Assembly: GCA_003635315.1 (NCBI GenBank)
Contig: PYJD01000023.1
Coordinates: 62,001 to 126,000 of the forward strand
Length of the DNA: 64,000 nt
Direction: 5' to 3'
Source of the DNA: Candidatus Poribacteria bacterium
GTDB lineage: Bacteria; Poribacteria; WGA-4E; WGA-3G
Shown here piece after piece: positions 1 through 64,000 of the stretch. A program made the position numbers and the translations under genes. A model generated the notes under the pieces. The model was not told the origin of the DNA. It did no database searches and worked only from the letters and a program-made list of their open reading frames with translations. How positions within the stretch are numbered: position 1 is the stretch's first letter; every line of letters begins with the position of its first letter.

Positions 1-2
1 AA

Positions 3-902
3 TTAGAATTAATAAAAGAAAAATTACGGTCTGCATACTATCATACGCGAGGTGCTGCAAGAGATAGTCTTGGTGAGTATAGCAAGGCAATAGAAGATTT
101 TAATGAATCTATACGCTTAAACCCAAAGAAGGCTTTATTATTCCAATACCGGGGTATAACCAAAGACGCTCTCAAGCAATACGAAGATGCTCTCAAAGAT
201 TTTCAGAAAGCTATCGAATTGAAACCGAAGGAATCTATTAATTACTATCATAGAGGTGTTACAAGTAATAGAATCGGACACTATAATGAGGCTATTGATG
301 ACCTAAATAATGCTATTCAACTTGATGAGAAAAATGCTGATGCCTACTATCAACGTGGGTTCTCAAACGAAATGCTTGGACAACACGATATGGCAGAAAC
401 TGACTATAAACAGGTATTGAAAATAAATCCAAATGAACCAACTAAATCTCATAAATTGGGTTTAGCCAAATGTAAAATACGCCAATACGAACAGGCGATT
501 CACTATTTTGATAAATCAATAAAGCTTGATCCAAAATTTTACAAGGGATATCTATGTCGTGGATGTATGAAACAGACCCTCGGACAAGACCAAGACGCTA
601 TAATTGATTTTGATATAGTCCTCAAGTCTAATCCTAAGAATGCAACCGCTTACAGAAATCGTGGAGTGGCAAAACGTAAACTCGGGGCGTATGAGGACGC
701 ACTTGAGGATTTGAATGAAGCTATCCGTCTTAAACCTGATGACGGTAAAGCTTACAACGCACGAGGAAATATATATAAAGAATTACAACTACATTCAAAA
801 GCAGAATCTGACTATACTAAGGCAAAAGAGCTTAAATCTAAAGGAGAGATCTGTTTTTCAAATAAAGATAAAACCAACGAATCAAATACGAATGCTGAGT
901 AA
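3..902 (+). CDS. TPR repeat protein (5' end outside window)
   Basis: The frame is open from the window edge to the stop at 900-902, so the true start lies upstream and at least 299 codons are visible. It consists of tandem 34-residue tetratricopeptide repeats with the usual pattern (Y-x-x-R-G at the start of helix A, A-I-x-D-F/L at the start of helix B, a proline at position 32 as in L-N-P-K or L-K-P-D). About eight repeats are visible, followed by a short charged tail rich in K, N and E. TPR arrays are protein-interaction scaffolds; nothing here identifies the partner. An internal TTG near 219 is not the real start, because the repeats continue unbroken upstream of it. The family assignment is secure and the function is unknown. 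Confidence 0.85.
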   Translation, partial: LELIKEKLRSAYYHTRGAARDSLGEYSKAIEDFNESIRLNPKKALLFQYRGITKDALKQYEDALKDFQKAIELKPKESINYYHRGVTSNRIGHYNEAIDDLNNAIQLDEKNADAYYQRGFSNEMLGQHDMAETDYKQVLKINPNEPTKSHKLGLAKCKIRQYEQAIHYFDKSIKLDPKFYKGYLCRGCMKQTLGQDQDAIIDFDIVLKSNPKNATAYRNRGVAKRKLGAYEDALEDLNEAIRLKPDDGKAYNARGNIYKELQLHSKAESDYTKAKELKSKGEICFSNKDKTNESNTNAE

Positions 903-930
903 TATCAATTCTATTATTCTACCATTCTGT

Positions 931-1354
931 GTAGGTCGGGTAGAACTACGAAACCCATAAGTGTCAATTTAGCACCTTCCAAAACATGGTAGGTTTGGTT
1001 TGGAACCGAACCATAGGCGACAATTTACGGAATTTCTAATCATATTTGATTGATTTCTACCGTCTTGTAGGTCGGGTAGAGGAACGAAACCCACCGAATT
1101 CCATACGCGGATTCGGTGTTGATTTGGACGAATTCCATACGCGGATTCGGCGTTGATTTGGACATGAGACGCTTATATATACAGGAAATGTTGGACTTCG
1201 TCTACGATTCAACACAACCTACAAGGACATGTAATCACTAAATTGACACCTATGGTTTGGTTTGGAACCGAACCATAGACGTCAATTTACGGATTCTCCA
1301 ATCATATTTAGGCGAATTCTACCTTTTGTAGGTTGGGTTGAGGAACGAAACCCC
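931..1354. repeat. Mosaic of dispersed intergenic repeats, block 1
   Basis: This gene-free stretch is built from short repeat modules that recur elsewhere in the window. A module of the type GTAGGTYGGGTWGAGGAACG followed by AAACCCACC occurs at 931-956, 1067-1095 and 1328-1354, and again near 31850 (inverted), 39948, 40144 and 40224 (inverted). A second module, reading TCAATTTAGCACCTT and then AAACATGGTAGGTT, spans 961-1017 and recurs at 30866-30914 and 39982-40030. A third, CATGTAATCACTAAATTGAC at about 1229, recurs near 44089. No open reading frame is shared between copies, so these look like non-coding dispersed repeats. Confidence 0.75.
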
Positions 1355-1440
1355 AGAGGTGTCAACTTAAGGAGACGCATGAATCATTATGATCTCTTCT
1401 CAATATAGATTGTTATTGGGTTTAACTTCTCCTAAGTCCC

Positions 1441-1831
1441 GTAGGGACGGAATGTTTATAGCAAAATTGTATACACAATCTTGAGTCCCGCCAAATGCCC
1501 GGGGAATGCCTAATGAAGTTTAATTATTAAAATCGGTAATTCTAATTTACCGCTGCCCCGGTAGGTGCGGTTTGTAACCGTACCGGATTTCGTCAAGATA
1601 TTACCGAATGATTAAATTAATCTTCATATAGCATTCATACCGTTGATTCCACGCATTCGGTGTTGATTTGGTAGGGACGGAATGTTTATAGCAAGTCGTT
1701 ATCCTGACCTATCTTGAGTTCCGACAAATGCCACACGGGGAATGTCTAAATGACATTCATACCGTTGATTTGGCGCATTTGGCGTTGATTTGGTAGGAAC
1801 GGAATGTTTATAATTGGCTTGTGGTATACAC
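1441..1831. repeat. Mosaic of dispersed intergenic repeats, block 2
   Basis: Three copies of the module GTAGGGACGGAATGTTTATA lie at 1441-1476, 1671-1694 and 1793-1831. Two more copies occur in inverted orientation at 30931-30964 and 40048-40080, usually continuing into a GTATACAC end. The modules between them, related to GCATTCGGTGTTGATTTGG, recur near 40170-40195. There is no coding potential with homology; this is an array of decayed repeat modules next to the larger element that starts near 1854. Confidence 0.7.
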
Positions 1832-1904
1832 ATTATAACTCCTTCGTAGTTTGAAAATAAATTGAAGAAATTAAAAAAACAAACATCACATATACAAAAA
1901 GAGA

Positions 1905-1933
1905 TTGACACAAGAGTAAATGAACGTTACAAT
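1905..1933 (+). promoter_or_regulatory. Sigma-70 promoter of repeat element copy A
   Basis: A perfect -35 box TTGACA (1905-1910) is followed by a 17-base spacer and the -10 box TACAAT (1928-1933). The same boxes and spacing are kept in copy B. Transcription would start near 1940 and run into the element. Confidence 0.65.
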
Positions 1934-2176
1934 AACATATAGAGAAGTATTTTTATTATACTCACACTAAAACTTAATTTAGAATAGATCAATATGATTA
2001 AAGAAAATATACACAGTTATACAAATGCCATTGATGTCACACATCTTATAGGGAAATACAGTGTTAAGAAATCAATCAAGACAACTTTTTTATTTTTTTA
2101 TAGAAATTCGTAAATTGGCTGTAAACATAGATAGGGACAGACCTAACAGCGACTATACCAAAATTAGGGTGACAGA

Positions 2177-2202
2177 AAAAAGTTACGATTTCGTAACTTT
2201 TT
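2177..2202. terminator. A-arm/T-arm hairpin inside repeat copy A
   Basis: The arms AAAAAGTTACG and CGTAACTTTTT are perfectly complementary around an ATTT loop. With an A-run before and a T-run after, the hairpin could work as a bidirectional terminator, ending a transcript of roughly 260 nt from the promoter at 1905. It is fully conserved in copy B. The GC content of the stem is low, so terminator strength is uncertain. Confidence 0.4.
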
Positions 2203-2636
2203 ACATCAAAACAGGAAACTATCAGAAGACTATCCAATACATTCATAATAATACCATTTCTAAGCAAAAAAGCTGCATGGATGGTTTATGCGGATCTCAT
2301 CTAATTGAGAAAAACCTATTAGGTTATGTTACAATTATGAGATATTATTATTTAGAAAATGTGTTACAAATGTCTGTATCGGATATTCTCAAAAAAAGAA
2401 GAAAGACACAAAATCACACAATTTAAGAATTTTTACTAATCTAAAAAAAACACCGTTGAACGCAGACTGTGACAGGGCGGACAGCCGTTTTACTAATGAC
2501 ACAGAATGTGTCAAAAAGTGTAACATTTTTAACAATATAGATATATAATATAACAAATGTGAAACACAATAAACCTATAAAATTTGAAAAATTGTTATGC
2601 GAATTCAGTATAATTAGTTTCCATTACGAGTGTTTC

Positions 2637-2873
2637 TTAAGAGTCACTTTGATAAGGGGCAGGTATGTCTTAGGAAGTTTATAGTAAACATTGAAAATAA
2701 TAGCACAAAATCCCTGTAGGAGCGATCTTCGATTCGCGATTTAACTCAGTGATAGTAGGGAATCGGAGTTTCCTCCTACATCTCAAATGTTCCATATTGA
2801 AATTGAAATGAGAGAAAAATAAAAATCCGAGAAATCCGTGTAATCCGCGATTCAGATAGAAGGTGTTAGAATT
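2637..2873. repeat. Repeat-rich spacer upstream of hsdS
   Basis: No gene is seen here. The module TTTATAGTAAAC followed by TTGAA (about 2680) recurs near 46472, in both places next to a GTAGGRGCGA-type or GGTGAAGTGACCTCGCCC-type sequence. A short iterated module of the AATCCGNGAAATCCGTGTAAT type lies at 2824-2856, immediately before the hsdS ribosome binding site. Confidence 0.55.
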
Positions 2874-4172
2874 ATGAAACGTTACCCTGAATATAAAGAG
2901 AGTGGCGTAAAGTGGATTGGGGGAATACCAAAGAATTGGGGAATAAAGCGATTAAAGTATGTTGCGGATTTAAACATGGGGCAATCACCACCTTCGGAAG
3001 AATACAACAGCGATCAGATAGGAACGCCTTTTCTTCAAGGCAATGCGGAGTTTGGACTCCATCATCCGATCCCGAAAATTTATTGTTCAACAGCAAAGAA
3101 ATACGCGATTCTCGGTGATATTTTGCTATCAATCCGCGCACCTGTCGGAGCAATCAACATCGCAAATCAAGAATATGGGATTGGTCGTGGTTTATGTGCC
3201 ATACGCCCCCAAACGAATCAACTTGAATGCCGTTATGCTAAGTATTTGCTTGAGGTTGTCCGTACTGGGTTACACGTCGTTGCGACTGGCAGCACTTACA
3301 ACGCTGTTACAGTAGATGATGTTTCTAATCTCGCTTGCGTTGTGCCACCATTTTCTGAGCAGATCCAAATCGCCAACTTCCTTGACCGAAAAACAGAACA
3401 AATACACCAACTCATCCGCTACAAAGAACAAAAGATAGAACTCCTACATGAACAACGCATAGCACTGATAAATCACGCAGTAACAAAAGGACTTAATCCG
3501 AATATAGAGATGAAACCATCTGGTGTGGAGTGGATTGGAGAGATACCAAAACATTGGGATATAATTAAGTTGAGATATTTGGGTGAATTACAAAATGGAA
3601 TTAGTAAGGATTCTGATTCATTCGGTTTGGGATACCCTTTCCTCAGTTATGGTGATGTGTATTACAATGAAACTTTACCCGCACACGTGGAAGGGTTGGT
3701 TAACTCAACGAAAGATGATAGAGAAAGATATTCTGTTTTAGAAAGAGATATTTTTTTTACCAGAACGTCTGAGACAATCGCAGAGATTGGAATTTCGTCT
3801 ACTTGTATTAAAACAATAGAGGATTGTGTCTTTTCTGGGTTCTTAATTAGGTTTAGGAATACTTCCAAGGTATTAACAAAAGAATTTTCTAAATACTATT
3901 TTCCTTCTCACTTACCAAGAATATTCTTAGCAAGAGAAATGAACATAGTTACTCGTTCTTCATTGAGTCAGGAGTTACTAAAAAGACTACCAGTTCTACT
4001 TCCACCTATAGATTACCAAAAAGAAATCGCTTCATTTCTTGATGAACAAACTCAAAAGATGGATTCTATGATTGAGAAAGAAAATAAACAGATCCAACTC
4101 CTCAAAGAATACAGACAATCCCTCATCTCAGAAGCAGTGACAGGAAAAATAGACGTCCGATACAAGGTTTAG
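2874..4172 (+). CDS. hsdS: Type I restriction-modification specificity subunit (solitary HsdS)
   Basis: HsdS recognises the target DNA sequence for type I methyltransferase and restriction complexes. The 432 residues show the classic two-fold layout. Target-recognition domain 1 opens with a G-V-K-W-I-G-x-I-P motif (about residues 11-19). A conserved helical spacer follows, with A-N-F-L-D-R-K-T and the coiled coil L-I-x-Y-K-E-Q-K-I-x-L-L-x-E (about 170-205). Domain 2 opens with G-V-E-W-I-G-E-I-P (about 215), and the second spacer runs from A-S-F-L-D-E-Q-T to A-V-T-G-K-I-D-V-R at the end. An AAGGTG ribosome binding site precedes the ATG. No hsdM or hsdR is adjacent: repeats lie on the left and a WD40 gene on the right. 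It is either an orphan that exchanges specificity with a remote system or the remnant of a lost locus; the reading frame itself is intact. Confidence 0.9.
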   Translation: MKRYPEYKESGVKWIGGIPKNWGIKRLKYVADLNMGQSPPSEEYNSDQIGTPFLQGNAEFGLHHPIPKIYCSTAKKYAILGDILLSIRAPVGAINIANQEYGIGRGLCAIRPQTNQLECRYAKYLLEVVRTGLHVVATGSTYNAVTVDDVSNLACVVPPFSEQIQIANFLDRKTEQIHQLIRYKEQKIELLHEQRIALINHAVTKGLNPNIEMKPSGVEWIGEIPKHWDIIKLRYLGELQNGISKDSDSFGLGYPFLSYGDVYYNETLPAHVEGLVNSTKDDRERYSVLERDIFFTRTSETIAEIGISSTCIKTIEDCVFSGFLIRFRNTSKVLTKEFSKYYFPSHLPRIFLAREMNIVTRSSLSQELLKRLPVLLPPIDYQKEIASFLDEQTQKMDSMIEKENKQIQLLKEYRQSLISEAVTGKIDVRYKV

Positions 4173-4447
4173 ATCCCATTTCTTATTTTCAGTTTGCAAT
4201 GCGATACATATCGCTTTGGTATTTTCATTTTTTCTATGCTATACCTTGCCAAACGTTTTTCTTCAACTAACGATTCTTTAAATGAATAATCAACAATTTG
4301 AAATGGTATTACATTACGGTATGTAACGCAGTTCGTAGGGGGAGATCCCCTCGTCCATCTTCCAGATGTGTCTCTTTATTGTAGCACAAACTTTCAGTTT
4401 GTGCAGTATTTCAAGACATGATTAACAACTATTAATAGGATACGAGT
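4173..4447. repeat. Spacer with REP-like palindrome and short dispersed motifs
   Basis: No gene is seen. A perfect 9-bp-arm palindrome, GCACAAACT-TTC-AGTTTGTGC, spans 4384-4404, and a related half-conserved copy lies at about 40322-40346. The short motif GAAATGGTATTAC at 4300-4312 belongs to a set repeated in intergenic DNA across the window. The palindrome lies about 45 bases before the WD40 start codon. Confidence 0.5.
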
Positions 4448-6421
4448 ATGAAAACCCAAATTATATTGATATTACCAATTATCAGTATTTACTTTGCAAT
4501 GAGCGCAATTTGTTTTGCAAGAGAATATATGGAAAATTATCTACCTAAAGGGGCAATTGCTCGTTTTGGAAAAGGTTATATATTTCACTTTGCATATTCA
4601 CCTGATGGCTCAAAATTGGCTGTAGCAAGCACTATCGGTGTATGGTTATACGATACTGAGACCTATGAGGAAGTGAAACTATTTACCGGAAATACGGATT
4701 ATCTCAATTTTGTCGATTTTAGTCCTGATGGAGGAACACTCATTCAAGTATTTTATGATTATGATACATCATCAACTCAGATTCAGACATGGGATGTATC
4801 TACAGGGAGTCTTATCTCTACACTTAATGAAAATACGAACGATTTCATCAAGACGGAGTTTTGCCCGAACAGTATATCTATAGCTGTTACAGATAGACAC
4901 GGTAAATCGATCTACCTCTGGAATCTAATCACTGAGGAAATGAAAGAACTTATTGGACATACCAGTGAAGTACAGAGAATAGCCTTCAGTCCAGATGGTA
5001 AGACATTGGCAAGTGGTGGAAAAGATGAAGAAATTCGTCTATGGGATGTAGAATCCGGAGTACTTAAACATACTTTTGCTGGACATGCACTTTCAATTGA
5101 ATCCCTGAAGTTCTCATCCGATGGAGAAATAATTGTTAGTCATGACGGTGATAACAACGTGTGTATATGGAATGCAAATTCTGGTGAATTAATACACATC
5201 ATTTCAGATTTTAAAGATGAAATTTCAGATCTTGATATTGCTGCGGATGGGAAGACGTTGGTGACTGCTAATTCAAATGGTCTTATCCAGACTCGGAATA
5301 TGTATACCGGAAGAAAACTTGATGAATTCAAATGGAATACACATGTAGAATTCGTTCAATTTTCTCCTGATATGAGAACCATCGCAGCATACGATGATAA
5401 GGGATGTACTCTTCTGTTCTCATCAAACGGTTTAGAACTACGACATACCTTAAAAATGATAGGTAGAGAATCTATAAATGACTTGGCATTCTCTCCTGAT
5501 GGAAGTATGATTGCAGCATCAAATGGATTCGACATTAACTTCTGGAATGTTGAAACTGGTGATTTAGTAGACTCAATTACAGGTTACTATGAAGTTGTCA
5601 AGGATGCATTGTTTATTCCAGGGCGTGATATTATTGTAAGTTGCGATAGAGGTGTAAGAATTTGGGATTTAAAGACCTTAAAACTACTAAAAACCGTGCC
5701 ATCTACAGAATCAGTTAGATGTCTTCAACTATCACCAAATGGAAATACCTTAGCATGTGGAAATTATGACAATCTTGTTCTACTTTTCGATGTAAATACT
5801 TGGTTGAAAAAATATACACTTAAGGGACATATTGATGGTATATCTTCAATAGCCTTCAGTCCAGATGGAAACACTATCGTCAGTAGCAGTTGGGATAGGA
5901 CAATACGATTATGGAATGTCCATACTGGAAAATACATTGCTACATTAAAAGGGGATACCACTGAACCTGAGTATGTGGTCTATAATTCTAATGGAAAGAA
6001 AATGTATAGTATTGATGATGGAAAGATACGCTGCTGGGATATAAATACACAGAGCATTGAAAAAACAATTGATTCAGGAGAAGATGAAATATACGCAATG
6101 GTATGTTCTCCAAATGGAAGGATAATTGTTAGTAGTATGGGTAAAAAGATTCTATTTTGGGATACTGATTCTGGTGAACTGAGAAAGAGCATCCCTGTTG
6201 AAACTTGGGTGAACGCCTTATCATATTCTCCAGATGGCAAAACAATTGCATGTGCAATATCTAATGGTGTTTCTCTCTATGATTCTGAGACAATGGAACT
6301 TAAAAAGTCATTTACTGGACATATTGGCTCAGTAAATTCAGTCTCCTTCTCTTCAGATGGAAAGACACTCGCATCAGCCAGTCGTGATAGTACTGTGATC
6401 CTATGGGATTTAAGCAAATAA
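4448..6421 (+). CDS. Exported WD40 double-propeller protein (657 aa)
   Basis: An N-terminal signal peptide (about residues 1-24, hydrophobic core ending A-I-C-F-A) sends the protein out of the cytoplasm. The rest is WD40 repeats: many copies of F-S-P-D-G-K-T-L-A-S followed by I-R-L-W-D, about 14-15 blades, enough for two seven-bladed propellers. The first blade opens with L-P-K-G-A-I-A-R-F-G and continues to I-G-V-W-L-Y-D. The same opening is found in the 6574-8469 protein and in the extracytoplasmic part of the sigma-factor fusion at 10524-13223, so the three are paralogous. Several blades lack the W-D dipeptide. The ligand is unknown; propellers of this type bind proteins or peptides. It stands in a same-strand run with the next gene 152 bases downstream. 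Confidence 0.88.
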   Translation: MKTQIILILPIISIYFAMSAICFAREYMENYLPKGAIARFGKGYIFHFAYSPDGSKLAVASTIGVWLYDTETYEEVKLFTGNTDYLNFVDFSPDGGTLIQVFYDYDTSSTQIQTWDVSTGSLISTLNENTNDFIKTEFCPNSISIAVTDRHGKSIYLWNLITEEMKELIGHTSEVQRIAFSPDGKTLASGGKDEEIRLWDVESGVLKHTFAGHALSIESLKFSSDGEIIVSHDGDNNVCIWNANSGELIHIISDFKDEISDLDIAADGKTLVTANSNGLIQTRNMYTGRKLDEFKWNTHVEFVQFSPDMRTIAAYDDKGCTLLFSSNGLELRHTLKMIGRESINDLAFSPDGSMIAASNGFDINFWNVETGDLVDSITGYYEVVKDALFIPGRDIIVSCDRGVRIWDLKTLKLLKTVPSTESVRCLQLSPNGNTLACGNYDNLVLLFDVNTWLKKYTLKGHIDGISSIAFSPDGNTIVSSSWDRTIRLWNVHTGKYIATLKGDTTEPEYVVYNSNGKKMYSIDDGKIRCWDINTQSIEKTIDSGEDEIYAMVCSPNGRIIVSSMGKKILFWDTDSGELRKSIPVETWVNALSYSPDGKTIACAISNGVSLYDSETMELKKSFTGHIGSVNSVSFSSDGKTLASASRDSTVILWDLSK

Positions 6422-6573
6422 ACCAAGTATAACTTCATCTGTATATCTAATATTTATAATGTAATACCATTTCTAATAAATATCATGACACATCAGCATC
6501 ATTGATAAAATTGAAATAATTTATACACTTTTCTGATATTGATCTAAAAACAAAACAATTGTGAGTAAAAAAT

Positions 6574-8469
6574 ATGAAGCTAATTAGACCACTAATCATT
6601 TCTCTTACACTAATTCCTATTGTATGTTGTATCAGTGTCTATGCTCAAGGATTAGAACAGATGAGTTTACCTGATGGGGCAAAAGCAAGAATCGGAAACG
6701 GAAGAGCAATCAAGGTTGTATATTTTCCGAATGCTAATCGAATTGCAATCGCATGCTCTATAGGTATATGGATATATGATCTACATACAGAAGAAACCAT
6801 AGATCTTCTAACAGGACACACAGGTCCTGTCAATTCATTAGTTTTCAGTCCTAATGGGAATATGTTCGCTACTGCCAGTGATGATAATTCCGTTCTGTTA
6901 TGGGATTCAAATACAGGAGCAAATATAGGGAGACTCATCGGACATCGGGATGATGTGAATGATGTTTCTTTTAGTCCTGACGGACAAATACTTGCTACTG
7001 CCAGTGATGATAATACGGTTGGGTTATGGAATATAAAAACAGGTGAAATGATAAATGCTATAAGAGGACATTCAGATAACGTGCTTACGCTGATGTATTC
7101 TATGGATGGTTCTATAATTGCCAGCGGCTCTTATGGTAACGGTTCCACTGTTTGTATATCAAATCCAAATTCACATGAAGTCTTACACGAAATATCTGAT
7201 GAACAATATGGTATACAAGATGTTGAATCTGTTGATTTCTTAAAAGGCAGTACCCTATTTGCAGTAGCAAGCTATGAAAAAATTAGTCTAATTGATGGAA
7301 TTACAGGAAAACTGATGAGTACTTGTCATGTAGAAAGTTGGATGGATCAAATTTATTCAGTTGAGTTCGCTCCTGATGGAAAGACGCTTGCAAGTGGAAC
7401 TGGCAACAATGGTGTATGTATTTGGGATGTTGCCACAGGAAAATTATCACAAGAGTTAGGAACAGACGATTCAGTTATATCTGTGACCTATTCTCCAGAT
7501 GGAAATACGCTTATTAGCGTAACCGAAGATGGGATTATACACTTTTGGGATCTGAAAAATCAAAAACTCACGAAGACAATTACAGATTTTTCCTTCTATA
7601 TATTTTCAATGGTGTTTTCGTCCGATGGAAAAACTCTTGTCTGTGGTAATAAGTCAAAAATATCTATCTGGAATCCTGAAACATTAAGTGAAATAAAAAC
7701 TATTCGAGGACAAAAAGGTCCAGTCACATCTCTTGCATTTTTACCTGATGAAGAAATTCTGACTTCTACTGATTCTAACCGTAGTCGCTTATGGGATACA
7801 AAAACAGGAAGATTTCTGGGGAGTTTTAAAGGACATAGAAGTAGAGTAAATTCGATCGCAATTTCTCATGATGGAAGGATGTTAGTAAGTGGAAGCCAAG
7901 ATAACTCTATTAGATTATGGGAAATTCGACCGGATGAACTATACATGATTGGAGAACAAATAGGTATATTGAAAAAACATACAAGGAGTATTACCTCTGT
8001 AGCATTATCCCCAGATGGTAGCACACTTCTCAGTGGAAGTTTTGATAATTCTGTTATGATATGGGACATCAATAGTAGAAATCTTATAAATACACTAAAG
8101 GATCACAACAATATTGTCTATACAGTAGCATTTTCACCTGATGGAAACACATTTGCAAGTGGGGATCGAGATGGACGGGTACGTTTATGGGATAGCAAGA
8201 CACAAGAACTCATAAGGACAATTAGAGCACCAACTTATTGGGTAGATTCCATGACATTTTCTCCTGATGGTAGGACGCTCTCATTTGGCAGTGATGATCT
8301 CGTAAATGTGTATGATTTGCAGTTAGAAGAAAATCTAAAAACATTCATTGGACATACCAATTTAGTGAATAGTCTCGTCTATTCTCCAGACGGTAAAATC
8401 CTTGTAAGTAGCTCCAGGGATGGAAGCATACTATTCTGGGATCTTTCTAAGTTGGTTGATGATAGATAG
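6574..8469 (+). CDS. Exported WD40 double-propeller protein (631 aa)
   Basis: This is a second secreted WD40 protein. A signal peptide covers about residues 1-24 (ending V-Y-A-Q-G), followed by about 14 blades carrying the F-S-P-D-G...L-W-D signature, consistent with two seven-bladed propellers. It shares the family-specific opening L-P-D-G-A-K-A-R-I-G and I-G-I-W-I-Y-D with its neighbour at 4448 and with the sigma-factor fusion, as expected of tandem duplication. Blades with the GHT/GH dipeptide before S-V-x-F-S-P-D-G are better preserved here than in the 4448 protein. No enzymatic motif is present. The role is probably protein binding in the periplasm or at the surface; the partner is unknown. 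Confidence 0.88.
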   Translation: MKLIRPLIISLTLIPIVCCISVYAQGLEQMSLPDGAKARIGNGRAIKVVYFPNANRIAIACSIGIWIYDLHTEETIDLLTGHTGPVNSLVFSPNGNMFATASDDNSVLLWDSNTGANIGRLIGHRDDVNDVSFSPDGQILATASDDNTVGLWNIKTGEMINAIRGHSDNVLTLMYSMDGSIIASGSYGNGSTVCISNPNSHEVLHEISDEQYGIQDVESVDFLKGSTLFAVASYEKISLIDGITGKLMSTCHVESWMDQIYSVEFAPDGKTLASGTGNNGVCIWDVATGKLSQELGTDDSVISVTYSPDGNTLISVTEDGIIHFWDLKNQKLTKTITDFSFYIFSMVFSSDGKTLVCGNKSKISIWNPETLSEIKTIRGQKGPVTSLAFLPDEEILTSTDSNRSRLWDTKTGRFLGSFKGHRSRVNSIAISHDGRMLVSGSQDNSIRLWEIRPDELYMIGEQIGILKKHTRSITSVALSPDGSTLLSGSFDNSVMIWDINSRNLINTLKDHNNIVYTVAFSPDGNTFASGDRDGRVRLWDSKTQELIRTIRAPTYWVDSMTFSPDGRTLSFGSDDLVNVYDLQLEENLKTFIGHTNLVNSLVYSPDGKILVSSSRDGSILFWDLSKLVDDR

Positions 8470-8573
8470 ACTGACAATTATGAGTTAAAATGGACACTTT
8501 ACCGAAAGTACTTCAATCAAATTCCAATACACAGTTATATTGCAGATGGAACAATTAAATAGGATATTCTTAT

Positions 8574-9425
8574 ATGAAAAACAACATATATCTATTTATT
8601 CTCTCAATCAATATCAGTTTATTTCTAATAAATTCATCGATTGGATCTATAATTACAGATGGACTTGTAAGCTATTGGACATTTGATAATGAGCACATTG
8701 TGGATAAAACAGCTAAAGATGTATGGGGTGACAATAACGGTAAAATCAACGGGAATCCTAAGCTTGTTAACGGTAAAGTAGGAGAAGCACTCGAATTCGA
8801 TGGTGCAAAGGATTTTATTAACCTAACCACACTTGGGGATTTTGGGAGAAAAATGGGTACATCTACCTTTGAAGCATGGATAAAAACAAAGAACAACAAT
8901 GATTGGATGAATCTGGTCAATACCCATGGTATAGAATGTCCGTTTTGGGGAATACAACTGAATGGATTGAAAAGTAAAGATGCATTTAGACGTGGTCGTG
9001 GAATGATGTTTTTTATCAATAGTGTTGAGCGAAAGAGAGCATGTTCTGCATATTTTATCGGTAATAACATTAATTTTTATGATGGCGAATGGCATCATAT
9101 TGTATATATTAATGAACTTAATCTTGAAGATGGAAAAACTAAAGAATTTGTCTATATAGATAGTATAGCTCACGGTTCTATCCATGGTTCATTTGGGAAT
9201 GATTGGATAACTTTACAATTTACCGAACCTGTTCATCTTGGTGTAAGTAATTTTGAGGGAAAGACGGAAGGATTTTTTGAAGGTATGATTGATGAAGTCC
9301 GATTCTATGATCGTTCTCTTAAACTTGAAGAAATAAGACATAACTATGAATCAACTGCACCCTTTAACGTTGAGCCAAATGGGAAATTGCCAACAGTATG
9401 GGGTGCTTTGAAGAAAAAATTCTAA
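8574..9425 (+). CDS. Exported LamG/concanavalin-type jellyroll protein
   Basis: The 283-residue protein has a signal peptide (about 1-25) and one LamG-3 type domain. It shows the standard landmarks: G-L-V-S-Y-W-T-F-D-N near the start, G-E-A-L-E-F-D-G-A-K-D-F-I at about 65-77, F-E-A-W-I-K in the middle, W-H-H-I-V-Y at about 180, and I-D-E-V-R-F-Y-D-R-S-L near residue 245. These domains bind carbohydrate or act as adhesive modules; no catalytic residues are evident. The last 14 residues (G-K-L-P-T-V-W-G-A-L-K-K-K-F) resemble the C-terminus of the next protein, a possible shared sorting signal. It lies between the exported WD40 genes and the sigma-factor fusion on the same strand. Confidence 0.85.
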   Translation: MKNNIYLFILSINISLFLINSSIGSIITDGLVSYWTFDNEHIVDKTAKDVWGDNNGKINGNPKLVNGKVGEALEFDGAKDFINLTTLGDFGRKMGTSTFEAWIKTKNNNDWMNLVNTHGIECPFWGIQLNGLKSKDAFRRGRGMMFFINSVERKRACSAYFIGNNINFYDGEWHHIVYINELNLEDGKTKEFVYIDSIAHGSIHGSFGNDWITLQFTEPVHLGVSNFEGKTEGFFEGMIDEVRFYDRSLKLEEIRHNYESTAPFNVEPNGKLPTVWGALKKKF

Positions 9426-9513
9426 GATTATATCATATTACATTCCAATTATCCTGATTATACCGAAATTAATGACCTAAAACCCCACTATTCTAATTCA
9501 TATCAATCAATAA

Positions 9514-10332
9514 ATGAAGTATTTATTTTCTCTTATAATATGTCTGATGTCCCTATGTCAATTTTCAATTTCTGGGACTTATGTCGATACGTTTGAGGAT
9601 CGTAGATTGTCAGATTGGAAAGATGTTAACGTAAATGACTCTCGACCTGTCAACTGGAAAGTTTCCAATGGAGAAGTCCATGTCGAAAGTAAAGATAACA
9701 ATACTCGGATACTCGTTCTAAAGGATACAGAATGGACAAATTATGAGGTAGAGTTGAGTGTGATGCCTCTCAAAAGACATGGACACGGACACATTGTTCT
9801 GGCTTCAAGAGTTACACTAACAAGAGCCATTGTTTTTACCATAGGAGATATATTCTGGAATGCTCCAATACCCATTGCTACAGGAACAATTCTCAACTTG
9901 GAAAATGGAAAATTAGAGGGAACTCCGTTGCAGTTCGCTAAGATACGAAATCTTCAAAATGGTAATAAATTTCAAGTTAAGCTTGATGATATAGTACGGA
10001 TTGGTGTAGATCTGCAATGTAATAATATACATCCATACCCATTTCTAAAATTACATGAGTGGACACATCTAAAACTAATGGTCAGTGGGGACCTATTTAT
10101 GTTCTGGATAAATGAGACATTAGTTCTAAATACAAAATGTAATTTAGCACATTTGGCATTTCTTAAAGGTGACCTTGTCACCGGAAGCATCGGATTTGGC
10201 ATTGCAGGTTATACTGCTTTATTTGACAATTTTGTGGTTTCAGGTGAGGAAGTACCAAACCGAGGCAGATTGCCTGTACGACCACAAGAGAAACTTGGAC
10301 TCACATGGGGAAAATTAAAAGTGGGTCGATGA
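9514..10332 (+). CDS. Exported DUF1080/3-keto-disaccharide hydrolase-like jellyroll protein
   Basis: The 272-residue protein has a signal peptide (about 1-20) followed by one beta-sandwich domain. It opens with T-F-E-D-R-R-L-S-D-W, then N-W-K-V-S-N-G-E-V-H-V and W-T-N-Y-E-V-E-L-S-V-M-P, and ends with G-S-I-G-F-G and A-L-F-D-N-F-V-V-S-G-E. That order of landmarks is typical of DUF1080/LamG-like domains found in carbohydrate-active secreted proteins. Whether it is catalytic cannot be told. The tail (E-K-L-G-L-T-W-G-K-L-K-V-G-R) matches the tail of the 8574-9425 protein in spacing and key residues (K-L-x-x-x-W-G-x-L-K), although the domains in front differ. Confidence 0.75.
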   Translation: MKYLFSLIICLMSLCQFSISGTYVDTFEDRRLSDWKDVNVNDSRPVNWKVSNGEVHVESKDNNTRILVLKDTEWTNYEVELSVMPLKRHGHGHIVLASRVTLTRAIVFTIGDIFWNAPIPIATGTILNLENGKLEGTPLQFAKIRNLQNGNKFQVKLDDIVRIGVDLQCNNIHPYPFLKLHEWTHLKLMVSGDLFMFWINETLVLNTKCNLAHLAFLKGDLVTGSIGFGIAGYTALFDNFVVSGEEVPNRGRLPVRPQEKLGLTWGKLKVGR

Positions 10333-10523
10333 TTTCTCTGATAACCTACCTATCTAATCTTGAATGTAATAATTCCACTTATACTTGATAATCTTGATTA
10401 TGAGAATATGAAATTGTTGGGAAAAATAGTTTCGTAACTTCTCAATTATGACACGATTGCAACCCATCAATCACTAAAAAGCGTCACCTAAATGTAACAC
10501 CTAAGTAAACTGAGGCAAAAAAT

Positions 10524-13223
10524 ATGGAAGAAAATTATTCTGAACTAATCCAAAGAACATTGTCTGGAGATGAAACAGCCTTTACAATATTAGTTCTGAA
10601 ATTCCAAAAAGGCATACATGCGCTCGCTTGGAAGAAAATCGGAGATTATCAGATAGCCGAAGAGATAGCTCAAGACACATTCCTAATGGCATATAAAAAA
10701 CTTCATACACTGAAAAATCCACAACAATTCCCCGGGTGGATATATGTAATTGCTGATAGACTTTGTAATACATGGCTAAGAGAAAAATCTAAGAGGATGC
10801 AATCACATGAAATTACTGATGCAATTATTGAAGACACCTCATATTCAAAATATATATGTCAAGAAAGGGAATATGATGCAATTGAGCACAGACGTCATAT
10901 CGTACAAAAACTCATGGAAAAACTACCTGAAAGTGAACGCACTGTTATGGTTCTACACTATCTGGGGGAAATGAGTTGTAAGGCTATTAGCAGATTCTTA
11001 GGTGTATCTCCAAACACAATCAAGAGTAGACTTTCACGCGCAAGGAATCGATTAAAGAATGAAGAAGCACTTATTAAAGATACGTTTGAAAGCATACATA
11101 TATCTGACAATTTTTCTGAAACTGTCATTAAACAGATTGAGAAGATACACCCAAATTCCCCAAACCATTTCAAACCTATGCCATGGGGGATTGTCGCCAC
11201 CTCTACAGTAATTTTCATTTTTTTATTTGGTATGGGTAATCAAATCATCACTCCATATCAAAACACATATAATGTTGAAGCACAATCTGATTCGTCTATT
11301 GAAATTATTGATGCTCAAATAGTACAAGATATACGACCATTGCCGAAAGTAGAAAATCGAAATGGAAATAATACACAGGAAGGGCGAAATATGAATGAAG
11401 GTAAATCAGGAATGGCAGAAAACCAACATAATAACCACATAGATGATTCTATGCAGTGGAATTTACCCAAGGATGCTATAGGACGTTTGGGTAGGGGTGG
11501 GATAAGAGATATATTGTATTCTCCCGACGGATCAATGATAGCTGTCGCAGGTAAAATCGGTCTTTGGTTTTACGATACATCTACTTATGAAGCAATAGAT
11601 ATGATCCCTGTTGATTCTACAGAGTTTAATTGTTTATCCTATAGTGCTGATGGGAATTTCTTTGCAGCAGGTGATAGAAAAGGAACCATACATTTAGTAA
11701 ATAACAAAACTGGAGATAAAACAGAAATAAACGCGCATACAAGTTGGGTGAATGGTCTTTCCTTCAGTCCGGATGGTACCATCCTGGCAAGTGCTGGTCG
11801 TGATTTTATTATTCAGCTCTGGGATGTTAATACTGCTAAACATATTAAAACACTTAAAGAAACAAAGGCAGAAATTCAATGTATTACCTTTAGTCCTGAT
11901 GGCAACACGTTGGCAAGTGGAGATGATGGTGTAATTCGTTTTTTCGATATCAATAGTGACAATGAAAAAACTATTAATGCTCATACCAGTTGGGTAGATG
12001 ATCTATCTTACAGTCCTGATGGTAAATCAATAATTAGCATAAGTGATGATGACGCTATATTCCTATGGGATGTCAATACACTACAGAATAAGAAGATGTT
12101 CGATGGACCAGTTGAAGGCTATCCTATTTCTGTGGATTATAATCAAGATGGGAGGATTATCGCAACTGGAGGTGCGGATAATATAGTACATATATGGCAC
12201 GGTCCTACAGGTGAATATATTACATCGTTCTCAGAATCGAACACAGAACATACATCGTTTATTGTGAGTGTAGTATTTAGTCCGGATGGAAAAACGGTAG
12301 CAAGTGCATCTGAAGATGGTTCTATACGATTCTGGGATATAGCTTCGGGAACACTGAAGAATGCACTCACTGGACACATACATTCTATCTATTCAGTTGC
12401 ATTTACTCCGAATGGCACGCAATTAATTAGTGCTGATGGAGATCAAACACTAAGTATTTGGAATATAGAATCCAGAAACCTTGTAGATACCATTATGAGT
12501 GAGTATGAATTAGATAGAGTTGTATTTAATCAAAATGGTGATATTATTGCTGGTGGTGGAGGAGCAATCGTTCTTATCAGTAAAGATAATCCAGAACAAC
12601 AGAGAGTACTCACAGAAGTTAAGAAAGGTCTTCACAGTTTTGAGATTACATCTGATAGGGAAACTTTTGCAACTGGTCATGAAGACAAAAACATCTATTT
12701 ATGGGATTCTAAAACAGGGAAGCTTAAGAAAACACTTTCTGGTCATACTGATTATGTCTATAGTACTGCATTTAGTCCAGATAATTCCCTTTTAGCAAGC
12801 GTTAGTGATGATAAGACTGTCCGACTTTGGGATGTTGAAACCGGGACTGAAAAGAGATTATTCGACGAACATACAAAAGGGGTTAAGGAGGTAACATTTA
12901 GTCCTGATGGAAATACGCTTGCAAGTGGAGATGGTGAAAAAACCATATATCTGTGGGATCTTAAAACTGGTGAGAAAAAGATGACTCTTAAAGGACATTC
13001 CGATTGGGTGTTCTGTTTGGCTTACAGTCCTAATGGTAATATACTCGCAAGTGCGGGTGTTGACAAGCTCATCAATCTATGGAATCCTATATCAGGAGAG
13101 AAATTAAAAACCTTTACAGGACATACTGCTTGGATTAGACATATCGCATTTAGTCCTGATGGGAGTATATTAGCAAGCACAGGTGACGATGGAACAATAC
13201 TTCTATGGGAAATTGAATATTAG
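10524..13223 (+). CDS. ECF-type sigma factor fused to a membrane helix and WD40 propellers
   Basis: This 899-residue protein starts as an ECF sigma-70 factor. Region 2 lies at about residues 8-90 (A-E-E-I-A-Q-D-T-F-L, P-G-W-I-Y-V-I-A). Region 4 lies at about 125-182, with L-P-E-S-E-R-T-V, the helix-turn-helix and S-R-L-S-R-A-R-N-R-L-K. One hydrophobic segment follows at about 221-238 (W-G-I-V-A-T-S-T-V-I-F-I-F), then a low-complexity linker and about 14 WD40 blades (312-899). Topology would place the sigma domain in the cytoplasm and two seven-bladed propellers outside. The propeller opens with the same L-P-K-D-A-I-G-R-L-G and I-G-L-W-F-Y-D motif as the exported proteins at 4448 and 6574. ECF-WD40 fusions have been reported in Planctomycetes. 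It probably senses an extracytoplasmic signal directly, with no separate anti-sigma gene beside it. Confidence 0.92.
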   Translation: MEENYSELIQRTLSGDETAFTILVLKFQKGIHALAWKKIGDYQIAEEIAQDTFLMAYKKLHTLKNPQQFPGWIYVIADRLCNTWLREKSKRMQSHEITDAIIEDTSYSKYICQEREYDAIEHRRHIVQKLMEKLPESERTVMVLHYLGEMSCKAISRFLGVSPNTIKSRLSRARNRLKNEEALIKDTFESIHISDNFSETVIKQIEKIHPNSPNHFKPMPWGIVATSTVIFIFLFGMGNQIITPYQNTYNVEAQSDSSIEIIDAQIVQDIRPLPKVENRNGNNTQEGRNMNEGKSGMAENQHNNHIDDSMQWNLPKDAIGRLGRGGIRDILYSPDGSMIAVAGKIGLWFYDTSTYEAIDMIPVDSTEFNCLSYSADGNFFAAGDRKGTIHLVNNKTGDKTEINAHTSWVNGLSFSPDGTILASAGRDFIIQLWDVNTAKHIKTLKETKAEIQCITFSPDGNTLASGDDGVIRFFDINSDNEKTINAHTSWVDDLSYSPDGKSIISISDDDAIFLWDVNTLQNKKMFDGPVEGYPISVDYNQDGRIIATGGADNIVHIWHGPTGEYITSFSESNTEHTSFIVSVVFSPDGKTVASASEDGSIRFWDIASGTLKNALTGHIHSIYSVAFTPNGTQLISADGDQTLSIWNIESRNLVDTIMSEYELDRVVFNQNGDIIAGGGGAIVLISKDNPEQQRVLTEVKKGLHSFEITSDRETFATGHEDKNIYLWDSKTGKLKKTLSGHTDYVYSTAFSPDNSLLASVSDDKTVRLWDVETGTEKRLFDEHTKGVKEVTFSPDGNTLASGDGEKTIYLWDLKTGEKKMTLKGHSDWVFCLAYSPNGNILASAGVDKLINLWNPISGEKLKTFTGHTAWIRHIAFSPDGSILASTGDDGTILLWEIEY

Positions 13224-13311
13224 GAACTGATCAAATTTCCATTTGATTGAAGTCGTATAGAATATTTGCGAATTCTCAATACTAAAATACCAAGATGGTG
13301 TTTTTATACTA

Positions 13312-13340
13312 TTGCAAATATTAACTCATGCTGCTATAAT
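13312..13340 (+). promoter_or_regulatory. Promoter of the ABC importer operon
   Basis: A -35-like TTGCAA (13312-13317) lies 17 bases before a perfect TATAAT (13335-13340). An AAAGGAG ribosome binding site at 13406-13412 and the ATG at 13424 follow, leaving a leader of about 75 bases. Confidence 0.6.
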
Positions 13341-13423
13341 CGCAGTAAAAAATTCGTTATATCCGGTCATTAGAGTCTTTAATATTCTGTGTCCGGTACA
13401 GATCGAAAGGAGTAGTTATCTAT

Positions 13424-14740
13424 ATGAAACTGTTTTCCATTAGTACTTTGCTTATTTTATCAGTGGTGATGGTATGTATTCCTTTCACTGCTGATGCACA
13501 AGAGACCTTAACTATTGTTTGGGCAGAATGGGATCCTGCGAACTATTTACAAGAGTTATCAAAGGATTTTACAGCAGAAACCGGAATAAATGTTGATGTT
13601 GTACAGATTCCATGGGGAAACTTCCAAGAGAAAGTTTTTACTGCATTTGTTGGAAAGAGTAAGTTATACGATATTGTGATTGGTGATAGTCAATGGCTTG
13701 GTAGAAATTCTGTTGGTGGACATTATATTGATCTCACAGATTGGATTAATGAGAACATTAAGGTGGATAAAATATACGGTCCTGCAATGACCGCTTTTGC
13801 AGAATATCCGAAGGGAAGCGAGAAATATTGGGCTTTACCAGCCCAGGTTGATGCCGCAGGATATGTTTATAGAAAAGATCTATTTGAAGATCCGAAAGAG
13901 ATGAAGGCATTTTCTGAAAAATATGGATATGATTTGGCACCACCAAAGACATATTCACAGCTGCGGGATGTTGCAGAATTCTTTACGCGTCCAGAACAAG
14001 ATTTATACGGAATAGCAACATGGTATAGTAAAGAATACGATGGAATATCTATGGGATTCCAGCAAGTCATGTGGAGTTTTGGGGCTTCCTATGGGGATTC
14101 AGAAAAGTATAAAGTGGATGGTTATATCAATAGTAAAGATGCCGAAAAAGCCCTTGACTATTACACAGATTTGCTAAAATTTGCACCACCAGATGCCCCA
14201 AATTATTATTGGCAAGAAACTCTTAACGCCTATATTTCTGGTAAAGTTGCAATGGGGATGAACTACTTTGCTTTTTTCCCAGGTGTCGTAAATAAAGAAA
14301 CCAATCCAATTTCTCATGACAAGAGTGGTTTCTTCATTGCTCCCGCTGGTCCAAAAGGACACTATATCAGTATAGGGGGGCAGGGAATGTCTATTTCTGA
14401 GTATTCAGAGAATAAGGATATTGCTAAGCAATTCATGAAATGGTTCATGCAGAAGCCGGTACAGGAAAAATGGGCAATACTCGGTGGTTTTACGCCTCAT
14501 AGAGAAGTCCTACAATCCGATACATTTAAGACTGCAACACCATTTAATGAAGCATTTGCTGCAAGTTTTCCATATCTACGTGATTTCTGGGCTGTTCCAG
14601 AATATGCTGAACTATTAGATGTGTGTCAGACCAACTGGAGTGAAGCCATTTCAAAGATAAAGTCTGCCAAAGATGCCCTTAATAACATCGCCAGAAAACA
14701 TGAAGAGATCTTTGAAGATGCAGGTTACTACGATGAGTAG
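13424..14740 (+). CDS. ABC transporter extracellular solute-binding protein, family 1 (carbohydrate type)
   Basis: This is a periplasmic substrate-binding protein of the sugar-importing CUT1 class, 438 residues with a signal peptide ending near A-D-A-Q-E (about residue 26). Typical family features are the opening T-L-T-I-V-W-A-E-W-D, the early F-T-A-E-T-G-I-N-V-D-V-V segment, Y-D-I-V-I-G-D-S (about 85), the middle hinge with W-Q-E-T-L-N-A-Y-I-S-G-K-V-A-M-G, and the C-terminal F-M-K-W-F-M. It lies upstream of two permease genes of the same system, after a 254-base gap holding a GC-rich hairpin. That arrangement usually lets the binding protein be made in excess over the permeases. The actual sugar cannot be read from the sequence. 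Confidence 0.9.
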   Translation: MKLFSISTLLILSVVMVCIPFTADAQETLTIVWAEWDPANYLQELSKDFTAETGINVDVVQIPWGNFQEKVFTAFVGKSKLYDIVIGDSQWLGRNSVGGHYIDLTDWINENIKVDKIYGPAMTAFAEYPKGSEKYWALPAQVDAAGYVYRKDLFEDPKEMKAFSEKYGYDLAPPKTYSQLRDVAEFFTRPEQDLYGIATWYSKEYDGISMGFQQVMWSFGASYGDSEKYKVDGYINSKDAEKALDYYTDLLKFAPPDAPNYYWQETLNAYISGKVAMGMNYFAFFPGVVNKETNPISHDKSGFFIAPAGPKGHYISIGGQGMSISEYSENKDIAKQFMKWFMQKPVQEKWAILGGFTPHREVLQSDTFKTATPFNEAFAASFPYLRDFWAVPEYAELLDVCQTNWSEAISKIKSAKDALNNIARKHEEIFEDAGYYDE

Positions 14741-14833
14741 AAGCTGTTCGGGTAGTTTATGGTAGCATACAATTGGATTAAGTAGCTACCCCATATTTAA
14801 TGTATTTTAATGGATAATTGATAATCTGATAAT

Positions 14834-14863
14834 TAGGTAGGCGCGCTTAGCGCGCACTACCTA
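14834..14863. promoter_or_regulatory. GC-rich hairpin between binding-protein and permease genes
   Basis: TAGGTAG-GCGCGC, a TTA loop, and GCGCGC-A-CTACCTA form a 13-bp stem with one bulged A. There is no T-run, so it is more likely an mRNA 3'-end stabiliser or partial attenuator (as known between malE and malF) than a full terminator. It could also be a dispersed palindrome. Confidence 0.5.
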
Positions 14864-14994
14864 TGTTATTGCAGAGAATGAGTAAAATATTGTTACTATC
14901 TTCCATGAATAATTCCTGTTCATTTATAGAAAACTGATAACTTATCATTGCTTCTTATTTTACTTCAGACACCTACGTTCTATAGATTCACTAT

Positions 14995-15897
14995 ATGCAG
15001 ACCAATCGTTTTACTCGGGGAATGAGCGACTACCAGCTTAAGATGGCATTCATCATGCCTACGATGATACTGCTAATCTTAATGAATATCTTCCCTCTTC
15101 TCTGGTCGCTATTTCTAAGTTTTCATCGATTTAAAGCTTCAATGCCGACGGCACCAAAGTATATTGGTGTCAGAAATTATACACGACTCCTCTCTGATCC
15201 AGAGGTATGGGGTTATTTTCGTACGACTGCATATTTTGTCGTATTGGCGGTGACAGCACAATTCTTTATCGGTTTTGGTCTTGCTCTTCTCCTAAATCGC
15301 AAGTTTTATGGTAAAGGTATCATTACAACATTACTCCTTCTCCCGATGATGTTGTCCCCCGTAGTAGTCGGTCTATTCTGGCGCTTTATTCTGGCATCTG
15401 ATAATTCAGGTATATTAAACTATTTTCTTGATATATTTCTGAAATCACCAATAAGATGGACGACTGATCCTAATATAGCAATGATAGCAGTTGTCATTGT
15501 TGATACTTGGATGTGGTCCCCATTTATGATGCTCATATCCCTCGCAGGATTAAGTGCTGTTCCAAAATCATTATATGAAGCAGCTGATGTTGACCGAGCA
15601 TCGGCATGGTTTAAATTCAGAAGGATTACTTTACCATTAGTTTCTCCGCTACTACTAATCGCATTACTGTTTAGGACTATGGATGCATTTAAGATGTTTG
15701 ATATTGTGTATGTATTGACACGTGAAGGGGGACCAGGAACTGTAACTGAGACTGTTTCAATGAATCTCTATAAATTAGCATTTCGTAATTTCAACACTGG
15801 AAAAGCTTGTGCAATGGCATATATCTTACTTATCATTATTGTGGCTCTTAGTAATATCTATGTTAAATACCTAAATAAAGTTAAGGATGAAGTATAA
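14995..15897 (+). CDS. ABC sugar transporter permease, MalF/UgpA type
   Basis: This 300-residue inner-membrane protein has about six hydrophobic helices. The binding-protein-dependent permease signature (EAA loop, where the ATPase docks) reads E-A-A-D-V-D-R-A-S-A-W-F-K-F-R-R-I-T-L-P near residues 198-217. The first helix contains M-P-T-M-I-L-L-I-L-M-N-I-F-P-L-L-W-S, standard for the MalF class. It pairs with the permease that begins 3 bases after its stop codon. No ATP-binding subunit is encoded nearby, so a shared ATPase elsewhere in the genome must energise it. Confidence 0.9.
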   Translation: MQTNRFTRGMSDYQLKMAFIMPTMILLILMNIFPLLWSLFLSFHRFKASMPTAPKYIGVRNYTRLLSDPEVWGYFRTTAYFVVLAVTAQFFIGFGLALLLNRKFYGKGIITTLLLLPMMLSPVVVGLFWRFILASDNSGILNYFLDIFLKSPIRWTTDPNIAMIAVVIVDTWMWSPFMMLISLAGLSAVPKSLYEAADVDRASAWFKFRRITLPLVSPLLLIALLFRTMDAFKMFDIVYVLTREGGPGTVTETVSMNLYKLAFRNFNTGKACAMAYILLIIIVALSNIYVKYLNKVKDEV

Positions 15898-15900
15898 CCA

Positions 15901-17238
15901 ATGTCAACACTGGTTCTGATATTGTCTATTCTCTCAATACTATATCTAATTACGCACATATCGGGTTTTATAATTCTTTGTATAATTATATATAAACAAT
16001 ACAGATCTATATGGAGAATGATAGTATTTTACTTTATATTAGCGGTCATCGGTATCATGGTTATTGTATATATTATGCCGATATACTGGATTTTAGTCAC
16101 ATCATTGAAATCACCAGGAGATATAAATACCAAAATACCTCAGTTTTTCTTTAGTATATCCTTCGAAAATTATCGTAAACTCCTCCCTTCAGAAAATATA
16201 CCAATTGTTGGTTATTTACTATTTATTCAGACGCTTTGTGGACTATTACTTTTTTCATTCTTCTCTCTGGTAAAACAACTTCAACAACGTGTAGGATTAC
16301 TAAGAAATGTCGGATTAATTTGGAATATTCTATTTATTATTACATGCCTTTACGGATTCTTCAGCACGCAGACAAATCCCAGTCGAACGCAAATTGATGT
16401 ACGATATCACTTTTTTACGTTAATTATATGTGCTGTTATTACATATATAATTGTTACCCCACGAAAAAAACAACTGTCTCTACATTCAAATAAAAATATT
16501 GGATTTCAAAGTAAGAGTAAAGAACGTTTCGTATTTGTTGCTCCAGTCATATTATCAACAATAGGTGTTTGTATTATCTTAGCCAATGGTGGGTCAAAGT
16601 ATTTTTATCAACTTTTAAATAGTATAATTATCGGAGGTGGAAGCACAGTCCTTGCTGTTGGGTTAGGTACATTTTCTGCCTATGCATTTTCAAGGTTTAA
16701 AATTGCAGGTAAGGATGATCTACTCTTCTTTATTTTAAGTACGAGGATGCTTCCTCCTGTTGTCGTTGTAATTCCCATATATCTTATGTATAGTGCTTTA
16801 GGATTACGAGATACACATTTCGGATTAATACTACTATACACAACCTTTAATGTCTCATTTGCAGTATGGCTTATGAAAGGGTTTATTGATGAGATACCTA
16901 AGGAATATGAAGATGCTGCACTCGTTGATGGTTATACAAGATTTCAAACCTTCATGAAGGTTGTCTTACCCCAATCCATTACTGGAATTGCTGCTACAGC
17001 AGTGTTCTGTTTGATTACTGCATGGAACGAGTTTGCCTTTGCACTTGTACTCACAGAAACTGGTGGACGTGCGGTGACTGCACCTCCCTCAATTACAAGT
17101 GCTACAGGTTCTGCTGGGATGGATTGGGGTAAAATAGCTGCTTCAACCTTCGTATTTCTACTACCCGTTGCAATATTCACATTTCTAATGCGGAATCATC
17201 TACTCCGCGGTGTTACTTTTGGTGCTGTAAAGAAATAA
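15901..17238 (+). CDS. ABC sugar transporter permease, MalG/UgpE type, with extended N-terminal half
   Basis: The C-terminal 240 residues are a normal MalG-class permease, with an EAA loop reading D-A-A-L-V-D-G-Y-T-R-F-Q-T-F-M-K-V-V-L-P (about 340-359) and the following W-N-E-F-A-F-A-L. At 445 residues it is about 160 longer than usual. The first MalG helix and its T-S-L-K-S-P-G motif (about 59-75) are followed by an inserted segment with two or three more hydrophobic helices and a basic loop (about 95-200) before the core resumes at N-S-I-I-I-G-G. An additional helix precedes the first MalG helix. The start is three bases after the upstream permease stop, so the two are translationally coupled. 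Confidence 0.88.
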   Translation: MSTLVLILSILSILYLITHISGFIILCIIIYKQYRSIWRMIVFYFILAVIGIMVIVYIMPIYWILVTSLKSPGDINTKIPQFFFSISFENYRKLLPSENIPIVGYLLFIQTLCGLLLFSFFSLVKQLQQRVGLLRNVGLIWNILFIITCLYGFFSTQTNPSRTQIDVRYHFFTLIICAVITYIIVTPRKKQLSLHSNKNIGFQSKSKERFVFVAPVILSTIGVCIILANGGSKYFYQLLNSIIIGGGSTVLAVGLGTFSAYAFSRFKIAGKDDLLFFILSTRMLPPVVVVIPIYLMYSALGLRDTHFGLILLYTTFNVSFAVWLMKGFIDEIPKEYEDAALVDGYTRFQTFMKVVLPQSITGIAATAVFCLITAWNEFAFALVLTETGGRAVTAPPSITSATGSAGMDWGKIAASTFVFLLPVAIFTFLMRNHLLRGVTFGAVKK

Positions 17239-17365
17239 GTTCCCTAACTTATACATAACTTTGTAATTCTTCAACAAACATATTTATTGAATGCATATAT
17301 GTAGTTCTCTATCTATATATGGTCCGTATTTATGCATCCACTATTGGTTAAATTGGAGGAATAAA

Positions 17366-18811
17366 ATGGCTAAAAGAAGAAAAGTAGATCCCCGAAAAAT
17401 TGATATTACTACCTTACGAAGTGGTATGAGAAGACATTTAGAACAACTTGGTTTGATTTCTATAGAAGAATATAAAATATGGTGTCGTGAACATAACATT
17501 AGTTGTGGATTGAATAAAAGTACAAGACAGCTGCGTGCTGAACTGGATTTGATTACTACAAAAAAAATAGAAGGGTTAATGACGGCTGAGAAGAAATCAC
17601 GTAATTTAAAGGAAATCATACCAAAAATACATAATGGGGAATTAAATACAGATGAAATCAGGAATGATACTGCGAGAGAAATTGCACATGTATTTCAAAA
17701 TAATGGACAAAGCGATGTACTTGTCAACCTCATGATGTACCTTGAAGAAAACTCTGAACTGTTTGAAGATAAAACATATATCAGAGCTATTCATTCAATA
17801 TCAAAATATGCTGATAGATGGATACGTCCAATTGGTACATGGTGTGTGAAAAGACACAATCGGAATAGACAGTTTGCTGATTTACTAAGACATCTATTTG
17901 CAGCCTATGATATACCTTTATTCATGGATAGTGTCTGGTTGACAGAAAATTCAACGCATCATAAATGGTATATTCATATTGGATCAGGCCAAAATATTAG
18001 ATCTGCTCCTGATCTTCCAGTAACCCTGACTAAAAAGATGGCTCATAACTTCCTTTCCGCCCCAAAACATTACACTGTAGAAGAGGCGATCCGTTTAGGG
18101 CAGGTACATGCACTCGGGGGTGATAAACGGCTGATGGAGGCACTCCGAGGTACACCCTTGATTCCAGATTTCACAAACGATGAATTCTGGTTGAGCGTAA
18201 TACGTTTCTTTATAGCAAATCCTATGTTGGACACAAATCAGGTACATCCAATTCTTGATTTTATTTCGAATCAGAAATTTGAGAACCAGGAAGTATTTAT
18301 GGAGAGAGGTGTTGTAGAGGAAATTGATCCTCCACAACCAAACTTTACAATGAAAGGCAGAACTGTTAAGACACTCTTACATCAAATGAACGATTGGCAT
18401 CGTCAACTGGGTAAAGAAACACGTGAAGGTGAATACCAATGGAAACGTTCCGATATAGGGGAGTTATATCGAACAAAAGGTAAGAAAAAGCATAAGGATT
18501 TGAAAACATGGAAAATTCGTGAACTCCTTAGTACACATGAGCTTAAATACGAAAGCCGTAAATTGAATCATTGTGTAAGTTCTTATGGAAAATCCTGTTT
18601 TGCCGGAAAGACATCAATTTGGACTTTAGAATTTGAAGAACAAGATGAACTGAATAAATTATTGACTATTGAGGTATCATTACCTGATAAGGTGATACGT
18701 CAAGCTCGTGGAAATCGGAACAGACTACCCACTTTGAGTGAGAAGAATATACTCACACAGTGGGCAACAAAGGAAAATCTCAGAATTAGTAGTTATGTAA
18801 GATTTGAGTAG
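17366..18811 (+). CDS. PcfJ-like domain protein
   Basis: The preferred start is the ATG at 17366 behind a strong GGAGG; an in-frame ATG at 17291 lacks one. The protein has 481 residues from this start. The N-terminus is very basic (M-A-K-R-R-K). The C-terminal third matches the pattern of PcfJ-like proteins: E-S-R-K-L-N-H-C-V-S-S-Y at about residue 405, then S-I-W-T-L-E-F, L-T-I-E-V-S-L, and Q-A-R-G-N-R-N-R-L-P ending in a W-A-T-K helix. PcfJ was named from conjugative plasmids but homologues are widespread in chromosomes, and their biochemical role is not established. It is about 125 bases after the ABC operon on the same strand, with no obvious functional link. Confidence 0.7.
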   Translation: MAKRRKVDPRKIDITTLRSGMRRHLEQLGLISIEEYKIWCREHNISCGLNKSTRQLRAELDLITTKKIEGLMTAEKKSRNLKEIIPKIHNGELNTDEIRNDTAREIAHVFQNNGQSDVLVNLMMYLEENSELFEDKTYIRAIHSISKYADRWIRPIGTWCVKRHNRNRQFADLLRHLFAAYDIPLFMDSVWLTENSTHHKWYIHIGSGQNIRSAPDLPVTLTKKMAHNFLSAPKHYTVEEAIRLGQVHALGGDKRLMEALRGTPLIPDFTNDEFWLSVIRFFIANPMLDTNQVHPILDFISNQKFENQEVFMERGVVEEIDPPQPNFTMKGRTVKTLLHQMNDWHRQLGKETREGEYQWKRSDIGELYRTKGKKKHKDLKTWKIRELLSTHELKYESRKLNHCVSSYGKSCFAGKTSIWTLEFEEQDELNKLLTIEVSLPDKVIRQARGNRNRLPTLSEKNILTQWATKENLRISSYVRFE

Positions 18812-18850
18812 TAATCTAAAGAGTAGAAGTTGAACCAGTTAAGAGAGTTA

Positions 18851-18894
18851 TATGTGAGAGGAATCCAGGTTATTCCCAGATTCCTCATCACATA
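18851..18894. terminator. Large hairpin between convergent genes
   Basis: TATGTGA-GAGGAATC (18851-18865) pairs with GATTCCTC-A-TCACATA (18879-18894), a 15-bp stem with one bulged A and a 13-base loop. It lies between two convergent genes, where a bidirectional terminator is expected. No long T-run follows on either strand. Confidence 0.5.
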
Positions 18895-18977
18895 AACACA
18901 TAAGGATACTGACAATCTTCATTCTACTGATTTAACACACACAAATGGTTTATTAGTAGAAAATATCAGCAAGGTAT

Positions 18978-20012
18978 TCAGTTCTTATTTCTATATTCCT
19001 CCAACAACTTGTTTATCTTATCAAGGAACTCCTGTGAATAGATTTCCCCTACAAGTGCATTGTGGGTTTCAACGGAATATGTCTCCCATTCATCAATTGA
19101 CTCATCTTCGAATTCCACAACCTGTATTCCAGCTTTCTTTATGAGTGCCTCAACAGCTTTTTCATTATCTGCCCTAATATCTTTTATCAAACCAGTTTGG
19201 AATTTATCACCGATTTCAAGTACGACTTTTTGTTGATCAGGTGTCAGTTTATCGAACTTTTCCTTTGTAATTACAGAAGCACCAACACCAATACTCACTG
19301 GAAAGTTTGTCATATACTTAAACTGTGGATACCATTGAAGCGCGACTGTAACATAAGGTGATGTAGTAAGCGTATTAATCTGACCAGAATTGAGAGCAGA
19401 GATAACCTGTGTCACCTCTCTTGGCACAGTAGCAATATTTGCTCTCTTATAAAATTCAAGACCAATCGTATCACTGGTACGTACCCACAGCTTCACATCT
19501 GAGGCTTGTAAGTCTTTAATATTTCTAATCGGTTTATTACTAAAAATATAGTAGAAACCTATGTCTCCCATCCCAATTAGAACATAACCTTTTTCTAAGA
19601 AGACATTATATAAGTCATCACGGAGATGATCACGCACATAATCCAATTCTTCATAGGATTTGAAAAGACGGGGTAATTGGAAGATAAGTACTTCTTGGTT
19701 AATCTCACCAAGTCCAGTAGCAGTCATCGCGCCTGAGTGTAATGCCCCGACACGCATTTTACTGATAACATCCAATTCATCTCCCATCACTCCATTAGCA
19801 TAAAAACGAAATTTGATTTCACCATCTGTATTATTGGTAATCTCTTTACCCATAGCCAAAAAGTTGTTCATCCAAGTTGAACCTTTCGGGGCAAGTGTGG
19901 CGAACTTAATGGATTCAACAGCGTGTACGCCAATACATACACTACATAAAAATAGAATGATACAAATATAAGATGTGATACACGTTTTCTTTTTCAAGTT
20001 TTGATAATTCAA
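18978..20012 (-). CDS. TRAP transporter substrate-binding protein (DctP/TatP family)
   Basis: This is a 344-residue periplasmic binding protein with an N-terminal hydrophobic export signal (about 8-31). Family landmarks are F-A-T-L-A-P-K-G-S-T-W (about 37-47), F-Y-A-N-G-V-M-G-D-E (about 70), the conserved W-V-R-T-S-D carrying the arginine that binds carboxylate substrates in this family, and G-L-E-F-Y-K-R. The gene starts 10 bases after the stop of a TatT-type lipoprotein, so it is more specifically the P component of a TPAT-type TRAP system (as described for Treponema pallidum Tp0956/Tp0957). The large and small membrane subunits (DctM, DctQ) are not next to it; downstream is a convergent PcfJ-like gene. 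Confidence 0.88.
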   Translation of the reverse strand: MNYQNLKKKTCITSYICIILFLCSVCIGVHAVESIKFATLAPKGSTWMNNFLAMGKEITNNTDGEIKFRFYANGVMGDELDVISKMRVGALHSGAMTATGLGEINQEVLIFQLPRLFKSYEELDYVRDHLRDDLYNVFLEKGYVLIGMGDIGFYYIFSNKPIRNIKDLQASDVKLWVRTSDTIGLEFYKRANIATVPREVTQVISALNSGQINTLTTSPYVTVALQWYPQFKYMTNFPVSIGVGASVITKEKFDKLTPDQQKVVLEIGDKFQTGLIKDIRADNEKAVEALIKKAGIQVVEFEDESIDEWETYSVETHNALVGEIYSQEFLDKINKLLEEYRNKN

Positions 20013-20022
20013 TTATTACTCC

Positions 20023-20916
20023 TTATTCAATTTCAGAATCAAACAGTTCATCAATTTGTGATAGCCAACGTTTTGATCGAGATTTTGCGAGAGATGTTGC
20101 TGCATTTTCTCCAGGATATATATCATCGGGAGCATCAATGACAGCTTGTAATGATCTCCTATACAGTTCTTCATCCAGTTTTGGATATGCATAATACCGG
20201 GCAAGATAAAACTTACTCATCAGGAATTTTCCTTTGTTGATTTCATCTACTCGGTCAATATGTTCCTTCGCTTTATTCAGATCACCACCAATAGAAGGGG
20301 GACGATCCCCATAGTAGACTGCATAGAATAGATGTGCACTCCCAAAATAAAAGGTTTCATCTATTTCCAAAATATGCCGCATCATCATTTCTACACGAGC
20401 AAGGTCAATCACTTGCATCGGGTCGTCTTTTTGAAGACTGATTCCTCTGGCGATAGAATACGCTAACCAAAATAGTGGTTCAACATTTTTCTGTTTGACC
20501 CTTTGAATTGCCTTTTTCAACAATTCAAATTCAACAGTTCTGACATCCTTGAAGGTCTTATCAGATTTTTTCAACGCTTTTATAGCATACATTTCTGACT
20601 TTTTATAGTTTTCAATTGCTTGTTCACGCATATCTTCTGCTGTATCATAATCACCAGCAATTTCTGCATCTTCCATTTTATCTTCAAGAAATCCACTATA
20701 TGATGAGAATGCTCGTGAAGTTTTAACAATTATTGACTTATTCCCTAATTTTGCTAATCCTTCAAGTGTGCCTAAGTTTTTTTCAAGAGTAGATTCAACT
20801 ACCGTCAAGTCACCCTCTTGTTGGATTTTGGATAATTTACTCAGACCACACCCGGCGATTAAGAATGGTATGGTGAACAAAAGAGATAATCTGTAGTAAA
20901 TAAAATTGCTTTTCAT
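20023..20916 (-). CDS. TatT-type lipoprotein, TRAP transporter T-component
   Basis: The 297-residue protein has a lipoprotein signal (hydrophobic core then L-I-A-G-C, lipid-bearing Cys at about residue 23), followed by an all-helical TPR-like fold. The pattern includes L-E-G-L-A-K-L-G-N-K, a segment with A-I-E-N-Y-K-K-S-E-M-Y-A-I-K-A-L, a segment with F-W-L-A-Y-S-I-A-R-G, and H-L-F-Y-A-V-Y-Y-G-D-R-P near residue 190. These are the landmarks of the TRAP T-component family. TatT trimers are thought to hold TatP and pass hydrophobic or organic-acid ligands. It is co-transcribed with the TatP gene 10 bases downstream. AAGGAG is present upstream of the ATG, at a rather long spacing of about 14 bases. 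Confidence 0.8.
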   Translation of the reverse strand: MKSNFIYYRLSLLFTIPFLIAGCGLSKLSKIQQEGDLTVVESTLEKNLGTLEGLAKLGNKSIIVKTSRAFSSYSGFLEDKMEDAEIAGDYDTAEDMREQAIENYKKSEMYAIKALKKSDKTFKDVRTVEFELLKKAIQRVKQKNVEPLFWLAYSIARGISLQKDDPMQVIDLARVEMMMRHILEIDETFYFGSAHLFYAVYYGDRPPSIGGDLNKAKEHIDRVDEINKGKFLMSKFYLARYYAYPKLDEELYRRSLQAVIDAPDDIYPGENAATSLAKSRSKRWLSQIDELFDSEIE

Positions 20917-20986
20917 AGACTTATACTTGTCTCCTTTATTTAATGATTAATTAAATTCATTTGAACAACCTACATTTTATATAAAT

Positions 20987-21217
20987 TTAATGATATAAGA
21001 AGAGAGGAATATCGGTATCCTGAATTAGATGTTGTGTAACACTGCCGACAAAGTATTCACGAACGGTCTTTCTACCATAAGCACACATTTCCAATAACTC
21101 GGTGTCTTTTTCAGATATATATGCTTTAAGTTAATTATCTGGATGTCCATTATGTATAACCCATTTTCCACCAGCTGTTTTCATTGATTCACATAGTCTG
21201 TCGATTTCTACTTCTAC
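20987..21217 (-). pseudogene. Universal stress protein (UspA family) C-terminal remnant
   Basis: Read on the minus strand, this gene-free gap encodes the end of a Usp domain: A-Y-G-R-K-T-V-R-E-Y-F-V-G-S-V-T-Q-H-L, then I-P-L-F-L-Y-H before a stop at 20987-20989. This matches the G-x-x-G-(9x)-G-S ATP-site pattern and the final beta strand of UspA proteins. The frame carries an internal stop (TAA at 21131-21133) and another just upstream at 21218-21220, and the N-terminal half is absent. It is a decayed gene fragment between tatT and the YgfZ-like gene. Confidence 0.65.
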
Positions 21218-21238
21218 CTAACTCATCTGATGTATTAA

Positions 21239-22315
21239 TCAGCATATAAAAGGCAACACGGTAATTGTTCCAGTTAAATGACCATCTGATACTTCAAGTT
21301 CTACTATACACCCAGGATCCGTATAAGCCATACGAACATATCCAAGTGCAATATGTTTTTCGAGTAATGGAGAATAGGTAGAACTTGTAACCCAACCAAT
21401 TTCTTTATCTCCATCATAGATTTTCGCGTTATCATGTATTAGCGACTCAGACTGAATTTCAATACCGCGTAATAATCTATTTGGATGACCACGATATTTC
21501 ATTCGAGCTACTATCTCTTGCCCTATATAACATCCCTTCTCAAAATCAATAGCATTGTCTAATTCCGCTTCCAATGGGATTACTGAGTCAGTTAATTCCT
21601 TTGAATACACTGGTGTACCTGCCTCAATGCGCAGAGATTCTTGGGTTTGATATCCAAATGGAGTGACTTCAGTATTAAAGGAAGTCAACGATGTCCAGAG
21701 TTCTTCTAAATTCCCAGATGAAGTGATTAGTTGAAATCCTATTCCTCCGAAAAAATCTGATCTTACGCATATTACACAATCAGTATTGAAGTCAACACGA
21801 ATGGAACCATATTCAGCTAAACTATCTAATCTATCTGTATCCAACGCATTTTCAACTAATTCACTTGCGTTTGGACCAGCAACCGCGATAATACCAACAT
21901 CTGTTACCTTTTTCAGTTCTACATCATCCGCAATGATGTACTTGTCAAATTCAGTAAAAAGAGTGTCAATTACTTGTGGAGCAGTAATTACATAGATTGA
22001 ATCTTTAAGATTATAGACGTTGATATCTGCTATTATTTTACCACGATGTGTTAAAAGTGTGGCATAATTCCCATCTCCAACACTTAAATTCTCAACGTCG
22101 TTAGATATGAGTCTATGGAGGAAACTTGCTCTATCCTCACCTGTCAATTCTAAAACACCTTGGTATGAGACATCTGTAATCCCCACCTTACTTCTGACCG
22201 ATAAATGCTCAGATATAGGATCAGAATAATGTAAAGGTAATGTCCAGCCATCAAGACATTCTACAAAGGTTGCCTCAAGTTTACTATGTATTTTATACAA
22301 CGGTGTCGTTTTCAT
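21239..22315 (-). CDS. YgfZ/GcvT-like folate-binding protein
   Basis: The 358-residue aminomethyltransferase-fold protein starts at the ATG at 22315. It carries the YgfZ signature K-G-C-Y-I-G-Q-E (about residues 257-264). The N-terminal segment (V-G-I-T-D-V-S-Y-Q-G-V-L-E-L-T-G-E-D-R) and the L-I-S-N-D-V...G-D-G-N-Y-A-T-L-L-T-H-R-G-K-I block bind tetrahydrofolate in this family. YgfZ/IBA57 proteins help assemble or repair iron-sulfur clusters in a folate-dependent way, whereas GcvT is part of glycine cleavage. The KGCYIGQE motif and the lack of gcvH or gcvP nearby favour the YgfZ role. It stands alone on the minus strand, downstream of the Omp85-family gene. Confidence 0.8.
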   Translation of the reverse strand: MKTTPLYKIHSKLEATFVECLDGWTLPLHYSDPISEHLSVRSKVGITDVSYQGVLELTGEDRASFLHRLISNDVENLSVGDGNYATLLTHRGKIIADINVYNLKDSIYVITAPQVIDTLFTEFDKYIIADDVELKKVTDVGIIAVAGPNASELVENALDTDRLDSLAEYGSIRVDFNTDCVICVRSDFFGGIGFQLITSSGNLEELWTSLTSFNTEVTPFGYQTQESLRIEAGTPVYSKELTDSVIPLEAELDNAIDFEKGCYIGQEIVARMKYRGHPNRLLRGIEIQSESLIHDNAKIYDGDKEIGWVTSSTYSPLLEKHIALGYVRMAYTDPGCIVELEVSDGHLTGTITVLPFIC

Positions 22316-22370
22316 CAATCTCCTAAATTCATTATGCTAATTTTTTATGAAGGTTTCTATTACAATTATA

Positions 22371-25300
22371 CTAAAACATGCGCTCTAAACGTAATATAAT
22401 TGGATAAGTTTTTAAAAAATATGACTCGTTGAGAGGAAAAGCAAATTCAACAGCGGCACTGAATGGATTAAAACCTTTCTGTGGACTGATATAACATGAT
22501 AATCCTAAACCGACTGAAGTATAGATATTGATAAGGGAGGAATCTGGAAAAGGATTTTCCCCATACTCCCATGTTGTTCCTGAATCCATAAACACGCATA
22601 AAGTCATACCAATTGCTGCGTCTGAACGTGGGTCAATCAGTATTTCATTAAGCAATCGATATTCTACATTTAATAGAACCCTATTGTCTCCAGCAAAGGC
22701 ATTGAACGGATACCCGCGTAGCGTGGTAAAACCTCCAAGGTAGAGAAGTCGTTGCATTGGTAAAGTATTATCTGAAAAATCACCTGCAACTCTGATATTA
22801 ATGTTCTGAGGACCAGAAATTTTGGTATATTTATTCACTTCAAAACTATAAAGTCTATATGAGAAATCACCACCAAGTGATTTGCCAGCCGTTTGTATTC
22901 CTATATTACCATACCAGCCGCGACGCGTACGTTCATTTGGCCACAGAATCAACTCACCTCCAAATTCATCTGTTCTACCAATAATTGCTTTCCTGTCTCT
23001 TGTATCAAATGTATAACTCACAGATACTATACTTTGTTGTCCATCTTCAATACGTACATTCCCATTTTTCACGCGACCTCTATTGAAATAACTCCAATCA
23101 GTTGTTTTAGCAAGATTGTCGTGAGTCTCATTCCGATACCCTAAACGGAAACGTGATGAACTCCCAATAGGTTTAGTGATCCAATATTGTGTACCCATCC
23201 TTTCATAATAGTTTTCATAGGTTGATCCATAAAGTGCACCCATTAGATCAAAATCTGCGGGTCTTAATTTATATGCTTGTGTACTTGAATCTGTCAATCT
23301 ATATAGTCCTACACCAAATGTAATAGGAAAGAAATCAAACAATCCTTTCTCAAATCCAAATCGATAATTCCAAATTTCACTTGAAAAACCTCTTCTAATT
23401 GATAGGAATAGTTGCTCATCACCTAAGAGTTGTGTTGACAGAGTACCACCTGCACCAAGTGTAATTCCATGAACTCGGTTAAAGCCAAAAATAGGAAACC
23501 AGCCAGGTTTGAATCTCGGTTGTTCCTCAATTTCAATTATTAGAAGATTCTTTCCTCCTTCACGCTGCACATACCAATTTCGAATTGACTTAAATACATC
23601 ATTGTTCTTAGTCAGTTTATTCTTTAGTTTATTAACTTTAGACTGTCCCAGAGAGCGAAAGAAGACTTCATTCTTATCAAATTCAAACGCTTGTATCAGA
23701 TTGATTTGTGATAAACGACGATTTCCAGTAAATCGGATTTCATCTACATAACCTTCATTAATAGTTATGATTAGTTCATCATTCTTAATATGATTGGTTA
23801 CCTGTGCAAATGGAAATCCTCTATTTATATAAAAATCTTCAACCATCAGCTTCTTTAAGTTAATGCTTGTATCAACAAGATAGCCATCCGAAATGTTAAA
23901 CCAGTTCTTGATAAAACTGCCTGGAAAGCTCTTATTACCATCAATCTTAATATTACTAATATATTCTATAGTGGATTCAGTTACATCGAATTGTAGATTC
24001 AACTTTATTTGAGAGGTATTTTGATTGTTTCCATCTTTTATATTTTCGTAGTCAGTTATATCTATATTATTAGATAATACCTCCTCTGACTTCACTTGTT
24101 CGCTATTTTCGGTATTTTCAACAATAGACGTTTGTAATTTCACCACTTTAAACCAGTCATGAGTAGATATTTCATCTAACATCCATATAAGTTGTTCATT
24201 AGAGATTATATTTCCAGATGAAAAGGGAAGTTGTTTCAATATAGTTTCAGATGGAATAGTGGTATTCCCATTTATCTCAATAGATCCTATTTCAAGCTTA
24301 TTAGTATAAGTGTACGTATCAGCTATATTTGCATTCTCAAGAAATTTCAGTGTTCCCATTGCTTCTCTTGAATGTGGCCACCAAGGATGTTCTTCATTGT
24401 GTATTGGTAACCAATAACTATATTCTCTTTGAAATATTCGATCTATATTTTTACTGTTTTTCAGGCTTCCTTGTGCTTTTCGATGGATATTCAATAACCA
24501 TGTTTTTGAGTCTACGGTTTCTACAGGTCTCCGTTTAAGCGCGAGTTCCACACTCCAGAAATTTGAATTAATCCCAGTTTCAACAATAATATCTGAATTC
24601 CATGAACTATCCCCTTTAAAAAGCACATAATTATGTCTAATGTTGATTTTCTTTTTGTTGCTTGGGAAGAATTTTAGAGGAGGATAACCCACATTTTCTA
24701 CCAATTGATCAAATACTGCTTCAATGGGATTAATAACGATATGTTGATATTCCTTCGTATCTGGATTCATATCCAGAAGTATCTCTATACATTCATCTTC
24801 CCATATAGGAGAATCCAATTGTGTTTGCGATACCCTGGGGATTAGATCGTTTGGAATGTAGATTTTTGCCCCGAGATAAAAGAACTTTTCATCATACATT
24901 ACTGAAACATCAGTTTGGGTTTCGATCTCTTCATTACCATCATGACTTTGAAATGGTGTTAGTTTTGTTGCATAAAACCAAGCCTTCTCGGTTAAAATTC
25001 CATCAATTTTAGGACGGATCGGTGTCTTGGGGATGCTGATTTTTCTGTCTGATATAATTTCATCAATAAAATCAGATTCAGTTTCTTCGGTAGTTTTTTG
25101 AAGATTTGGAGCAGGTAAAATAGAGATCATACCTGTCGTAGTCAATTGTAATAATGGACCACCATCATTTATAAGTCCAGAATTATCGTCAATTTCTGCT
25201 GGTACATTAACTATAATTTGTTCTTTTTCACTATTATATGAAAGGTCAGCAGGATAATCTTTCGGAAGAAGTAGACGGATCCCACCACCAAGCGCGGTTA

Positions 25301-26015
25301 AGGTCAATGGTGCCGCAAGGTTATCAAGGATAATGAGCTCAATTGAACCGTTCCTTGTTGTTATCTTAGATTGATCTGGGGTCATCAATATACTACCTTT
25401 GATATTCCCGTCTGATAGTATGATGTTATATAAACCTAACGTTTCAAAGAGGTTGATATTCCCCTCATCAACTGTTATATCCATTTTGCCTCTAATGTTG
25501 TAAACATTGATATCACCTTTGTTTGCTTTTATCAGTAGAGATATATCAGGTGGTGTAACAATTGAATAGGTTAAATGCAATCTGTTGTGATTTTCTATAG
25601 GAATATCTAATATTTCAGTGGTTAGACGTAGCACACCTTCGTTTAATTCACCGTTTAATGTTATATTATCAATTGAGAGTTCCGTATACTCTTTAGAAGC
25701 TATATTTGGATTCTGTTGAAGGTCTACCTGAATCGAGTTTGATTGTAGGTTGTTTTCCTGATTCGAACTTATATCAATATTAGCGGGAAAATCAAGGCTT
25801 AGTTCAATTGTAAAAACCCCTTCGTAATCAAAGGAATATGAGGATATTGTTTGTCTTTTTTCATTATCTTGTGATATTAATTGAGTCGTTTTTTGTGTTG
25901 ATTCAGTAGTTGTGACTTTATCGTCAATTGCCTCAACTATATTTACAGAGAGAAAGAAGATTGACAATAAGAGACTAAAATGAAAAGGAATAGAGGATAG
26001 ATTTATGTTTACCAT
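22371..26015 (-). CDS. Multidomain Omp85/BamA-family outer-membrane protein with adhesin-like and CBM9-like domains
   Basis: The 1214-residue protein has a signal peptide (about 1-29). Residues about 35-310 form a repetitive beta region of DUF4097/putative-adhesin type (I-N-V-Y-N-I-R-G-K-M-D-I-T-V-D-E-G-N-I). Residues about 325-560 resemble a carbohydrate-binding family 9-like domain (P-K-I-D-G-I-L-T-E-K-A-W, then W-E-D-E-C-I-E-I-L-L-D). At about 572-835 there are POTRA-type repeats (I-E-I-N-G-N-T-T-I-P; I-K-I-D-G-N-K-S-F-P; I-R-F-T-G-N-R-R-L). The last 370 residues are an Omp85 beta barrel with the lid motif T-L-R-G-Y-P-F-N-A-F-A-G-D (about 1101) and a C-terminal phenylalanine. Normal BamA is about 800 residues with five POTRAs and no extra domains. 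It probably inserts or secretes proteins, or exports a surface carbohydrate-binding module. Confidence 0.88.
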   Translation of the reverse strand: MVNINLSSIPFHFSLLLSIFFLSVNIVEAIDDKVTTTESTQKTTQLISQDNEKRQTISSYSFDYEGVFTIELSLDFPANIDISSNQENNLQSNSIQVDLQQNPNIASKEYTELSIDNITLNGELNEGVLRLTTEILDIPIENHNRLHLTYSIVTPPDISLLIKANKGDINVYNIRGKMDITVDEGNINLFETLGLYNIILSDGNIKGSILMTPDQSKITTRNGSIELIILDNLAAPLTLTALGGGIRLLLPKDYPADLSYNSEKEQIIVNVPAEIDDNSGLINDGGPLLQLTTTGMISILPAPNLQKTTEETESDFIDEIISDRKISIPKTPIRPKIDGILTEKAWFYATKLTPFQSHDGNEEIETQTDVSVMYDEKFFYLGAKIYIPNDLIPRVSQTQLDSPIWEDECIEILLDMNPDTKEYQHIVINPIEAVFDQLVENVGYPPLKFFPSNKKKINIRHNYVLFKGDSSWNSDIIVETGINSNFWSVELALKRRPVETVDSKTWLLNIHRKAQGSLKNSKNIDRIFQREYSYWLPIHNEEHPWWPHSREAMGTLKFLENANIADTYTYTNKLEIGSIEINGNTTIPSETILKQLPFSSGNIISNEQLIWMLDEISTHDWFKVVKLQTSIVENTENSEQVKSEEVLSNNIDITDYENIKDGNNQNTSQIKLNLQFDVTESTIEYISNIKIDGNKSFPGSFIKNWFNISDGYLVDTSINLKKLMVEDFYINRGFPFAQVTNHIKNDELIITINEGYVDEIRFTGNRRLSQINLIQAFEFDKNEVFFRSLGQSKVNKLKNKLTKNNDVFKSIRNWYVQREGGKNLLIIEIEEQPRFKPGWFPIFGFNRVHGITLGAGGTLSTQLLGDEQLFLSIRRGFSSEIWNYRFGFEKGLFDFFPITFGVGLYRLTDSSTQAYKLRPADFDLMGALYGSTYENYYERMGTQYWITKPIGSSSRFRLGYRNETHDNLAKTTDWSYFNRGRVKNGNVRIEDGQQSIVSVSYTFDTRDRKAIIGRTDEFGGELILWPNERTRRGWYGNIGIQTAGKSLGGDFSYRLYSFEVNKYTKISGPQNINIRVAGDFSDNTLPMQRLLYLGGFTTLRGYPFNAFAGDNRVLLNVEYRLLNEILIDPRSDAAIGMTLCVFMDSGTTWEYGENPFPDSSLINIYTSVGLGLSCYISPQKGFNPFSAAVEFAFPLNESYFLKTYPIILRLERMF

Positions 26016-26131
26016 GGATTCGATTTGAAAATAATTTATATGATAGTTTTTCTTATTTGTCTACGAAGGTATTGATGATAAATTCTATACAATGGTATGA
26101 TTAGTAATTAAATGTAAGTCAAAATAATACT

Positions 26132-26145
26132 ACCGTCTACGGTAC
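26132..26145. promoter_or_regulatory. Palindrome between divergent genes
   Basis: TACCGTCTACGGTA is a near-perfect inverted repeat about 120 bases from the Omp85 start and 320 from the isomerase start. It could be an operator, but no regulator gene is nearby to support this. Confidence 0.25.
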
Positions 26146-26313
26146 GACATAGACAAAATATGGAATCGAAAATAAGATTATATTAAAGTGAGAAATCGAA
26201 TAGGGTAGATAGGGGAATAATACGACTGATAGTCAATCTATAACCAATAGGTGGTCAATTAACGGTAGTTGGTATCCCAACAAACCCCATTATTACTCTT
26301 GCAATAAAAGGAC

Positions 26314-26342
26314 TTGACACATTTGAGATAATACTTTATACT
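26314..26342 (+). promoter_or_regulatory. Promoter of the xylose isomerase-like gene
   Basis: A perfect TTGACA (26314-26319), a 17-base spacer and TATACT (26337-26342). Transcription would begin near 26349 and produce a leader of about 120 nt in front of the ATG at 26468. Confidence 0.65.
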
Positions 26343-26359
26343 TAAAAAAAAGTCAAGTA

Positions 26360-26437
26360 GTTTCCAAGCATGATGGTAACTTATTCGTTGACATGTTCGT
26401 TAACGTAAAGATAAGTTGCCGTTGTTTTGTTGGGAAC
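26360..26437 (+). promoter_or_regulatory. Structured 5' leader upstream of the isomerase-like gene
   Basis: Three nested stems can form in the leader. P1 is GTTTCCAA (26360-26367) with TTGGGAAC (26430-26437). P2 is GGTAACTTAT (26375-26384) with ATAAGTTGCC (26411-26420). P3 is CGTTGA (26386-26391) with TTAACG (26400-26405). P1 and P2 are separated by unpaired 7- and 9-base strands. The element ends about 20 bases before the GGAG ribosome binding site. This is the layout of a cis-acting RNA, but it matches no riboswitch class that I recognise. Confidence 0.45.
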
Positions 26438-26467
26438 ATGTTTATTTTATTTACATCGGAGTGTTGA

Positions 26468-27511
26468 ATGTCCAGTTCGCAAACAGAATATCGTTTTTCA
26501 TTTGGACCGTGGAATATACATGAAGGCACTGATCCATTCGGTCCACCTGTTAGAGAATCCTACCGTTTTGATGAGAAAGTAGAACTTTATAGAGATCTTG
26601 GATTTGTAGGTATACAGTTCCATGATGATGATGTTGTTCCTGATATTGATGAGAAAAACCATACCCAACTAATATCACGCGCAAAAGAGGTTAAAGCACA
26701 AATTGATAATCATGGATTGATTGCTGAGGTTGTTGCTCCACGACTCTGGGAATCTCCTCTAACTATTGATGGTGCTTTTACATCTAATTCAGAAAATGAA
26801 AGACAGTATGCAATCGAACGGTCTAAACGATGTATTGATGTAGCAAATGAACTGGACTGTAGGAATTTTGTTCTGTGGCTTGCTCGTGAAGGTACATATA
26901 TTAGAGAAACAAAGAACTCTTCAGAAGCCGTTAGACAGATCTTAGATGCAATTAATGTCTTACTGGACTATGATCCCAATATACGTATTCTGATTGAACC
27001 AAAACCAAATGAGCCAATGGATATTGCTTATATTCCAACCATAGGTCATGCCATTGGATTAGCTTATGCCAGTGATGATCCTGATCGAGTAGGTGGGTTG
27101 ATTGAAAGTGCTCATGCTATCCTTGCTGGATTGGAACCATCCGATGAAATGGGATACGCCCTCCAACATAAAAAATTGTGGAGCGTCCACCTGAATGATC
27201 AGAATGGATTAAAATTCGATCAAGATAAAGCATTTGGTTCTGCGAACTTACGTCGAGCATTTAATCAGGTTAGAGTACTTGAAGAGAATGATTACGGTAG
27301 TAATGGAGAATTCGTAGGTTTAGATGTAAAGGTAATGCGTACACAACCTCGTGAGATTTCAACAAAACACCTTCTGCATAGTCGAAGGACATTTCTCAAC
27401 CTACTTGATAAGGTACGTAGTTTGGACAGGAAAGTAGAGCAGGAATTTATTACAGCACGAGATTACGAAGGATTAGATTACTATATTCTTGAACACTTAC
27501 TTGGGAAATGA
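26468..27511 (+). CDS. Xylose isomerase-like sugar isomerase
   Basis: The 347-residue TIM barrel keeps the residues of short (class I, Actinoplanes-type) xylose isomerases. These are F-H-D-D-D (H52, D55), E-P-K-P-N-E-P (E177, K179), the second metal glutamate and histidine (E213, H216), H-L-N-D-Q-N-G-L-K-F-D-Q-D (D244, D251, D253) and a late metal aspartate (D286). The usual G-G-R-E-G strand is L-A-R-E-G and the tail is short, so the substrate may be another aldose. These enzymes interconvert aldose and ketose sugars in the cytoplasm using two divalent metals. GGAG precedes the ATG. Upstream are a strong promoter and a foldable leader; an adenylate kinase gene follows 91 bases later. Confidence 0.82.
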   Translation: MSSSQTEYRFSFGPWNIHEGTDPFGPPVRESYRFDEKVELYRDLGFVGIQFHDDDVVPDIDEKNHTQLISRAKEVKAQIDNHGLIAEVVAPRLWESPLTIDGAFTSNSENERQYAIERSKRCIDVANELDCRNFVLWLAREGTYIRETKNSSEAVRQILDAINVLLDYDPNIRILIEPKPNEPMDIAYIPTIGHAIGLAYASDDPDRVGGLIESAHAILAGLEPSDEMGYALQHKKLWSVHLNDQNGLKFDQDKAFGSANLRRAFNQVRVLEENDYGSNGEFVGLDVKVMRTQPREISTKHLLHSRRTFLNLLDKVRSLDRKVEQEFITARDYEGLDYYILEHLLGK

Positions 27512-27602
27512 TCATACATTCAGTATTGTCCACAACATATCCTACCAGAATGAATAATACTCCCATCAAATATAAAGTAGTATCAGTGAGGATCATCTAT
27601 AC

Positions 27603-28271
27603 ATGTCAGTAGAGAAGGATCGCCTATCTCCTGAAAAGACTATGTCTGAAGAATTAGAACTCCGTTTTAGATCAGTTGTCTTAGTGGGTCCACCCGGTGT
27701 AGGTAAAGGAACACAAGGTAAATTGCTTGCCTCTATCCCCGGAATTTACCATCTTTCAAGCGGTGATATGTTCCGTGAACTCGATGATGAATCTGATTTT
27801 GGACAACTTTTTCATGAATACGCGACCCGTGGAGACTTGGTCCCAGATGATATTACTGTTAAGATATGGCTGCAATATGTAAAGAATAAAGTTGAGCAAG
27901 GGATATATGATCCAGAATCCGATCTACTGATTCTTGATGGTATTCCTCGCAACCTTGCACAAGCGGAATTGTTGTCACCTTACGTTAAAATCCTGAAAAT
28001 TCTATTTATGGTTTGTGAAGATCGCGAAGTAATGTTTGAACGGATTCGGGGACGTGCACTAAAAGAAAAACGACGGGATGATGCAGACGAATTGGTTGTT
28101 CGATATAGATGGGATTTATACAAACGCGATACAGAACCGATGATTGACCACTTCACCCAAGAGATGGTACGTATTATTGATGCAGACATGATTCCAGCTG
28201 GTGTTCTACTTCAGATATTATCCGCATTAGTTCCAATCCAGAAAAGCTGCTTCTCTCCTCCACACATATAA
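27603..28271 (+). CDS. Adenylate kinase-family nucleoside monophosphate kinase
   Basis: The family transfers a phosphate between ATP and AMP. This 222-residue protein has the P-loop G-P-P-G-V-G-K-G-T-Q (about residues 33-42), the AMP-site segment H-L-S-S-G-D-M-F-R, R-G-D-L-V-P-D-D, the lid-base D-G-I-P-R-N-L-A-Q-A, and R-I-R-G-R-A followed by R-Y-R-W-D-L-Y-K-R-D-T-E-P for catalysis. The lid is short with no zinc-binding cysteines, and a charged extension of about 24 residues precedes the core. The canonical bacterial adk lies in a ribosomal-protein operon; this copy is next to the sugar isomerase-like gene, so it may be a paralogue. Confidence 0.85.
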   Translation: MSVEKDRLSPEKTMSEELELRFRSVVLVGPPGVGKGTQGKLLASIPGIYHLSSGDMFRELDDESDFGQLFHEYATRGDLVPDDITVKIWLQYVKNKVEQGIYDPESDLLILDGIPRNLAQAELLSPYVKILKILFMVCEDREVMFERIRGRALKEKRRDDADELVVRYRWDLYKRDTEPMIDHFTQEMVRIIDADMIPAGVLLQILSALVPIQKSCFSPPHI

Positions 28272-28384
28272 TAACTATCCTCTCGTATAATCTCCTCTTT
28301 CGTTGATCTCAGATCCGTATTTTCTACACTGGATTTCACAGTGGTCGAAATGTATATCATCTGAAAATACATAACTCCTATCAT

Positions 28385-30028
28385 TTACTCTATTTTTTTA
28401 TATAGATGAATTTCTGGATGAAGAAGTGAATTGATGGGGAAAGGAGCAGTACTATCAGAGAATCCTATACCAAGAAAACTTGGCTGCCGTTGAAAAGTCT
28501 TTATTAGTTCATATCTATTATCCTCATTCCAAATCAATTCATAAAAATCTAATGTTTCTTCTATATTTACATCATCAAGTGGAAACCAGTCTATCGGTTT
28601 AAAATCCTGTGGATTCTCATAGTATTTCAGAAAAATATCATTATCAGTTTGTGTAATCAGTATCCATTCAGATATTTCCTGAGTCAATTCTCTATCCAAT
28701 TCAGGGTACAACCAATCACATAAAACTTCCGGTGGACGTCTAATTCCAATATCTACAGGGATATTCTCTGAAATCCATTCAGATGCTTCTTGTCCAGTAG
28801 GTTGCGTCCACATGATGGATGCAAAAGCACATGTATAAACTAACGATATAACCCAAACAATACAACCAGAAATCAATACAAAACCCCTGTGAAATGAACA
28901 TAGGAAAACGGAAGCAAAGATCATAAGGAGAGGATATAGAATGATGAGATGACGAGTGAAGGTGACCTTGTAAGAGCCAATAAAAAGAAAGTAAGTAATT
29001 ATGAAGATAAGTAATCCAAAACCCAACCTTGTAATGTTTGCAGGGTTAAAATCCTTCTTCATTTTTTCCTTATATTTCTTTGAAACGAAGTTTCGTATCC
29101 TTGGACTTGATAAGACTAACTTTCCAAACTCCCATAGTAATCCGCATACAACGAGGATTGCTAATGGGAATCCCATACCCCATTTTAATAATGTTCCTAA
29201 ATATAAGTATCGATATATGATTCCAGTTTCACTGGATGTAAATAATCCAAAATGTCCTTTATTATAATGTTGTGCTTCATACCAAAAATCATTAAAGAAG
29301 TAATTCCACTCAGTTGAGAAAGAATCAATTATCCAATATGGACAGATGACTGTAAATACTAAGGAACACACACTTAGAATTAACAACAATTTCCGATAGA
29401 AGTGTTCTTCTTTTATATAAATAAGGATTGAGAATAGAACGAATATTGTTGGATACTTAATAGCGATTCCAACACCCGCAACTAATCCCAATTTCAGACA
29501 AGTACTGATTCTTAAATTTGATTCTCGGGATAGTAAATAAAAGAACAGTGTAATACAGAATGTTGCAGGGATGTCTACGATAGCAAACCGAGATTCGTTT
29601 GTAGCATGTAGCATCGTAACTGCAAGAAATGCAGCAGATATAGTTCCTACCTGTCTGTTGTATAGCGAATTCCCAAGTTTGAATGTAAACCAAACCGTTC
29701 CCATTCCAAATAGTACATTAAGATAACGACCTATCAATATAACACTACTATTTGTCAGAGCAACATTAAAGACAGAAAGCGTCTTTCCAACTATGGCAAT
29801 TAGATAAAACCAAGCTGTACCCGGCCAGTTGTAGATTGTTGGTGGAGATTCAAAGTTGATGAGATTAAGGACATCTTCTGCAATAAGAACTTCACGTGGG
29901 TCAGGAGTATAAGGTAAGCCTACGCCAATTCCCGGAAGACGGATCAGAAGTGATATGAATATAATGATGGGGAGGATGAAATGTTTAGCTTTAAGTCGGT
30001 CCGCTTGAATTGGGGTAATCGACTTCAT
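28385..30028 (-). CDS. Membrane glycosyltransferase, GT39/ArnT-like (PMT_2 family)
   Basis: The 547-residue integral membrane protein has about eleven hydrophobic helices. Early in the first loop an acidic motif P-D-P-R-E (about residues 41-45) stands where GT-C enzymes keep their catalytic aspartate. It then has A-T-N-E-S-R-F-A-I-V-D-I-P-A-T-F, a hallmark of dolichyl- or undecaprenyl-phosphate-mannose type transferases. Such enzymes move a sugar from a lipid-linked donor to lipid A, protein or glycan on the periplasmic face. The C-terminal 130 residues are soluble. The stop of the upstream GNAT gene is 8 bases away, so the two are probably co-transcribed. Confidence 0.8.
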   Translation of the reverse strand: MKSITPIQADRLKAKHFILPIIIFISLLIRLPGIGVGLPYTPDPREVLIAEDVLNLINFESPPTIYNWPGTAWFYLIAIVGKTLSVFNVALTNSSVILIGRYLNVLFGMGTVWFTFKLGNSLYNRQVGTISAAFLAVTMLHATNESRFAIVDIPATFCITLFFYLLSRESNLRISTCLKLGLVAGVGIAIKYPTIFVLFSILIYIKEEHFYRKLLLILSVCSLVFTVICPYWIIDSFSTEWNYFFNDFWYEAQHYNKGHFGLFTSSETGIIYRYLYLGTLLKWGMGFPLAILVVCGLLWEFGKLVLSSPRIRNFVSKKYKEKMKKDFNPANITRLGFGLLIFIITYFLFIGSYKVTFTRHLIILYPLLMIFASVFLCSFHRGFVLISGCIVWVISLVYTCAFASIMWTQPTGQEASEWISENIPVDIGIRRPPEVLCDWLYPELDRELTQEISEWILITQTDNDIFLKYYENPQDFKPIDWFPLDDVNIEETLDFYELIWNEDNRYELIKTFQRQPSFLGIGFSDSTAPFPINSLLHPEIHLYKKIE

Positions 30029-30036
30029 CTATGCAA

Positions 30037-30633
30037 TTACCGTGATGTTTTTTCCCATAGTTCAGGGGTAAGTAAATTTCGAAGTTGGTTAATCTCCTGT
30101 TCTATAAATGGTAGATCCAAAGTTTCAAAGATTTGTATCCAACGCGAATGTTGTGTATCATCAACATATAAAGGAATAAATCCTAAATTGAGATAGGTCT
30201 TGATAGCTGGAATACGGAAGTCATCAGTATCAAGCATTGAACAAATAAAACCGTTATCTCGAAAATAATATAATACTGCAAGAGATACCCATTTACCAAG
30301 TTTGTGTCCAGTATGTTTACTCTCTACGCCAACCATATGGACATACCCAACTTCAGTTTCGTCAACAGACTGTCTCCACGCGCATGCAGTTCCTACTGGG
30401 GTATCTTCATAAGTTATGAAAAATAGTCCGTCCGGTACAAATACCGCAGGTTCAATGATCTCTTTACGAGTGTTTTCAGCTGTACGTTTTGAACCACCAA
30501 AAGAATCTGTAATGATATTTGCCCAATGAATTTCATCTCCCTTGATATAACTACGAAGACCGTATCCATCTGGTATAACAAGGTGGGGTAAATCCTCAAG
30601 GTTTGGACGAACCATTCTTAGTTGTCTGGACAT
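30037..30633 (-). CDS. GNAT-family N-acetyltransferase
   Basis: The preferred start is the ATG at 30633, which has GGAG 8-9 bases upstream; another ATG lies at 30663. From 30633 it has 198 residues. The GNAT core is seen as G-T-A-C-A-W-R, then V-G-Y-V-H-M-V-G-V followed by H-T-G-H-K-L-G-K-W-V, a variant of the Q/R-x-x-G-x-G/A acetyl-CoA loop. The closing segment is D-F-R-I-P-A-I-K-T-Y-L-N-L-G-F-I-P. It transfers an acetyl group from acetyl-CoA to an amine; the substrate is unknown. It sits directly upstream of the glycosyltransferase gene, so it could act on the same glycan or lipid, but that is inference only. Confidence 0.78.
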   Translation of the reverse strand: MSRQLRMVRPNLEDLPHLVIPDGYGLRSYIKGDEIHWANIITDSFGGSKRTAENTRKEIIEPAVFVPDGLFFITYEDTPVGTACAWRQSVDETEVGYVHMVGVESKHTGHKLGKWVSLAVLYYFRDNGFICSMLDTDDFRIPAIKTYLNLGFIPLYVDDTQHSRWIQIFETLDLPFIEQEINQLRNLLTPELWEKTSR

Positions 30634-30741
30634 CGTATATTCTCCGTATAATTCACCATTCACTTATGCATATTATAGCATAGTGGTAAAACTTAGACAA
30701 AACATCATGTGGGAAAATAGGATATTAGCCTGATTAGTATT

Positions 30742-30760
30742 TACTATAGTTTGGACAGTT
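30742..30760. promoter_or_regulatory. 19-bp motif shared with 41632-41650
   Basis: TACTATAGTTTGGACAGTT is present identically here and at 41632-41650. In both places it lies about 80-90 bases upstream of the longest frame of a minus-strand gene. On the minus strand it reads AACTGTCCAAACTATAGTA, with a TATAGT that could serve as a -10 box. Confidence 0.4.
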
Positions 30761-30865
30761 TTTATACTTTCTTTTGCTATGTTTTATACACCTTTTGCAC
30801 AGCTTTCGCTGCCGATCTGGTCAATAGAATTCTTTTTCGACAGGTTTCAGTTTGTGGCTAAACTC

Positions 30866-31050
30866 ACCAATTTAGCACCTTTCCCAAACATGGTAGGTTC
30901 GGTTTAGAACCTAATAGCACTCCGTATAGTTTATACACTTTTGCTATAAACAATCCGTCCCTACCAAATCAACGCCAAATGCGCGTGTGGCATTTGTCGG
31001 GACTCAATACCTACTGGGTGTAGTTGACAAGGGTTGTCTTCCTTAAATTG
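30866..31050. repeat. Composite intergenic repeat, copy matching 39982-40145
   Basis: Modules occur in the same order as at 39982-40145: the AGCACCTTTCCCAAACATGG module, the TTTTGCTATAAACA-TCCGTCCCTA module (inverted relative to 1441 and 1671), GACTCAATACCTAC, then TTGTCTTCCTTAAATTGACG. The two copies differ by insertion of the CAACGCCAAATGCGCG module here. The conserved order means the modules spread as a unit or were copied together. Confidence 0.7.
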
Positions 31051-31484
31051 ACGCCTATAGTTGCGACTAAAAAAGTGTTCGTAATGGGAACTAATTATAA
31101 TAGAAATTTGTATAAAAAACCCTCTATTATTTTTGTTTTTAATTTTCACATAAGTAATAATTAATATGTATTATGTTAAAAATGTTACACTTTTTGACAC
31201 ATTGTGTGTCATTAGTAAAACGGCTGTCCGCCCTGTCACAGTCTGGGTTCATCGGTGTTTTTTTTGAATAGTAACAATTCTTGAATTGTATGATTTTGTG
31301 TCGTTCTTCTTTATTATTTTTTATATTTTTTGGGGAATATCCGATACAGACATTAATAGATGACATCCCCATAAACCATCAATGGAACTTTTTTTCTCAG
31401 AAAAGGTATAGGTGATGCTGTTTTTGTTTTTAAGATTATTATGAATGTATTGGATAGTCATTTGATAGTCTTCTGTATTTATGT

Positions 31485-31510
31485 AAAAAGTTACGAAATC
31501 GTAACTTTTT
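31485..31510. terminator. A-arm/T-arm hairpin inside repeat copy B
   Basis: The arms AAAAAGTTACG and CGTAACTTTTT lie around an AAAT loop. They match the hairpin at 2177-2202 and lie about 240 bases downstream of the promoter on the minus strand. Confidence 0.4.
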
Positions 31511-31750
31511 TCTGTTACACCAATTTTTGTATAGTCGCTGTTAGGTCTGTCCCCGTCTATGTTTACAGCCAATTTACGATTTTCTATAAAAGAATAAAAA
31601 AGTTTTCTTGACAGATTTCTTAACACATTATTTCCGAATAAGATGTGTGACATTGACATTTGTATAACTGTGTATATTTTCTTTAATCATATTGATTTAT
31701 CCTATATTAAGTTTTAGTGTGAGTATAATAAAAATATTTCTCTATATGTT

Positions 31751-31779
31751 ATTGTAACGTATATTTACTCTTGTGTCAA
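31751..31779 (-). promoter_or_regulatory. Sigma-70 promoter of repeat element copy B
   Basis: On the minus strand, TTGACA (31774-31779), 17 bases, and TACAAT (31751-31756). Both boxes and the spacing are identical to copy A although the spacer itself has changed. Confidence 0.65.
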
Positions 31780-31984
31780 TCTCTTTTCGTATATATGATG
31801 TCTGTTTTTTTAATTTCTTCAATTTATTTTTAAAACAGGGTCTCATTTTGGGTTTCGTTCCTCAACCCTGTATCTGATTAAAATCCGGAGCGGTTCCAAA
31901 CCGCTCCTACCTGAATTGGGCCCACGTGAGTGGTTTTCTTAAATTAACACCTATGGTGTAGTCTGTACGGATACCCAAAAATAA

Positions 31985-32180
31985 GCGCGTAAGGTGTGAA
32001 TGAAGTGCAATAGTACAAGCTTGAATAAATCACAAGCCCCAGCAGGGAGGGATGTGTCTACCCAACAGATTTAAGACATTCATTCAAGATTAGCACTTCA
32101 CAAGGTCAAAGATACTCCTAATGGTATGAACGAATAACGGGGGAGAGTAACCCTACCTCTATGACAATCTGAATCGAACT
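31985..32180 (+). ncRNA. Structured RNA relic, possibly group II intron domain I fragment
   Basis: A long interrupted stem can form: TGAAGTGC (32001-32008) with GCACTTCA (32093-32100), CTTGAAT (32020-32026) with ATTCAAG (32082-32088), and AAATC (32027-32031) with GATTT (32068-32072), closing on a GGGAGGGATG...TACCC hairpin. The sequence after it (ACGGGGGAGAGTAACCCTACCTC) is also foldable. From memory the sequence style resembles domain I of chloroplast-like bacterial group II introns. No reverse transcriptase and no domain V was found, so it would be a truncated relic. The strand and the family are uncertain. Confidence 0.4.
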
Positions 32181-32232
32181 ATACAGTAAATTGATGGAGA
32201 AATATCTTAGACTAAAGAATCCTGCTTCAATC

Positions 32233-32261
32233 TTTACATGAGTAATGATATATTGTATAAT
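32233..32261 (+). promoter_or_regulatory. Promoter of aroK-aroB
   Basis: TTTACA (32233-32238), a 17-base spacer and a perfect TATAAT (32256-32261), about 65 bases before the aroK start. Confidence 0.6.
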
Positions 32262-32327
32262 ACGAATTATCTATGATAGTGTGGATATTCATCTAAAGAG
32301 AATTCCGTTGATGAGGTAAGGTATAAA

Positions 32328-32867
32328 TTGCTGGAACGTCTGCTAAAAAGTAATTCGAATATAGTTCTTGTCGGTTTTATGGGGACAGGTAAGACTTCAA
32401 TTGGTAAAAGGCTTTCGTCCCATCTTAGGATGCGATATATTGATACTGATAATGTTATTGAAAGAGATAGTCAACGTTGGATAAGTGATATTTTCGCTCA
32501 AGATGGTGAAGAAGCATTTAGAGATTTGGAAACTGAAGCAGTAATAAAAGTGTCTAAACTTCGGAATCATGTAATCTCTACTGGCGGTGGTGTTGTCTTA
32601 AGAGACAATAACATTAGTATTCTCAAGGAATATGGTATTGTATTCTGTCTAACTGCAACCCCAGAAGAGATTTTTCGTAGAATTGGACACCAAACCCACC
32701 GTCCACTCCTCCGGACTGATGATCCAATGGAAACAATACGTAATATGTTGGATAGTCGTGCCCCATTTTATGCCAAAGCTGATTTTATGGTAGATACCAC
32801 CGATAAATCATTTGGTGATGTAATTTCGCACATAAAAGGTATATACAACAACACAATTTCGTCATAA
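32328..32867 (+). CDS. aroK: Shikimate kinase
   Basis: Shikimate kinase phosphorylates shikimate at the 3-OH using ATP, the fifth step of aromatic amino acid synthesis. The 179-residue protein is of normal length. It has the P-loop G-F-M-G-T-G-K-T-S (about 16-24), the shikimate-binding D-T-D (about 39-41), the later S-T-G-G-G-V-V-L-R (Walker B/substrate site, about 84-92), and R-P-L-L with the lid arginine (about 125). The start is a TTG at 32328 behind a GAGG-containing site; no ATG is in frame upstream. It is followed 30 bases later by aroB, the usual gene pairing. Confidence 0.93.
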   Translation: MLERLLKSNSNIVLVGFMGTGKTSIGKRLSSHLRMRYIDTDNVIERDSQRWISDIFAQDGEEAFRDLETEAVIKVSKLRNHVISTGGGVVLRDNNISILKEYGIVFCLTATPEEIFRRIGHQTHRPLLRTDDPMETIRNMLDSRAPFYAKADFMVDTTDKSFGDVISHIKGIYNNTISS

Positions 32868-32897
32868 CAGGACTTAAATAGGTAAATAATTAATACA

Positions 32898-33986
32898 GTG
32901 ACTAAGATTTTACGCCTTGAATTAAAGGATCATTCTTATCCCATTTATGTTGGTAAAGATATTCTAAGTCATATAGGTGAATATCTATTACAAAAATTAA
33001 AACCATCTAAAGTACTTGTGGTGAGTGATGAATCTATTGTTCAGCTATATACACCAATCGTAACAGGTAGCCTTGTTGAGCAAGGTTTGGATGTATATAG
33101 TATTGATATACCATCTGGAGAAGAAAGCAAATCATTAGAACAGTTTTCTCGAATACAGGATAGTTTAATTGAAAAACAGTTTGATAGAAGTTCCATAGTA
33201 ATTGCCCTTGGAGGAGGAGTAGTTGGTGATTTAACAGGATTCGCAGCGGCAGTATACATGCGTGGTATTCCGTTTGTACAAATCCCAACTACATTACAAG
33301 CACAGGTGGATGCGAGTGTTGGTGGGAAAACCGCGATAAATCATCAGAAAGGAAAGAATCTTATCGGTGCCTTCCATCAACCAAAATTAGTACTCATAGA
33401 TGTAAATACACTTGAATCCCTTCCAAAACCTGATATTAGAGCCGGTTTAATTGAAGTTATAAAGATGGGTGTGATACGAGATGAACCCTTATTTCAATTA
33501 GTCGAAGAGACTCTTGATGGAATTATAGATTTAGATGAACGTGTCTTGATTGAGATGATCTCCCAAGCTTGTGCTGGTAAAGCAGATATAGTAGCTAAGG
33601 ATGAAAAAGAGAGTAGTCTGAGAATGGTTCTTAATTATGGTCATACATTCGGTCATGCACTTGAAGCCGTAACAGAATATAAAAAATACAGGCATGGAGA
33701 AGCGGTTTCAATTGGAATGAATTGTGCAGCACGTTTAGCAGCGAATTTAAAGATTTTTTCTGAATCCGATTTCCAACGTCAGAACAGACTATTAAGAGAT
33801 GCTAAATTACCAGTAACCTTCCCTCAAGAGCATTCTCATGAAGAAATATATGCTGCCATGTACCACGACAAAAAAGTTATTGATGGATCACTACGTCTTA
33901 TATTACCGATTGAAATAGGTAATGTCGTCATACGGGATGATATACCTGAAACGAAAGTAAAAGAAGCGATTATTCAATGTTATTAA
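32898..33986 (+). CDS. aroB: 3-dehydroquinate synthase
   Basis: This enzyme converts DAHP to 3-dehydroquinate in the shikimate pathway, using NAD and a divalent metal. The 362-residue length is normal. Diagnostic segments are G-G-G-V-V-G-D-L-T-G-F-A-A (NAD-binding, about 100-112), P-T-T-L-Q-A-Q-V-D-A-S-V-G-G-K-T (about 130-145), the metal-binding E-V-I-K-M-G region, N-Y-G-H-T-F-G-H-A-L-E (about 249-259), and H-G-E-A-V-S-I-G-M. The start codon is GTG. It forms an operon with aroK. Confidence 0.94.
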   Translation: MTKILRLELKDHSYPIYVGKDILSHIGEYLLQKLKPSKVLVVSDESIVQLYTPIVTGSLVEQGLDVYSIDIPSGEESKSLEQFSRIQDSLIEKQFDRSSIVIALGGGVVGDLTGFAAAVYMRGIPFVQIPTTLQAQVDASVGGKTAINHQKGKNLIGAFHQPKLVLIDVNTLESLPKPDIRAGLIEVIKMGVIRDEPLFQLVEETLDGIIDLDERVLIEMISQACAGKADIVAKDEKESSLRMVLNYGHTFGHALEAVTEYKKYRHGEAVSIGMNCAARLAANLKIFSESDFQRQNRLLRDAKLPVTFPQEHSHEEIYAAMYHDKKVIDGSLRLILPIEIGNVVIRDDIPETKVKEAIIQCY

Positions 33987-34022
33987 TTCTATAAAATACA
34001 CAAACTTTGTAAAAGGAATTTT

Positions 34023-35198
34023 ATGAAACATAACAAAATTTGTCTATGGATAGCAGTTTGTACCACACTATTCCTATGGACATCATTAGGTTACTGCCAA
34101 GGATCAGCTGCCCCTACTAACGTAGTTGCAATAGACACACCAAATGACGATGGATCAAGTATCACTGTCACATGGGATGTCCCTGCAGAGACGAGTGGTA
34201 TTGTAGGATACAATATCCTCAGTAGTGTGGATGGAGCTGAGTTTAGTAAGCTTGGTGAACAATTAAGTCTTGACGATGTAATCGACCAGGAAACCAATAT
34301 GTGTATGTATCAAGATACATCTATAAGTAGATTGAATACATACACATATATTATACAAGCGGTAACTGAAACAGGTGAAATTTCAGACTCCCAAGCAACC
34401 GAATCCGTATCAGCAAAAGCACAAATTTTTCATACGGGTAAGATTCCTCTCTTCTTGGCTATGTTGCTATTTTCAGCAGCAATTGTTGGAAGCATATATC
34501 ACGCCCGTAGCGGAAAAGAAGTGTTTGTTCGTCGTATTCCGGGTTTAGAAGCCGTGGATGAAGCTATTGGCAGAGCAACGGAAATGGGTCGTTCTATTTT
34601 GTATGTATTAGGTTTAGGGAGTGTAAGTAATGTTGCAACTATTGCCAGTATGACAATACTTGGACAGGTCGCACGGAGAACAGCAGATTATGAAACGCCA
34701 TTACGTGTTCCGTGTAATGATCCTGTTGTCCTAAATGTTGTGCGGGAAATGGTCAAGACATCCTACTTAGATGAAGGAAGACCAGATGCATATAACGAGG
34801 ACAATATCTTCTTTATCACAGAAAGTCAGTTTGCCTATGCCGCGGGTGTTGATGGGATGATGATTCGGGAACAACCGGCTGCGATTTTCTTACAAGGAAC
34901 ATTTTATGCTGAATCCCTAATTCTCGCTGAAACAGGAAATTCTATTGGCGCAATTCAAATTGCTGGAACTGATTCTGAAGCTCAACTTCCTTTCTTTATA
35001 GCAGCCTGTGATTATACCCTTATTGGTGAAGAACTATATGCAGCAAGTGCCTATCTTGCCAGAGAACCGATGCTCCTTGGGAGTCTAAGGGGACAGGATT
35101 GGGGTAAACTCTTCATATTTGGATTAATTGTATTAGGTGTAATTCTTGAACTAACTGGTATTAATTGGATTACTACCCTTTTACAGAATGTGAGATAG
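34023..35198 (+). CDS. DUF6754-type membrane protein with fibronectin III domain, first gene of a four-gene operon
   Basis: The 391-residue protein has a signal peptide (about 1-26). A fibronectin type III-like domain follows at about 30-135 (S-I-T-V-T-W-D-V-P...Y-T-Y-I-I-Q-A-V). Next come a membrane helix (about 140-160), a conserved soluble domain of about 190 residues and a final membrane helix (about 360-385). The soluble part has V-F-V-R-R-I-P-G-L-E-A-V-D-E-A-I-G-R-A-T-E-M-G-R, then S-Q-F-A-Y-A-A-G-V-D-G and A-A-I-F-L-Q-G-T-F-Y-A-E-S-L-I-L-A-E. I place it in the DUF6754 group from memory of those motifs. The function is unknown. Three membrane-protein genes follow with gaps of 8, 3 and 0 bases. 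Confidence 0.8.
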   Translation: MKHNKICLWIAVCTTLFLWTSLGYCQGSAAPTNVVAIDTPNDDGSSITVTWDVPAETSGIVGYNILSSVDGAEFSKLGEQLSLDDVIDQETNMCMYQDTSISRLNTYTYIIQAVTETGEISDSQATESVSAKAQIFHTGKIPLFLAMLLFSAAIVGSIYHARSGKEVFVRRIPGLEAVDEAIGRATEMGRSILYVLGLGSVSNVATIASMTILGQVARRTADYETPLRVPCNDPVVLNVVREMVKTSYLDEGRPDAYNEDNIFFITESQFAYAAGVDGMMIREQPAAIFLQGTFYAESLILAETGNSIGAIQIAGTDSEAQLPFFIAACDYTLIGEELYAASAYLAREPMLLGSLRGQDWGKLFIFGLIVLGVILELTGINWITTLLQNVR

Positions 35199-35206
35199 GA
35201 GGTTTT

Positions 35207-35872
35207 ATGAAGAGACAAATTCCACTAGCACTCTGTTTCCTTTTTGGAATAGTCATGATCATTACACAGTTTAGTCCACATCCTGTATCTAAAAGCATCT
35301 ATGAAAGAGTCATAAGTGGGGCATTAATAATAGGACCTTTTGCGCTTGTGTTAGCTACGATTACGTTAATACAGACACACATTAACCGAATTCAACGTCG
35401 TACAGAACATTGGGGATATAGTTTTGTTGTTTTTGCCGGTTTGATTACGATGGTGGCTATTGGTGTGCCATTCGGTCCAGAGAATCCGATTTTTGTATGG
35501 TTATATAGGAATGTTCAAGTACCAATGGATGCAACCATGTTCTCATTACTTGCATTTTTTATCGCATCTGCTGCCTATAGAGCATTCCGCGCAAGGTCAA
35601 CCGAAGCAACCCTACTACTTGTCACAGCATTAATAGTTATGCTTGGAAATGTACCTGTTGGAGATCTCATATGGAATTCACTTCTCTCTTTGACAGGATT
35701 GGATAGCATAATTTCTCAGAATGGACCATCTTCAGCTCGGGGATGGATATTGGATAATCCAAATTTATCAGCAAGAAGAGGTATAATCCTCGGTGTAAGT
35801 TTAGGGGTTATCTCACAATCCATTCGCATTATTTTAGGTATTGAACGTTCATATCTGGGAGGAGGGGATTAA
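35207..35872 (+). CDS. Multispanning membrane protein, second gene of the DUF6754 operon
   Basis: The preferred start is the ATG at 35207, behind an AGGAGG that overlaps the stop region of the upstream gene; a TTG farther upstream in frame is unlikely. The 221 residues contain about six hydrophobic helices, with basic loops (H-I-N-R-I-Q-R-R-T-E-H-W-G; A-Y-R-A-F-R-A-R-S-T-E-A) suited to the cytoplasmic side. The segment F-G-P-E-N-P-I-F-V-W-L-Y-R-N-V-Q-V-P-M-D-A-T-M-F lies between helices 3 and 4. I do not recognise a named family. The tight spacing suggests a complex with the proteins encoded on either side. Confidence 0.78.
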   Translation: MKRQIPLALCFLFGIVMIITQFSPHPVSKSIYERVISGALIIGPFALVLATITLIQTHINRIQRRTEHWGYSFVVFAGLITMVAIGVPFGPENPIFVWLYRNVQVPMDATMFSLLAFFIASAAYRAFRARSTEATLLLVTALIVMLGNVPVGDLIWNSLLSLTGLDSIISQNGPSSARGWILDNPNLSARRGIILGVSLGVISQSIRIILGIERSYLGGGD

Positions 35873-35875
35873 GAA

Positions 35876-36694
35876 ATGTTTTCAAGACTTGTAAATATGG
35901 ATCGGAGATATGTCTTTATACTCGTAGCACTGGCGGTGATTATCCCAATGTTGTTTTCAGTGAGTTTACCAGTATCTATTTCTGAACCAACACAAAATCT
36001 ATATGATTATATTGAGAATCTTCCTAAAGGATCTACCATCATGCTTGCTTTTGACTATGGTCCCTCCTCGTTAGCGGAACTTAACCCGATGGCAAGAGCT
36101 CTCCTGATACAATGTTTTCGTAAAGGAGTGAATGTCGTAGCACTTACACTATATGCGGATGGTACAACCTTAGCGAGTACACTAATTAAGGAAGTGGCAG
36201 AAGAGATGAATGCCATAGATGGAGAAGACTATGTATTTCTTGGATTTCGTCCAGGGGCAACCCAAGTTATATTAGGAATGGGAACGGAAATTGCCGGTGT
36301 GTTTGAAACCGATTTAAGTGGAAAACCTTTATCAGAAATTCCTATGATGAAGGATATTGTAAATTATGACCAGATTGATCTTCTGGTTGATTTAGCTTCT
36401 TCTGCAACACCCGATGCTTGGATAATTTATGCAAATGTACAATACAATCTAAAAATAGGCGCGGGAGTTACTGGTGTAATGATTTCACAGATGTTCCCGT
36501 ATTTGCAGACTGGTCAATTAGTAGGATTAATGTCTGGCATCTTAGGCGCTGCAGAGTATGAGAATCTTGTCGGTATGCCTGCAAAAGGGATGCAGTGGAT
36601 TAATGTAGAATCGTTCGTCCATCTCCTGGTAGTATTATTGGTTGTCATTGGGAATATCGCTTACTTTGCGCATCGTAGTAGGGAGGAAACATAA
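35876..36694 (+). CDS. Membrane-anchored alpha/beta protein, third gene of the DUF6754 operon
   Basis: The 272-residue protein has one helix near each end (about residues 15-33 and 247-266). The region between them looks alpha/beta (T-I-M-L-A-F-D-Y-G-P-S-S-L-A-E-L-N-P-M-A near 54-73, then G-V-N-V-V-A-L-T-L-Y). The repeated hydrophobic strands ending in D, with A-F-D-Y-G and D-L-L-V-D-L-A-S-S-A, look Rossmann-like, but no nucleotide motif or catalytic triad is clear. The domain would lie outside the cytoplasm if the first helix is N-in. The function is unknown. Its stop codon is directly followed by the ATG of the fourth gene, so they are translationally coupled. Confidence 0.78.
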   Translation: MFSRLVNMDRRYVFILVALAVIIPMLFSVSLPVSISEPTQNLYDYIENLPKGSTIMLAFDYGPSSLAELNPMARALLIQCFRKGVNVVALTLYADGTTLASTLIKEVAEEMNAIDGEDYVFLGFRPGATQVILGMGTEIAGVFETDLSGKPLSEIPMMKDIVNYDQIDLLVDLASSATPDAWIIYANVQYNLKIGAGVTGVMISQMFPYLQTGQLVGLMSGILGAAEYENLVGMPAKGMQWINVESFVHLLVVLLVVIGNIAYFAHRSREET

Positions 36695-37393
36695 ATGGAT
36701 CTAATTGGAATCTGGGTAGCAGCCTTTTTAACCCTTTGTATCTATAGTTTTCTATATAGGGACAATCCTCTCTACCGTTTTGCAGAACATCTATTTGTCG
36801 GTATATCTGTAGGATACGGAATTGTATTGTCTATACACCAAGGATTTCTACCTCTTGCTTGGAAACCATTTTGGGAAGCAATTACCTTTAAAGACCCATC
36901 AGGGTTGTGGGTAATTATTCCGATAGCGTTTGGTTTACTCTTCTTTGCGCGACTTTCTCCCAAACATACATGGTTAATCAGATACCCGATCGCAGTTCTA
37001 ATTGGGTACGGATCAGGTATAGCCATTCCAAATGTGTTAAGAGCAAACATATTTGAGCAAACACGTGGAACGCTTCAACCCTTTGGTAAGATGACAGAAA
37101 CCATTGCAGCTAATGGTGATACTATACCAGCACTATCTACATTCGAGATATTTGGAGCCATTCTTATGGTTATTGGTGTAATATGTACACTTACCTATTT
37201 TTTCTTTTCAGTTGAGCACCGAGGTCCAATAAAAGGTTTGTCGAAAGTTGGTATCGCTTTTCTGATGATAGGTTTCGGATCAGCATTTGGTAACACTGTA
37301 ATGGGTCGTGTAGCATTGCTCATACAACGCGTAGATTTCCTTATGTTTGATTGGATTGCATCTTTTGGTACCATCTTTAATTCGATATTCTGA
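36695..37393 (+). CDS. Multispanning membrane protein, fourth gene of the DUF6754 operon
   Basis: The 232 residues have about six hydrophobic helices, beginning immediately after the stop of the preceding gene with no spacer. The first helix is followed by S-F-L-Y-R-D-N-P-L-Y-R-F-A-E-H-L-F-V-G-I-S-V-G-Y-G, a polar patch inside the membrane region that is likely conserved. The later A-F-G-N-T-V-M-G-R-V-A-L-L-I-Q-R-V-D-F-L segment ends the chain. No transporter signature is recognised. It completes a unit of one FN3/DUF6754 protein, one anchored alpha/beta protein and two polytopic partners. Confidence 0.78.
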   Translation: MDLIGIWVAAFLTLCIYSFLYRDNPLYRFAEHLFVGISVGYGIVLSIHQGFLPLAWKPFWEAITFKDPSGLWVIIPIAFGLLFFARLSPKHTWLIRYPIAVLIGYGSGIAIPNVLRANIFEQTRGTLQPFGKMTETIAANGDTIPALSTFEIFGAILMVIGVICTLTYFFFSVEHRGPIKGLSKVGIAFLMIGFGSAFGNTVMGRVALLIQRVDFLMFDWIASFGTIFNSIF

Positions 37394-37431
37394 CCATCTA
37401 TTAATTGACTTACAACAAACGGAGAAACCTC

Positions 37432-38274
37432 ATGAAATTGGGTTATAGCACTTGGGGCATGCCTACCGTACCGATAGATACTGCCATTACTCATGTGTCA
37501 GATCTTGGATTTGATGGAATTGAATTGACTATCATACCCCGTTTTACAACAGAATTGAGTACATTGGATACAGCTGAACGTAAACGTATCTCAACATTAC
37601 TTAAAGACCATAATCTGGCATTACCAGCAATTGCTGCCCATTCCAGTTTACTGGACACCGATCCAGACGTTCATGAAAAAAACATGTGGCGATTAAAAGG
37701 GGGTGTTGACTTAGCTATTGACTTAGCTCAAGGTGATGAGATTGCTGCAGTCAACACAACTCCTGGTGGTAAACCTGAGGATTGGGATACAAACAAAGAA
37801 TTCTTAGTTGAACGGGTTGGTGAATTGGTCGAATATGGTGCATCTCGAGGGGTGACGATAGCTATGGAACCTCATATTGGTGCAATTATTGATACACCTG
37901 AAAAAGTACTTGAACTCCTTGATCTTGTCAATTCCCCCTACCTAAAAGTTAACTTTGATATTAGTCATTTTGATATTGTAGGGATACCAACAGAAGAAAC
38001 CGTTTCTGCATTAGCACCTGTTTCAATACATACACATGTCAAGGATCAAAAAGGTTTAGCTCCAGACTTTGAATTTCTAATCCCTGGTGAAGGTCCCTTC
38101 GATTACGTTGAATATCTTAAGTTAATGGAAGCACACGGATATGATGGGTTTATTACTGCTGAAGTAAGTTTCATGGTACAAGCACGTGAAAATTATGATC
38201 CACTTGCTGCTGCTACATTCTCCTATGAAACCTTGTCCAAAGCCTTTGTAGAGGCAGGTATTGACCGTAATTAA
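37432..38274 (+). CDS. Sugar phosphate isomerase/epimerase (TIM barrel)
   Basis: The 280-residue protein starts at the ATG at 37432 behind CGGAG. It is an AP-endonuclease-2-type TIM barrel. Landmarks are L-G-F-D-G-I-E-L-T near residue 30, A-I-A-A-H-S-S-L-L at about 65, the metal-binding glutamate in A-M-E-P-H (about 146), the metal pair in F-D-I-S-H-F-D (about 183-189), H-T-H-V-K-D-Q (about 207) and I-P-G-E-G-P-F-D-Y near residue 222. Such enzymes isomerise or epimerise sugars or polyols in catabolism. It precedes a sulfatase gene by about 90 bases on the same strand, a common combination for use of sulfated sugars. Confidence 0.85.
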   Translation: MKLGYSTWGMPTVPIDTAITHVSDLGFDGIELTIIPRFTTELSTLDTAERKRISTLLKDHNLALPAIAAHSSLLDTDPDVHEKNMWRLKGGVDLAIDLAQGDEIAAVNTTPGGKPEDWDTNKEFLVERVGELVEYGASRGVTIAMEPHIGAIIDTPEKVLELLDLVNSPYLKVNFDISHFDIVGIPTEETVSALAPVSIHTHVKDQKGLAPDFEFLIPGEGPFDYVEYLKLMEAHGYDGFITAEVSFMVQARENYDPLAAATFSYETLSKAFVEAGIDRN

Positions 38275-38365
38275 GTAGTAAAATGCCGAATTTTATATTC
38301 TAATACCTTCCTATCCAACCAAAGACTACATACGCATTTCTCATTATATATTTGAAAGGAATAAC

Positions 38366-39742
38366 ATGAAACCAAATATACTATTACTAATTACGGATCA
38401 ACAACGATGGGATGCTATGGGCTGTAGTGGAGGCTGGGTAAATACCCCCAACTTAGATCGAATCGCAAGGGAAGGTGTGCGTTTTAATAATTGTGTAACC
38501 ACATCCCCTGTATGTATTCCTACACGTCTTAGTTTAGCCACCGGATTATATCCACATAACACTGGTGTTTGGGATAATATGAATCATACACTATCCCCAG
38601 AAACTCCAACATGGATGCAATCAGTCCGTTCAGCAGGTTATCGAACGAGTTTATTTGGGAAGACACATCTCCATCCACATAATGGTGATTTACGTGATAG
38701 AGAAGACTTGATGCATTCCTATGGGTTAGATGATGTTAATGAAATCGGTGGTCCAAGAGCAAGCGCAAGGGTTAAATCTTACATGACAGATATGTGGGAT
38801 GAAAATGGTCTATGGGATGCATATAGAGAAGATTACCGAGAACGATTTAGTAGTAAATCTTATCTTGTTCGTCCATCTGTTCTCGGTCTTGAATACTACG
38901 CTGATGTATACGTTGGACAACAAGCGAAAACTTATCTAAAAGATTATAATCGTGATGAACCGTGGTGTTGCTGGGTAAGTTTTGGTGGTCCTCACGAACC
39001 GTGGGATACACCTGAACCCTATGCAAGTATGTATGACCCTAACGAAATGCCTTCCCCAATCCCCCGACCTCCAAAAGGAGATCGTCCAAATGGAAATTTA
39101 GATAGAAAGATGAAGAATATGAACCCTGAATTTGAAAAGGGTGAAGTAGGGAGATTAAGAGCAGATTACGCTGGTAATATAACACTTATTGATGATCAAA
39201 TAGGTGAAATTCTTGATACGATTCAGGAACGTGGTGAGTTGGATAATACTGTTATTATCTTCTCTTCTGATCACGGTGAAATGAACGGTGATTACGGTCT
39301 TATATATAAGAGTAACTTCCTGAATGGGGCAGTGCGAGTTCCTCTTCTCGTAAGAACTCCAGAAACTCTCAAGAGTAAATCAGAAAATAGAGTATGCCAT
39401 AGTCCAGCCGAATGGATTGACATTGGACCTACTTTGGTTGAGGTAGCAGGTGGTGAGTTAGAACATAGACAATTTGGAAAATCGTTATGTACTACTGTCA
39501 ATGATAATAATCTAATACACCGTGAATATGCAATATCGGAATATGGTGGTGAGGTTATGCTACTAAATCAGGAATGTAAGGTAGCATTAAACACTGATGG
39601 TGAAGTTTATCTTTTATTTAATGTACAAACCGATCCAAATGAAACGAATAATCTTGCAGGATTACCAAAAATGAAGGAATTGGAGACAGAAGTGCGATTA
39701 CAAATCCTTGAATTCTTATCACAAACCTATACTAAGAGATAA
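38366..39742 (+). CDS. Sulfatase, formylglycine type, no signal peptide
   Basis: This alkaline-phosphatase-fold sulfatase (458 residues) would hydrolyse a sulfate ester, probably on a sugar. The modified cysteine lies in S-P-V-C-I-P-T-R (C50, P52, R54), the C-x-P-x-R recognition site for formylglycine generation. Metal residues are in T-D-Q-Q-R (D11) and S-S-D-H-G-E-M (about 296-302), with lysine in Y-K-S-N-F. It starts directly at the catalytic fold with no export signal, so it acts in the cytoplasm. A close paralogue at 42393-43913 has a Tat lipoprotein signal. No formylglycine-generating enzyme is encoded in this window. Confidence 0.9.
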   Translation: MKPNILLLITDQQRWDAMGCSGGWVNTPNLDRIAREGVRFNNCVTTSPVCIPTRLSLATGLYPHNTGVWDNMNHTLSPETPTWMQSVRSAGYRTSLFGKTHLHPHNGDLRDREDLMHSYGLDDVNEIGGPRASARVKSYMTDMWDENGLWDAYREDYRERFSSKSYLVRPSVLGLEYYADVYVGQQAKTYLKDYNRDEPWCCWVSFGGPHEPWDTPEPYASMYDPNEMPSPIPRPPKGDRPNGNLDRKMKNMNPEFEKGEVGRLRADYAGNITLIDDQIGEILDTIQERGELDNTVIIFSSDHGEMNGDYGLIYKSNFLNGAVRVPLLVRTPETLKSKSENRVCHSPAEWIDIGPTLVEVAGGELEHRQFGKSLCTTVNDNNLIHREYAISEYGGEVMLLNQECKVALNTDGEVYLLFNVQTDPNETNNLAGLPKMKELETEVRLQILEFLSQTYTKR

Positions 39743-39947
39743 CTAACTGATGGAGTATCCTCTCTAAAATCATTATAGATTGGAATATCTTACATAATAG
39801 ACATGGCAACCCTTCGGGACTTTGCTGCACGGCTGTCAAGGTCTCTATAGACATATCATCCCCTTCCAAATTAACGCCAAATACCCTTTTTGCATTTTGC
39901 GAGAAGTCCAAATCATACCAATTCTATTTATTATTTTGCCATTCTTC

Positions 39948-40240
39948 GTAGGTGGGATAGAGGAACGAAACTCACCATAGACGTCAATTTAGCACCTTTC
40001 CCAAACATGGTAGGTTCGTTTTGGAACCGAATGACACTTCCTGTCGGGTATACACTTTTGCTATAAACATTCCGTCCCTATGGGACTCAATACCTACCGG
40101 ATCTGGGTTCACAAGGATTGTCTTCCTTAAATTGACACCTATGGTAGAGGCACGAAACCCACCAAATGCCATACGCGCATTCGGTGTTGATTTGGACATG
40201 TGTTGATTGGGTCTATCCTATCGGGTTTCGTACCTCTCTT
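39948..40240. repeat. Composite intergenic repeat block
   Basis: This block combines the GGAACGAAACYCACC module (39948-39976), the AGCACCTTTCCCAAACATGG module (39982-40030), the TATAAACATTCCGTCCCTA module (40048-40080), GACTCAATACCTACCGG, CTTCCTTAAATTGACACC, and a final CATACGCGCATTCGGTGTTG module that also occurs at about 1131-1160. The first two thirds match 30866-31050 in order. No gene is seen from 39743 to 40379; the rest holds the motif pair at 40366-40398. Confidence 0.7.
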
Positions 40241-40321
40241 CGAACTACCTAATAATGTTATATTATACCATTTCTATTAATTTTTGTCCCATTACCTATT
40301 GTTAGAAATGAAGCGGAATGT

Positions 40322-40346
40322 GGCACAAACTGGAAAGTTTATGCTA
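40322..40346. repeat. Degenerate copy of the 4384-4404 palindrome
   Basis: GGCACAAACTGGAAAGTTTATGC followed by TAC has the same arms as the palindrome GCACAAACT-TTC-AGTTTGTGC at 4384-4404 with two changes. It supports a dispersed palindromic repeat family. Confidence 0.4.
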
Positions 40347-40379
40347 CAAGAGAGACATTATATATCAGAAATGGTATTA

Positions 40380-41546
40380 TCAATTAGAAATGGTATCACT
40401 ATCCTCCTGAGACAGGTTTGAAAGGGCTTCTCTACCGAGTCTTTTAAATGCTTCTATGATTATCAATTCCAACATGCCACTCGTCAGTAAACAGAATAGT
40501 ACAATAAAAATAGTAGCCCACCTTCGAGGATAGTTTCCTTCTTTATCCACTATAAGAATTTCATGAAGAGTACTTAGGGGAGCGGACATCCATTTGGGAT
40601 CTAATGCTCTGCCCCCTTTTCTAACACGATCTGTTGTTTTCTGTTCTTCCTTTTCAATCTCATCTACCAAGACATTCTGTCTATCTTGGATTTTCGACCT
40701 CACCTTTTCCCGCTCAATTTTTGCAGATTCTATTTGTTTTTCAACAGCTGTAGAGACTCGACCTACTCCCGCCACTCGTCCACTTCGACCTACATCCAGT
40801 TCTTCATTCAGCTGTCTTTGACGTTCAGCTATATGTTCGTTAATGTCTTCTTCCTGTTGCTTCAAGTCTGTCAGTATACTATCTTCTTTCTCCACTTTAT
40901 CTTTTATTCCTACTAAAGCGTTTTCAACGGCTGTATTAACTTTATCCTCATTCGGTTTGTTCATTAATTGGGAGAGAAAGATGAACGTAAATATCGCTGA
41001 TACAATAAACAACCCCACACGCACAAAATCAGTGGACCATTGTGAACTTTCTCTTCTACTATGTTTGAAGTAGCCAAGAGTACACTTCATGCCATCTACT
41101 GCAATAACAAACAGGAACGGGAGCCAAGACTTTGACTTCCTTGGAATGCTGTCCTGCTCTGTAGGAGGCAGGTCTGTAGAGGCTTGCTTGCTATATAATA
41201 CTTTTTTGCCAAAATTAAACAACCTGGTTGGAAGGTTTGTTATATCTGTCTCACTATTATATACCTCTGTCATAACCTCATATTCAACCTTCATAGAAGT
41301 CAACACCGCAGCTATACCAGCGAACAAAACCACATAATACATCATCCGATCCAACCGTGCCATTATTTTAGAAGCGGCTGTGATGTCTAATAGAAAATCC
41401 CTTATGCTATAAATCCAGTGGAGGGGTTTAAGCAAAAAAACTACAATAGGCTTAAAATATCCAAGAAATGTCACTATTTTATTCAGTAAGTTACTGAAGA
41501 AATTGCCAAAACGAGATTCTGAAGAAGTCTGATTTTTCTGATCCAT
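40380..41546 (-). CDS. Membrane protein with central coiled coil (unknown family)
   Basis: The 388-residue protein has hydrophobic helices at about residues 30-50, 70-85, 145-160, 177-195 and 350-375. A long charged coiled coil lies between the last two (about 205-320), with K-V-E-K-E-D-S-I-L-T-D-L-K-Q-Q-E-E-D-I-N, R-Q-R-Q-L-N-E-E-L, and I-E-S-A-K-I-E-R-E-K-V-R-S-K-I. The layout of a few helices, a long coiled coil, then a last helix recalls DUF4407-type proteins, but I cannot confirm that. The last codons (D-T-I-S-N-stop) are made from a copy of the dispersed motif AATACCATTTCT, so the gene end may have been remodelled by the repeat. It stands alone. Confidence 0.75.
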   Translation of the reverse strand: MDQKNQTSSESRFGNFFSNLLNKIVTFLGYFKPIVVFLLKPLHWIYSIRDFLLDITAASKIMARLDRMMYYVVLFAGIAAVLTSMKVEYEVMTEVYNSETDITNLPTRLFNFGKKVLYSKQASTDLPPTEQDSIPRKSKSWLPFLFVIAVDGMKCTLGYFKHSRRESSQWSTDFVRVGLFIVSAIFTFIFLSQLMNKPNEDKVNTAVENALVGIKDKVEKEDSILTDLKQQEEDINEHIAERQRQLNEELDVGRSGRVAGVGRVSTAVEKQIESAKIEREKVRSKIQDRQNVLVDEIEKEEQKTTDRVRKGGRALDPKWMSAPLSTLHEILIVDKEGNYPRRWATIFIVLFCLLTSGMLELIIIEAFKRLGREALSNLSQEDSDTISN

Positions 41547-41631
41547 TTAGTTCACCAGACCAGTCCATTTATCCCCCTGCAAAGGTGGGAGGGTGGCATA
41601 AGTGCTACCCATAACTGGTTAGAATAATCTA

Positions 41632-41650
41632 TACTATAGTTTGGACAGTT
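41632..41650. promoter_or_regulatory. 19-bp motif shared with 30742-30760
   Basis: An identical TACTATAGTTTGGACAGTT lies 86 bases upstream of the minus-strand start at 41546. The rest of 41547-42192 shows no gene, only AT-rich sequence. A weak direct repeat of the form CATAAAATGWATAAAAT occurs at about 41684 and 41971. Confidence 0.4.
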
Positions 41651-42192
41651 CATTATACAGACTCGTTTTTACTCCGTTTCATACATAAAATGAATAAAAT
41701 TTCAAAAACTTGCCTGTTAGTGATCTACGGCTTGCCCGTAGAAATTCTGATAGAGTTTGTTGTCCCTGCCAAACTCAAAACTGAGAAAACTTTGTTCTCG
41801 GTCTTTGCTATATTACATTGTTTTCTCCGCAAATTGTGTTAAAATTAAGACAGTTTTTGCACCACTTAGGAAAGTCATAATGATTCCGATGTAGCACTGT
41901 TAGACTGTTAATGTTAAATCACTGTCTTATTGTTAATTAAAGACGCGTCCTTTAACTCTTTTTTGTGCATAAAATGTATAAAATATCATAAATCCCGTAA
42001 AAAAATGGAAATAGTGGTCATAATTGTGTAATTTATAGAAAACACATAATAAGTCATACAATTCTCATGATAGTCAATATCCATTTCAAGAACTAAAGGA
42101 TTTTCTTTTATGTTGGTCCCAATGGAATATGCGAATCAATTGAATAAATGGAATAAAGATATTTCACAGACATTCCAGTGGTTATGAAACCA

Positions 42193-42337
42193 CACTTGCT
42201 GATGAAGATTAAATAATACTTTGGGTAATTGACGGGCAATGAATTGCCCTACTACAAACAGGTTGGTTGGTAGTAGGGTGATTTATCACCCGTTAAGAAA
42301 TTACTGAATTAATAACTTAATCTTCATTAGCAAGTGA
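42193..42337. repeat. 145-bp palindromic (MITE-like) element
   Basis: The ends CACTTGCTGATGAAGATTAA (42193-42212) and TTAATCTTCATTAGCAAGTG (42318-42337) are inverted repeats with one mismatch in 20. Inside, ACGGG-CAATGAATTG-CCCTACTAC (42232-42254) faces GTAGTAGGG-TGATTTATCA-CCCGT (42270-42293). The inner arms carry the perfect hairpins GGGCAAT-GA-ATTGCCC and GGGTGAT-TT-ATCACCC. It contains no gene and ends 55 bases before a sulfatase start codon, so it could shape that gene's leader. Confidence 0.7.
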
Positions 42338-42392
42338 ATTAAACACTTAATTCCTCCTATGTTATACTCAGGTTAATTCAAGGAGCTACCAA

Positions 42393-43913
42393 ATGAATTC
42401 TGTAAAGAATAAAATTACGCGAAGGACATTTATTAAAGAATTAGGTATTGCAAGTACAATTACACTACCCCTCCTTTCTTGTAATACACTTGCTAACAAT
42501 AACTCTCCTCTAAATGGAAAAGAGAATAAACCCCTAAAACCGAATATACTACTGCTTATGACAGATCAGCAGCGATGGGATGCAATGGGATGTTCGGGTG
42601 GATGGGTAAATACACCTAATTTGGATCGTATTGCCAGTGAAGGTATTCGTTTTACAAACTGTGTTACAAATTCACCAGTATGTGTGCCAGCACGACTGAG
42701 TTTAGCTACCGGATTATATCCTCATAATACTGGTGTTTGGAATAATCAGAAACATAGAATGTCTCCGGATACGTCAACATGGATGCAAGCTGTTCGAGAT
42801 GCAGGGTATAGAACAAGTTTGTTTGGAAAGACACATTTACATCCGCATTCAGGAGATCTACGAAAAAAAGTAGACCTGATGAATGCCTACGGTTTAGATG
42901 ATGTTGACGAAATTGGCGGACCCAGAGCAAATATGAAAACGCTTTCACACATGACTGCAATATGGGAAGAAAAAGGTATCTGGAACGCCTACAAAAAGGA
43001 CTATCAAGAAAGATTTCGTACAACACCTCATCTTGTACGTCCTTCTCCTAATGGTCTTGAATACGATGCTGATGTATACGTTGGACAACAAGCAAAGAAA
43101 TATCTAAAGGCATATAACCGTGATGAGCCATGGTTCTGTTGGGTGAGTTTTGGCGGTCCCCATGAACCGTGGGATACCCCCGAACCTTATGCAAGTATTT
43201 ATGATTCTAAAGAAATGCCACCCGCAATTACTCGACCACCTATTGGAGATCGTCCACGGGGTAGGTTGGACCAATTAAAAGGAAAGAGAAAACCAAATTT
43301 TGAATTGGGTGATGTGGCAAAGATGCGTGCTGATTATGCAGGAAATGTTACGCTAATTGATGACCAGATAGGGGAAATACTTGAAGCGATTCAGGAACGG
43401 GATGAACTTGAAAATACAGTTATTATCTTTTGCTCTGATCACGGTGAAATGAATGGGGATTATGGGTTGATATATAAAAGCAATTTTTTAAATGGGGCAG
43501 TGAGAATTCCATTTATCGTTCGAACCCCTGATACAATACGTAGAGATAACACTAATCGATCCTGTGACACGCCAGTTGAATGGATTGACATCGGTCCTAC
43601 CTTAGTTGAATATGCTGGAGGACACATACAACATCAACAATTTGGGAAGTCGTTATCTCCTATTATAAATGATAATGAAATAGTACATAGAGAATATGCT
43701 ATATCTGAAATATCTCGTGAGATTATGCTCCTAAATCAGGAATGGAAAATAGCATTAAATACAGATAAAACACCCTATCTACTTTTTAATATACATGACG
43801 ATCCAAATGAGATTAATAATCTTGCTGGGAAACCAAAAATGAAGGAGATAGAACGAAAGTTAAAATCCAGAATATCGGATCATCTATCTCAAACAGACAC
43901 CGAGAAAGCATAA
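42393..43913 (+). CDS. Sulfatase, formylglycine type, Tat-exported lipoprotein
   Basis: The 506-residue paralogue of the 38366-39742 protein is nearly collinear from K-P-N-I-L-L-L onward. In front it has a twin-arginine signal T-R-R-T-F-I-K (R10-R11), a hydrophobic stretch and a lipobox-like P-L-L-S-C (C30). The Tat route exports folded proteins, which fits sulfatases because formylglycine is made before or during folding in the cytoplasm. The catalytic motif is S-P-V-C-V-P-A-R (C97, R101), and the metal sites T-D-Q-Q-R and C-S-D-H-G-E-M are intact. An AAGGAG site precedes the ATG. It should act outside the inner membrane, so the pair may handle sulfate esters in two compartments. Confidence 0.9.
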   Translation: MNSVKNKITRRTFIKELGIASTITLPLLSCNTLANNNSPLNGKENKPLKPNILLLMTDQQRWDAMGCSGGWVNTPNLDRIASEGIRFTNCVTNSPVCVPARLSLATGLYPHNTGVWNNQKHRMSPDTSTWMQAVRDAGYRTSLFGKTHLHPHSGDLRKKVDLMNAYGLDDVDEIGGPRANMKTLSHMTAIWEEKGIWNAYKKDYQERFRTTPHLVRPSPNGLEYDADVYVGQQAKKYLKAYNRDEPWFCWVSFGGPHEPWDTPEPYASIYDSKEMPPAITRPPIGDRPRGRLDQLKGKRKPNFELGDVAKMRADYAGNVTLIDDQIGEILEAIQERDELENTVIIFCSDHGEMNGDYGLIYKSNFLNGAVRIPFIVRTPDTIRRDNTNRSCDTPVEWIDIGPTLVEYAGGHIQHQQFGKSLSPIINDNEIVHREYAISEISREIMLLNQEWKIALNTDKTPYLLFNIHDDPNEINNLAGKPKMKEIERKLKSRISDHLSQTDTEKA

Positions 43914-44537
43914 ATCATAATTGTGAGTCAGTTGTTTAATTGTAATAGAATAAGGTTGAATTACTTTGTCCTGTATCTAATTCCAGTTTTGACAGAACTG
44001 GTTGTCTACTACCAGTGTCCGAAGTACGTAATTTACGGATTCTCAAATCATATTTTTGCGATTTCTACTCTGTTGATTCCCGATAAGGACATGTAATCAC
44101 TAAATTGACACTTATGGTTCAGGAATTTATATTCCCTCCTACCGTTGCTTTATAGCGATCTCCCACCTACTTCATAATCTTTAGTAATTCTGCCTATTTC
44201 AGATACAGTATCTTCACGCTCCATCCTTAAAAATAAAAATACCTCGGAACTCTGTTCTTTGAGTAATTATTCCAACGTGTATCAGATTTATAGGATTATA
44301 CCAGATTAATTATCACCATCTTTGTGTAGTCTTGTAAATATTTGTGTTTCGTGCTTTTATAGCTAAACTGTTATTATCAGCATAAGAATTCAAAGGAACT
44401 ATAACAAGCAAATTGTATCATATTACGTACCAAACCTAAATGATATTACGTTGTATTATAGAATACTATCTATATTCACGTTGCATGAATTTTTACATTG
44501 TATACATAGAAAAGAACTCAAAGGGAATTATAAAACC
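43914..44537. repeat. Repeat-bearing spacer without genes
   Basis: The only recognisable content is dispersed repeat modules. AATTTACGGATTCTCAAATCAT (44032-44053) matches 1272-1293 with one base inserted or lost. ACATGTAATCACTAAATTGAC (44088-44108) matches about 1228-1248. The remainder is AT-rich and shows no gene. Confidence 0.5.
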
Positions 44538-45236
44538 ATGAAAACAACAAATCACTTATCATTGGCTTTAATTGGGTTGTACCTGATTACACTTATTAGT
44601 ATAGTTGGTTGTTCTGATGTGCCATATACCGGTCCTGTTATCTCAGTTGACCATGTAGATACATACTTAAATGCGATTGGTTCCGATACAGTTTGCCTTA
44701 ACGATGGATTTGATACTGTTTGCGTAAAACTTGATCTAAATAAAATAGAGATTGATAGATCAGATATTGGTTATACACCTACCGTCCATGTTCATCCAAC
44801 CAATATTGCCTATATGTTTGAGTATGAAGGGAGATCTATTTTACGTGCCAAGAGAAGAATGGATACATCGGAACTTATCCAGGAGTTAGAAGACGCGGGT
44901 AGAGTGAATATACCTTCAAGCGGTAAAAATCTGAATACCGGGAATGTAATCTCTGTACCAATAGGATGGACGATTGAGATTTATTCTACTGCACTTATGA
45001 ACGTTAGAGTTGTAGAAGGATTAACCATAGACGATAACACGAGAGGTGACCTACGTATCGAAGATATAACAGAGATTGATGGTGGAACTCAATTTGCTGT
45101 TGATACAAAAGCTGCGGAGATAACAATCCAAGTGAAAGGGTTAATTCCAGGTAACACTGCGACATTCCACATCAGTTCAGATAGCATTGATTCTGACGAA
45201 AGAACTAATATTCTGAAGTTAGTACCTCTGCAGTAA
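44538..45236 (+). CDS. Lipoprotein of unknown function, first of a paralogous pair
   Basis: The start is the ATG at 44538 behind AAAGGGA; a longer frame from 44451 lacks a ribosome binding site and would bury the signal. The 232 residues open with a lipoprotein signal (S-I-V-G-C, lipid Cys at about residue 25), followed by S-D-V-P-Y-T-G-P. The mature part holds V-C-L-N-D-G-F-D-T-V-C-V, then V-H-V-H-P-T-N-I-A-Y-M-F-E-Y-E-G-R-S-I-L-R-A-K-R. The next gene, 21 bases downstream, encodes a protein with the same sequence of motifs. I do not recognise the family. It would be anchored to a membrane facing the periplasm or the surface. Confidence 0.78.
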   Translation: MKTTNHLSLALIGLYLITLISIVGCSDVPYTGPVISVDHVDTYLNAIGSDTVCLNDGFDTVCVKLDLNKIEIDRSDIGYTPTVHVHPTNIAYMFEYEGRSILRAKRRMDTSELIQELEDAGRVNIPSSGKNLNTGNVISVPIGWTIEIYSTALMNVRVVEGLTIDDNTRGDLRIEDITEIDGGTQFAVDTKAAEITIQVKGLIPGNTATFHISSDSIDSDERTNILKLVPLQ

Positions 45237-45257
45237 CAGTTGAGATGGAGTAATACT

Positions 45258-46184
45258 ATGAATATGATTAGTGAATTGAAAGCAAGAATTAAGATTCAAT
45301 GTTTATCGTTAATTTTTATCACAGGTACTCTAATCATTCTTTTTACCATAGTCGGTTGTTCTGATACTTCTACTCCATATACTGGTACTATGCCAACGTC
45401 TATAGATGTGTCAGATTATGCGATATCCAATACTGGGGGTTTATACTGTATTTACAACGATACTGGTTCTTCCTGTATTGATCTTATTCCACTTATAAGC
45501 ACTGGTTCAGTAGATGAAGGACCAATTGTACACATCTATCCAGAAAGAACACTTTATTTATTCTATTATGAAGGCAAACCTATTATTCGAGCTGAAAGAG
45601 TTGGAGATACTACGGAATTAGTTAAGACATTGGTAGATAGAGATGGAGACCTGCCAAATGAAAAACCAACATCTCCTGGTGGTGCTGGGAATAATCCGAA
45701 TAATAATAATGAAAGTGATGGTGGTGATTCTAACAATAACAATCCTAATGGTAATGGAGACAGTGATGGTGGTGATTCCAACGATAACAATCCTAATGAG
45801 AATAATGACATAGATGATGATAGCACTGGCGATAACACTGATGCTGAGGAAGAGGATTCTTCTGATAATACCGGACGTACCGATAACAGAAGGGATGGGT
45901 TCGGATGGCTTATCTGGATATACTACCCAGAAGGGACATTACCTATCGATTCACCTACGTTGAGTGAGAGTGAAGTAACAATATCGATAAATGGTAAACA
46001 ATTATCAGATGATGACATAACAGGATTCGCAAAATTCATTGAATCCAATGGAGAAACAGGCATTCAATTCTATTATCCAACGGAGTCAGCGGAACTTTTC
46101 GATTTGAATCTACAAATAGAGGGTGTATCTTATAGTAATGGGGAAGTAAAATTTAATATAAATTATTTGTGGAGGTCGGATTAG
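45258..46184 (+). CDS. Lipoprotein of unknown function with acidic repeat linker, second of a paralogous pair
   Basis: The ATG at 45258 follows a GGAG. The lipoprotein signal ends T-I-V-G-C-S-D. The N-terminal domain matches the upstream gene (P-Y-T-G-T, L-Y-C-I-Y-N-D, V-H-I-Y-P-E-R-T-L-Y-L-F-Y-Y-E-G-K-P-I-I-R-A-E-R). It differs by a linker of about 70 residues made almost only of N, D, S, G and E (about residues 145-215). That linker contains a 48-bp (16-residue) tandem repeat, S-D-G-G-D-S-N-N-N-N-P-N-G-N-G-D, at about 45715-45800. A C-terminal beta-rich domain follows (W-L-I-W-I-Y-Y-P-E-G-T-L-P). The repeat may vary in copy number between strains. Confidence 0.78.
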   Translation: MNMISELKARIKIQCLSLIFITGTLIILFTIVGCSDTSTPYTGTMPTSIDVSDYAISNTGGLYCIYNDTGSSCIDLIPLISTGSVDEGPIVHIYPERTLYLFYYEGKPIIRAERVGDTTELVKTLVDRDGDLPNEKPTSPGGAGNNPNNNNESDGGDSNNNNPNGNGDSDGGDSNDNNPNENNDIDDDSTGDNTDAEEEDSSDNTGRTDNRRDGFGWLIWIYYPEGTLPIDSPTLSESEVTISINGKQLSDDDITGFAKFIESNGETGIQFYYPTESAELFDLNLQIEGVSYSNGEVKFNINYLWRSD

Positions 46185-46211
46185 TAATTATTGGAAAACG
46201 TATGATGATGA

Positions 46212-46388
46212 GAAATTCTCCGAGGAAGTCATTGGGCAAAGCATGGCAATTTAGAAGTTGTTCAACAGGTTCTTGAAGGAGTTTTACCACAAATTGAATC
46301 AAAAACAGTCATCGAAAAGCAACGTAAAGAGGACCTATTAAACCTTGTAAGAATTGTTCAGCGATTGAAGAAACAGGTAGATGGTTAA
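46212..46388 (+). pseudogene. Short helical ORF remnant
   Basis: An open frame without a start codon encodes G-N-L-E-V-V-Q-Q-V-L-E-G-V-L-P-Q-I-E-S-K-T-V-I and ends R-L-K-K-Q-V-D-G before TAA at 46386-46388. The amphipathic heptad-like pattern and codon regularity suggest it was once translated, but the frame is preceded by TGA and has no start. It has no recognised family. The rest of 46185-46614 shows only the TTATAGTAAAC and GTGACCTCGCCC repeat modules. Confidence 0.3.
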
Positions 46389-46614
46389 GGTCTTACAAAG
46401 TAGTTTGTATTTATCAACCACTCTGTGAAAATAATTGCATTATATTGAGTATACTGGGCTACAAATTATCACTTATAGTAAACTTTGAATTAATGGAACA
46501 TTTTACAACGGGTGAAGTGACCTCGCCCCTACGATGGGTGTTCTTCGTAAAAGTTGAAATGTCTCATTAATTATTCACTTTACTAAAAATACACAAGATA
46601 ACCTCAATTTTGAT

Positions 46615-46660
46615 AATCCTCTATATCGAACACCAAGGTATAGAGGATTTTCTTATTTTC
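46615..46660 (+). terminator. Rho-independent terminator
   Basis: AATCCTCTATA (46615-46625) pairs perfectly with TATAGAGGATT (46639-46649), followed by TTCTTATTTTC. It lies about 430 bases after the lipoprotein pair, on the same strand, and could end that transcript. Confidence 0.65.
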
Positions 46661-46969
46661 TCAATTATATAACCGATTTTATAGATGGCATAAAATGAAG
46701 AAACTTCAAAGAAGAAACATCATTTATATGAAAAAAATTGAACTACAAACCAAGATAGGTGTGTAGATAATTAGGTTACTTCAGCTACATTCATCTCATT
46801 TTAATAATTGCCTAAATATATCAACTGATGACAGCATATGTATGTTATTTGTAGTGATTACTTTATCGTAGATTGAGGAAATAATCTTCCATTCTACACC
46901 GGTAGTATGGAAGTGTATAATTATTTTCAAATTTCACCATAGTAGTAGGGAGACAATAGGAGATTTAAA

Positions 46970-49144
46970 ATGAAAAGACAATACTCTCTCACAATATTAT
47001 CAATTATACTTTTCACAGGAGTTGTAAACTTCGGATATACACAAGGAATCTTCCTAACCCATACAAGGCAGAGACCCAGTATTCAAAGCCTTAGAATTGA
47101 AAGACATCATATTGACGTCTCCATAGAAAACCAACTTGCCACAACTAAAATTGATCAGATCTTTGCTAATCCAAATAACCGTGTGTTGGAAGGCACATAT
47201 ATTTTCCCACTACAGGACGATGTTGCAATATCGGATTTTGTATTATACATTGATGGACAACCTGTAAAAGGTGAATTACTTGCAAAAGACAAGGCACGTG
47301 CGACCTATGAAGGTATTGTCCGTTCAATGCAAGACCCAGCATTGCTTGAATATATTGGAAAACGAGCATTTAAGGCACGGGTATTCCCAATTCCTGCTCA
47401 TGGGGAACGACGGATACAAATGGAGTATTCACAAGTAATAAATGTAGATTCTAATCTGGCAAAATATACTTACCCCTTACGAACGGATACATTTACTAAC
47501 AATCCTGTGGGTAGTCTTGCGGTATCAATCAATATTAAAAGTAAACATGAACTCAAAAGTATTTATTCTCCCTCACATGAAATAGCAATTAATCGAAAGG
47601 ATAATCATAGTGCTAATATCAGCTATGAAGGATCCTACGTTCATGCAAGACGCGATTTCACCTGTTACTATTCCCTGTCTGACAAAGAATTTGGTATAGA
47701 CCTGATTACACATCGGGATAACCTTGACGATCCAGGTTTCTTCATGCTTCTTATTTCTCCAAAATATAAGGTAAACAAGAAGGATATAATTGAAAAAGAT
47801 TTCATTTTTATACTGGACCGATCTGGTAGTATGAAAGGTAGAAAAATAGAACAGGCAAAGGAGGCACTTCGTTTTTGTGTCAACAATCTGAATGATGGGG
47901 ACAGATTCAACCTGATCTTATTCAATACCAATGTTGAATCGTTTTCAAAAGAATTAGTTCCAATTAAAAAGGAACGTGAAAACGCAATTGCTTTCATTGA
48001 GGACATTGAAGGGAATGGTGGAACGAATATCAATGAGGCACTTTTAACATCGCTTTCAGAAAAACCTGATCCCAAACGACCACGTATCGTTGTGTTCCTG
48101 ACTGACGGTGAGGCAACTGTTGGTACTACGGATACTGAACTGATACTAAAGAATGTTGCCAAAGTAAATAAAAATGAATCAAGGATCTTCGTATTCGGTG
48201 TAGGATACGATGTAAACATAAATTTACTTGATAAGATGGCAGAAGAAAATAGTGGAACGCGACAATATGTAAAACCCAAAGAGGATTTAGAAATAGCTGT
48301 ATCTACATTTTTCACAAAGGTTAGTGAACCTGTATTGGTCAACTTAGAATTGGATATTGAAAACATCAGAGTCAAAGATCAATATCCACAAAAATTGCCA
48401 CATCTATTTCGCGGATCACAAATCACAGTTCTGGGAAGGTATACAGGAATTGGTAAGTCCAAACTTTTTCTTCAGGGTGAGATTGAAGGACAGAAGCGAG
48501 AATTTACTAATAATGTAAAATTTCCTGATAAAGAGACAGACCATCAATTCTTGCCAAAATTATGGGCACAACGCAAGGTTGCATATTTGGTGGATGAAGT
48601 TAGATTGAATGGTGAGAATAAAGAACTTGTAGATGAGATTACAAGACTTAGTAAGAAATATGGAATAGTTACGCCATATACCTCATTCTTGGTGACTGAA
48701 GATATGAAAGACGCTCCTATATATACTCATCTTCAAAGAGGTAGAGTTAATGAAGCTCGTCAAATTGGGCTAAGTACAGGAAGGGCAAAATCAAACATTG
48801 AATCTGCAAGAGTATCTGGAGCAACACCTGCTGTACCCAAGGCTGCTGCAGTTCAAAGTAGTGTGAAATTACAATTAATTAAGATCCAGGAACAATTAGC
48901 TGAGACATCTGAAGTGATTAAAGTCGTAAAAGATAAGACATTCCATCTAAAGAAGGATGTTTGGGTGGATAGTGTCCATAAACCAGAAACAAAGACTACC
49001 AAAATAGAGTTCGGAACTGATGCCTATTTCGATCTATTAAAGAATGAACCGGAATTATCAAAATACCTGGCGATTGGTAAGCATGTAATAGTGTGTTTCA
49101 AGAAAACATGCTATGAAATTCATCCTCCGAATCATAAAAAGTGA
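46970..49144 (+). CDS. Exported VIT and von Willebrand factor A domain protein
   Basis: The 724-residue protein has a signal peptide (about 1-25), then a VIT domain (about 30-155: V-E-N-Q-L-A-T-T-K-I-D-Q-I-F-A-N-P, Y-I-F-P-L). A VWA domain (about 275-450) has the metal-ion-dependent adhesion site D-R-S-G-S, then G-T-N and F-L-T-D-G-E-A. The rest (about 560-700) is helical and ends in C-F-K-K-T-C-Y-E-I-H-P, with two nearby cysteines. This is the layout of the inter-alpha-trypsin-inhibitor heavy-chain-like bacterial family, which mediates protein binding outside the cell. An AGGAGA ribosome binding site precedes the ATG. It stands alone and is followed by a convergent methyltransferase gene. 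Confidence 0.9.
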   Translation: MKRQYSLTILSIILFTGVVNFGYTQGIFLTHTRQRPSIQSLRIERHHIDVSIENQLATTKIDQIFANPNNRVLEGTYIFPLQDDVAISDFVLYIDGQPVKGELLAKDKARATYEGIVRSMQDPALLEYIGKRAFKARVFPIPAHGERRIQMEYSQVINVDSNLAKYTYPLRTDTFTNNPVGSLAVSINIKSKHELKSIYSPSHEIAINRKDNHSANISYEGSYVHARRDFTCYYSLSDKEFGIDLITHRDNLDDPGFFMLLISPKYKVNKKDIIEKDFIFILDRSGSMKGRKIEQAKEALRFCVNNLNDGDRFNLILFNTNVESFSKELVPIKKERENAIAFIEDIEGNGGTNINEALLTSLSEKPDPKRPRIVVFLTDGEATVGTTDTELILKNVAKVNKNESRIFVFGVGYDVNINLLDKMAEENSGTRQYVKPKEDLEIAVSTFFTKVSEPVLVNLELDIENIRVKDQYPQKLPHLFRGSQITVLGRYTGIGKSKLFLQGEIEGQKREFTNNVKFPDKETDHQFLPKLWAQRKVAYLVDEVRLNGENKELVDEITRLSKKYGIVTPYTSFLVTEDMKDAPIYTHLQRGRVNEARQIGLSTGRAKSNIESARVSGATPAVPKAAAVQSSVKLQLIKIQEQLAETSEVIKVVKDKTFHLKKDVWVDSVHKPETKTTKIEFGTDAYFDLLKNEPELSKYLAIGKHVIVCFKKTCYEIHPPNHKK

Positions 49145-49270
49145 TTTATGGTGAATTTTGAAACCACTATCCTCTCACATCACATGATAGGAGTAGACCC
49201 GTCAAATCAAATATTTTATGTCCGTTTGATGTAGAATAGGGAATTATTTCTAAAATCTGCCTTAACTACT

Positions 49271-49945
49271 TCAATCGGACTCATCATAAATTGTGTATAT
49301 GTTGATTTGAATACTACTATCAATAGAATCTATTGAACAAGTGGATTTTTCATAGCTTAATCCATTTTCCTCGATTAAGTCGAAAAATCCACTTGCATTT
49401 TCTCTATTAGGTTCCGAAAAAAGTGCTATGCCATCACATTTCAGTAAATCTTGAATCAATCCTATAATTGGTTTCCAGTTCTGTTGATCATATATAACAT
49501 CAGAACCAAGGATAATGTCGAATTCTGTATCAAGACACGGTGTAGTCCAGTCCATTTGAACTAATTTTGGAGAATCAATTCCATTTTGTTGCGAATTCTC
49601 TAAGGCAAAGAATAGTGCTTCAATTTCAAAGTCTGTAAATATTACTTCTGCCCCATATAATTCGGCAACAATGCCTACGAGGCCAAATCCACACCCAATC
49701 TCAAGTATACGCTGATTCTTTAGATCTCCTAATTCTGAAATATGATGTGCTAAAGTAATCGCCGAATCCCACAAGTATGTCCAATAGGGTAAGTAGAGTA
49801 CTCCATCACTATCTTCCCTACTAAAAATCTCTAATAAGTCATCCGGATGATTGATAATAGTGAGGGTAATATCTCTGTTGTTAAGGGAGATATTCTTGTT
49901 AGTTGTTGGGTATTCCTGTAGTCTCTGTGATAATTTTTTCTTCAA
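49271..49945 (-). CDS. Class I SAM-dependent methyltransferase (METTL21/METTL20-like)
   Basis: The 224 residues contain P-Y-W-T-Y-L-W-D-S-A-I-T-L-A (about 48-61) before the SAM-binding loop I-L-E-I-G-C-G-F-G-L-V-G (about 75-86). The acidic strand end follows in V-I-F-T-D-F-E (about 98-104), then S-D-V-I-Y-D, where protein lysine methyltransferases of the Methyltransf_16 group carry D-V-x-Y. The W-D-S-A and Y-D landmarks favour protein lysine methylation over small-molecule targets. The start shown is a TTG with no clear ribosome binding site, so the N-terminus is uncertain. Confidence 0.78.
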   Translation of the reverse strand: MKKKLSQRLQEYPTTNKNISLNNRDITLTIINHPDDLLEIFSREDSDGVLYLPYWTYLWDSAITLAHHISELGDLKNQRILEIGCGFGLVGIVAELYGAEVIFTDFEIEALFFALENSQQNGIDSPKLVQMDWTTPCLDTEFDIILGSDVIYDQQNWKPIIGLIQDLLKCDGIALFSEPNRENASGFFDLIEENGLSYEKSTCSIDSIDSSIQINIYTIYDESD

Positions 49946-50035
49946 GTGTATTACTCAGAAATGGTGTAGATAGTAATGCAAGTCACTTTGAAATTACTAT
50001 GGGAAATTACTATGGGAATTTACTAAGGTATAGCC

Positions 50036-51217
50036 TTATATAACTTCCATCCAGACACCCGGTACGAATCCAGGATACTTTCCTTCGCTAAATGCAGGAT
50101 AGTATTCCCCTTCATTGTTAAAATCATGCACTGTTTCACTACCGTCATCATTTGGGATATGGACTCTGCATGTATAATCACTACCTTGGAACATCTGTTG
50201 AGGTGTTGGTTCAGATGGATCAACTTGATACTCAGATAACGCTGCTTCATCCACTGTTACTCCCAGTCCTGGTGATTCTGGTACAGCAATTGTCCCGTCG
50301 ACAACATCAAGTCGTTTTTCAAGAAGATCAGATTCCCATAGTTCATGGCACGTAATCGCCGGTAGTTCAGCCTGTGAAAGCACTGCACCAAGATGGACAC
50401 TATATGCTGTCGTAATACCAGTTCCAACCATCTGTAACCAGAAGGGTTGTTGAAAAGAAGAACATAGTGCATTAATACTGAGAAGAGAATTTACACCACC
50501 CCCAACGACAAATCCACCACAACAACGCGCATGTAAACAAGATTCATTGTAATGTTCGACAATTCGTTTTTCTACTGCTTCTTGTAGTCTACCAGCACCT
50601 TCTATATCAGTCCCAAGATAGAATGGACTCTCATAAATTGCAACATTAGGATGTTGATCTAACTGTTGTAGGACAGGAATTGCATTATCTGGATTCAACA
50701 AAAATCCGTTGAAATCTATATCTAGACGGTAGTCTTCTGGTACAGCATTCCCTACAGCATCCACTTGGGCGAATATATCACGCCAAGGTCTTGCCTTTAA
50801 CTTCGCTGATGTGTACCCTCTTTTGACGGATTCTTCAACCTCAGCAACCCAATCTTCGGGTGGCATATCTATATCCCACCATGAGATCGGACACCTATCA
50901 CGAACTTTAGGTCCGATTAAATCGGAAACTGAAACTCCTACAGTCTTACCAACCGCATCATAGATGGACATCTGGATACCGAAGCCAACACCACCACTGT
51001 TCATACATGCAAAAGGATTCTGTCCGATGACACCTTCTATACTTCCAGACTCATCAGACAGATTTTCACCATAACCTATAACACCATTACTAAGTTCTGT
51101 GCGAAACACATGGACACGTTCACCATGGGTTGCAGCGCGGTGCATATGACGACTAACTCTATCACAATAAAAAGGTATATTTAAAGCTATTGTCTCAATA
51201 TGTTTAACTGTAAGCAT
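50036..51217 (-). CDS. Mandelate racemase/muconate lactonizing enzyme family protein (atypical)
   Basis: The 393-residue enolase-superfamily enzyme has an alpha/beta capping domain followed by a TIM barrel. It keeps the K-x-K base motif (A-K-L-K-A, about residues 142-146), the first metal aspartate (L-D-I-D-F-N-G, about 166-172) and the second metal glutamate (Y-E-S-P-F, about 195-199). The usual third acidic ligand and the D-H dyad region are unusual: C-G-G-F-V-V-G-G-G replaces the D-x-x-x-x-G-G-I segment, and the barrel-end histidine before G-T-G-I is not present. It probably dehydrates or racemises a sugar acid through the lysine side only. A GAGG precedes the ATG. Confidence 0.82.
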   Translation of the reverse strand: MLTVKHIETIALNIPFYCDRVSRHMHRAATHGERVHVFRTELSNGVIGYGENLSDESGSIEGVIGQNPFACMNSGGVGFGIQMSIYDAVGKTVGVSVSDLIGPKVRDRCPISWWDIDMPPEDWVAEVEESVKRGYTSAKLKARPWRDIFAQVDAVGNAVPEDYRLDIDFNGFLLNPDNAIPVLQQLDQHPNVAIYESPFYLGTDIEGAGRLQEAVEKRIVEHYNESCLHARCCGGFVVGGGVNSLLSINALCSSFQQPFWLQMVGTGITTAYSVHLGAVLSQAELPAITCHELWESDLLEKRLDVVDGTIAVPESPGLGVTVDEAALSEYQVDPSEPTPQQMFQGSDYTCRVHIPNDDGSETVHDFNNEGEYYPAFSEGKYPGFVPGVWMEVI

Positions 51218-51590
51218 GGGATACCTCTGTAAATCAGTATTGTAGGAATTGTAGCATATTCACAATTAATACGTAAGTAATACTCTGATTAAATTTAGGA
51301 GTTTCATATAATACCACGATAATTCTATATCAGTTTTTATCCCGAAAAGTGTATTAAGTCGGAATTTCTGACAGATCATACCATATTTTATAAGATAATC
51401 TCTTTTTTACAACATATCCTTTCAGGTTGTGTAGTTTATGATGACATTCCACATAGACACGTAATGCAACATCATTTCTCAGAAATGGTATAACAAAATA
51501 TTAATAATTTTAATTGAAGAATAATACCGATAACCTCAACATAAAGGTAGTTGTGGAATTTTTGTGAGTATAATGCAGATTCTATATCAT

Positions 51591-51620
51591 TTGACACTCC
51601 CACATGTATGTTGATATAAT
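51591..51620 (+). promoter_or_regulatory. Promoter of the PhyH-type dioxygenase gene
   Basis: TTGACA (51591-51596), an 18-base spacer and a perfect TATAAT (51615-51620), about 60 bases before the ATG at 51681. The rest of 51218-51590 holds one copy of the AGAAATGGTATAAC motif (51481-51494) and no gene. Confidence 0.6.
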
Positions 51621-51680
51621 AACTCATTAGAATAAGCAGTATGTAAATATTTTCGTAATATTCTCTATAAGGAATGTATT

Positions 51681-52544
51681 ATGTCAAGAATTGAACCCTT
51701 TACAGTTTCCAATGATCTACTGGATACACCTGAAGAACTACGTAGGAGGGTGAAAGAAGATGGATACCTATATTTTCAAGAGTTAATTGATCAAGATACA
51801 ATTAACAATCTCCGTAGAGATTTCTTAGAGATCTGTCACAAACATGGTTGGGCAGAAGGTGGGGATACCCTCATGGATGGAATTCGGACTGGAGGTCCAT
51901 TTATGGAAGGTGATGAGGGATATTGGCCTGTTTTAGACGAATTTCAGTGTCTCGAATCATTTCATGCGTTTGCTCATCATCCATCTATTATTGATATGTG
52001 TGATAAATTATTTGGTGAAAAGACATTAGTCCATCCACGGAATATTGGTAGAATAATGTTCCCTGAAAACACTAAATACACAACTCCCGCACATCAAGAT
52101 TTTATTCACATTCGTGGAACAGAGGAAACATATACCGCATGGATTCCTCTCGGCTCTTGTCCACAGCATTTGGGGGGATTATCTGTATTATCAGGTTCAC
52201 ATCGTTCGGGGATATATCCTGTGAAACCGGCTTTGGGTGCAGGAGGCGTCGGTATTGACACCTCTCCTTTAGAAGATGATGGACTATATTGGGTTGTTGG
52301 GGATTATGAAATCGGAGATGCCTTATTCTTCCACAGTCATGCTGTACATAAAGCACTACCAAATCAATCAACAGATCGTATCAGACTTTCTGTAGATTAT
52401 CGTTATCAAGGATGCTCCCAACCTGTCACAGAAGGATCACTTTTACCACACTTTAATCGTATAGCATGGGATCAGATATACGATGGATGGAATTCTAAAG
52501 AATATCAATATTATTGGAACGATTTTGATCTAAACCGTGTGTAA
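51681..52544 (+). CDS. Phytanoyl-CoA dioxygenase family protein
   Basis: This is a 287-residue Fe(II)/2-oxoglutarate-dependent oxygenase. The iron site is H-x-D in P-A-H-Q-D-F (about residues 138-140) and a distal histidine in F-F-H-S-H-A-V-H-K-A (about 218-227). The 2-oxoglutarate-binding arginine is in D-R-I-R-L-S-V-D-Y-R. It hydroxylates an unactivated carbon; the substrate in environmental bacteria is generally unknown. It has its own promoter and lies divergent from the enolase-superfamily gene. A second member of the family is at 62977-63783, with low overall similarity. Confidence 0.87.
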   Translation: MSRIEPFTVSNDLLDTPEELRRRVKEDGYLYFQELIDQDTINNLRRDFLEICHKHGWAEGGDTLMDGIRTGGPFMEGDEGYWPVLDEFQCLESFHAFAHHPSIIDMCDKLFGEKTLVHPRNIGRIMFPENTKYTTPAHQDFIHIRGTEETYTAWIPLGSCPQHLGGLSVLSGSHRSGIYPVKPALGAGGVGIDTSPLEDDGLYWVVGDYEIGDALFFHSHAVHKALPNQSTDRIRLSVDYRYQGCSQPVTEGSLLPHFNRIAWDQIYDGWNSKEYQYYWNDFDLNRV

Positions 52545-52613
52545 TTGATAAAAGCTACTTATTCTGAATCTACATTACAAATACAATAAATTTTATAGAA
52601 GGAATTACCATAC

Positions 52614-53693
52614 TTGCTTAAAATCACTCAAGTAACCATCATTATTTGTACATTACTTATCACCATAGGAGTCTACGGAGAGAATTACACCGGGGATTTC
52701 TTAACCAATGGTATTGGAGCACGTTCTCTCGGTTTAGGGGGAGCGTATGTTGGCGTAGCAGACGATGCTACCGCAACATATTGGAATCCTGCTGGAATTG
52801 CGGGTGTCGCGAATAACTATCAAGTCTGTATGATGCATGCAGCAAGACGATCCGGGTTAGGGGCATTTAATTATGTGAGTGGTATCGGTAAGGTTTTCCC
52901 CGCCTTGAGTTTAGGTGTGTCTTGGATACGGGCGGGAATAGATGATATACCAATTTACTATGAAGTGCCAGCATTTGATCCCAGTATTAGTGCTGACCAA
53001 CGAAAGAACAATGCAAAATTCAGACCACGGGATTCAGATTTCACACCTTCTGGTTATCTTAATGATAGCGAGAATGCTTTTGTTCTAACACTGGCAACAA
53101 GAGTGGCTGTCAGTCAATCTTGGTGGGATAACTTTGGTAAAGATTCTCTCCCACCTGAGTTCTTATTTGGAGTAAATGCCAAAGGTATTTTCCAGAGTTT
53201 CAGTGGACATGGAGACCTTGATGAAAATACTTCAACTTTTACGAATTATGGAAGTAGTGGTCTCGGCTTTGATGCTGGAATTCTAATGCGTCTTCCTGAT
53301 TTTAATGCTCTTTTTGGATTAGAAAACGTAGGTTCACTTGCTCTGGGAATGAACTTCCAGGATATATCTCAAACAACCTTAACTTGGAATACTACATCCA
53401 CATTCAAAGAATCTATTCCATCAAATTTCAATATTGGTCTTGCTTTTTCTACACAACGAATTTTCGGTCGAGATCTTATTTTAACATACCAATGGCAGGA
53501 ACGGTATGCTGGACAATCCCATATCGGAATAGAATATGAGATAACTTCACCTATGGCACTCCGTGTCGGATTTCGTGATAGTAGGTTAACAACAGGTATT
53601 GGAATTCAACTAAACAAGTTTCGACTCGATTATGCACTCTTAGTTGGGGATTTAATCAACACACACTTTTTGAGTGTCCTGTGGACAATCTGA
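52614..53693 (+). CDS. PorV/PorQ-type outer-membrane beta-barrel protein
   Basis: The 359-residue protein begins at a TTG (52614) behind GAAGGA. It has a signal peptide (about 1-22) and the family hallmark G-A-R-S-L-G-L-G-G-A-Y-V-G-V-A-D-D-A-T-A followed by W-N-P-A-G-I-A-G. The rest alternates beta strands up to a terminal L-S-V-L-W-T-I, consistent with a barrel of FadL/PorV type. In Bacteroidota PorV belongs to type IX secretion, but the same fold serves other exporters. No type IX genes are in this window, so only the outer-membrane location is claimed. Confidence 0.82.
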   Translation: MLKITQVTIIICTLLITIGVYGENYTGDFLTNGIGARSLGLGGAYVGVADDATATYWNPAGIAGVANNYQVCMMHAARRSGLGAFNYVSGIGKVFPALSLGVSWIRAGIDDIPIYYEVPAFDPSISADQRKNNAKFRPRDSDFTPSGYLNDSENAFVLTLATRVAVSQSWWDNFGKDSLPPEFLFGVNAKGIFQSFSGHGDLDENTSTFTNYGSSGLGFDAGILMRLPDFNALFGLENVGSLALGMNFQDISQTTLTWNTTSTFKESIPSNFNIGLAFSTQRIFGRDLILTYQWQERYAGQSHIGIEYEITSPMALRVGFRDSRLTTGIGIQLNKFRLDYALLVGDLINTHFLSVLWTI

Positions 53694-53722
53694 CAACGAT
53701 TTCTTAGATTGAAATGGGAACG

Positions 53723-54994
53723 TTATTCTTCTGACTTTGGATTTGATAAATCAGGTTGATTCTTCAGAAATATCATTAGGGGAGAAACCACTAACGGCAC
53801 TAATACTAACCCATTAAGTACAATCCACAAACCTATTTTATCTGCCATAGTTCCCACCAGCAAATTCAGTAGACCACCCACTCCCCAAGATGCACCCATC
53901 ATAAAACTTGATGCTATATTCTCATGTCCCCGTAATATCATCTGGGCTAAGATTATATTCAATGTTACTGAGCTTGAAAGAACTACATTCCCTAAAAAGA
54001 GGAATATCAGAAATAGTATACCTTTTGTATGAAGTGCTGCCAAGAGAAGTGGGGGTGCAACAATAAGTGAAAATCCTAATAGAGTAAGTGTATTGACGCG
54101 GGTTAATACAAAACCACTCCCCATTATACCCATTGATCCTGCGAATATATATAATGCAACAATGAGGGATCTGACTTGATCACTATAGTCCTGGTCATCT
54201 AAATAAATAGAAAGAAAATTCTCTAATCCAACACCCGTAACCGTTCGGAGACTCGCTATAACAAATAGGACTGTAAGGGGTAAGAGCTGTGGACCTGCAA
54301 CCACCCAAAAGGACTCCCTAACAGATACTTCATCATGAGATAGTACTCGGGAGGAAGCTGTCAAGTCGAGTTCATGTTCGAATTTCAATACAATTGGAAC
54401 AAATATCGCTACGAGAATTCCAATTCCCATCTCAAATACCATGATCGGAATCACATTCCCTACCTTAAAATTGAAACCTAAACTGTAGGGTACAAATAAT
54501 AGAGCTAAAGGACCTAAGGCACGTCCTATGTTTCCACCGGTAAGAAAGATAGATATTCCCATGCCTCTGGTTTCTGCGGCGAGTGCACCTGCATAAGTTG
54601 TTGCTTGTGGATGAAAAGCAGCAATCCCTATTCCACCAATTGCCAATAATAGGAACACATACAACTCAGATGGAGCATATATGACTAAGCTCAAACCAAT
54701 TGCTGTAAAAGCTACTCCAAAAGTAAGGAAATGAATCGTACGTATTCTATCTGATAACCAACCAAAAAGAATTTGTCCAAGCGAACTAAATATACTATAA
54801 AGTGCAATGAAAATACCGGCTAAACTGTTAGTTTTTCCAACAGATGCAAATCGATTTACGAGTCGGGGTTGGATATGTGGGAATAGAGTTGCGTAAGAAT
54901 CAAGGATGGTATGTGCAAATGTAAGAAATATGAACTGGAATAGATAAAACTGTTTTCGCGGGGTTGAGTTAGATGGTTTCTGGTTATCTTGCAT
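53723..54994 (-). CDS. MFS transporter, fosmidomycin-resistance-like
   Basis: The 423 residues have about twelve membrane helices. The loop G-W-L-S-D-R-I-R-T (about 79-87) is the MFS signature between helices 2 and 3. G-I-A-A-F-H-P-Q-A-T-T-Y-A-G near residue 125 resembles the fosmidomycin-resistance (Fsr) branch. N-G-L-V-L-V-P-L-V is in the last helix. The substrate is unknown and the gene is not necessarily a drug pump. It is 56 bases downstream of the helicase gene on the same strand. Confidence 0.85.
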   Translation of the reverse strand: MQDNQKPSNSTPRKQFYLFQFIFLTFAHTILDSYATLFPHIQPRLVNRFASVGKTNSLAGIFIALYSIFSSLGQILFGWLSDRIRTIHFLTFGVAFTAIGLSLVIYAPSELYVFLLLAIGGIGIAAFHPQATTYAGALAAETRGMGISIFLTGGNIGRALGPLALLFVPYSLGFNFKVGNVIPIMVFEMGIGILVAIFVPIVLKFEHELDLTASSRVLSHDEVSVRESFWVVAGPQLLPLTVLFVIASLRTVTGVGLENFLSIYLDDQDYSDQVRSLIVALYIFAGSMGIMGSGFVLTRVNTLTLLGFSLIVAPPLLLAALHTKGILFLIFLFLGNVVLSSSVTLNIILAQMILRGHENIASSFMMGASWGVGGLLNLLVGTMADKIGLWIVLNGLVLVPLVVSPLMIFLKNQPDLSNPKSEE

Positions 54995-55050
54995 ATATAA
55001 TTATGATTATTGAAATGGAAACTAATAGTGATTATACCATAATATACACA

Positions 55051-56766
55051 TCAAGTATTGAGTTTTTTCATCTTCCTTCTATCCCACCAATAAAAATACT
55101 GTCGGATATAATAACCGAGATTCTTAGATATCTTTTGGTATTCAGGAACAAATTGACATGTTCCACCAAGAACAATCAACTCATCCTTAGCCCGTGTCAT
55201 AGCTACATAAAACACACGTCGTTCTTCTGCAAGTATGGTGTCTCGTCGTGGGAATCTCCTGTCAAGCGTATTGTGAATGAGAATCACTCTATCCCATTCT
55301 CTTCCTTTTGCTTTATGTATAGTTGTCACCTCTATTGTATCAGATGTAGATATATCAGAAATCATGTCATTAATTTTATCTACCTCATAGTTTGTTCTTA
55401 CAAGGATCGCAGTCTCAATTGGCTGGGAGAGTTCATCCAAGAGATGAAGAGTAATAGTTTCAGGTGTTGTATCTAATCCTTTTATATGGGATTTGATGGG
55501 GTTAAATGCACGTAAGTTTTTCCGAATCCGTGGGTTATTACGTTCTATCAATGCTCGTGCATGCTCAACAATAGTAGATGTGCATCGATAGTTACGTGTA
55601 ATCTCATATTTCTTAACATCATTCCGTTCAGAGAATTGCAGCATTATTTTAGAATCTCCGCCCCGAAAACTGTAGATTGCTTGATCGTCGTCACCAACAG
55701 CAAACAGATTTTCAGATAGGTTTGATATAAGTCTGAAATCTGATGGGGCAATATCTTGAAACTCGTCTACAAGGACAAATGGAAAACGTTCACAATAAGT
55801 TTGTCTTATGTCGGGGTAAGTTTCCAATAGGTTAGCAGCAAATATTACCATATCTTCGAAATCAATTGCATTCGCCTGAGATTTCTTACTTTCATATTTC
55901 TTAGCAAATTCTTTAACGATTGGGTCTTCTATATTACTTGGGTCAAATAAACCTGATTCTACTTGTCGTTTTGAACGCATGACGATTTCTTTGATTTCAT
56001 GAAATCTATCTGTCATGTTCTCAAAATCTGGATTTCGATCAGAATGTTCTATATAGGGTATATCAAAATGTTGACAGAACATCTCAATCATAATTTGATT
56101 ACTATATTGTTGTCGTAAAGGATCAGCACGATTGAATATTTCCCCTATTTCTTTGTGATAGCGGATCCAATATGCTTCACGATGATTTGCTTCTCCACCA
56201 GAAACCCTCTCCAATATAGAAAAACTAAACCGATTCTCTCCTTCTGAACCGATAGCCTGACGAAGTCTATCATTTGATGACCCCGTGAAGTGTTCCCGTT
56301 TACGTCGTTCAGGATTAGTTGTCTGACCAATATAACACTTTCCTGTGAAGGTATTCTCTATTTTATATATTGAGACTGGTGATGTTGCAGCTGACTGGAG
56401 AATCTGTTTCGTTTCATCTGTAATGATCCGCTCTATTTCTCCAGACCAGATTTGTGGGAGATCCTTAAATCCTGCTTTCTGATAGTGTTCTGTGATTATG
56501 TCTTTACCAAAAGCGTGTAGCGTACGGATATTCGGCAATTCGTTCTGTGATGGCAGTTCCCGAATTATCCGAGTTTCCATCTCTTCAACTGCTTTTCTGT
56601 TGAAGGCGATTGCAAGTATTTGGGTTGGTAGGATATTGTAGGATTGTATGAGATTGAGAATACGAGCGGTTATTACTGTTGTTTTACCACTTCCTGGTCC
56701 AGCAACAACAATCGCTGGACCCTTGAAATGGTTGACAGCATTTTGTTGGTTTTTATCTAATCTCAT
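55051..56766 (-). CDS. UvrD-like helicase with an internal GIY-YIG nuclease domain
   Basis: The 571-residue superfamily 1A helicase has all main motifs: Q7, Walker A G-P-G-S-G-K-T (23-29), A-F-N-R-K-A (54-59), T-L-H-A-F-G (82-87), V-D-E-F-Q-D (333-338), G-D-D-D-Q-A-I-Y-S-F-R-G (358-369), N-Y-R-C (392-395), T-I-H-K-A-K-G-R-E-W (482-491) and V-A-M-T-R-A-K-D-E (521-529). Between motif Ib and domain 1B, residues about 131-212 form a GIY-YIG nuclease: S-I-Y-K-I-E-N, C-Y-I-G-Q-T (144-149), R154-R155, and E197 in N-H-R-E-A-Y-W. All expected catalytic positions (Tyr, Tyr, Arg, Glu) are present. The 2B domain is short. It could unwind and cut branched or damaged DNA. Confidence 0.9.
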   Translation of the reverse strand: MRLDKNQQNAVNHFKGPAIVVAGPGSGKTTVITARILNLIQSYNILPTQILAIAFNRKAVEEMETRIIRELPSQNELPNIRTLHAFGKDIITEHYQKAGFKDLPQIWSGEIERIITDETKQILQSAATSPVSIYKIENTFTGKCYIGQTTNPERRKREHFTGSSNDRLRQAIGSEGENRFSFSILERVSGGEANHREAYWIRYHKEIGEIFNRADPLRQQYSNQIMIEMFCQHFDIPYIEHSDRNPDFENMTDRFHEIKEIVMRSKRQVESGLFDPSNIEDPIVKEFAKKYESKKSQANAIDFEDMVIFAANLLETYPDIRQTYCERFPFVLVDEFQDIAPSDFRLISNLSENLFAVGDDDQAIYSFRGGDSKIMLQFSERNDVKKYEITRNYRCTSTIVEHARALIERNNPRIRKNLRAFNPIKSHIKGLDTTPETITLHLLDELSQPIETAILVRTNYEVDKINDMISDISTSDTIEVTTIHKAKGREWDRVILIHNTLDRRFPRRDTILAEERRVFYVAMTRAKDELIVLGGTCQFVPEYQKISKNLGYYIRQYFYWWDRRKMKKLNT

Positions 56767-56875
56767 TTATATGATGTGAATGAAGTCAGAAGGAAAGAAA
56801 TATAATAGGTAAAGGATAAACGCAATTGTTGAATAAATGGTGTGTTAATTAGAGAACTGTGGGATCTGTTTATAC

Positions 56876-57310
56876 TCATTTAGGTATCCGTCGTACCCAT
56901 AACATCAGTGCTACATTCATTCCACCAATAAAACCGAATACATAAGATTGGATACCTGTCAATTGTACAGTTGATTTAATCAATAGAACTCCTGTAACCG
57001 GTAATCCAAGCGCAAAACAGGTAAAATATGTCAGTGTTTTTGCTCCCTTTGCTTCCCAGAAGATAATCTGACGTTTCAATACTTGTAGATACGATCTATC
57101 CCATAGTCTTGATGTCCACTTTCCTTGCATAAAACCGAGTACAATCCCAAATCCATATCCGAAACTCGACCAACGTAAATCAATATTAGGATATCTGGAG
57201 ATAAATGCTACCCATAAGACCTGTCCAACTAAAGTCAATATGATAAATACCCAAAAGACAGGTAGTTTCATATAGAATGGGAGTAATCGTCTATTAAGTT
57301 GTTCACTCAT
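56876..57310 (-). CDS. Small four-helix membrane protein overlapping purQ
   Basis: The start is the ATG at 57310, whose ATGAGTGA overlaps the purQ stop by eight bases, so it is translationally coupled. The 144 residues have about four hydrophobic helices (about 20-40, 52-64, 92-108, 120-138) with a basic loop W-T-S-R-L-W-D-R-S-Y-L. No family is recognised. A longer frame from 57361 overlaps purQ more and lacks a ribosome binding site. It may be a passenger of the purine operon rather than a purine gene. Confidence 0.72.
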   Translation of the reverse strand: MSEQLNRRLLPFYMKLPVFWVFIILTLVGQVLWVAFISRYPNIDLRWSSFGYGFGIVLGFMQGKWTSRLWDRSYLQVLKRQIIFWEAKGAKTLTYFTCFALGLPVTGVLLIKSTVQLTGIQSYVFGFIGGMNVALMLWVRRIPK

Positions 57311-58118
57311 GAAAAGTCGCTTTTGCATAATCAACCGCGTTTTTGAATAGTACCAAACCATCCCCTTCTTCTGGAAGATCCTCTCTTGTCCAGCGTGGAT
57401 GATTCCATTTAGTGAGAAATCGCTCTGGATGTGGCATTAAACCGAAGATTCTACCTGTAATATCACAAATACCAGCGATATTGGAATCAGATCCATTTGG
57501 ATTATTGGGATATTCAATATTGTCAGACGAGTGGTGTGAAGCGTTGCTATATCTAAATACAACTTGTTGATTGTTTTCTAATTCGTCTAAGACTTCCTGT
57601 GGAGCAGTAAATCGTCCTTCCGCATGGGCAACCGGAAGATAGAGGTTAGGTTTAATACCTTTGGTGAATATACATTGGTTCACTTCAGTTTTAAGATTAA
57701 CCCATCGACATTCGAACCTTGTGGATGTATTCATAGCCAATGTGCTACGTTGCGGCATATCTATGTTTGTTGCATTTTTCTCCGTTGATAATCCGGGTAA
57801 TAATCCAGTCCGGACAAGTACTTGAAATCCGTTACATATTCCAATTATCAACTTTTTGTCAGCAACAAATTCTTCCAAGACATTACTCAGTTTATGTCTC
57901 ATCTCAACTGCCAGTAGTATACCCGCTGCAATATCATCACCGTATGAAAATCCACCTGGAATTGCAAGGATGTGATAATCGGAAAGATCCACCTTACCTG
58001 AAATTAGGTTTTGTATATGGACTAAATCTGTTTGTCCTCCAGCCAGTTTAAATGCCACTGCAGTCTCAGAATCACAGTTTGTTCCGGCTGTTCGAAGAAT
58101 TAGTACTTTCGGTTTCAA
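57303..58118 (-). CDS. purQ: Phosphoribosylformylglycinamidine synthase, glutaminase subunit
   Basis: PurQ releases ammonia from glutamine for PurL in step four of purine synthesis. The class I glutamine amidotransferase triad is visible: Cys in I-I-G-I-C-N-G-F-Q-V-L, and His plus Glu in L-M-P-H-P-E-R-F. Also present are the N-terminal L-I-L-R-T-A-G-T-N-C-D and P-G-G-F-S-Y-G-D-D. The preferred start is a TTG at 58118 with AGGAG seven bases upstream (271 residues); a GTG at 58148 would add ten residues. It lies downstream of purL and overlaps a small membrane-protein gene. Confidence 0.92.
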   Translation of the reverse strand: MKPKVLILRTAGTNCDSETAVAFKLAGGQTDLVHIQNLISGKVDLSDYHILAIPGGFSYGDDIAAGILLAVEMRHKLSNVLEEFVADKKLIIGICNGFQVLVRTGLLPGLSTEKNATNIDMPQRSTLAMNTSTRFECRWVNLKTEVNQCIFTKGIKPNLYLPVAHAEGRFTAPQEVLDELENNQQVVFRYSNASHHSSDNIEYPNNPNGSDSNIAGICDITGRIFGLMPHPERFLTKWNHPRWTREDLPEEGDGLVLFKNAVDYAKATFHE

Positions 58119-58162
58119 CCTCTTTCTCCTATACTCATTAGAACACACATCTACCTAAATGG

Positions 58163-60559
58163 TTACGAATGTAATGGTGTTTGCCATGCTGACTTAAGTT
58201 TATCAATTGTCGTTTCTATGATAGCATTCCCTTCTAATCCGTTTAGAATGAACTCGTTTGATTCTATTGATTTTCCAATATGACCAAATGGTATACCATT
58301 CATCTGATTCTCAAACTCGGTTTGAATTGCTGGTTCTACTTCAACTATAAATCGGCTATTAGATTCTGAGAAGAGTCGGAAATCATCATACGGAATATCT
58401 TCATCAACAGGGATATGTTTAAGATGTAATTCCATTCCAAACCCACCTGCAAAAGACATCTCAGCTGCAGCGACTCCTATACCTCCTTCAGAACAATCGT
58501 GGCATGAACGAACTAAACCAAGGCTAATGCTTCTACTTAAGGACTCCATAACCTGTTTACCTTCATCGGGACGAACTATAGGAGCATTATTACCTATATG
58601 ACCATGTATACCAAAATAGTGGGAACCCCCTAATTCGGTGTAGGTGTTACCTACAACATATATAAGATTTCCAGCAGCTTTTACATCCATTGTAACGGCA
58701 CAATTTACATCAGATATTACACAGATCCCTGAAATTAAGAGTGTAGCAGGAATTGCACGTTGTTCACCTGTTGTTGTGTCTCTATATTCGTTATAAAGAC
58801 TATCTTTACCAGAAATAAAAGGTGTACCATAAGCAGTAGCAATGTCATAACATGCCTTCGCTGCTCTAACCAATTCTCCGAGTCTATCCGGTTTATCTGG
58901 ATTACCCCAACAGAAATTATCTAATAATGCAGTTTTTTCAAGTGTTCCACCAACAGCAATTATATTTCGTAATGTTTCATCAATTGCCCCCGCGGCACTA
59001 TGGTATGGGTCAACATCACTATATCTCGGATTTATACCATTTGCAACAATGACAGCCGTAGATTTTCCAATGACTGGCGTGACTACACAGGCATCACTGG
59101 GTCCATCATTTTCTATTCCAACAAGTGGTTTGATGACTACTCCCCCTTGTACTTCATGGTCATATTGTCGGATTACAGATTCTTTACTGGCAATGTTTGG
59201 ACTGGCAAGAAGATGCAAGAGGTCGTCGGTATAATCATCGATATTGTTATCACGCGATTGCATTTCACTATGTTGTTGTGGTTGCCAAACTGCTTTTTTG
59301 ACAATATCGGGAAGACCTTTATGGAGAAAACCCATATCCAAGTCACCGACTATATTGTCCTCATAAAAAACTTGCAATCTTTGGGAGTCTGTGAAACTAC
59401 CAAGTACAGTCGCTTCCACCATTTCTGATTCACATATATCCATGAGTTTATCAAGATTTTCAGGCGGTACTGCAATTACCATTCGTTCCTGTGCTTCCGA
59501 TAACCAGATCTCCCAAGGAGCTAATCCATCATATTTTAATGGTATATTTTCTAAGTGTACCTCAGCACCAGTATCCTCACCCATTTCACCGACAGCTGAA
59601 GAAAACCCACCTGCACCACAATCAGTTATGGATCGATATAGATTTCTGTCCCGCGCCTGTAATAATGCATCAACAATTCTCTTCTCCATGATAGGATTGC
59701 CAATTTGTACTACACTTCCAAGGTTTTCTGATGTATCATCCAATTCTGCTGATGAGAATGTTGCCCCGTGGATACCATCACGACCTGTACGTCCACCTAT
59801 AGCAACGATCAGGTCACCAGGTTCAACTGATTTATCACATCTATCCCTTGGAATTAATCCTACATTTCCACAGAATACAAGCGGGTTAGCCGTATATCGT
59901 GAGTCAAATAATATTGCTCCGTTAGCTGTAGGTATTCCCATTCGATTTCCATAATCTCGTACCCCAGAAACTACCCCTTTAAATACTCGTTTAGGATGTA
60001 ATGTTCCTTTAGGTAAATCTTCATACGACATATCGGGTAAGCCAAAACAGAAGACATCTGTATTTAATATAGGTTTCGCTCCAAGTCCAGTTCCTAATGA
60101 ATCCCTTATGACCCCTCCAATACCCGTACCTGCTCCACCGTAAGGTTCAATTGCAGATGGATGGTTATGGGTTTCAACTTTAAAGACAATGTTATTTTCA
60201 TCATCGAATTCAATTATTCCAGCATTATCTGAAAAGACGGATACACACCACGGTTTATCTATTTCTTCTGTTGCACGTTGTATATAGGTCGGAAATAGTC
60301 CATGAATCCGTTCAGTATTTTTCTCTGGTTCTGAGTATTCAATGATACATTTAAAGGTTTTATGAACACAATGTTCTGACCAGGTCTGTGCTATTGTCTC
60401 AAGTTCTACATCCGTTGGATTACGTTGTAATGTCCTAAAATGTGACTGGATAGTCTGCATCTCTTTTAGGTTCAATGACAATGTTCCTTCACGACTAATT
60501 CGCATTAATTCATCATCATCAGCATTGAGAATCTCAAATTCACTTACCTGAGTAGACAT
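58163..60559 (-). CDS. purL: Phosphoribosylformylglycinamidine synthase, large subunit (small-type PurL)
   Basis: PurL makes FGAM from FGAR, ATP and ammonia. The 798 residues from the ATG at 60559 (GGAG upstream) are the small-type PurL that normally needs PurS and PurQ. Landmarks are the catalytic W-S-E-H-C-V-H-K-T near residue 57, H-N-H-P-S-A-I-E-P-Y-G-G-A (about 128-140), G-G-R-T-G-R-D-G-I-H-G-A-T-F (about 258-271), S-G-K-D-S-L-Y-N-E and D-C-S-E-G-G-I-G-V-A-A-A-E. No purS is seen on either side. Confidence 0.93.
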   Translation of the reverse strand: MSTQVSEFEILNADDDELMRISREGTLSLNLKEMQTIQSHFRTLQRNPTDVELETIAQTWSEHCVHKTFKCIIEYSEPEKNTERIHGLFPTYIQRATEEIDKPWCVSVFSDNAGIIEFDDENNIVFKVETHNHPSAIEPYGGAGTGIGGVIRDSLGTGLGAKPILNTDVFCFGLPDMSYEDLPKGTLHPKRVFKGVVSGVRDYGNRMGIPTANGAILFDSRYTANPLVFCGNVGLIPRDRCDKSVEPGDLIVAIGGRTGRDGIHGATFSSAELDDTSENLGSVVQIGNPIMEKRIVDALLQARDRNLYRSITDCGAGGFSSAVGEMGEDTGAEVHLENIPLKYDGLAPWEIWLSEAQERMVIAVPPENLDKLMDICESEMVEATVLGSFTDSQRLQVFYEDNIVGDLDMGFLHKGLPDIVKKAVWQPQQHSEMQSRDNNIDDYTDDLLHLLASPNIASKESVIRQYDHEVQGGVVIKPLVGIENDGPSDACVVTPVIGKSTAVIVANGINPRYSDVDPYHSAAGAIDETLRNIIAVGGTLEKTALLDNFCWGNPDKPDRLGELVRAAKACYDIATAYGTPFISGKDSLYNEYRDTTTGEQRAIPATLLISGICVISDVNCAVTMDVKAAGNLIYVVGNTYTELGGSHYFGIHGHIGNNAPIVRPDEGKQVMESLSRSISLGLVRSCHDCSEGGIGVAAAEMSFAGGFGMELHLKHIPVDEDIPYDDFRLFSESNSRFIVEVEPAIQTEFENQMNGIPFGHIGKSIESNEFILNGLEGNAIIETTIDKLKSAWQTPLHS

Positions 60560-60643
60560 TTCAAACTCCAAAATTACAAAGATTAACCGCAGCATATGTA
60601 GCTGCGGTTGTAGTGATATTAAATGTATAGATTAAATTAGTAA

Positions 60644-61465
60644 TCATTCTTTAAAGGAAGCTGTTACCCGAGGAATACTCTCCTCACATGCGAACCGTTC
60701 AATGCTGGATGCACCTACGAAACCCACGGTATCCGTATTATCATTGATATACGCAGCATCTGGTGCTGTTGCGATTGGACCACCATGTGACAAGCAGATT
60801 ACATCTGGATTTTGTGATTGGGCTGCATCGCAAATTTCCTGTACACGTGCCGCTGCATCTTCAAGTGTAAAAGCAGTTTCTGCACCAATCGTTCCACCTA
60901 TTGTTGTATTCATGTGTGCAATTATAACATCTGCACCAACCTTTGCCATCTGCTCAGACTCTTCAGGATTAAAAACATATACTATGGTGAATAAATCCAT
61001 ATCATGAGCAATACCGATAGTCTCAACTTCCTTATAGAAACCCATACCTGTCTCTTCGAGAGTTATACGGAATGTTCCATCAATAACACCTACTGTAGGA
61101 AAGTTATTTACACCGTCAAACCCCACATCTCGAACTTGTTTTAAGAAGTTGCTCATTCGACGGGTTGGGTCGGTTCCATTTACACCAGCGATTACAGGGG
61201 TTTCGTTCACAACAGGTAATACCTCACGTTCCCCCATCTCCATAACGATCGCATTCGCATCCCCATAGGCAAGAAGTCCAGCACATGAACCAAAACCGGA
61301 CATACGGTATCGTCCAGAATTATAAATAACAATTAGATCTGCTCCACCTTTTTCTGCGAATTTTGCAGTAATACCTGTTCCAGCCCCTACAGCAAGAAGC
61401 GTATTTCCAGAATCTAATTCTGTGCGTAATCTTGCTAATACCTCAGTTCTTGTATAATCTGGCAT
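60644..61465 (-). CDS. Phosphoenolpyruvate hydrolase-like TIM-barrel protein
   Basis: The 273-residue protein starts at the ATG at 61465 behind GGAAGGA. It matches the PEP_hydrolase (TIM-barrel signal-transduction) family: G-A-G-T-G-I-T-A-K-F-A-E-K-G-G-A-D-L-I near residue 28, Y-N-S-G-R-Y-R-M-S-G, Y-G-D-A-N, N-N-F-P-T-V-G-V-I-D-G, H-M-N-T-T-I-G-G-T-I-G, and a final L-S-H-G-G-P-I-A-T. Its reaction is not settled; family members are thought to act on phosphoenolpyruvate or related C3 compounds. It lies between purL and a sulfatase-fold gene, all on the minus strand. Confidence 0.8.
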   Translation of the reverse strand: MPDYTRTEVLARLRTELDSGNTLLAVGAGTGITAKFAEKGGADLIVIYNSGRYRMSGFGSCAGLLAYGDANAIVMEMGEREVLPVVNETPVIAGVNGTDPTRRMSNFLKQVRDVGFDGVNNFPTVGVIDGTFRITLEETGMGFYKEVETIGIAHDMDLFTIVYVFNPEESEQMAKVGADVIIAHMNTTIGGTIGAETAFTLEDAAARVQEICDAAQSQNPDVICLSHGGPIATAPDAAYINDNTDTVGFVGASSIERFACEESIPRVTASFKE

Positions 61466-61522
61466 CAAATTGTCCTTCCATAAAATGGCATATAGATTAG
61501 ATAAATAGCATTATGATGCGTA

Positions 61523-62920
61523 TTATTCTTCGTCCTTAGATTTGGCTTGAAGTCTTGCAGCTTCACCAGGATTACCTATATGCATAGTGTTGTATGCTTG
61601 ATCAGAACTCTTAAACGGACCTATTCCTTTATGTCCATGCCAATCACCTTGGTTCATAATTGGGTTTGGAAGACCTGTCTCTTCTTTCCGTTTTTCTATC
61701 CATTTGTGCATTCTTGTTTCAAGAACATTGACGATATCTGGATGTGAATCAGCCAGATTCTCATTCTCATCTGGATCTTGAATCAGATTATATAATTCAA
61801 CGGGTGGTTTGTAGTGGAAATCCGGTTCAAGTGCAACTATTAACTTCCATTCGGGTGTACGCCAGCCGTGCTTTCTCATCCAAGTACATTCTGTAATGTA
61901 GAATTCACTCTCGTACGATGTAATCTCTCCATTAATGAGTGGTAATAAACTATCTCCATCGAAATCTATATCTGTTTCAATATCAGCTAATTCAAGAAGT
62001 GTTGGAACAAGATCTTTATGTTGATTATAACCTGAGACACGTTTCCCTGCAGGAATTCTTCCAGGATATCTAATTATCAAAGGTACGTGTAATGTTACAT
62101 CATAGAGTCCATGATGGTCAAACCAACATTCATGATCATATAGCGTTTCCCCATGATCACCGTTTATTACAACGATTGTTTCATCCATCACACCCTTGGT
62201 TTCAAGTGCATTAAAAAGTGTTTGTATACACGCATCCATATAAGCAATCGCACCATCATATTGTGCTATTACATAATCTTTATCCGTGATACCCGGAGGC
62301 ATCCAAGAGGCAAAGTAATCACAGAAGGGTTTAAAAGACATCACTGGTTCCATAGAAGTATTGCTTGGGTCACATTCATCACCGTGATAGAACATCCGTT
62401 CATAAGGTGCTGGTGGCAAATAGGGTGAATGTGGATCCATATGACGCAGAAAAAGGAAGAAGGGTTTGTCATCATTCTGATCTATTAACCGATCCAGTTC
62501 AGGAAGCGTTGTCCTATTAAGGTTCTCTGCTTTTGGACTACGTCCACTTTCATCTGGTCCCCAGCCAGAAAATTCAAGATAGGTATCGAATCCACGTCCA
62601 CTTGGATTACCAAATCCCACACAAGTGGTATCATATCCTTCCTCACGAAGGATTTCTGGCAGAGTCTTAATTTCCTCTCGGAGTGGTCCTTTGTGTCTTA
62701 GTGCGACAATCTGGGTGCTGAAAGTATCCATACCTGTCAGCATGGATGCATACGCACTTGTAGTAGGGATATGGACACTATAAGTTCTTTCAAAGAGTGT
62801 CCCATCCTGTGCGAATTTATCAATATGAGGGGTTGTATGTCTATGGTATCCATAACAACTCATATGGGTGGCAAGTAGTGAATCAACACCCATCAATACG
62901 ATATTTGGTTTTTTTGCCAT
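61523..62920 (-). CDS. Sulfatase-fold hydrolase lacking the formylglycine cysteine
   Basis: The 465-residue alkaline-phosphatase-superfamily enzyme keeps the N-terminal metal aspartate (G-V-D-S-L, about 11-15), the late I-N-G-D-H-G-E-T (about 253-260) and the sulfatase C-terminal region. In place of C-x-P-x-R the sequence is I-P-T-T-S-A-Y-A-S-M-L-T-G: threonine 53 sits where the cysteine would be and tyrosine 57 replaces the arginine. Members using Thr or Ser as nucleophile include phosphoglycerol transferases and phosphodiesterases, so it may act on a phosphate or phosphonate ester instead. It has no signal peptide. AAGGAG precedes the ATG. Confidence 0.85.
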   Translation of the reverse strand: MAKKPNIVLMGVDSLLATHMSCYGYHRHTTPHIDKFAQDGTLFERTYSVHIPTTSAYASMLTGMDTFSTQIVALRHKGPLREEIKTLPEILREEGYDTTCVGFGNPSGRGFDTYLEFSGWGPDESGRSPKAENLNRTTLPELDRLIDQNDDKPFFLFLRHMDPHSPYLPPAPYERMFYHGDECDPSNTSMEPVMSFKPFCDYFASWMPPGITDKDYVIAQYDGAIAYMDACIQTLFNALETKGVMDETIVVINGDHGETLYDHECWFDHHGLYDVTLHVPLIIRYPGRIPAGKRVSGYNQHKDLVPTLLELADIETDIDFDGDSLLPLINGEITSYESEFYITECTWMRKHGWRTPEWKLIVALEPDFHYKPPVELYNLIQDPDENENLADSHPDIVNVLETRMHKWIEKRKEETGLPNPIMNQGDWHGHKGIGPFKSSDQAYNTMHIGNPGEAARLQAKSKDEE

Positions 62921-62976
62921 ACTTATTCTCTCCTTTTCTATCCAATATCTTCATGTATCAAGTAAATGATAGCCAA

Positions 62977-63783
62977 TTAGTTTTCCCAATCTTTGTGCCA
63001 AACCAGTGTATTTTGTTGATTGTCATCCAGAACATCCCCAACTGTAAGAGAACTAAAATAGGGTTCTGGTAGTATATTCTTCTTTCCATTGAAGGTACAA
63101 CCATCTGGCATAAAGCCACAAGTCATAGCTCTTCGGTGAGAGAATGTCATATTTGCACCTGCGCCATGAGCAACCAACCCGTTATGCCAAACCATTGATC
63201 CAGCAGGGCATGGTGCTGATTGTGGTGTAAGTTGTTTCCATTCAGGATAGACATCAAACAAAGCGCCTATGTTCTCTCCTATACCAACATTGTCAAATCG
63301 GGCAGTCTTTTGTGTTCCTGGTAAATACCACATACATCCATTCTCAAGAGTTGCATCGTCTAATGCAACCCAGAATGATACCGCGTCCGTGGAATCAAAA
63401 GACCAATAGGGTACATCAAGATGCCATGCTGTAGGATTACCATTGGGAGGTTTAATTAATGCTTGGTCGTGCCATATTCGCATACCGTCAACACCAGCTA
63501 ATTCTGTTGCCATTCGACCAATTTTTGGGTCATGTACCAACTTACGCATACCGGGGTGAGAATCTGAAAGACGTAAACATTGTGTAAAGACACGTGCATA
63601 AAAATTCTTTGGATCAAGTTGGTTGGTCATATTTTCAACTGAATTACCAAGTCGTTCCGTTACAGCTTCATCCGTACATCTTCGCCACTCAGCTAATTCG
63701 CTATCATCCAAAAAATTTTCAATAACAAGAAATCCGTTCTCTCTATAAAAGCCAATCTGTTCGGCAGTGAGTTCGTGCCGCAT
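62977..63783 (-). CDS. Phytanoyl-CoA dioxygenase family protein
   Basis: The 268-residue Fe(II)/2-oxoglutarate oxygenase has the metal H-x-D in A-W-H-L-D-V-P-Y-W (H121, D123), the distal histidine in G-L-V-A-H-G-A-G-A-N (H206) and the 2-oxoglutarate arginine in S-H-R-R-A-M. An AAGGAG ribosome binding site precedes the ATG. It is 56 bases upstream of the sulfatase-fold gene and likely in one transcript with it; these two families are often neighbours in Poribacteria-like genomes, though that is from memory. The 217 bases to the window end carry no visible gene. Confidence 0.87.
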   Translation of the reverse strand: MRHELTAEQIGFYRENGFLVIENFLDDSELAEWRRCTDEAVTERLGNSVENMTNQLDPKNFYARVFTQCLRLSDSHPGMRKLVHDPKIGRMATELAGVDGMRIWHDQALIKPPNGNPTAWHLDVPYWSFDSTDAVSFWVALDDATLENGCMWYLPGTQKTARFDNVGIGENIGALFDVYPEWKQLTPQSAPCPAGSMVWHNGLVAHGAGANMTFSHRRAMTCGFMPDGCTFNGKKNILPEPYFSSLTVGDVLDDNQQNTLVWHKDWEN

Positions 63784-64000
63784 CTAAGCTTTCTCCTTTA
63801 ATAATCTATCGTGTAAATTTGACCCGATCCCATATCTTTAATATCTAATTATCTTATCACTTTCAGTTGAAATAGACAAGTGAAAAGAGGGATGCAAATT
63901 GAATGTATTACAACGTGTAAAGTCTGTTTTATTCTCTATAAATCCGTATACTAAAACAGAGTAATGAATTACTTACATTTTTACAATCTCTGATGCAGGA

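Follow-up and report, generated by a model that had tools for sequence, protein, structure and literature searches.

A predicted membrane-tethered ECF sigma factor with a WD40 double propeller, and a family of sigma-sensor fusions with exchangeable sensors in the Poribacteria

The locus and the fusion gene

The window is the whole stretch of DNA that was analysed, 64,000 nucleotides of a Candidatus Poribacteria contig. Within it, four genes for exported proteins precede a long gene at 10524-13223 on the same strand. Identities are given to the locus L023, which carries an ortholog of the long gene.

4448..6421, + strand: exported WD40 protein with a signal-peptide-like N terminus; 74% identical in L023; possible partner
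6574..8469, + strand: exported WD40 protein with a signal-peptide-like N terminus; 78-80% identical in L023; possible partner
8574..9425, + strand: exported LamG-type jellyroll protein; not a conserved partner; at least 30 relatives per genome, absent from L023
9514..10332, + strand: exported 3-keto-disaccharide-hydrolase-like jellyroll protein; not a conserved partner; absent from L023
10458..10490, + strand: predicted ECF-type promoter for 10524-13223; -35 TGCAACC (10458-10464), -10 region GCGTCACCTA (10481-10490)
10524..13223, + strand: fusion gene, predicted membrane-tethered ECF sigma factor with a WD40 double propeller, 899 aa
10590..10793, + strand: sigma region 2, residues 23-90; Pfam PF04542 (Sigma70_r2) above the curated cut-off
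10899..11057, + strand: sigma region 4, residues 126-178; Pfam PF08281 (Sigma70_r4_2, residues 126-177) above the curated cut-off
11055..11177, + strand: conserved linker, residues 178-218; two predicted helices, no Cys, KPxxPW-like end; from the family alignment
11178..11234, + strand: transmembrane (TM) helix, residues 219-237, predicted N-in/C-out from hydropathy and charge in 148 members
11256..11330, + strand: juxtamembrane motif YQNTYNVEAQSDSSIEIIDAQIVQD, conserved and predicted outside the membrane; from the family alignment
11457..13220, + strand: WD40 double propeller, residues 312-899; predicted extracytoplasmic; variable sensor

The product of the fusion gene is a single chain of ECF sigma regions 2 and 4, one TM helix, a stalk and a WD40 double propeller of approximately 14 blades. 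Sigma regions 2 and 4 are found without other sigma70 domains, as in ECF sigma factors, with PF04542, PF08281/PF04545 and TIGR02937 all above cut-off. WD40 repeats fill the C-terminal two thirds of the protein (Pfam, E = 6.3e-108). Thirteen blades are recognised by the blade model, while the AlphaFold model (15 sequences, mean pLDDT 69.7) has strands from residue 327 to 896, with room for approximately 14, and its best PDB matches include tandem seven-bladed propellers. The arrangement described in an earlier note on this DNA, with sigma regions, one hydrophobic segment and a double propeller in one chain, is thus borne out by Pfam, hydropathy, the blade model and AlphaFold. The same note had seen no anti-sigma gene nearby, and none is present among the Pfam-scanned neighbours. 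A zinc-finger anti-sigma domain inside the linker was considered and ruled out, there being no cysteine in residues 182-240 and no Pfam match.

Membrane topology

There is only one hydrophobic segment in the protein, at residues 219-237. A segment with a mean hydropathy of at least 1.6 is present at this position in 145 of the 148 members of the family described below and is therefore not due to chance. The flank on its N-terminal side is the more positive in 144 of the 148; across all members, net charge averages +1.7 over the 15 residues before the TM segment and -2.3 over the 40 after it. This charge pattern predicts that the sigma factor is cytoplasmic and the sensor extracytoplasmic. In both AlphaFold models residues 211-292 form a linker of low confidence that is separate from the folded domains. 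The models thus do not bury the hydrophobic segment in a soluble fold, although membrane insertion is not thereby proven and they contain no confident TM helix. Hydropathy and charge in the 148 members support a membrane-tethered ECF sigma factor whose propeller lies outside the cytoplasm, the topology being a prediction.

Three sigma fusions in the source genome, in L018 and L014, have no TM segment, and the core can therefore also work in the cytoplasm. The L018 fusion (6649-9261) is a sigma-WD40 protein adjoining a WD40 protein (4469-6478) that has no signal peptide. These two have a common opening, PVGSFEGDxTTWALP, and the compartment of the neighbour is that of the fusion. In L014 (4562-8262) two adjoining ECF genes have the family's sigma factor and a cytoplasmic TPR-like C-terminal part.

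A family of sigma-sensor fusions

The source genome (4.3 Mb) contains 39 sigma2 matches, many of them within very long frames. Seventeen of its proteins, including that of 10524-13223, have one common core of approximately 290 residues, in the order sigma2, sigma4, linker, TM helix and juxtamembrane motif. The family consensus is ISPxLTENIMxEIsrxKPxxPxGSKPxxPW for the linker and FQxPYSLdAqSExSVEIvDApIVqd for the juxtamembrane motif. The sensors after the core differ; WD40, BNR/sortilin-type propeller, LRR and C-type lectin sensors are found in the source genome, and kelch, thioredoxin, Ig-like and uncharacterised domains are added in its relatives.

A search with the part of the core that runs from the end of sigma4 through the juxtamembrane motif found it in all 58 genomes searched of the taxonomic family, with 1 to more than 50 copies per genome (top counts at least 51). 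Numbers fall to 0-3 copies in related families of the order, and elsewhere in the phylum the segment is absent. Across 84,980 species scanned, the best 77 loci were all from Poribacteria. On a quick tree of the cores, in which 49 of 140 branches are weak, there are at least 11 changes between WD40 and BNR sensors, compared to 33 when the labels are shuffled. Sensors therefore move between cores, but not freely. The family is specific to the Poribacteria, with the same switch and swappable sensors.

The ortholog in L023 shares 72% identity with the fusion over the core and 77% over the sensor. This, together with a conserved promoter and the many intact copies across genomes, makes it very improbable that the reading frame arose by chance or is a decaying, non-functional fusion, even though the source genome also holds anchored copies lacking sigma regions as well as short family members.

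The anchored copies without sigma regions begin at the linker (L010 7592-11128 and 16037-19507, and L011 868-3702) and have no sigma remnants upstream. They are possible co-receptors or decoys beside the full fusions. Sensor matches of 79-90% to an apparently sigma-less ORF in L028 were set aside, this being an ECF gene broken by a run of N. Four tandem ECF-BNR fusions are present in L009 (3502-16759), and longer arrays occur elsewhere, such as the approximately ten within 40 kb of contig C16 of genome G024. Such arrays suggest expansion through tandem duplication.

The ECF promoter

The predicted promoter of the fusion gene has the layout GCAACC-N17-CGTC, approximately 65 nt upstream of the ATG, and is kept in L023. 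A motif was derived from 146 upstream regions of family genes against 613 of other genes from the same loci. It reads ATtATGCA(A/C)CctTT - 12/13 nt - gCGTCAcTa. In most cases the -35 is 50-80 nt upstream of the ATG, and many family members have a nearly identical consensus. A weight matrix gives matches for approximately 80% of family genes, against 2.4% of the other genes and none of 584 shuffled sequences; as the matrix was trained on family genes, the first of these values is a fit and the other two are its controls.

Pattern searches that were blind to gene positions gave 10 hits in the source genome, against 0 for the reversed pattern, and 67 against 1 in 33 genomes. Where the downstream ORF was readable, 25 of 30 sites run directly into a family gene. 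These genome-wide scans used exact patterns, by which weak sites are missed. An AAC-like -35, a CGTC-like -10 and, usually, autoregulation are the marks of an ECF promoter, and the motif and its covariation with the sigma factors point to all of these.

Covariation of sigma factor and promoter

Residues of the sigma factors that are expected to contact DNA vary together with bases of the promoter 5' of their own gene. The -10 C is present with R86 in 91 of 95 cases and with other residues in 0 of 19. The base before CGTC is not G in 30 of the 31 cases with D83 and is G in 69 of the 70 with A, T, S or N83, while the third position is A with M, R or K83 (9/9). With T165 and S168 the -35 has CA (99/99); with A165 and N168 it has AG or TG (8/8). 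After background correction the sigma4 recognition helix covaries with -35 positions and sigma2.3/2.4 with -10 positions, not crosswise. On the basis of this covariation, T83 and R86 of the 10524-13223 protein would read the -10, and its recognition helix (residues 162-172) the -35.

Five simple rules are true in 556 of 585 cells, compared to a mean of 455 and a maximum of 490 when promoters are shuffled within genomes. The rules were taken from the same data, and the shuffling is therefore a control for linkage and lineage rather than an independent test. Phylogeny-controlled pairs for R86, which are few, go in the same direction (about 5 to 0).

Since the contact residues match the gene's own promoter almost one-to-one, also within single genomes, it is most likely that each sigma factor activates its own gene, and activation from 10458-10490 is strongly supported on these sequence grounds. 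It is improbable that the whole family is under the control of one or a few master sigma factors, with the fusions being mainly surface proteins or acting on other promoters. The nearly common consensus does make cross-activation between close paralogues likely, but promoter variants follow the contact residues of the adjacent sigma factor within genomes and on separate branches, which would not be expected under a master regulator.

Neighbouring exported WD40 and jellyroll genes

When each locus is counted once, 15 of 23 ECF-WD40 genes have an exported WD40 gene no more than 6 kb away, compared to 5 of 50 ECF genes with other sensors (Fisher P = 2.6e-6). This value is somewhat optimistic, because several loci share a genome, and a stricter permutation of whole loci gives only P = 0.05. 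With this qualification, the suggestion of the earlier note that exported WD40 paralogues would co-occur with such fusions has held. For the jellyroll genes it has not. LamG genes are near 3 of 23 ECF-WD40 loci and 5 of 50 others, and 3-keto-disaccharide-hydrolase-like genes near 1 of 23 and 7 of 50, which is no difference; with both also missing from L023 and the LamG type so numerous in each genome, they were rejected as conserved partners. The L023 locus has both exported WD40 genes and a third, with a trypsin-TPR gene instead of jellyrolls between them.

A common ECF promoter for the five genes, as the note had envisaged, was not found; the ECF gene is the only one of them to carry it, and of 49 exported WD40 genes elsewhere and here one has such a promoter, which is not at this locus. 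The opening motif of the propeller is indeed common to the fusion and the proteins of 4448-6421 and 6574-8469, as noted earlier. It is equally general to poribacterial WD40 proteins, being carried by 31 of 36 ECF-WD40 sensors, by 33 of 40 WD40 proteins of other kinds and by the majority of proteins in WD40 clusters elsewhere in the genome, and so was discarded as a marker of local partnership. An origin of the exported neighbours as recent duplicates of the sensor is likewise not supported, as they are approximately 30% identical to it and the local neighbour ranks 23rd of 49 non-ECF WD40 hits.

Gene order suggests that the exported WD40 neighbours are probably partners, kept beside the fusion and, here, outside its promoter. 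The fuller proposal, that they share ligands with the sensor, compete with it or dimerise with it in a self-contained locus that includes the jellyrolls, is unlikely. Co-occurrence at the 15 loci and retention in L023 speak for it, as does a local sigma-less homologue at some loci with other sensor types. Against this stand the unassociated jellyrolls, the separate promoter, the generality of the motif, the low identity of sensor and neighbours, and the 8 of 23 ECF-WD40 fusions without an exported WD40 neighbour.

The local sigma-less homologues of non-WD40 sensors are at L016 6584-10077, L092 2347-6066, L093 8532-11932 and, in both L067 and L072, around 8700-11330; three of them are the best match in the whole set. 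The WD40 cluster extends beyond the window, with three more exported double-propeller genes 1-8 kb upstream of it (L130 7914-14747). Other clusters of exported WD40 genes, on contigs C31 and C36, have no ECF family gene within the stretch read. Inside the cluster at 2874-4172 of the window there is a lone type I restriction specificity subunit, for which no methylase or endonuclease subunit is present among the ORFs at 1-17 kb.

Proposed mechanism

The fusion is probably a one-protein transmembrane switch, in which a tethered sigma factor is released upon a signal and activates its own promoter, with sensors that can be swapped. The cytoplasmic sigma factor would be tied through the linker and the single TM helix, in the predicted topology, to the WD40 double propeller outside, and is assumed to be inactive while tethered. 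The sigma factor would be set free when the propeller senses a signal, which may be a polymer or a protein ligand. By analogy with IutY (see below), the most likely route is cleavage in the conserved juxtamembrane or TM region, with a site-1 protease and a site-2 protease of the RseP type as the enzymes. The freed sigma factor would then act with RNA polymerase on the promoter at 10458-10490, giving positive feedback. Genes that follow in the same operon at some loci, and a few distant targets, may be further outputs. Divergence of the paralogues in both sensor and promoter specificity would make the circuits parallel and partly insulated.

A site-2 protease gene is present in the source genome, and likewise in every control genome. 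The model of the core is closer to the closed, anti-sigma-bound forms of SigW-RsiW and CnrH-CnrY than to forms bound to RNA polymerase, a weak hint from modelling that the linker may help to keep the sigma factor closed. Its helices (residues 178-190 and 197-208) have a pLDDT of 82-88 in the AlphaFold core model. Such well-predicted helices and the closed-like model mean that the linker could hold the sigma factor closed directly, and they leave some room for a second, less probable reading. Here the sigma factor would be active while tethered, a ligand altering conformation or clustering such that sigma2 and sigma4 are exposed to RNA polymerase at the membrane, and proteolysis is not needed. 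The family also has no conserved neighbour that codes for a dedicated protease, the trypsin-TPR gene being found in L023 only. However, IutY and ECF52, the nearest studied layouts, are activated by proteolysis or thought to be (PMC8999054), and the juxtamembrane motif outside the membrane is easily read as a cleavage region.

If each member of the family targets mainly its own gene, a genome would hold tens of self-sustaining, possibly bistable switches whose chief output is a surface propeller or lectin. These bacteria would then vary their surface in a combinatorial way, sensors and promoter specificities having diversified jointly. We put this forward as a speculation that is unlikely to be right.

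Comparison with known systems

ECF57, for example in Singulisphaera acidiphila, has WD40-like repeats C-terminal to an ECF sigma factor, which have been taken as an interaction extension (PMC8999054). The fusion resembles it in having an ECF sigma factor and C-terminal WD40-like repeats in one chain without a separate anti-sigma factor, a C-terminal WD40-like extension being among the features of ECF57. The review mentions neither a TM segment nor sensor exchange for ECF57, whereas the predicted TM helix of the poribacterial fusion puts the repeats outside and the sensors vary among paralogues. In ECF57 two conserved cysteines link sigma2 and sigma4. C81 is conserved in the poribacterial family, and the fusion also has C152, at a position that is not conserved.

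The actinobacterial ECF52 protein SCO4117, with a carbohydrate-binding sensor domain, and ECF48 and ECF53 have an ECF sigma factor, a TM segment and an extracytoplasmic sensor (PMC8999054), likewise in one chain. These contain a zinc-finger anti-sigma (ZAS) domain and extensions of up to ~400 residues; the poribacterial fusions have no ZAS domain, propellers of ~600 residues and dozens of paralogues. In IutY (ECF243) a sigma factor is also joined to a membrane-bound regulatory part, and cleavage with Prc and RseP has been shown to activate it (PMC8999054). IutY differs in its fused anti-sigma part and in belonging to cell-surface signalling by a siderophore; the poribacterial fusion has no anti-sigma domain, and there is no TonB-dependent receptor among its scanned neighbours.

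The SigI/RsgI sets of cellulolytic clostridia comprise 8-16 paralogous sigma factors per genome. Each is autoregulated, has a promoter specificity of its own and is coupled to its own extracellular sensor module (PMC6056542). The likeness lies in paralogous, autoregulated sigma factors with their own promoters and differing outside sensors. In the clostridial sets the sigma factor (SigI, of a non-ECF type) and the sensor/anti-sigma factor (RsgI) are separate proteins, while the poribacterial version is one ECF chain, in another phylum and in more copies. There is no RsgI-like membrane anti-sigma factor in the operon; the single chain has no anti-sigma gene among its scanned neighbours.

Abundant eukaryote-like WD40 proteins have already been reported from Poribacteria, with no mention of sigma factors (PMC3909097). 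No description of poribacterial sigma-sensor fusions was found in the literature searched, which is weak evidence of novelty. Relative to known systems, the new parts are the scale of the family, its exchange of sensors and its promoter code. Fused sigma-sensor proteins have been known mainly as scattered cases, and here a single lineage-wide chassis carries interchangeable outside sensors in up to at least 50 copies per genome. Natural variation provides a readable residue-to-base code for ECF promoters, linking R86 to the -10 C, position 83 to the adjacent bases and the sigma4 helix to the -35. This code is testable in E. coli, with no culture of the source organism needed, and is a route to predicting regulation in uncultured Poribacteria.

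Downstream genes and other predicted targets

No distant target of the 10524-13223 sigma factor was found in the exact-pattern promoter searches. Genes for a sugar ABC transporter start 200 nt downstream of the fusion gene. A gene on the same strand less than 100 nt downstream, often for an exported protein, follows 33% of family genes and 41% of other genes, so there is no excess; genes lying this closely downstream could be induced by read-through.

For another family member a distant target is predicted. A TonB-dependent receptor gene (L165 6115-8403, - strand) has a promoter at L165 8422-8453 that is nearly identical to that of a BNR-type ECF gene on a different contig, in L019. Residues D83, R86 and R171 of the L019 sigma factor fit the receptor promoter, and the receptor gene is therefore a candidate for its regulation.

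What the first reader, a model, noticed from the sequence alone, without database searches (positions are those of the whole stretch)
55051..56766. GIY-YIG nuclease nested inside a complete UvrD-type helicase
Residues 131-212 carry the GIY-YIG landmarks (I-Y-K-I, C-Y-I-G-Q-T, Arg154/155, Glu197) inserted between helicase motif Ib and domain 1B, while every superfamily 1A motif is intact before and after. The insertion does not break the reading frame, so one chain would both unwind and cut DNA. GIY-YIG domains normally stand alone or at a terminus (UvrC, SLX1, homing enzymes). An insertion within the 1A/1B boundary would place the nuclease near the incoming DNA. This could be a repair or anti-phage effector in the spirit of helicase-nuclease fusions. 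No other defence gene is adjacent.
Basis: partly seen in the sequence, partly recalled or inferred. Interest (0 to 1): 0.8.

Follow-up and report, generated by a model that had tools for sequence, protein, structure and literature searches.

The report
Nuclease nested inside a DNA helicase
A family of Poribacteria has kept, in nearly every genome, a DNA-unwinding enzyme with a complete DNA-cutting domain grown into its middle, so one protein chain probably both opens and nicks DNA; the arrangement was found nowhere else searched, but what it does in the cell is untested.

Summary
The minus-strand ORF 55051-56766 (571 aa) is an SF1A UvrD-type helicase with all motifs intact and a complete I-TevI-type GIY-YIG domain (about residues 130-213) between motif Ib and the rest of domain 1B. 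It is not an isolated oddity: 54 of 59 genomes of this Poribacteria family carry a full-length or contig-truncated ortholog. None of 26 genomes from other families of the phylum, and none of about 1,570 sampled from four other phyla, showed the architecture. All six GIY-YIG catalytic positions (Y134, Y145, R155, H159, E197, N212) are invariant in 54/54, the domain is under purifying selection (dN/dS about 0.12), and AlphaFold gives pLDDT 90, pTM 0.84. The nearest insert-free relatives are compact 2B-less helicases of Spirochaetota. The gene sits beside purL-purQ, is inherited with PurL (r=0.91), was lost at least twice, and has no defence neighbours. Anti-phage function is therefore less likely than a chromosomal genome-maintenance role. 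Twelve genomes carry paralogs, eleven directly downstream; intact ones add GrpE and/or S1 domains and usually a second, degenerate GIY-YIG. I rate it a new variant of a known kind (helicase-nuclease fusion).

The parts
55051..56766 (-). Whole gene: 571-aa UvrD-type helicase with nested GIY-YIG nuclease
   Evidence: 54 orthologs
56680..56703 (-). Motif I (Walker A), residues 22-29 AGPGSGKT
   Evidence: K28/T29 invariant in 53/53 orthologs that cover it
56509..56529 (-). Motif Ib, residues 80-86 IRTLHAF, just upstream of the insert
   Evidence: T82/H84 54/54; invariant also in unrelated UvrD relatives
56128..56379 (-). Inserted GIY-YIG nuclease domain, residues 130-213 (catalytic Y134, Y145, R155, H159, E197, N212)
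   Evidence: Pfam PF01541, I-TevI match, order of elements b-b-a-a-b-a with pLDDT about 87-96 in all blocks of 130-209, 54/54 invariant
55870..56127 (-). Remainder of helicase domain 1B, residues 214-299
   Evidence: alignment with insert-free relatives
55753..55767 (-). Motif II (Walker B) residues 334-338 DEFQD
   Evidence: 54/54 at the four positions counted
55663..55698 (-). Motif III residues 357-368 VGDDDQAIYSFR
   Evidence: D359, Q362, Y365 54/54
55585..55602 (-). Motif IV residues 389-394 ITRNYR
   Evidence: R394 54/54
55327..55584 (-). Short connector between motifs IV and V (residues 395-480) where domain 2B would normally be; 2B absent
   Evidence: 88 residues median in family against 273 median in 60 UvrD relatives
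55297..55326 (-). Motif V residues 481-490
   Evidence: H484, K487, G488, E490 invariant in 52/52 covering sequences
55186..55227 (-). Motif VI residues 514-527 EERRVFYVAMTRAK
   Evidence: R517, T524, R525 52/52; E515 51/52
56876..57361 (-). Context: 161-aa protein without Pfam match, directly upstream and conserved with this gene
   Evidence: present in 13 of 21 loci; also in outgroup loci without the helicase
57303..58148 (-). Context: purQ (GATase_5)
58163..60595 (-). Context: purL (AIRS, FGAR-AT linker)
53723..54994 (-). Context: MFS transporter downstream

Best explanation
It is a chromosomally domesticated, single-chain helicase-nuclease. A compact UvrD-like 3'-5' motor without the autoinhibitory 2B domain acquired one GIY-YIG nuclease domain of the phage/intron homing-endonuclease type at the N-terminal end of domain 1B, once, in the ancestor of this Poribacteria family. 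Proposed working: the motor (1A/2A) loads on a 3' single-stranded tail and moves toward the single-/double-strand junction. Because the nuclease sits on the 1B side of the motor, it meets the duplex or branch just ahead of the motor and nicks one strand there. Unwinding and incision are thus coupled in one chain, serving chromosomal maintenance (removal of flaps or branched intermediates, or of damaged single strands) rather than phage defence. Shown by sequence/model: architecture, intact motifs, conserved nuclease residues, 2B loss, vertical inheritance. Inferred: polarity and activity (from SF1A homologs), single-strand nicking (from GIY-YIG enzymes), position at the junction (from UvrD/PcrA-DNA structures), and the maintenance role.
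For: Helicase and GIY-YIG domains both above curated Pfam thresholds. Confident whole-chain model, pLDDT 90.2, pTM 0.84, with canonical GIY-YIG element order at 130-207, and UvrD/PcrA/Rep as best PDB folds, E to 3.5e-27, TM about 0.6. Six catalytic positions 54/54 invariant and all tested SF1A motif residues kept, with one exception at E515. dN/dS GIY 0.12 against helicase 0.08-0.10. Motif Ib-II spacing 250 against median 129, IV-V 88 against 273. Spirochaetota 2B-less relatives lack only the insert. 2B is regulatory and its deletion activates the Rep monomer (PMC13238157). GIY-YIG of all family members forms one clade apart from free-standing homing enzymes, support 97/96. Vertical inheritance: Mantel r 0.91 with PurL. 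Conserved purL-purQ neighbourhood, outgroups with the same locus lacking the gene. UvrC is present separately, so it does not replace NER.
Against: No biochemistry. Active-site geometry not measured. The gene was lost in at least two lineages (G024, G067), so it is not essential. The neighbourhood gives no functional hint. In the paralogs the second GIY-YIG copy has lost catalytic positions, so nuclease activity is not always needed in this wider group. The functional role is inference by elimination.
Confidence: 0.5

Rival explanations
1. Anti-phage effector: a one-chain analogue of Gabija, in which the helicase part senses phage DNA ends or replication intermediates and the GIY-YIG part cuts them.
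For: PADLOC GajB profiles hit the helicase well (PDLC00117 E 2.4e-69). GajB is a UvrD-like SF1 helicase of about 494 aa whose 1A/1B domains contact its nuclease partner GajA (PMC10822852), and here the nuclease is in 1B. Lost in some lineages.
Against: GajB models hit any UvrD-like helicase; PcrA scores nearly the same (220 against 232 bits). No GajA and no defence model in 10 neighbours. Housekeeping locus, vertical inheritance, near-universal in the family.
Confidence: 0.17
2. Domesticated selfish element: the GIY-YIG domain arrived as a homing endonuclease that invaded the helicase gene and was retained with little or changed function (for example as a DNA-binding module).
For: Its closest relatives by profile are phage/intron homing enzymes: TIGR01453 E 2.3e-13, phrog_7168 E 1.9e-17, I-TevI. 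Free-standing GIY-YIG genes with downstream repeats occur in these genomes.
Against: Six catalytic residues invariant over 54 genomes and purifying selection argue that catalysis is still selected. No sporadic homing-like distribution. No homing-enzyme DNA-binding tail.
Confidence: 0.15
3. An NER-type enzyme: the chain joins a UvrC-like incision domain to a UvrD-like removal helicase, acting on lesions.
For: GIY-YIG and UvrD are the incision and removal activities of bacterial NER (established knowledge).
Against: The domain is I-TevI-type and not UvrC-type by profile. Canonical UvrC scores over the cut-off in 58 of 60 relatives. No UvrB-interacting or UvrC C-terminal nuclease domain.
Confidence: 0.1
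4. Annotation artefact: intein, frameshift fusion or misassembly.
For: An in-frame insertion into a conserved helicase could suggest an intein.
Against: No Hint/intein domain match in Pfam. Same architecture in 54 genomes with no stop inside most copies. Insert at the same site and a single clade in the tree.
Confidence: 0.01

Closest known systems
UvrD/PcrA/Rep SF1A helicases
   Same: All SF1A motifs, fold, best PDB matches
   Different: Domain 2B missing; GIY-YIG inserted in 1B; far below the PcrA/UvrD/Rep equivalog cut-offs (220 against 911 bits)
Compact 2B-less UvrD-like helicases of Spirochaetota (L044, L051, L346-L348)
   Same: Align along nearly the whole length, also lack 2B, 454-483 aa
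   Different: No GIY-YIG insert; about 30% identity
I-TevI and phage GIY-YIG homing endonucleases (1mk0; TIGR01453; phrog_7168)
   Same: GIY-YIG domain of the same type, six catalytic positions aligned
   Different: No NUMOD or other homing DNA-binding tail; below the TIGR01453 cut-off (50.7 against 56.05); carried inside a helicase
Tlr1/Tlr8 helicase-GIY-YIG fusion of Tetrahymena polinton-like elements (PMC1564403, PMC3671162, PMC12721341)
   Same: SF1 helicase and I-TevI-like GIY-YIG in one chain
   Different: GIY-YIG at the C terminus, part of a pPolB-helicase chain, mobile element of a eukaryote
Gabija GajA-GajB (PMC10822852)
   Same: UvrD-like helicase working with a nuclease; contact through 1A/1B
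   Different: Two proteins, OLD/TOPRIM nuclease, defence context; none of these here
HsdR-like protein with internal GIY-YIG (noted in PMC1564403)
   Same: GIY-YIG inserted inside a larger restriction/helicase-type protein
   Different: Type I restriction subunit, insertion at about residue 800

Membership tests
UvrD-like SF1A helicase | Motifs I, Ia, Ib, II, III, IV, V, VI present and conserved | tested here: met
UvrD-like SF1A helicase | Four subdomains 1A, 1B, 2A, 2B | tested here: not met
   2B absent: 88 residues between motifs IV and V against median 273
UvrD-like SF1A helicase | ATP-dependent 3'-5' translocation | not testable with these tools
   needs biochemistry
PcrA/UvrD/Rep equivalogs (NCBIfam) | Score above equivalog cut-off | tested here: not met
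   220.4 against 911.2 (PcrA), 192.4 against 951.45 (Rep), 176.5 against 1144.45 (UvrD)
GIY-YIG nuclease superfamily | Pfam PF01541 above gathering score | tested here: met
   36.6 against 22.6 bits
GIY-YIG nuclease superfamily | Conserved Tyr, Tyr, Arg, Glu (plus His/Asn in the I-TevI type) | tested here: met
   54/54 at Y134, Y145, R155, H159, E197, N212; aligned with I-TevI
GIY-YIG nuclease superfamily | b-b-a-a-b-a fold with one active site | tested here: inconclusive
   element order met in a confident model; side-chain distances could not be measured
Group I intron/homing endonuclease (TIGR01453) | Score above cut-off and C-terminal DNA-binding (NUMOD) region | tested here: not met
   50.7 against 56.05 bits; no NUMOD match
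Gabija (GajB) | Adjacent GajA nuclease gene | tested here: not met
   no PADLOC match in 10 neighbours
UvrC | UvrC family score over cut-off | tested here: not met
   no UvrC family match for this protein; separate UvrC genes found in relatives
Intein-containing helicase | Hint splicing domain | tested here: not met
   no such Pfam match at E<=1

The most novel reading that the evidence does not exclude
A new class of one-chain DNA-processing enzyme: an unleashed (2B-less) SF1A motor whose duplex-side domain 1B carries the nuclease, so that incision happens at the unwinding junction itself. In Poribacteria it gave rise to tandem paralogs joining helicase, tandem GIY-YIG, GrpE and S1 domains, which would link DNA (or R-loop) processing to a chaperone and RNA/ribosome-binding module.
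Probability: 0.3. Interest if true: 0.7.

Novelty: new variant of a known kind. Interest (0 to 1): 0.55.

Why it matters
Helicase-nuclease couplings (AddAB, RecBCD, Gabija, Dna2) normally place the nuclease at a terminus or in a partner protein. Here it is nested inside the motor on the duplex-contacting side and has been kept with its catalytic residues across a whole bacterial family. If active, it would be a small, testable enzyme that unwinds and nicks at one place, and a clear case of a homing-type nuclease turned into a core cellular enzyme. It also gives a natural helicase without domain 2B, which bears on how UvrD-type motors are regulated.

Tried and rejected
Rejected: intein or artefact (no Hint domain, 54 genomes). 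Replacement of UvrC (canonical UvrC present). Gabija membership (no GajA). Recent mobile origin (single clade, vertical inheritance). Searches for the architecture elsewhere gave nothing: 78 nearest helicase loci from GTDB other than the two Poribacteria records, 80 viral helicase loci, 80 viral GIY-YIG loci with no helicase in the same ORF, phage and plasmid collections with no place covering 80% of the query, 26 genomes of other Poribacteria-phylum families, and about 1,570 genomes of four other phyla. In the last set only the three best candidates per genome were scored, and three of the four searches had no positive control, so they are weak negatives. A first structure prediction from 21 close orthologs left the motor core unsure (pLDDT 76); adding 60 helicases solved it. 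The first alignment attempt mixed strands and was redone. Literature searches found no paper describing a UvrD protein with an inserted GIY-YIG, within an open-access library only.

Full report
WHAT IS THERE. The ORF at 55051-56766 lies on the minus strand and encodes 571 aa without interruption. Pfam finds UvrD-helicase (E 1.6e-62), UvrD_C (2.3e-22) and, inside the first, GIY-YIG at 132-205 with 36.6 bits against a gathering score of 22.6. A profile of the inserted segment picks out I-TevI in the PDB and aligns Y134, Y145, R155, H159, E197 and N212 with the I-TevI catalytic residues.

STRUCTURE. With 81 sequences AlphaFold gives pLDDT 90.2 and pTM 0.84. Residues 130-207 show strand, strand, helix, helix, strand, helix, the canonical GIY-YIG order, and blocks from 130 to 209 have pLDDT about 87-96. 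The best PDB folds are UvrD, PcrA and Rep (E to 3.5e-27, TM about 0.6). Coordinates are not exported, so active-site distances were not measured.

WHERE THE INSERT SITS AND WHAT IS MISSING. Against 60 insert-free UvrD relatives, the stretch from motif Ib to motif II is 250 residues in the family and 129 (median) elsewhere; the stretch from motif IV to V is 88 against 273. So about 120 residues were gained at the start of 1B, and domain 2B is absent. The best matches in the Spirochaetota sample are compact helicases of 454-483 aa that also lack 2B and align along nearly the whole chain with a single gap at the insert. Domain 2B is regulatory in this family and its deletion activates a Rep monomer (PMC13238157), so this motor is expected to be active without it (inference).

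DISTRIBUTION. The genome is a Candidatus Poribacteria; the nearest named record is MAG SB0202. In the order, 54 of 59 genomes of family f1 match at E<=1e-100 and none of 14 in the other families. A search with the insert region in 85 genomes of the phylum finds the fused form only in f1. Of the five exceptions, one has a fragment at a contig end (G010), one has no purQ in the assembly (G061) and one has purQ at a contig end (G063). G024 and G067 have the purL-purQ locus without the gene. Outgroup genomes G036 and G044 have purL, purQ and the adjacent small protein without the helicase. One gain at the base of the family and at least two losses fit these data.

SELECTION AND HISTORY. In 54 orthologs (52-53 cover some end motifs) the six nuclease positions and the tested helicase motif residues are invariant, except E515 in one sequence. 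The chance that six given positions all fall among the 28 invariant of 84 in the domain is about 0.001. Median dN/dS is 0.12 in the nuclease and 0.08-0.10 in the helicase parts (many pairs are saturated at synonymous sites and were left out). Distances follow those of PurL (Mantel r 0.91, 0 of 2000 permutations). The nuclease domains of core genes and paralogs form one clade (support 97/96) apart from phage and free-standing poribacterial GIY-YIG domains (few columns, so only the main split is used).

NEIGHBOURHOOD. The window gene is flanked by a 161-aa protein, purQ and purL upstream and an MFS transporter downstream. purL, purQ and the small protein recur in 13-14 of 21 loci. None of ten neighbours matches a defence model. 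PADLOC GajB profiles hit the helicase itself (E 2.4e-69), but at a score close to that of PcrA (232 against 220 bits), so this is general UvrD similarity.

PARALOGS. Twelve of the 59 family genomes carry a further family member. In eleven it lies 0.1-1.9 kb downstream on the same strand; in G074 it is on another contig. Several are cut by contig ends. The five scanned by Pfam are 1150-1675 aa: S1 domains in four of five, GrpE in four of five, and an Hfq-like match (E 6.6e-5) in one. Most have two GIY-YIG copies, of which the second has lost catalytic positions such as the Arg. These are derivatives of the core gene.

MECHANISM. I propose a domesticated helicase-nuclease of genome maintenance: a 2B-less motor with its nuclease on the duplex side, nicking one strand at or near the unwinding junction. 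Architecture, conservation and history are shown; polarity, activity, substrate and role are inferred. The main rival is an anti-phage effector, disfavoured by the locus, vertical inheritance and lack of defence neighbours but not excluded.

COMPARISON AND NOVELTY. GIY-YIG joined to an SF1 helicase is known in Tetrahymena Tlr elements, at the C terminus, and GIY-YIG inserted inside an HsdR-like protein has been noted. I found no report of a GIY-YIG nested in a UvrD domain 1B. I class it as a new variant of helicase-nuclease fusion. The wide negative searches are limited, as stated under Tried and rejected.

Noticed in passing
L031:4108-9135, L023:10063-14079, L028:11115-15389, L029:6540-10391, L026:10747-14199, L027:11355-14684, L030:4427-8128: Long paralogs downstream of the core gene: helicase with one or two GIY-YIG copies (second one degenerate) plus GrpE and/or S1 domains. 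A GrpE-S1 tail on a helicase-nuclease is very odd.
   Followed up: partly
L031:4108-9135 (between GrpE and S1), L342-L345: A domain of about 108 aa between GrpE and S1 (pattern YLDRL...YC.G...LCT..FR.FW..MW) found in only 5 of 60 relatives and only inside these paralogs.
   Followed up: partly
L212-L216: Free-standing GIY-YIG genes with downstream repeats like those of homing enzymes in Poribacteria genomes; two copies with the same GIY-YIG domain in G035 contig C3.
   Followed up: no
G000:C30:12273-12980 and relatives: A second widespread protein of about 250-280 aa matches only the first 230 positions of UvrC, beside full UvrC; the window's own assembly (90% complete) shows no full UvrC.
   Followed up: no
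L044:9923-11341, L051:7825-9153, L346-L348: Compact UvrD-like helicases of Spirochaetota that lack domain 2B; L044 sits among housekeeping genes.
   Followed up: partly
window 57303-57361: The 161-aa ORF (56876-57361) and the purQ ORF (57303-58148) overlap by 59 bases on the same strand in a different frame; the start of the smaller gene may be further in.
   Followed up: no
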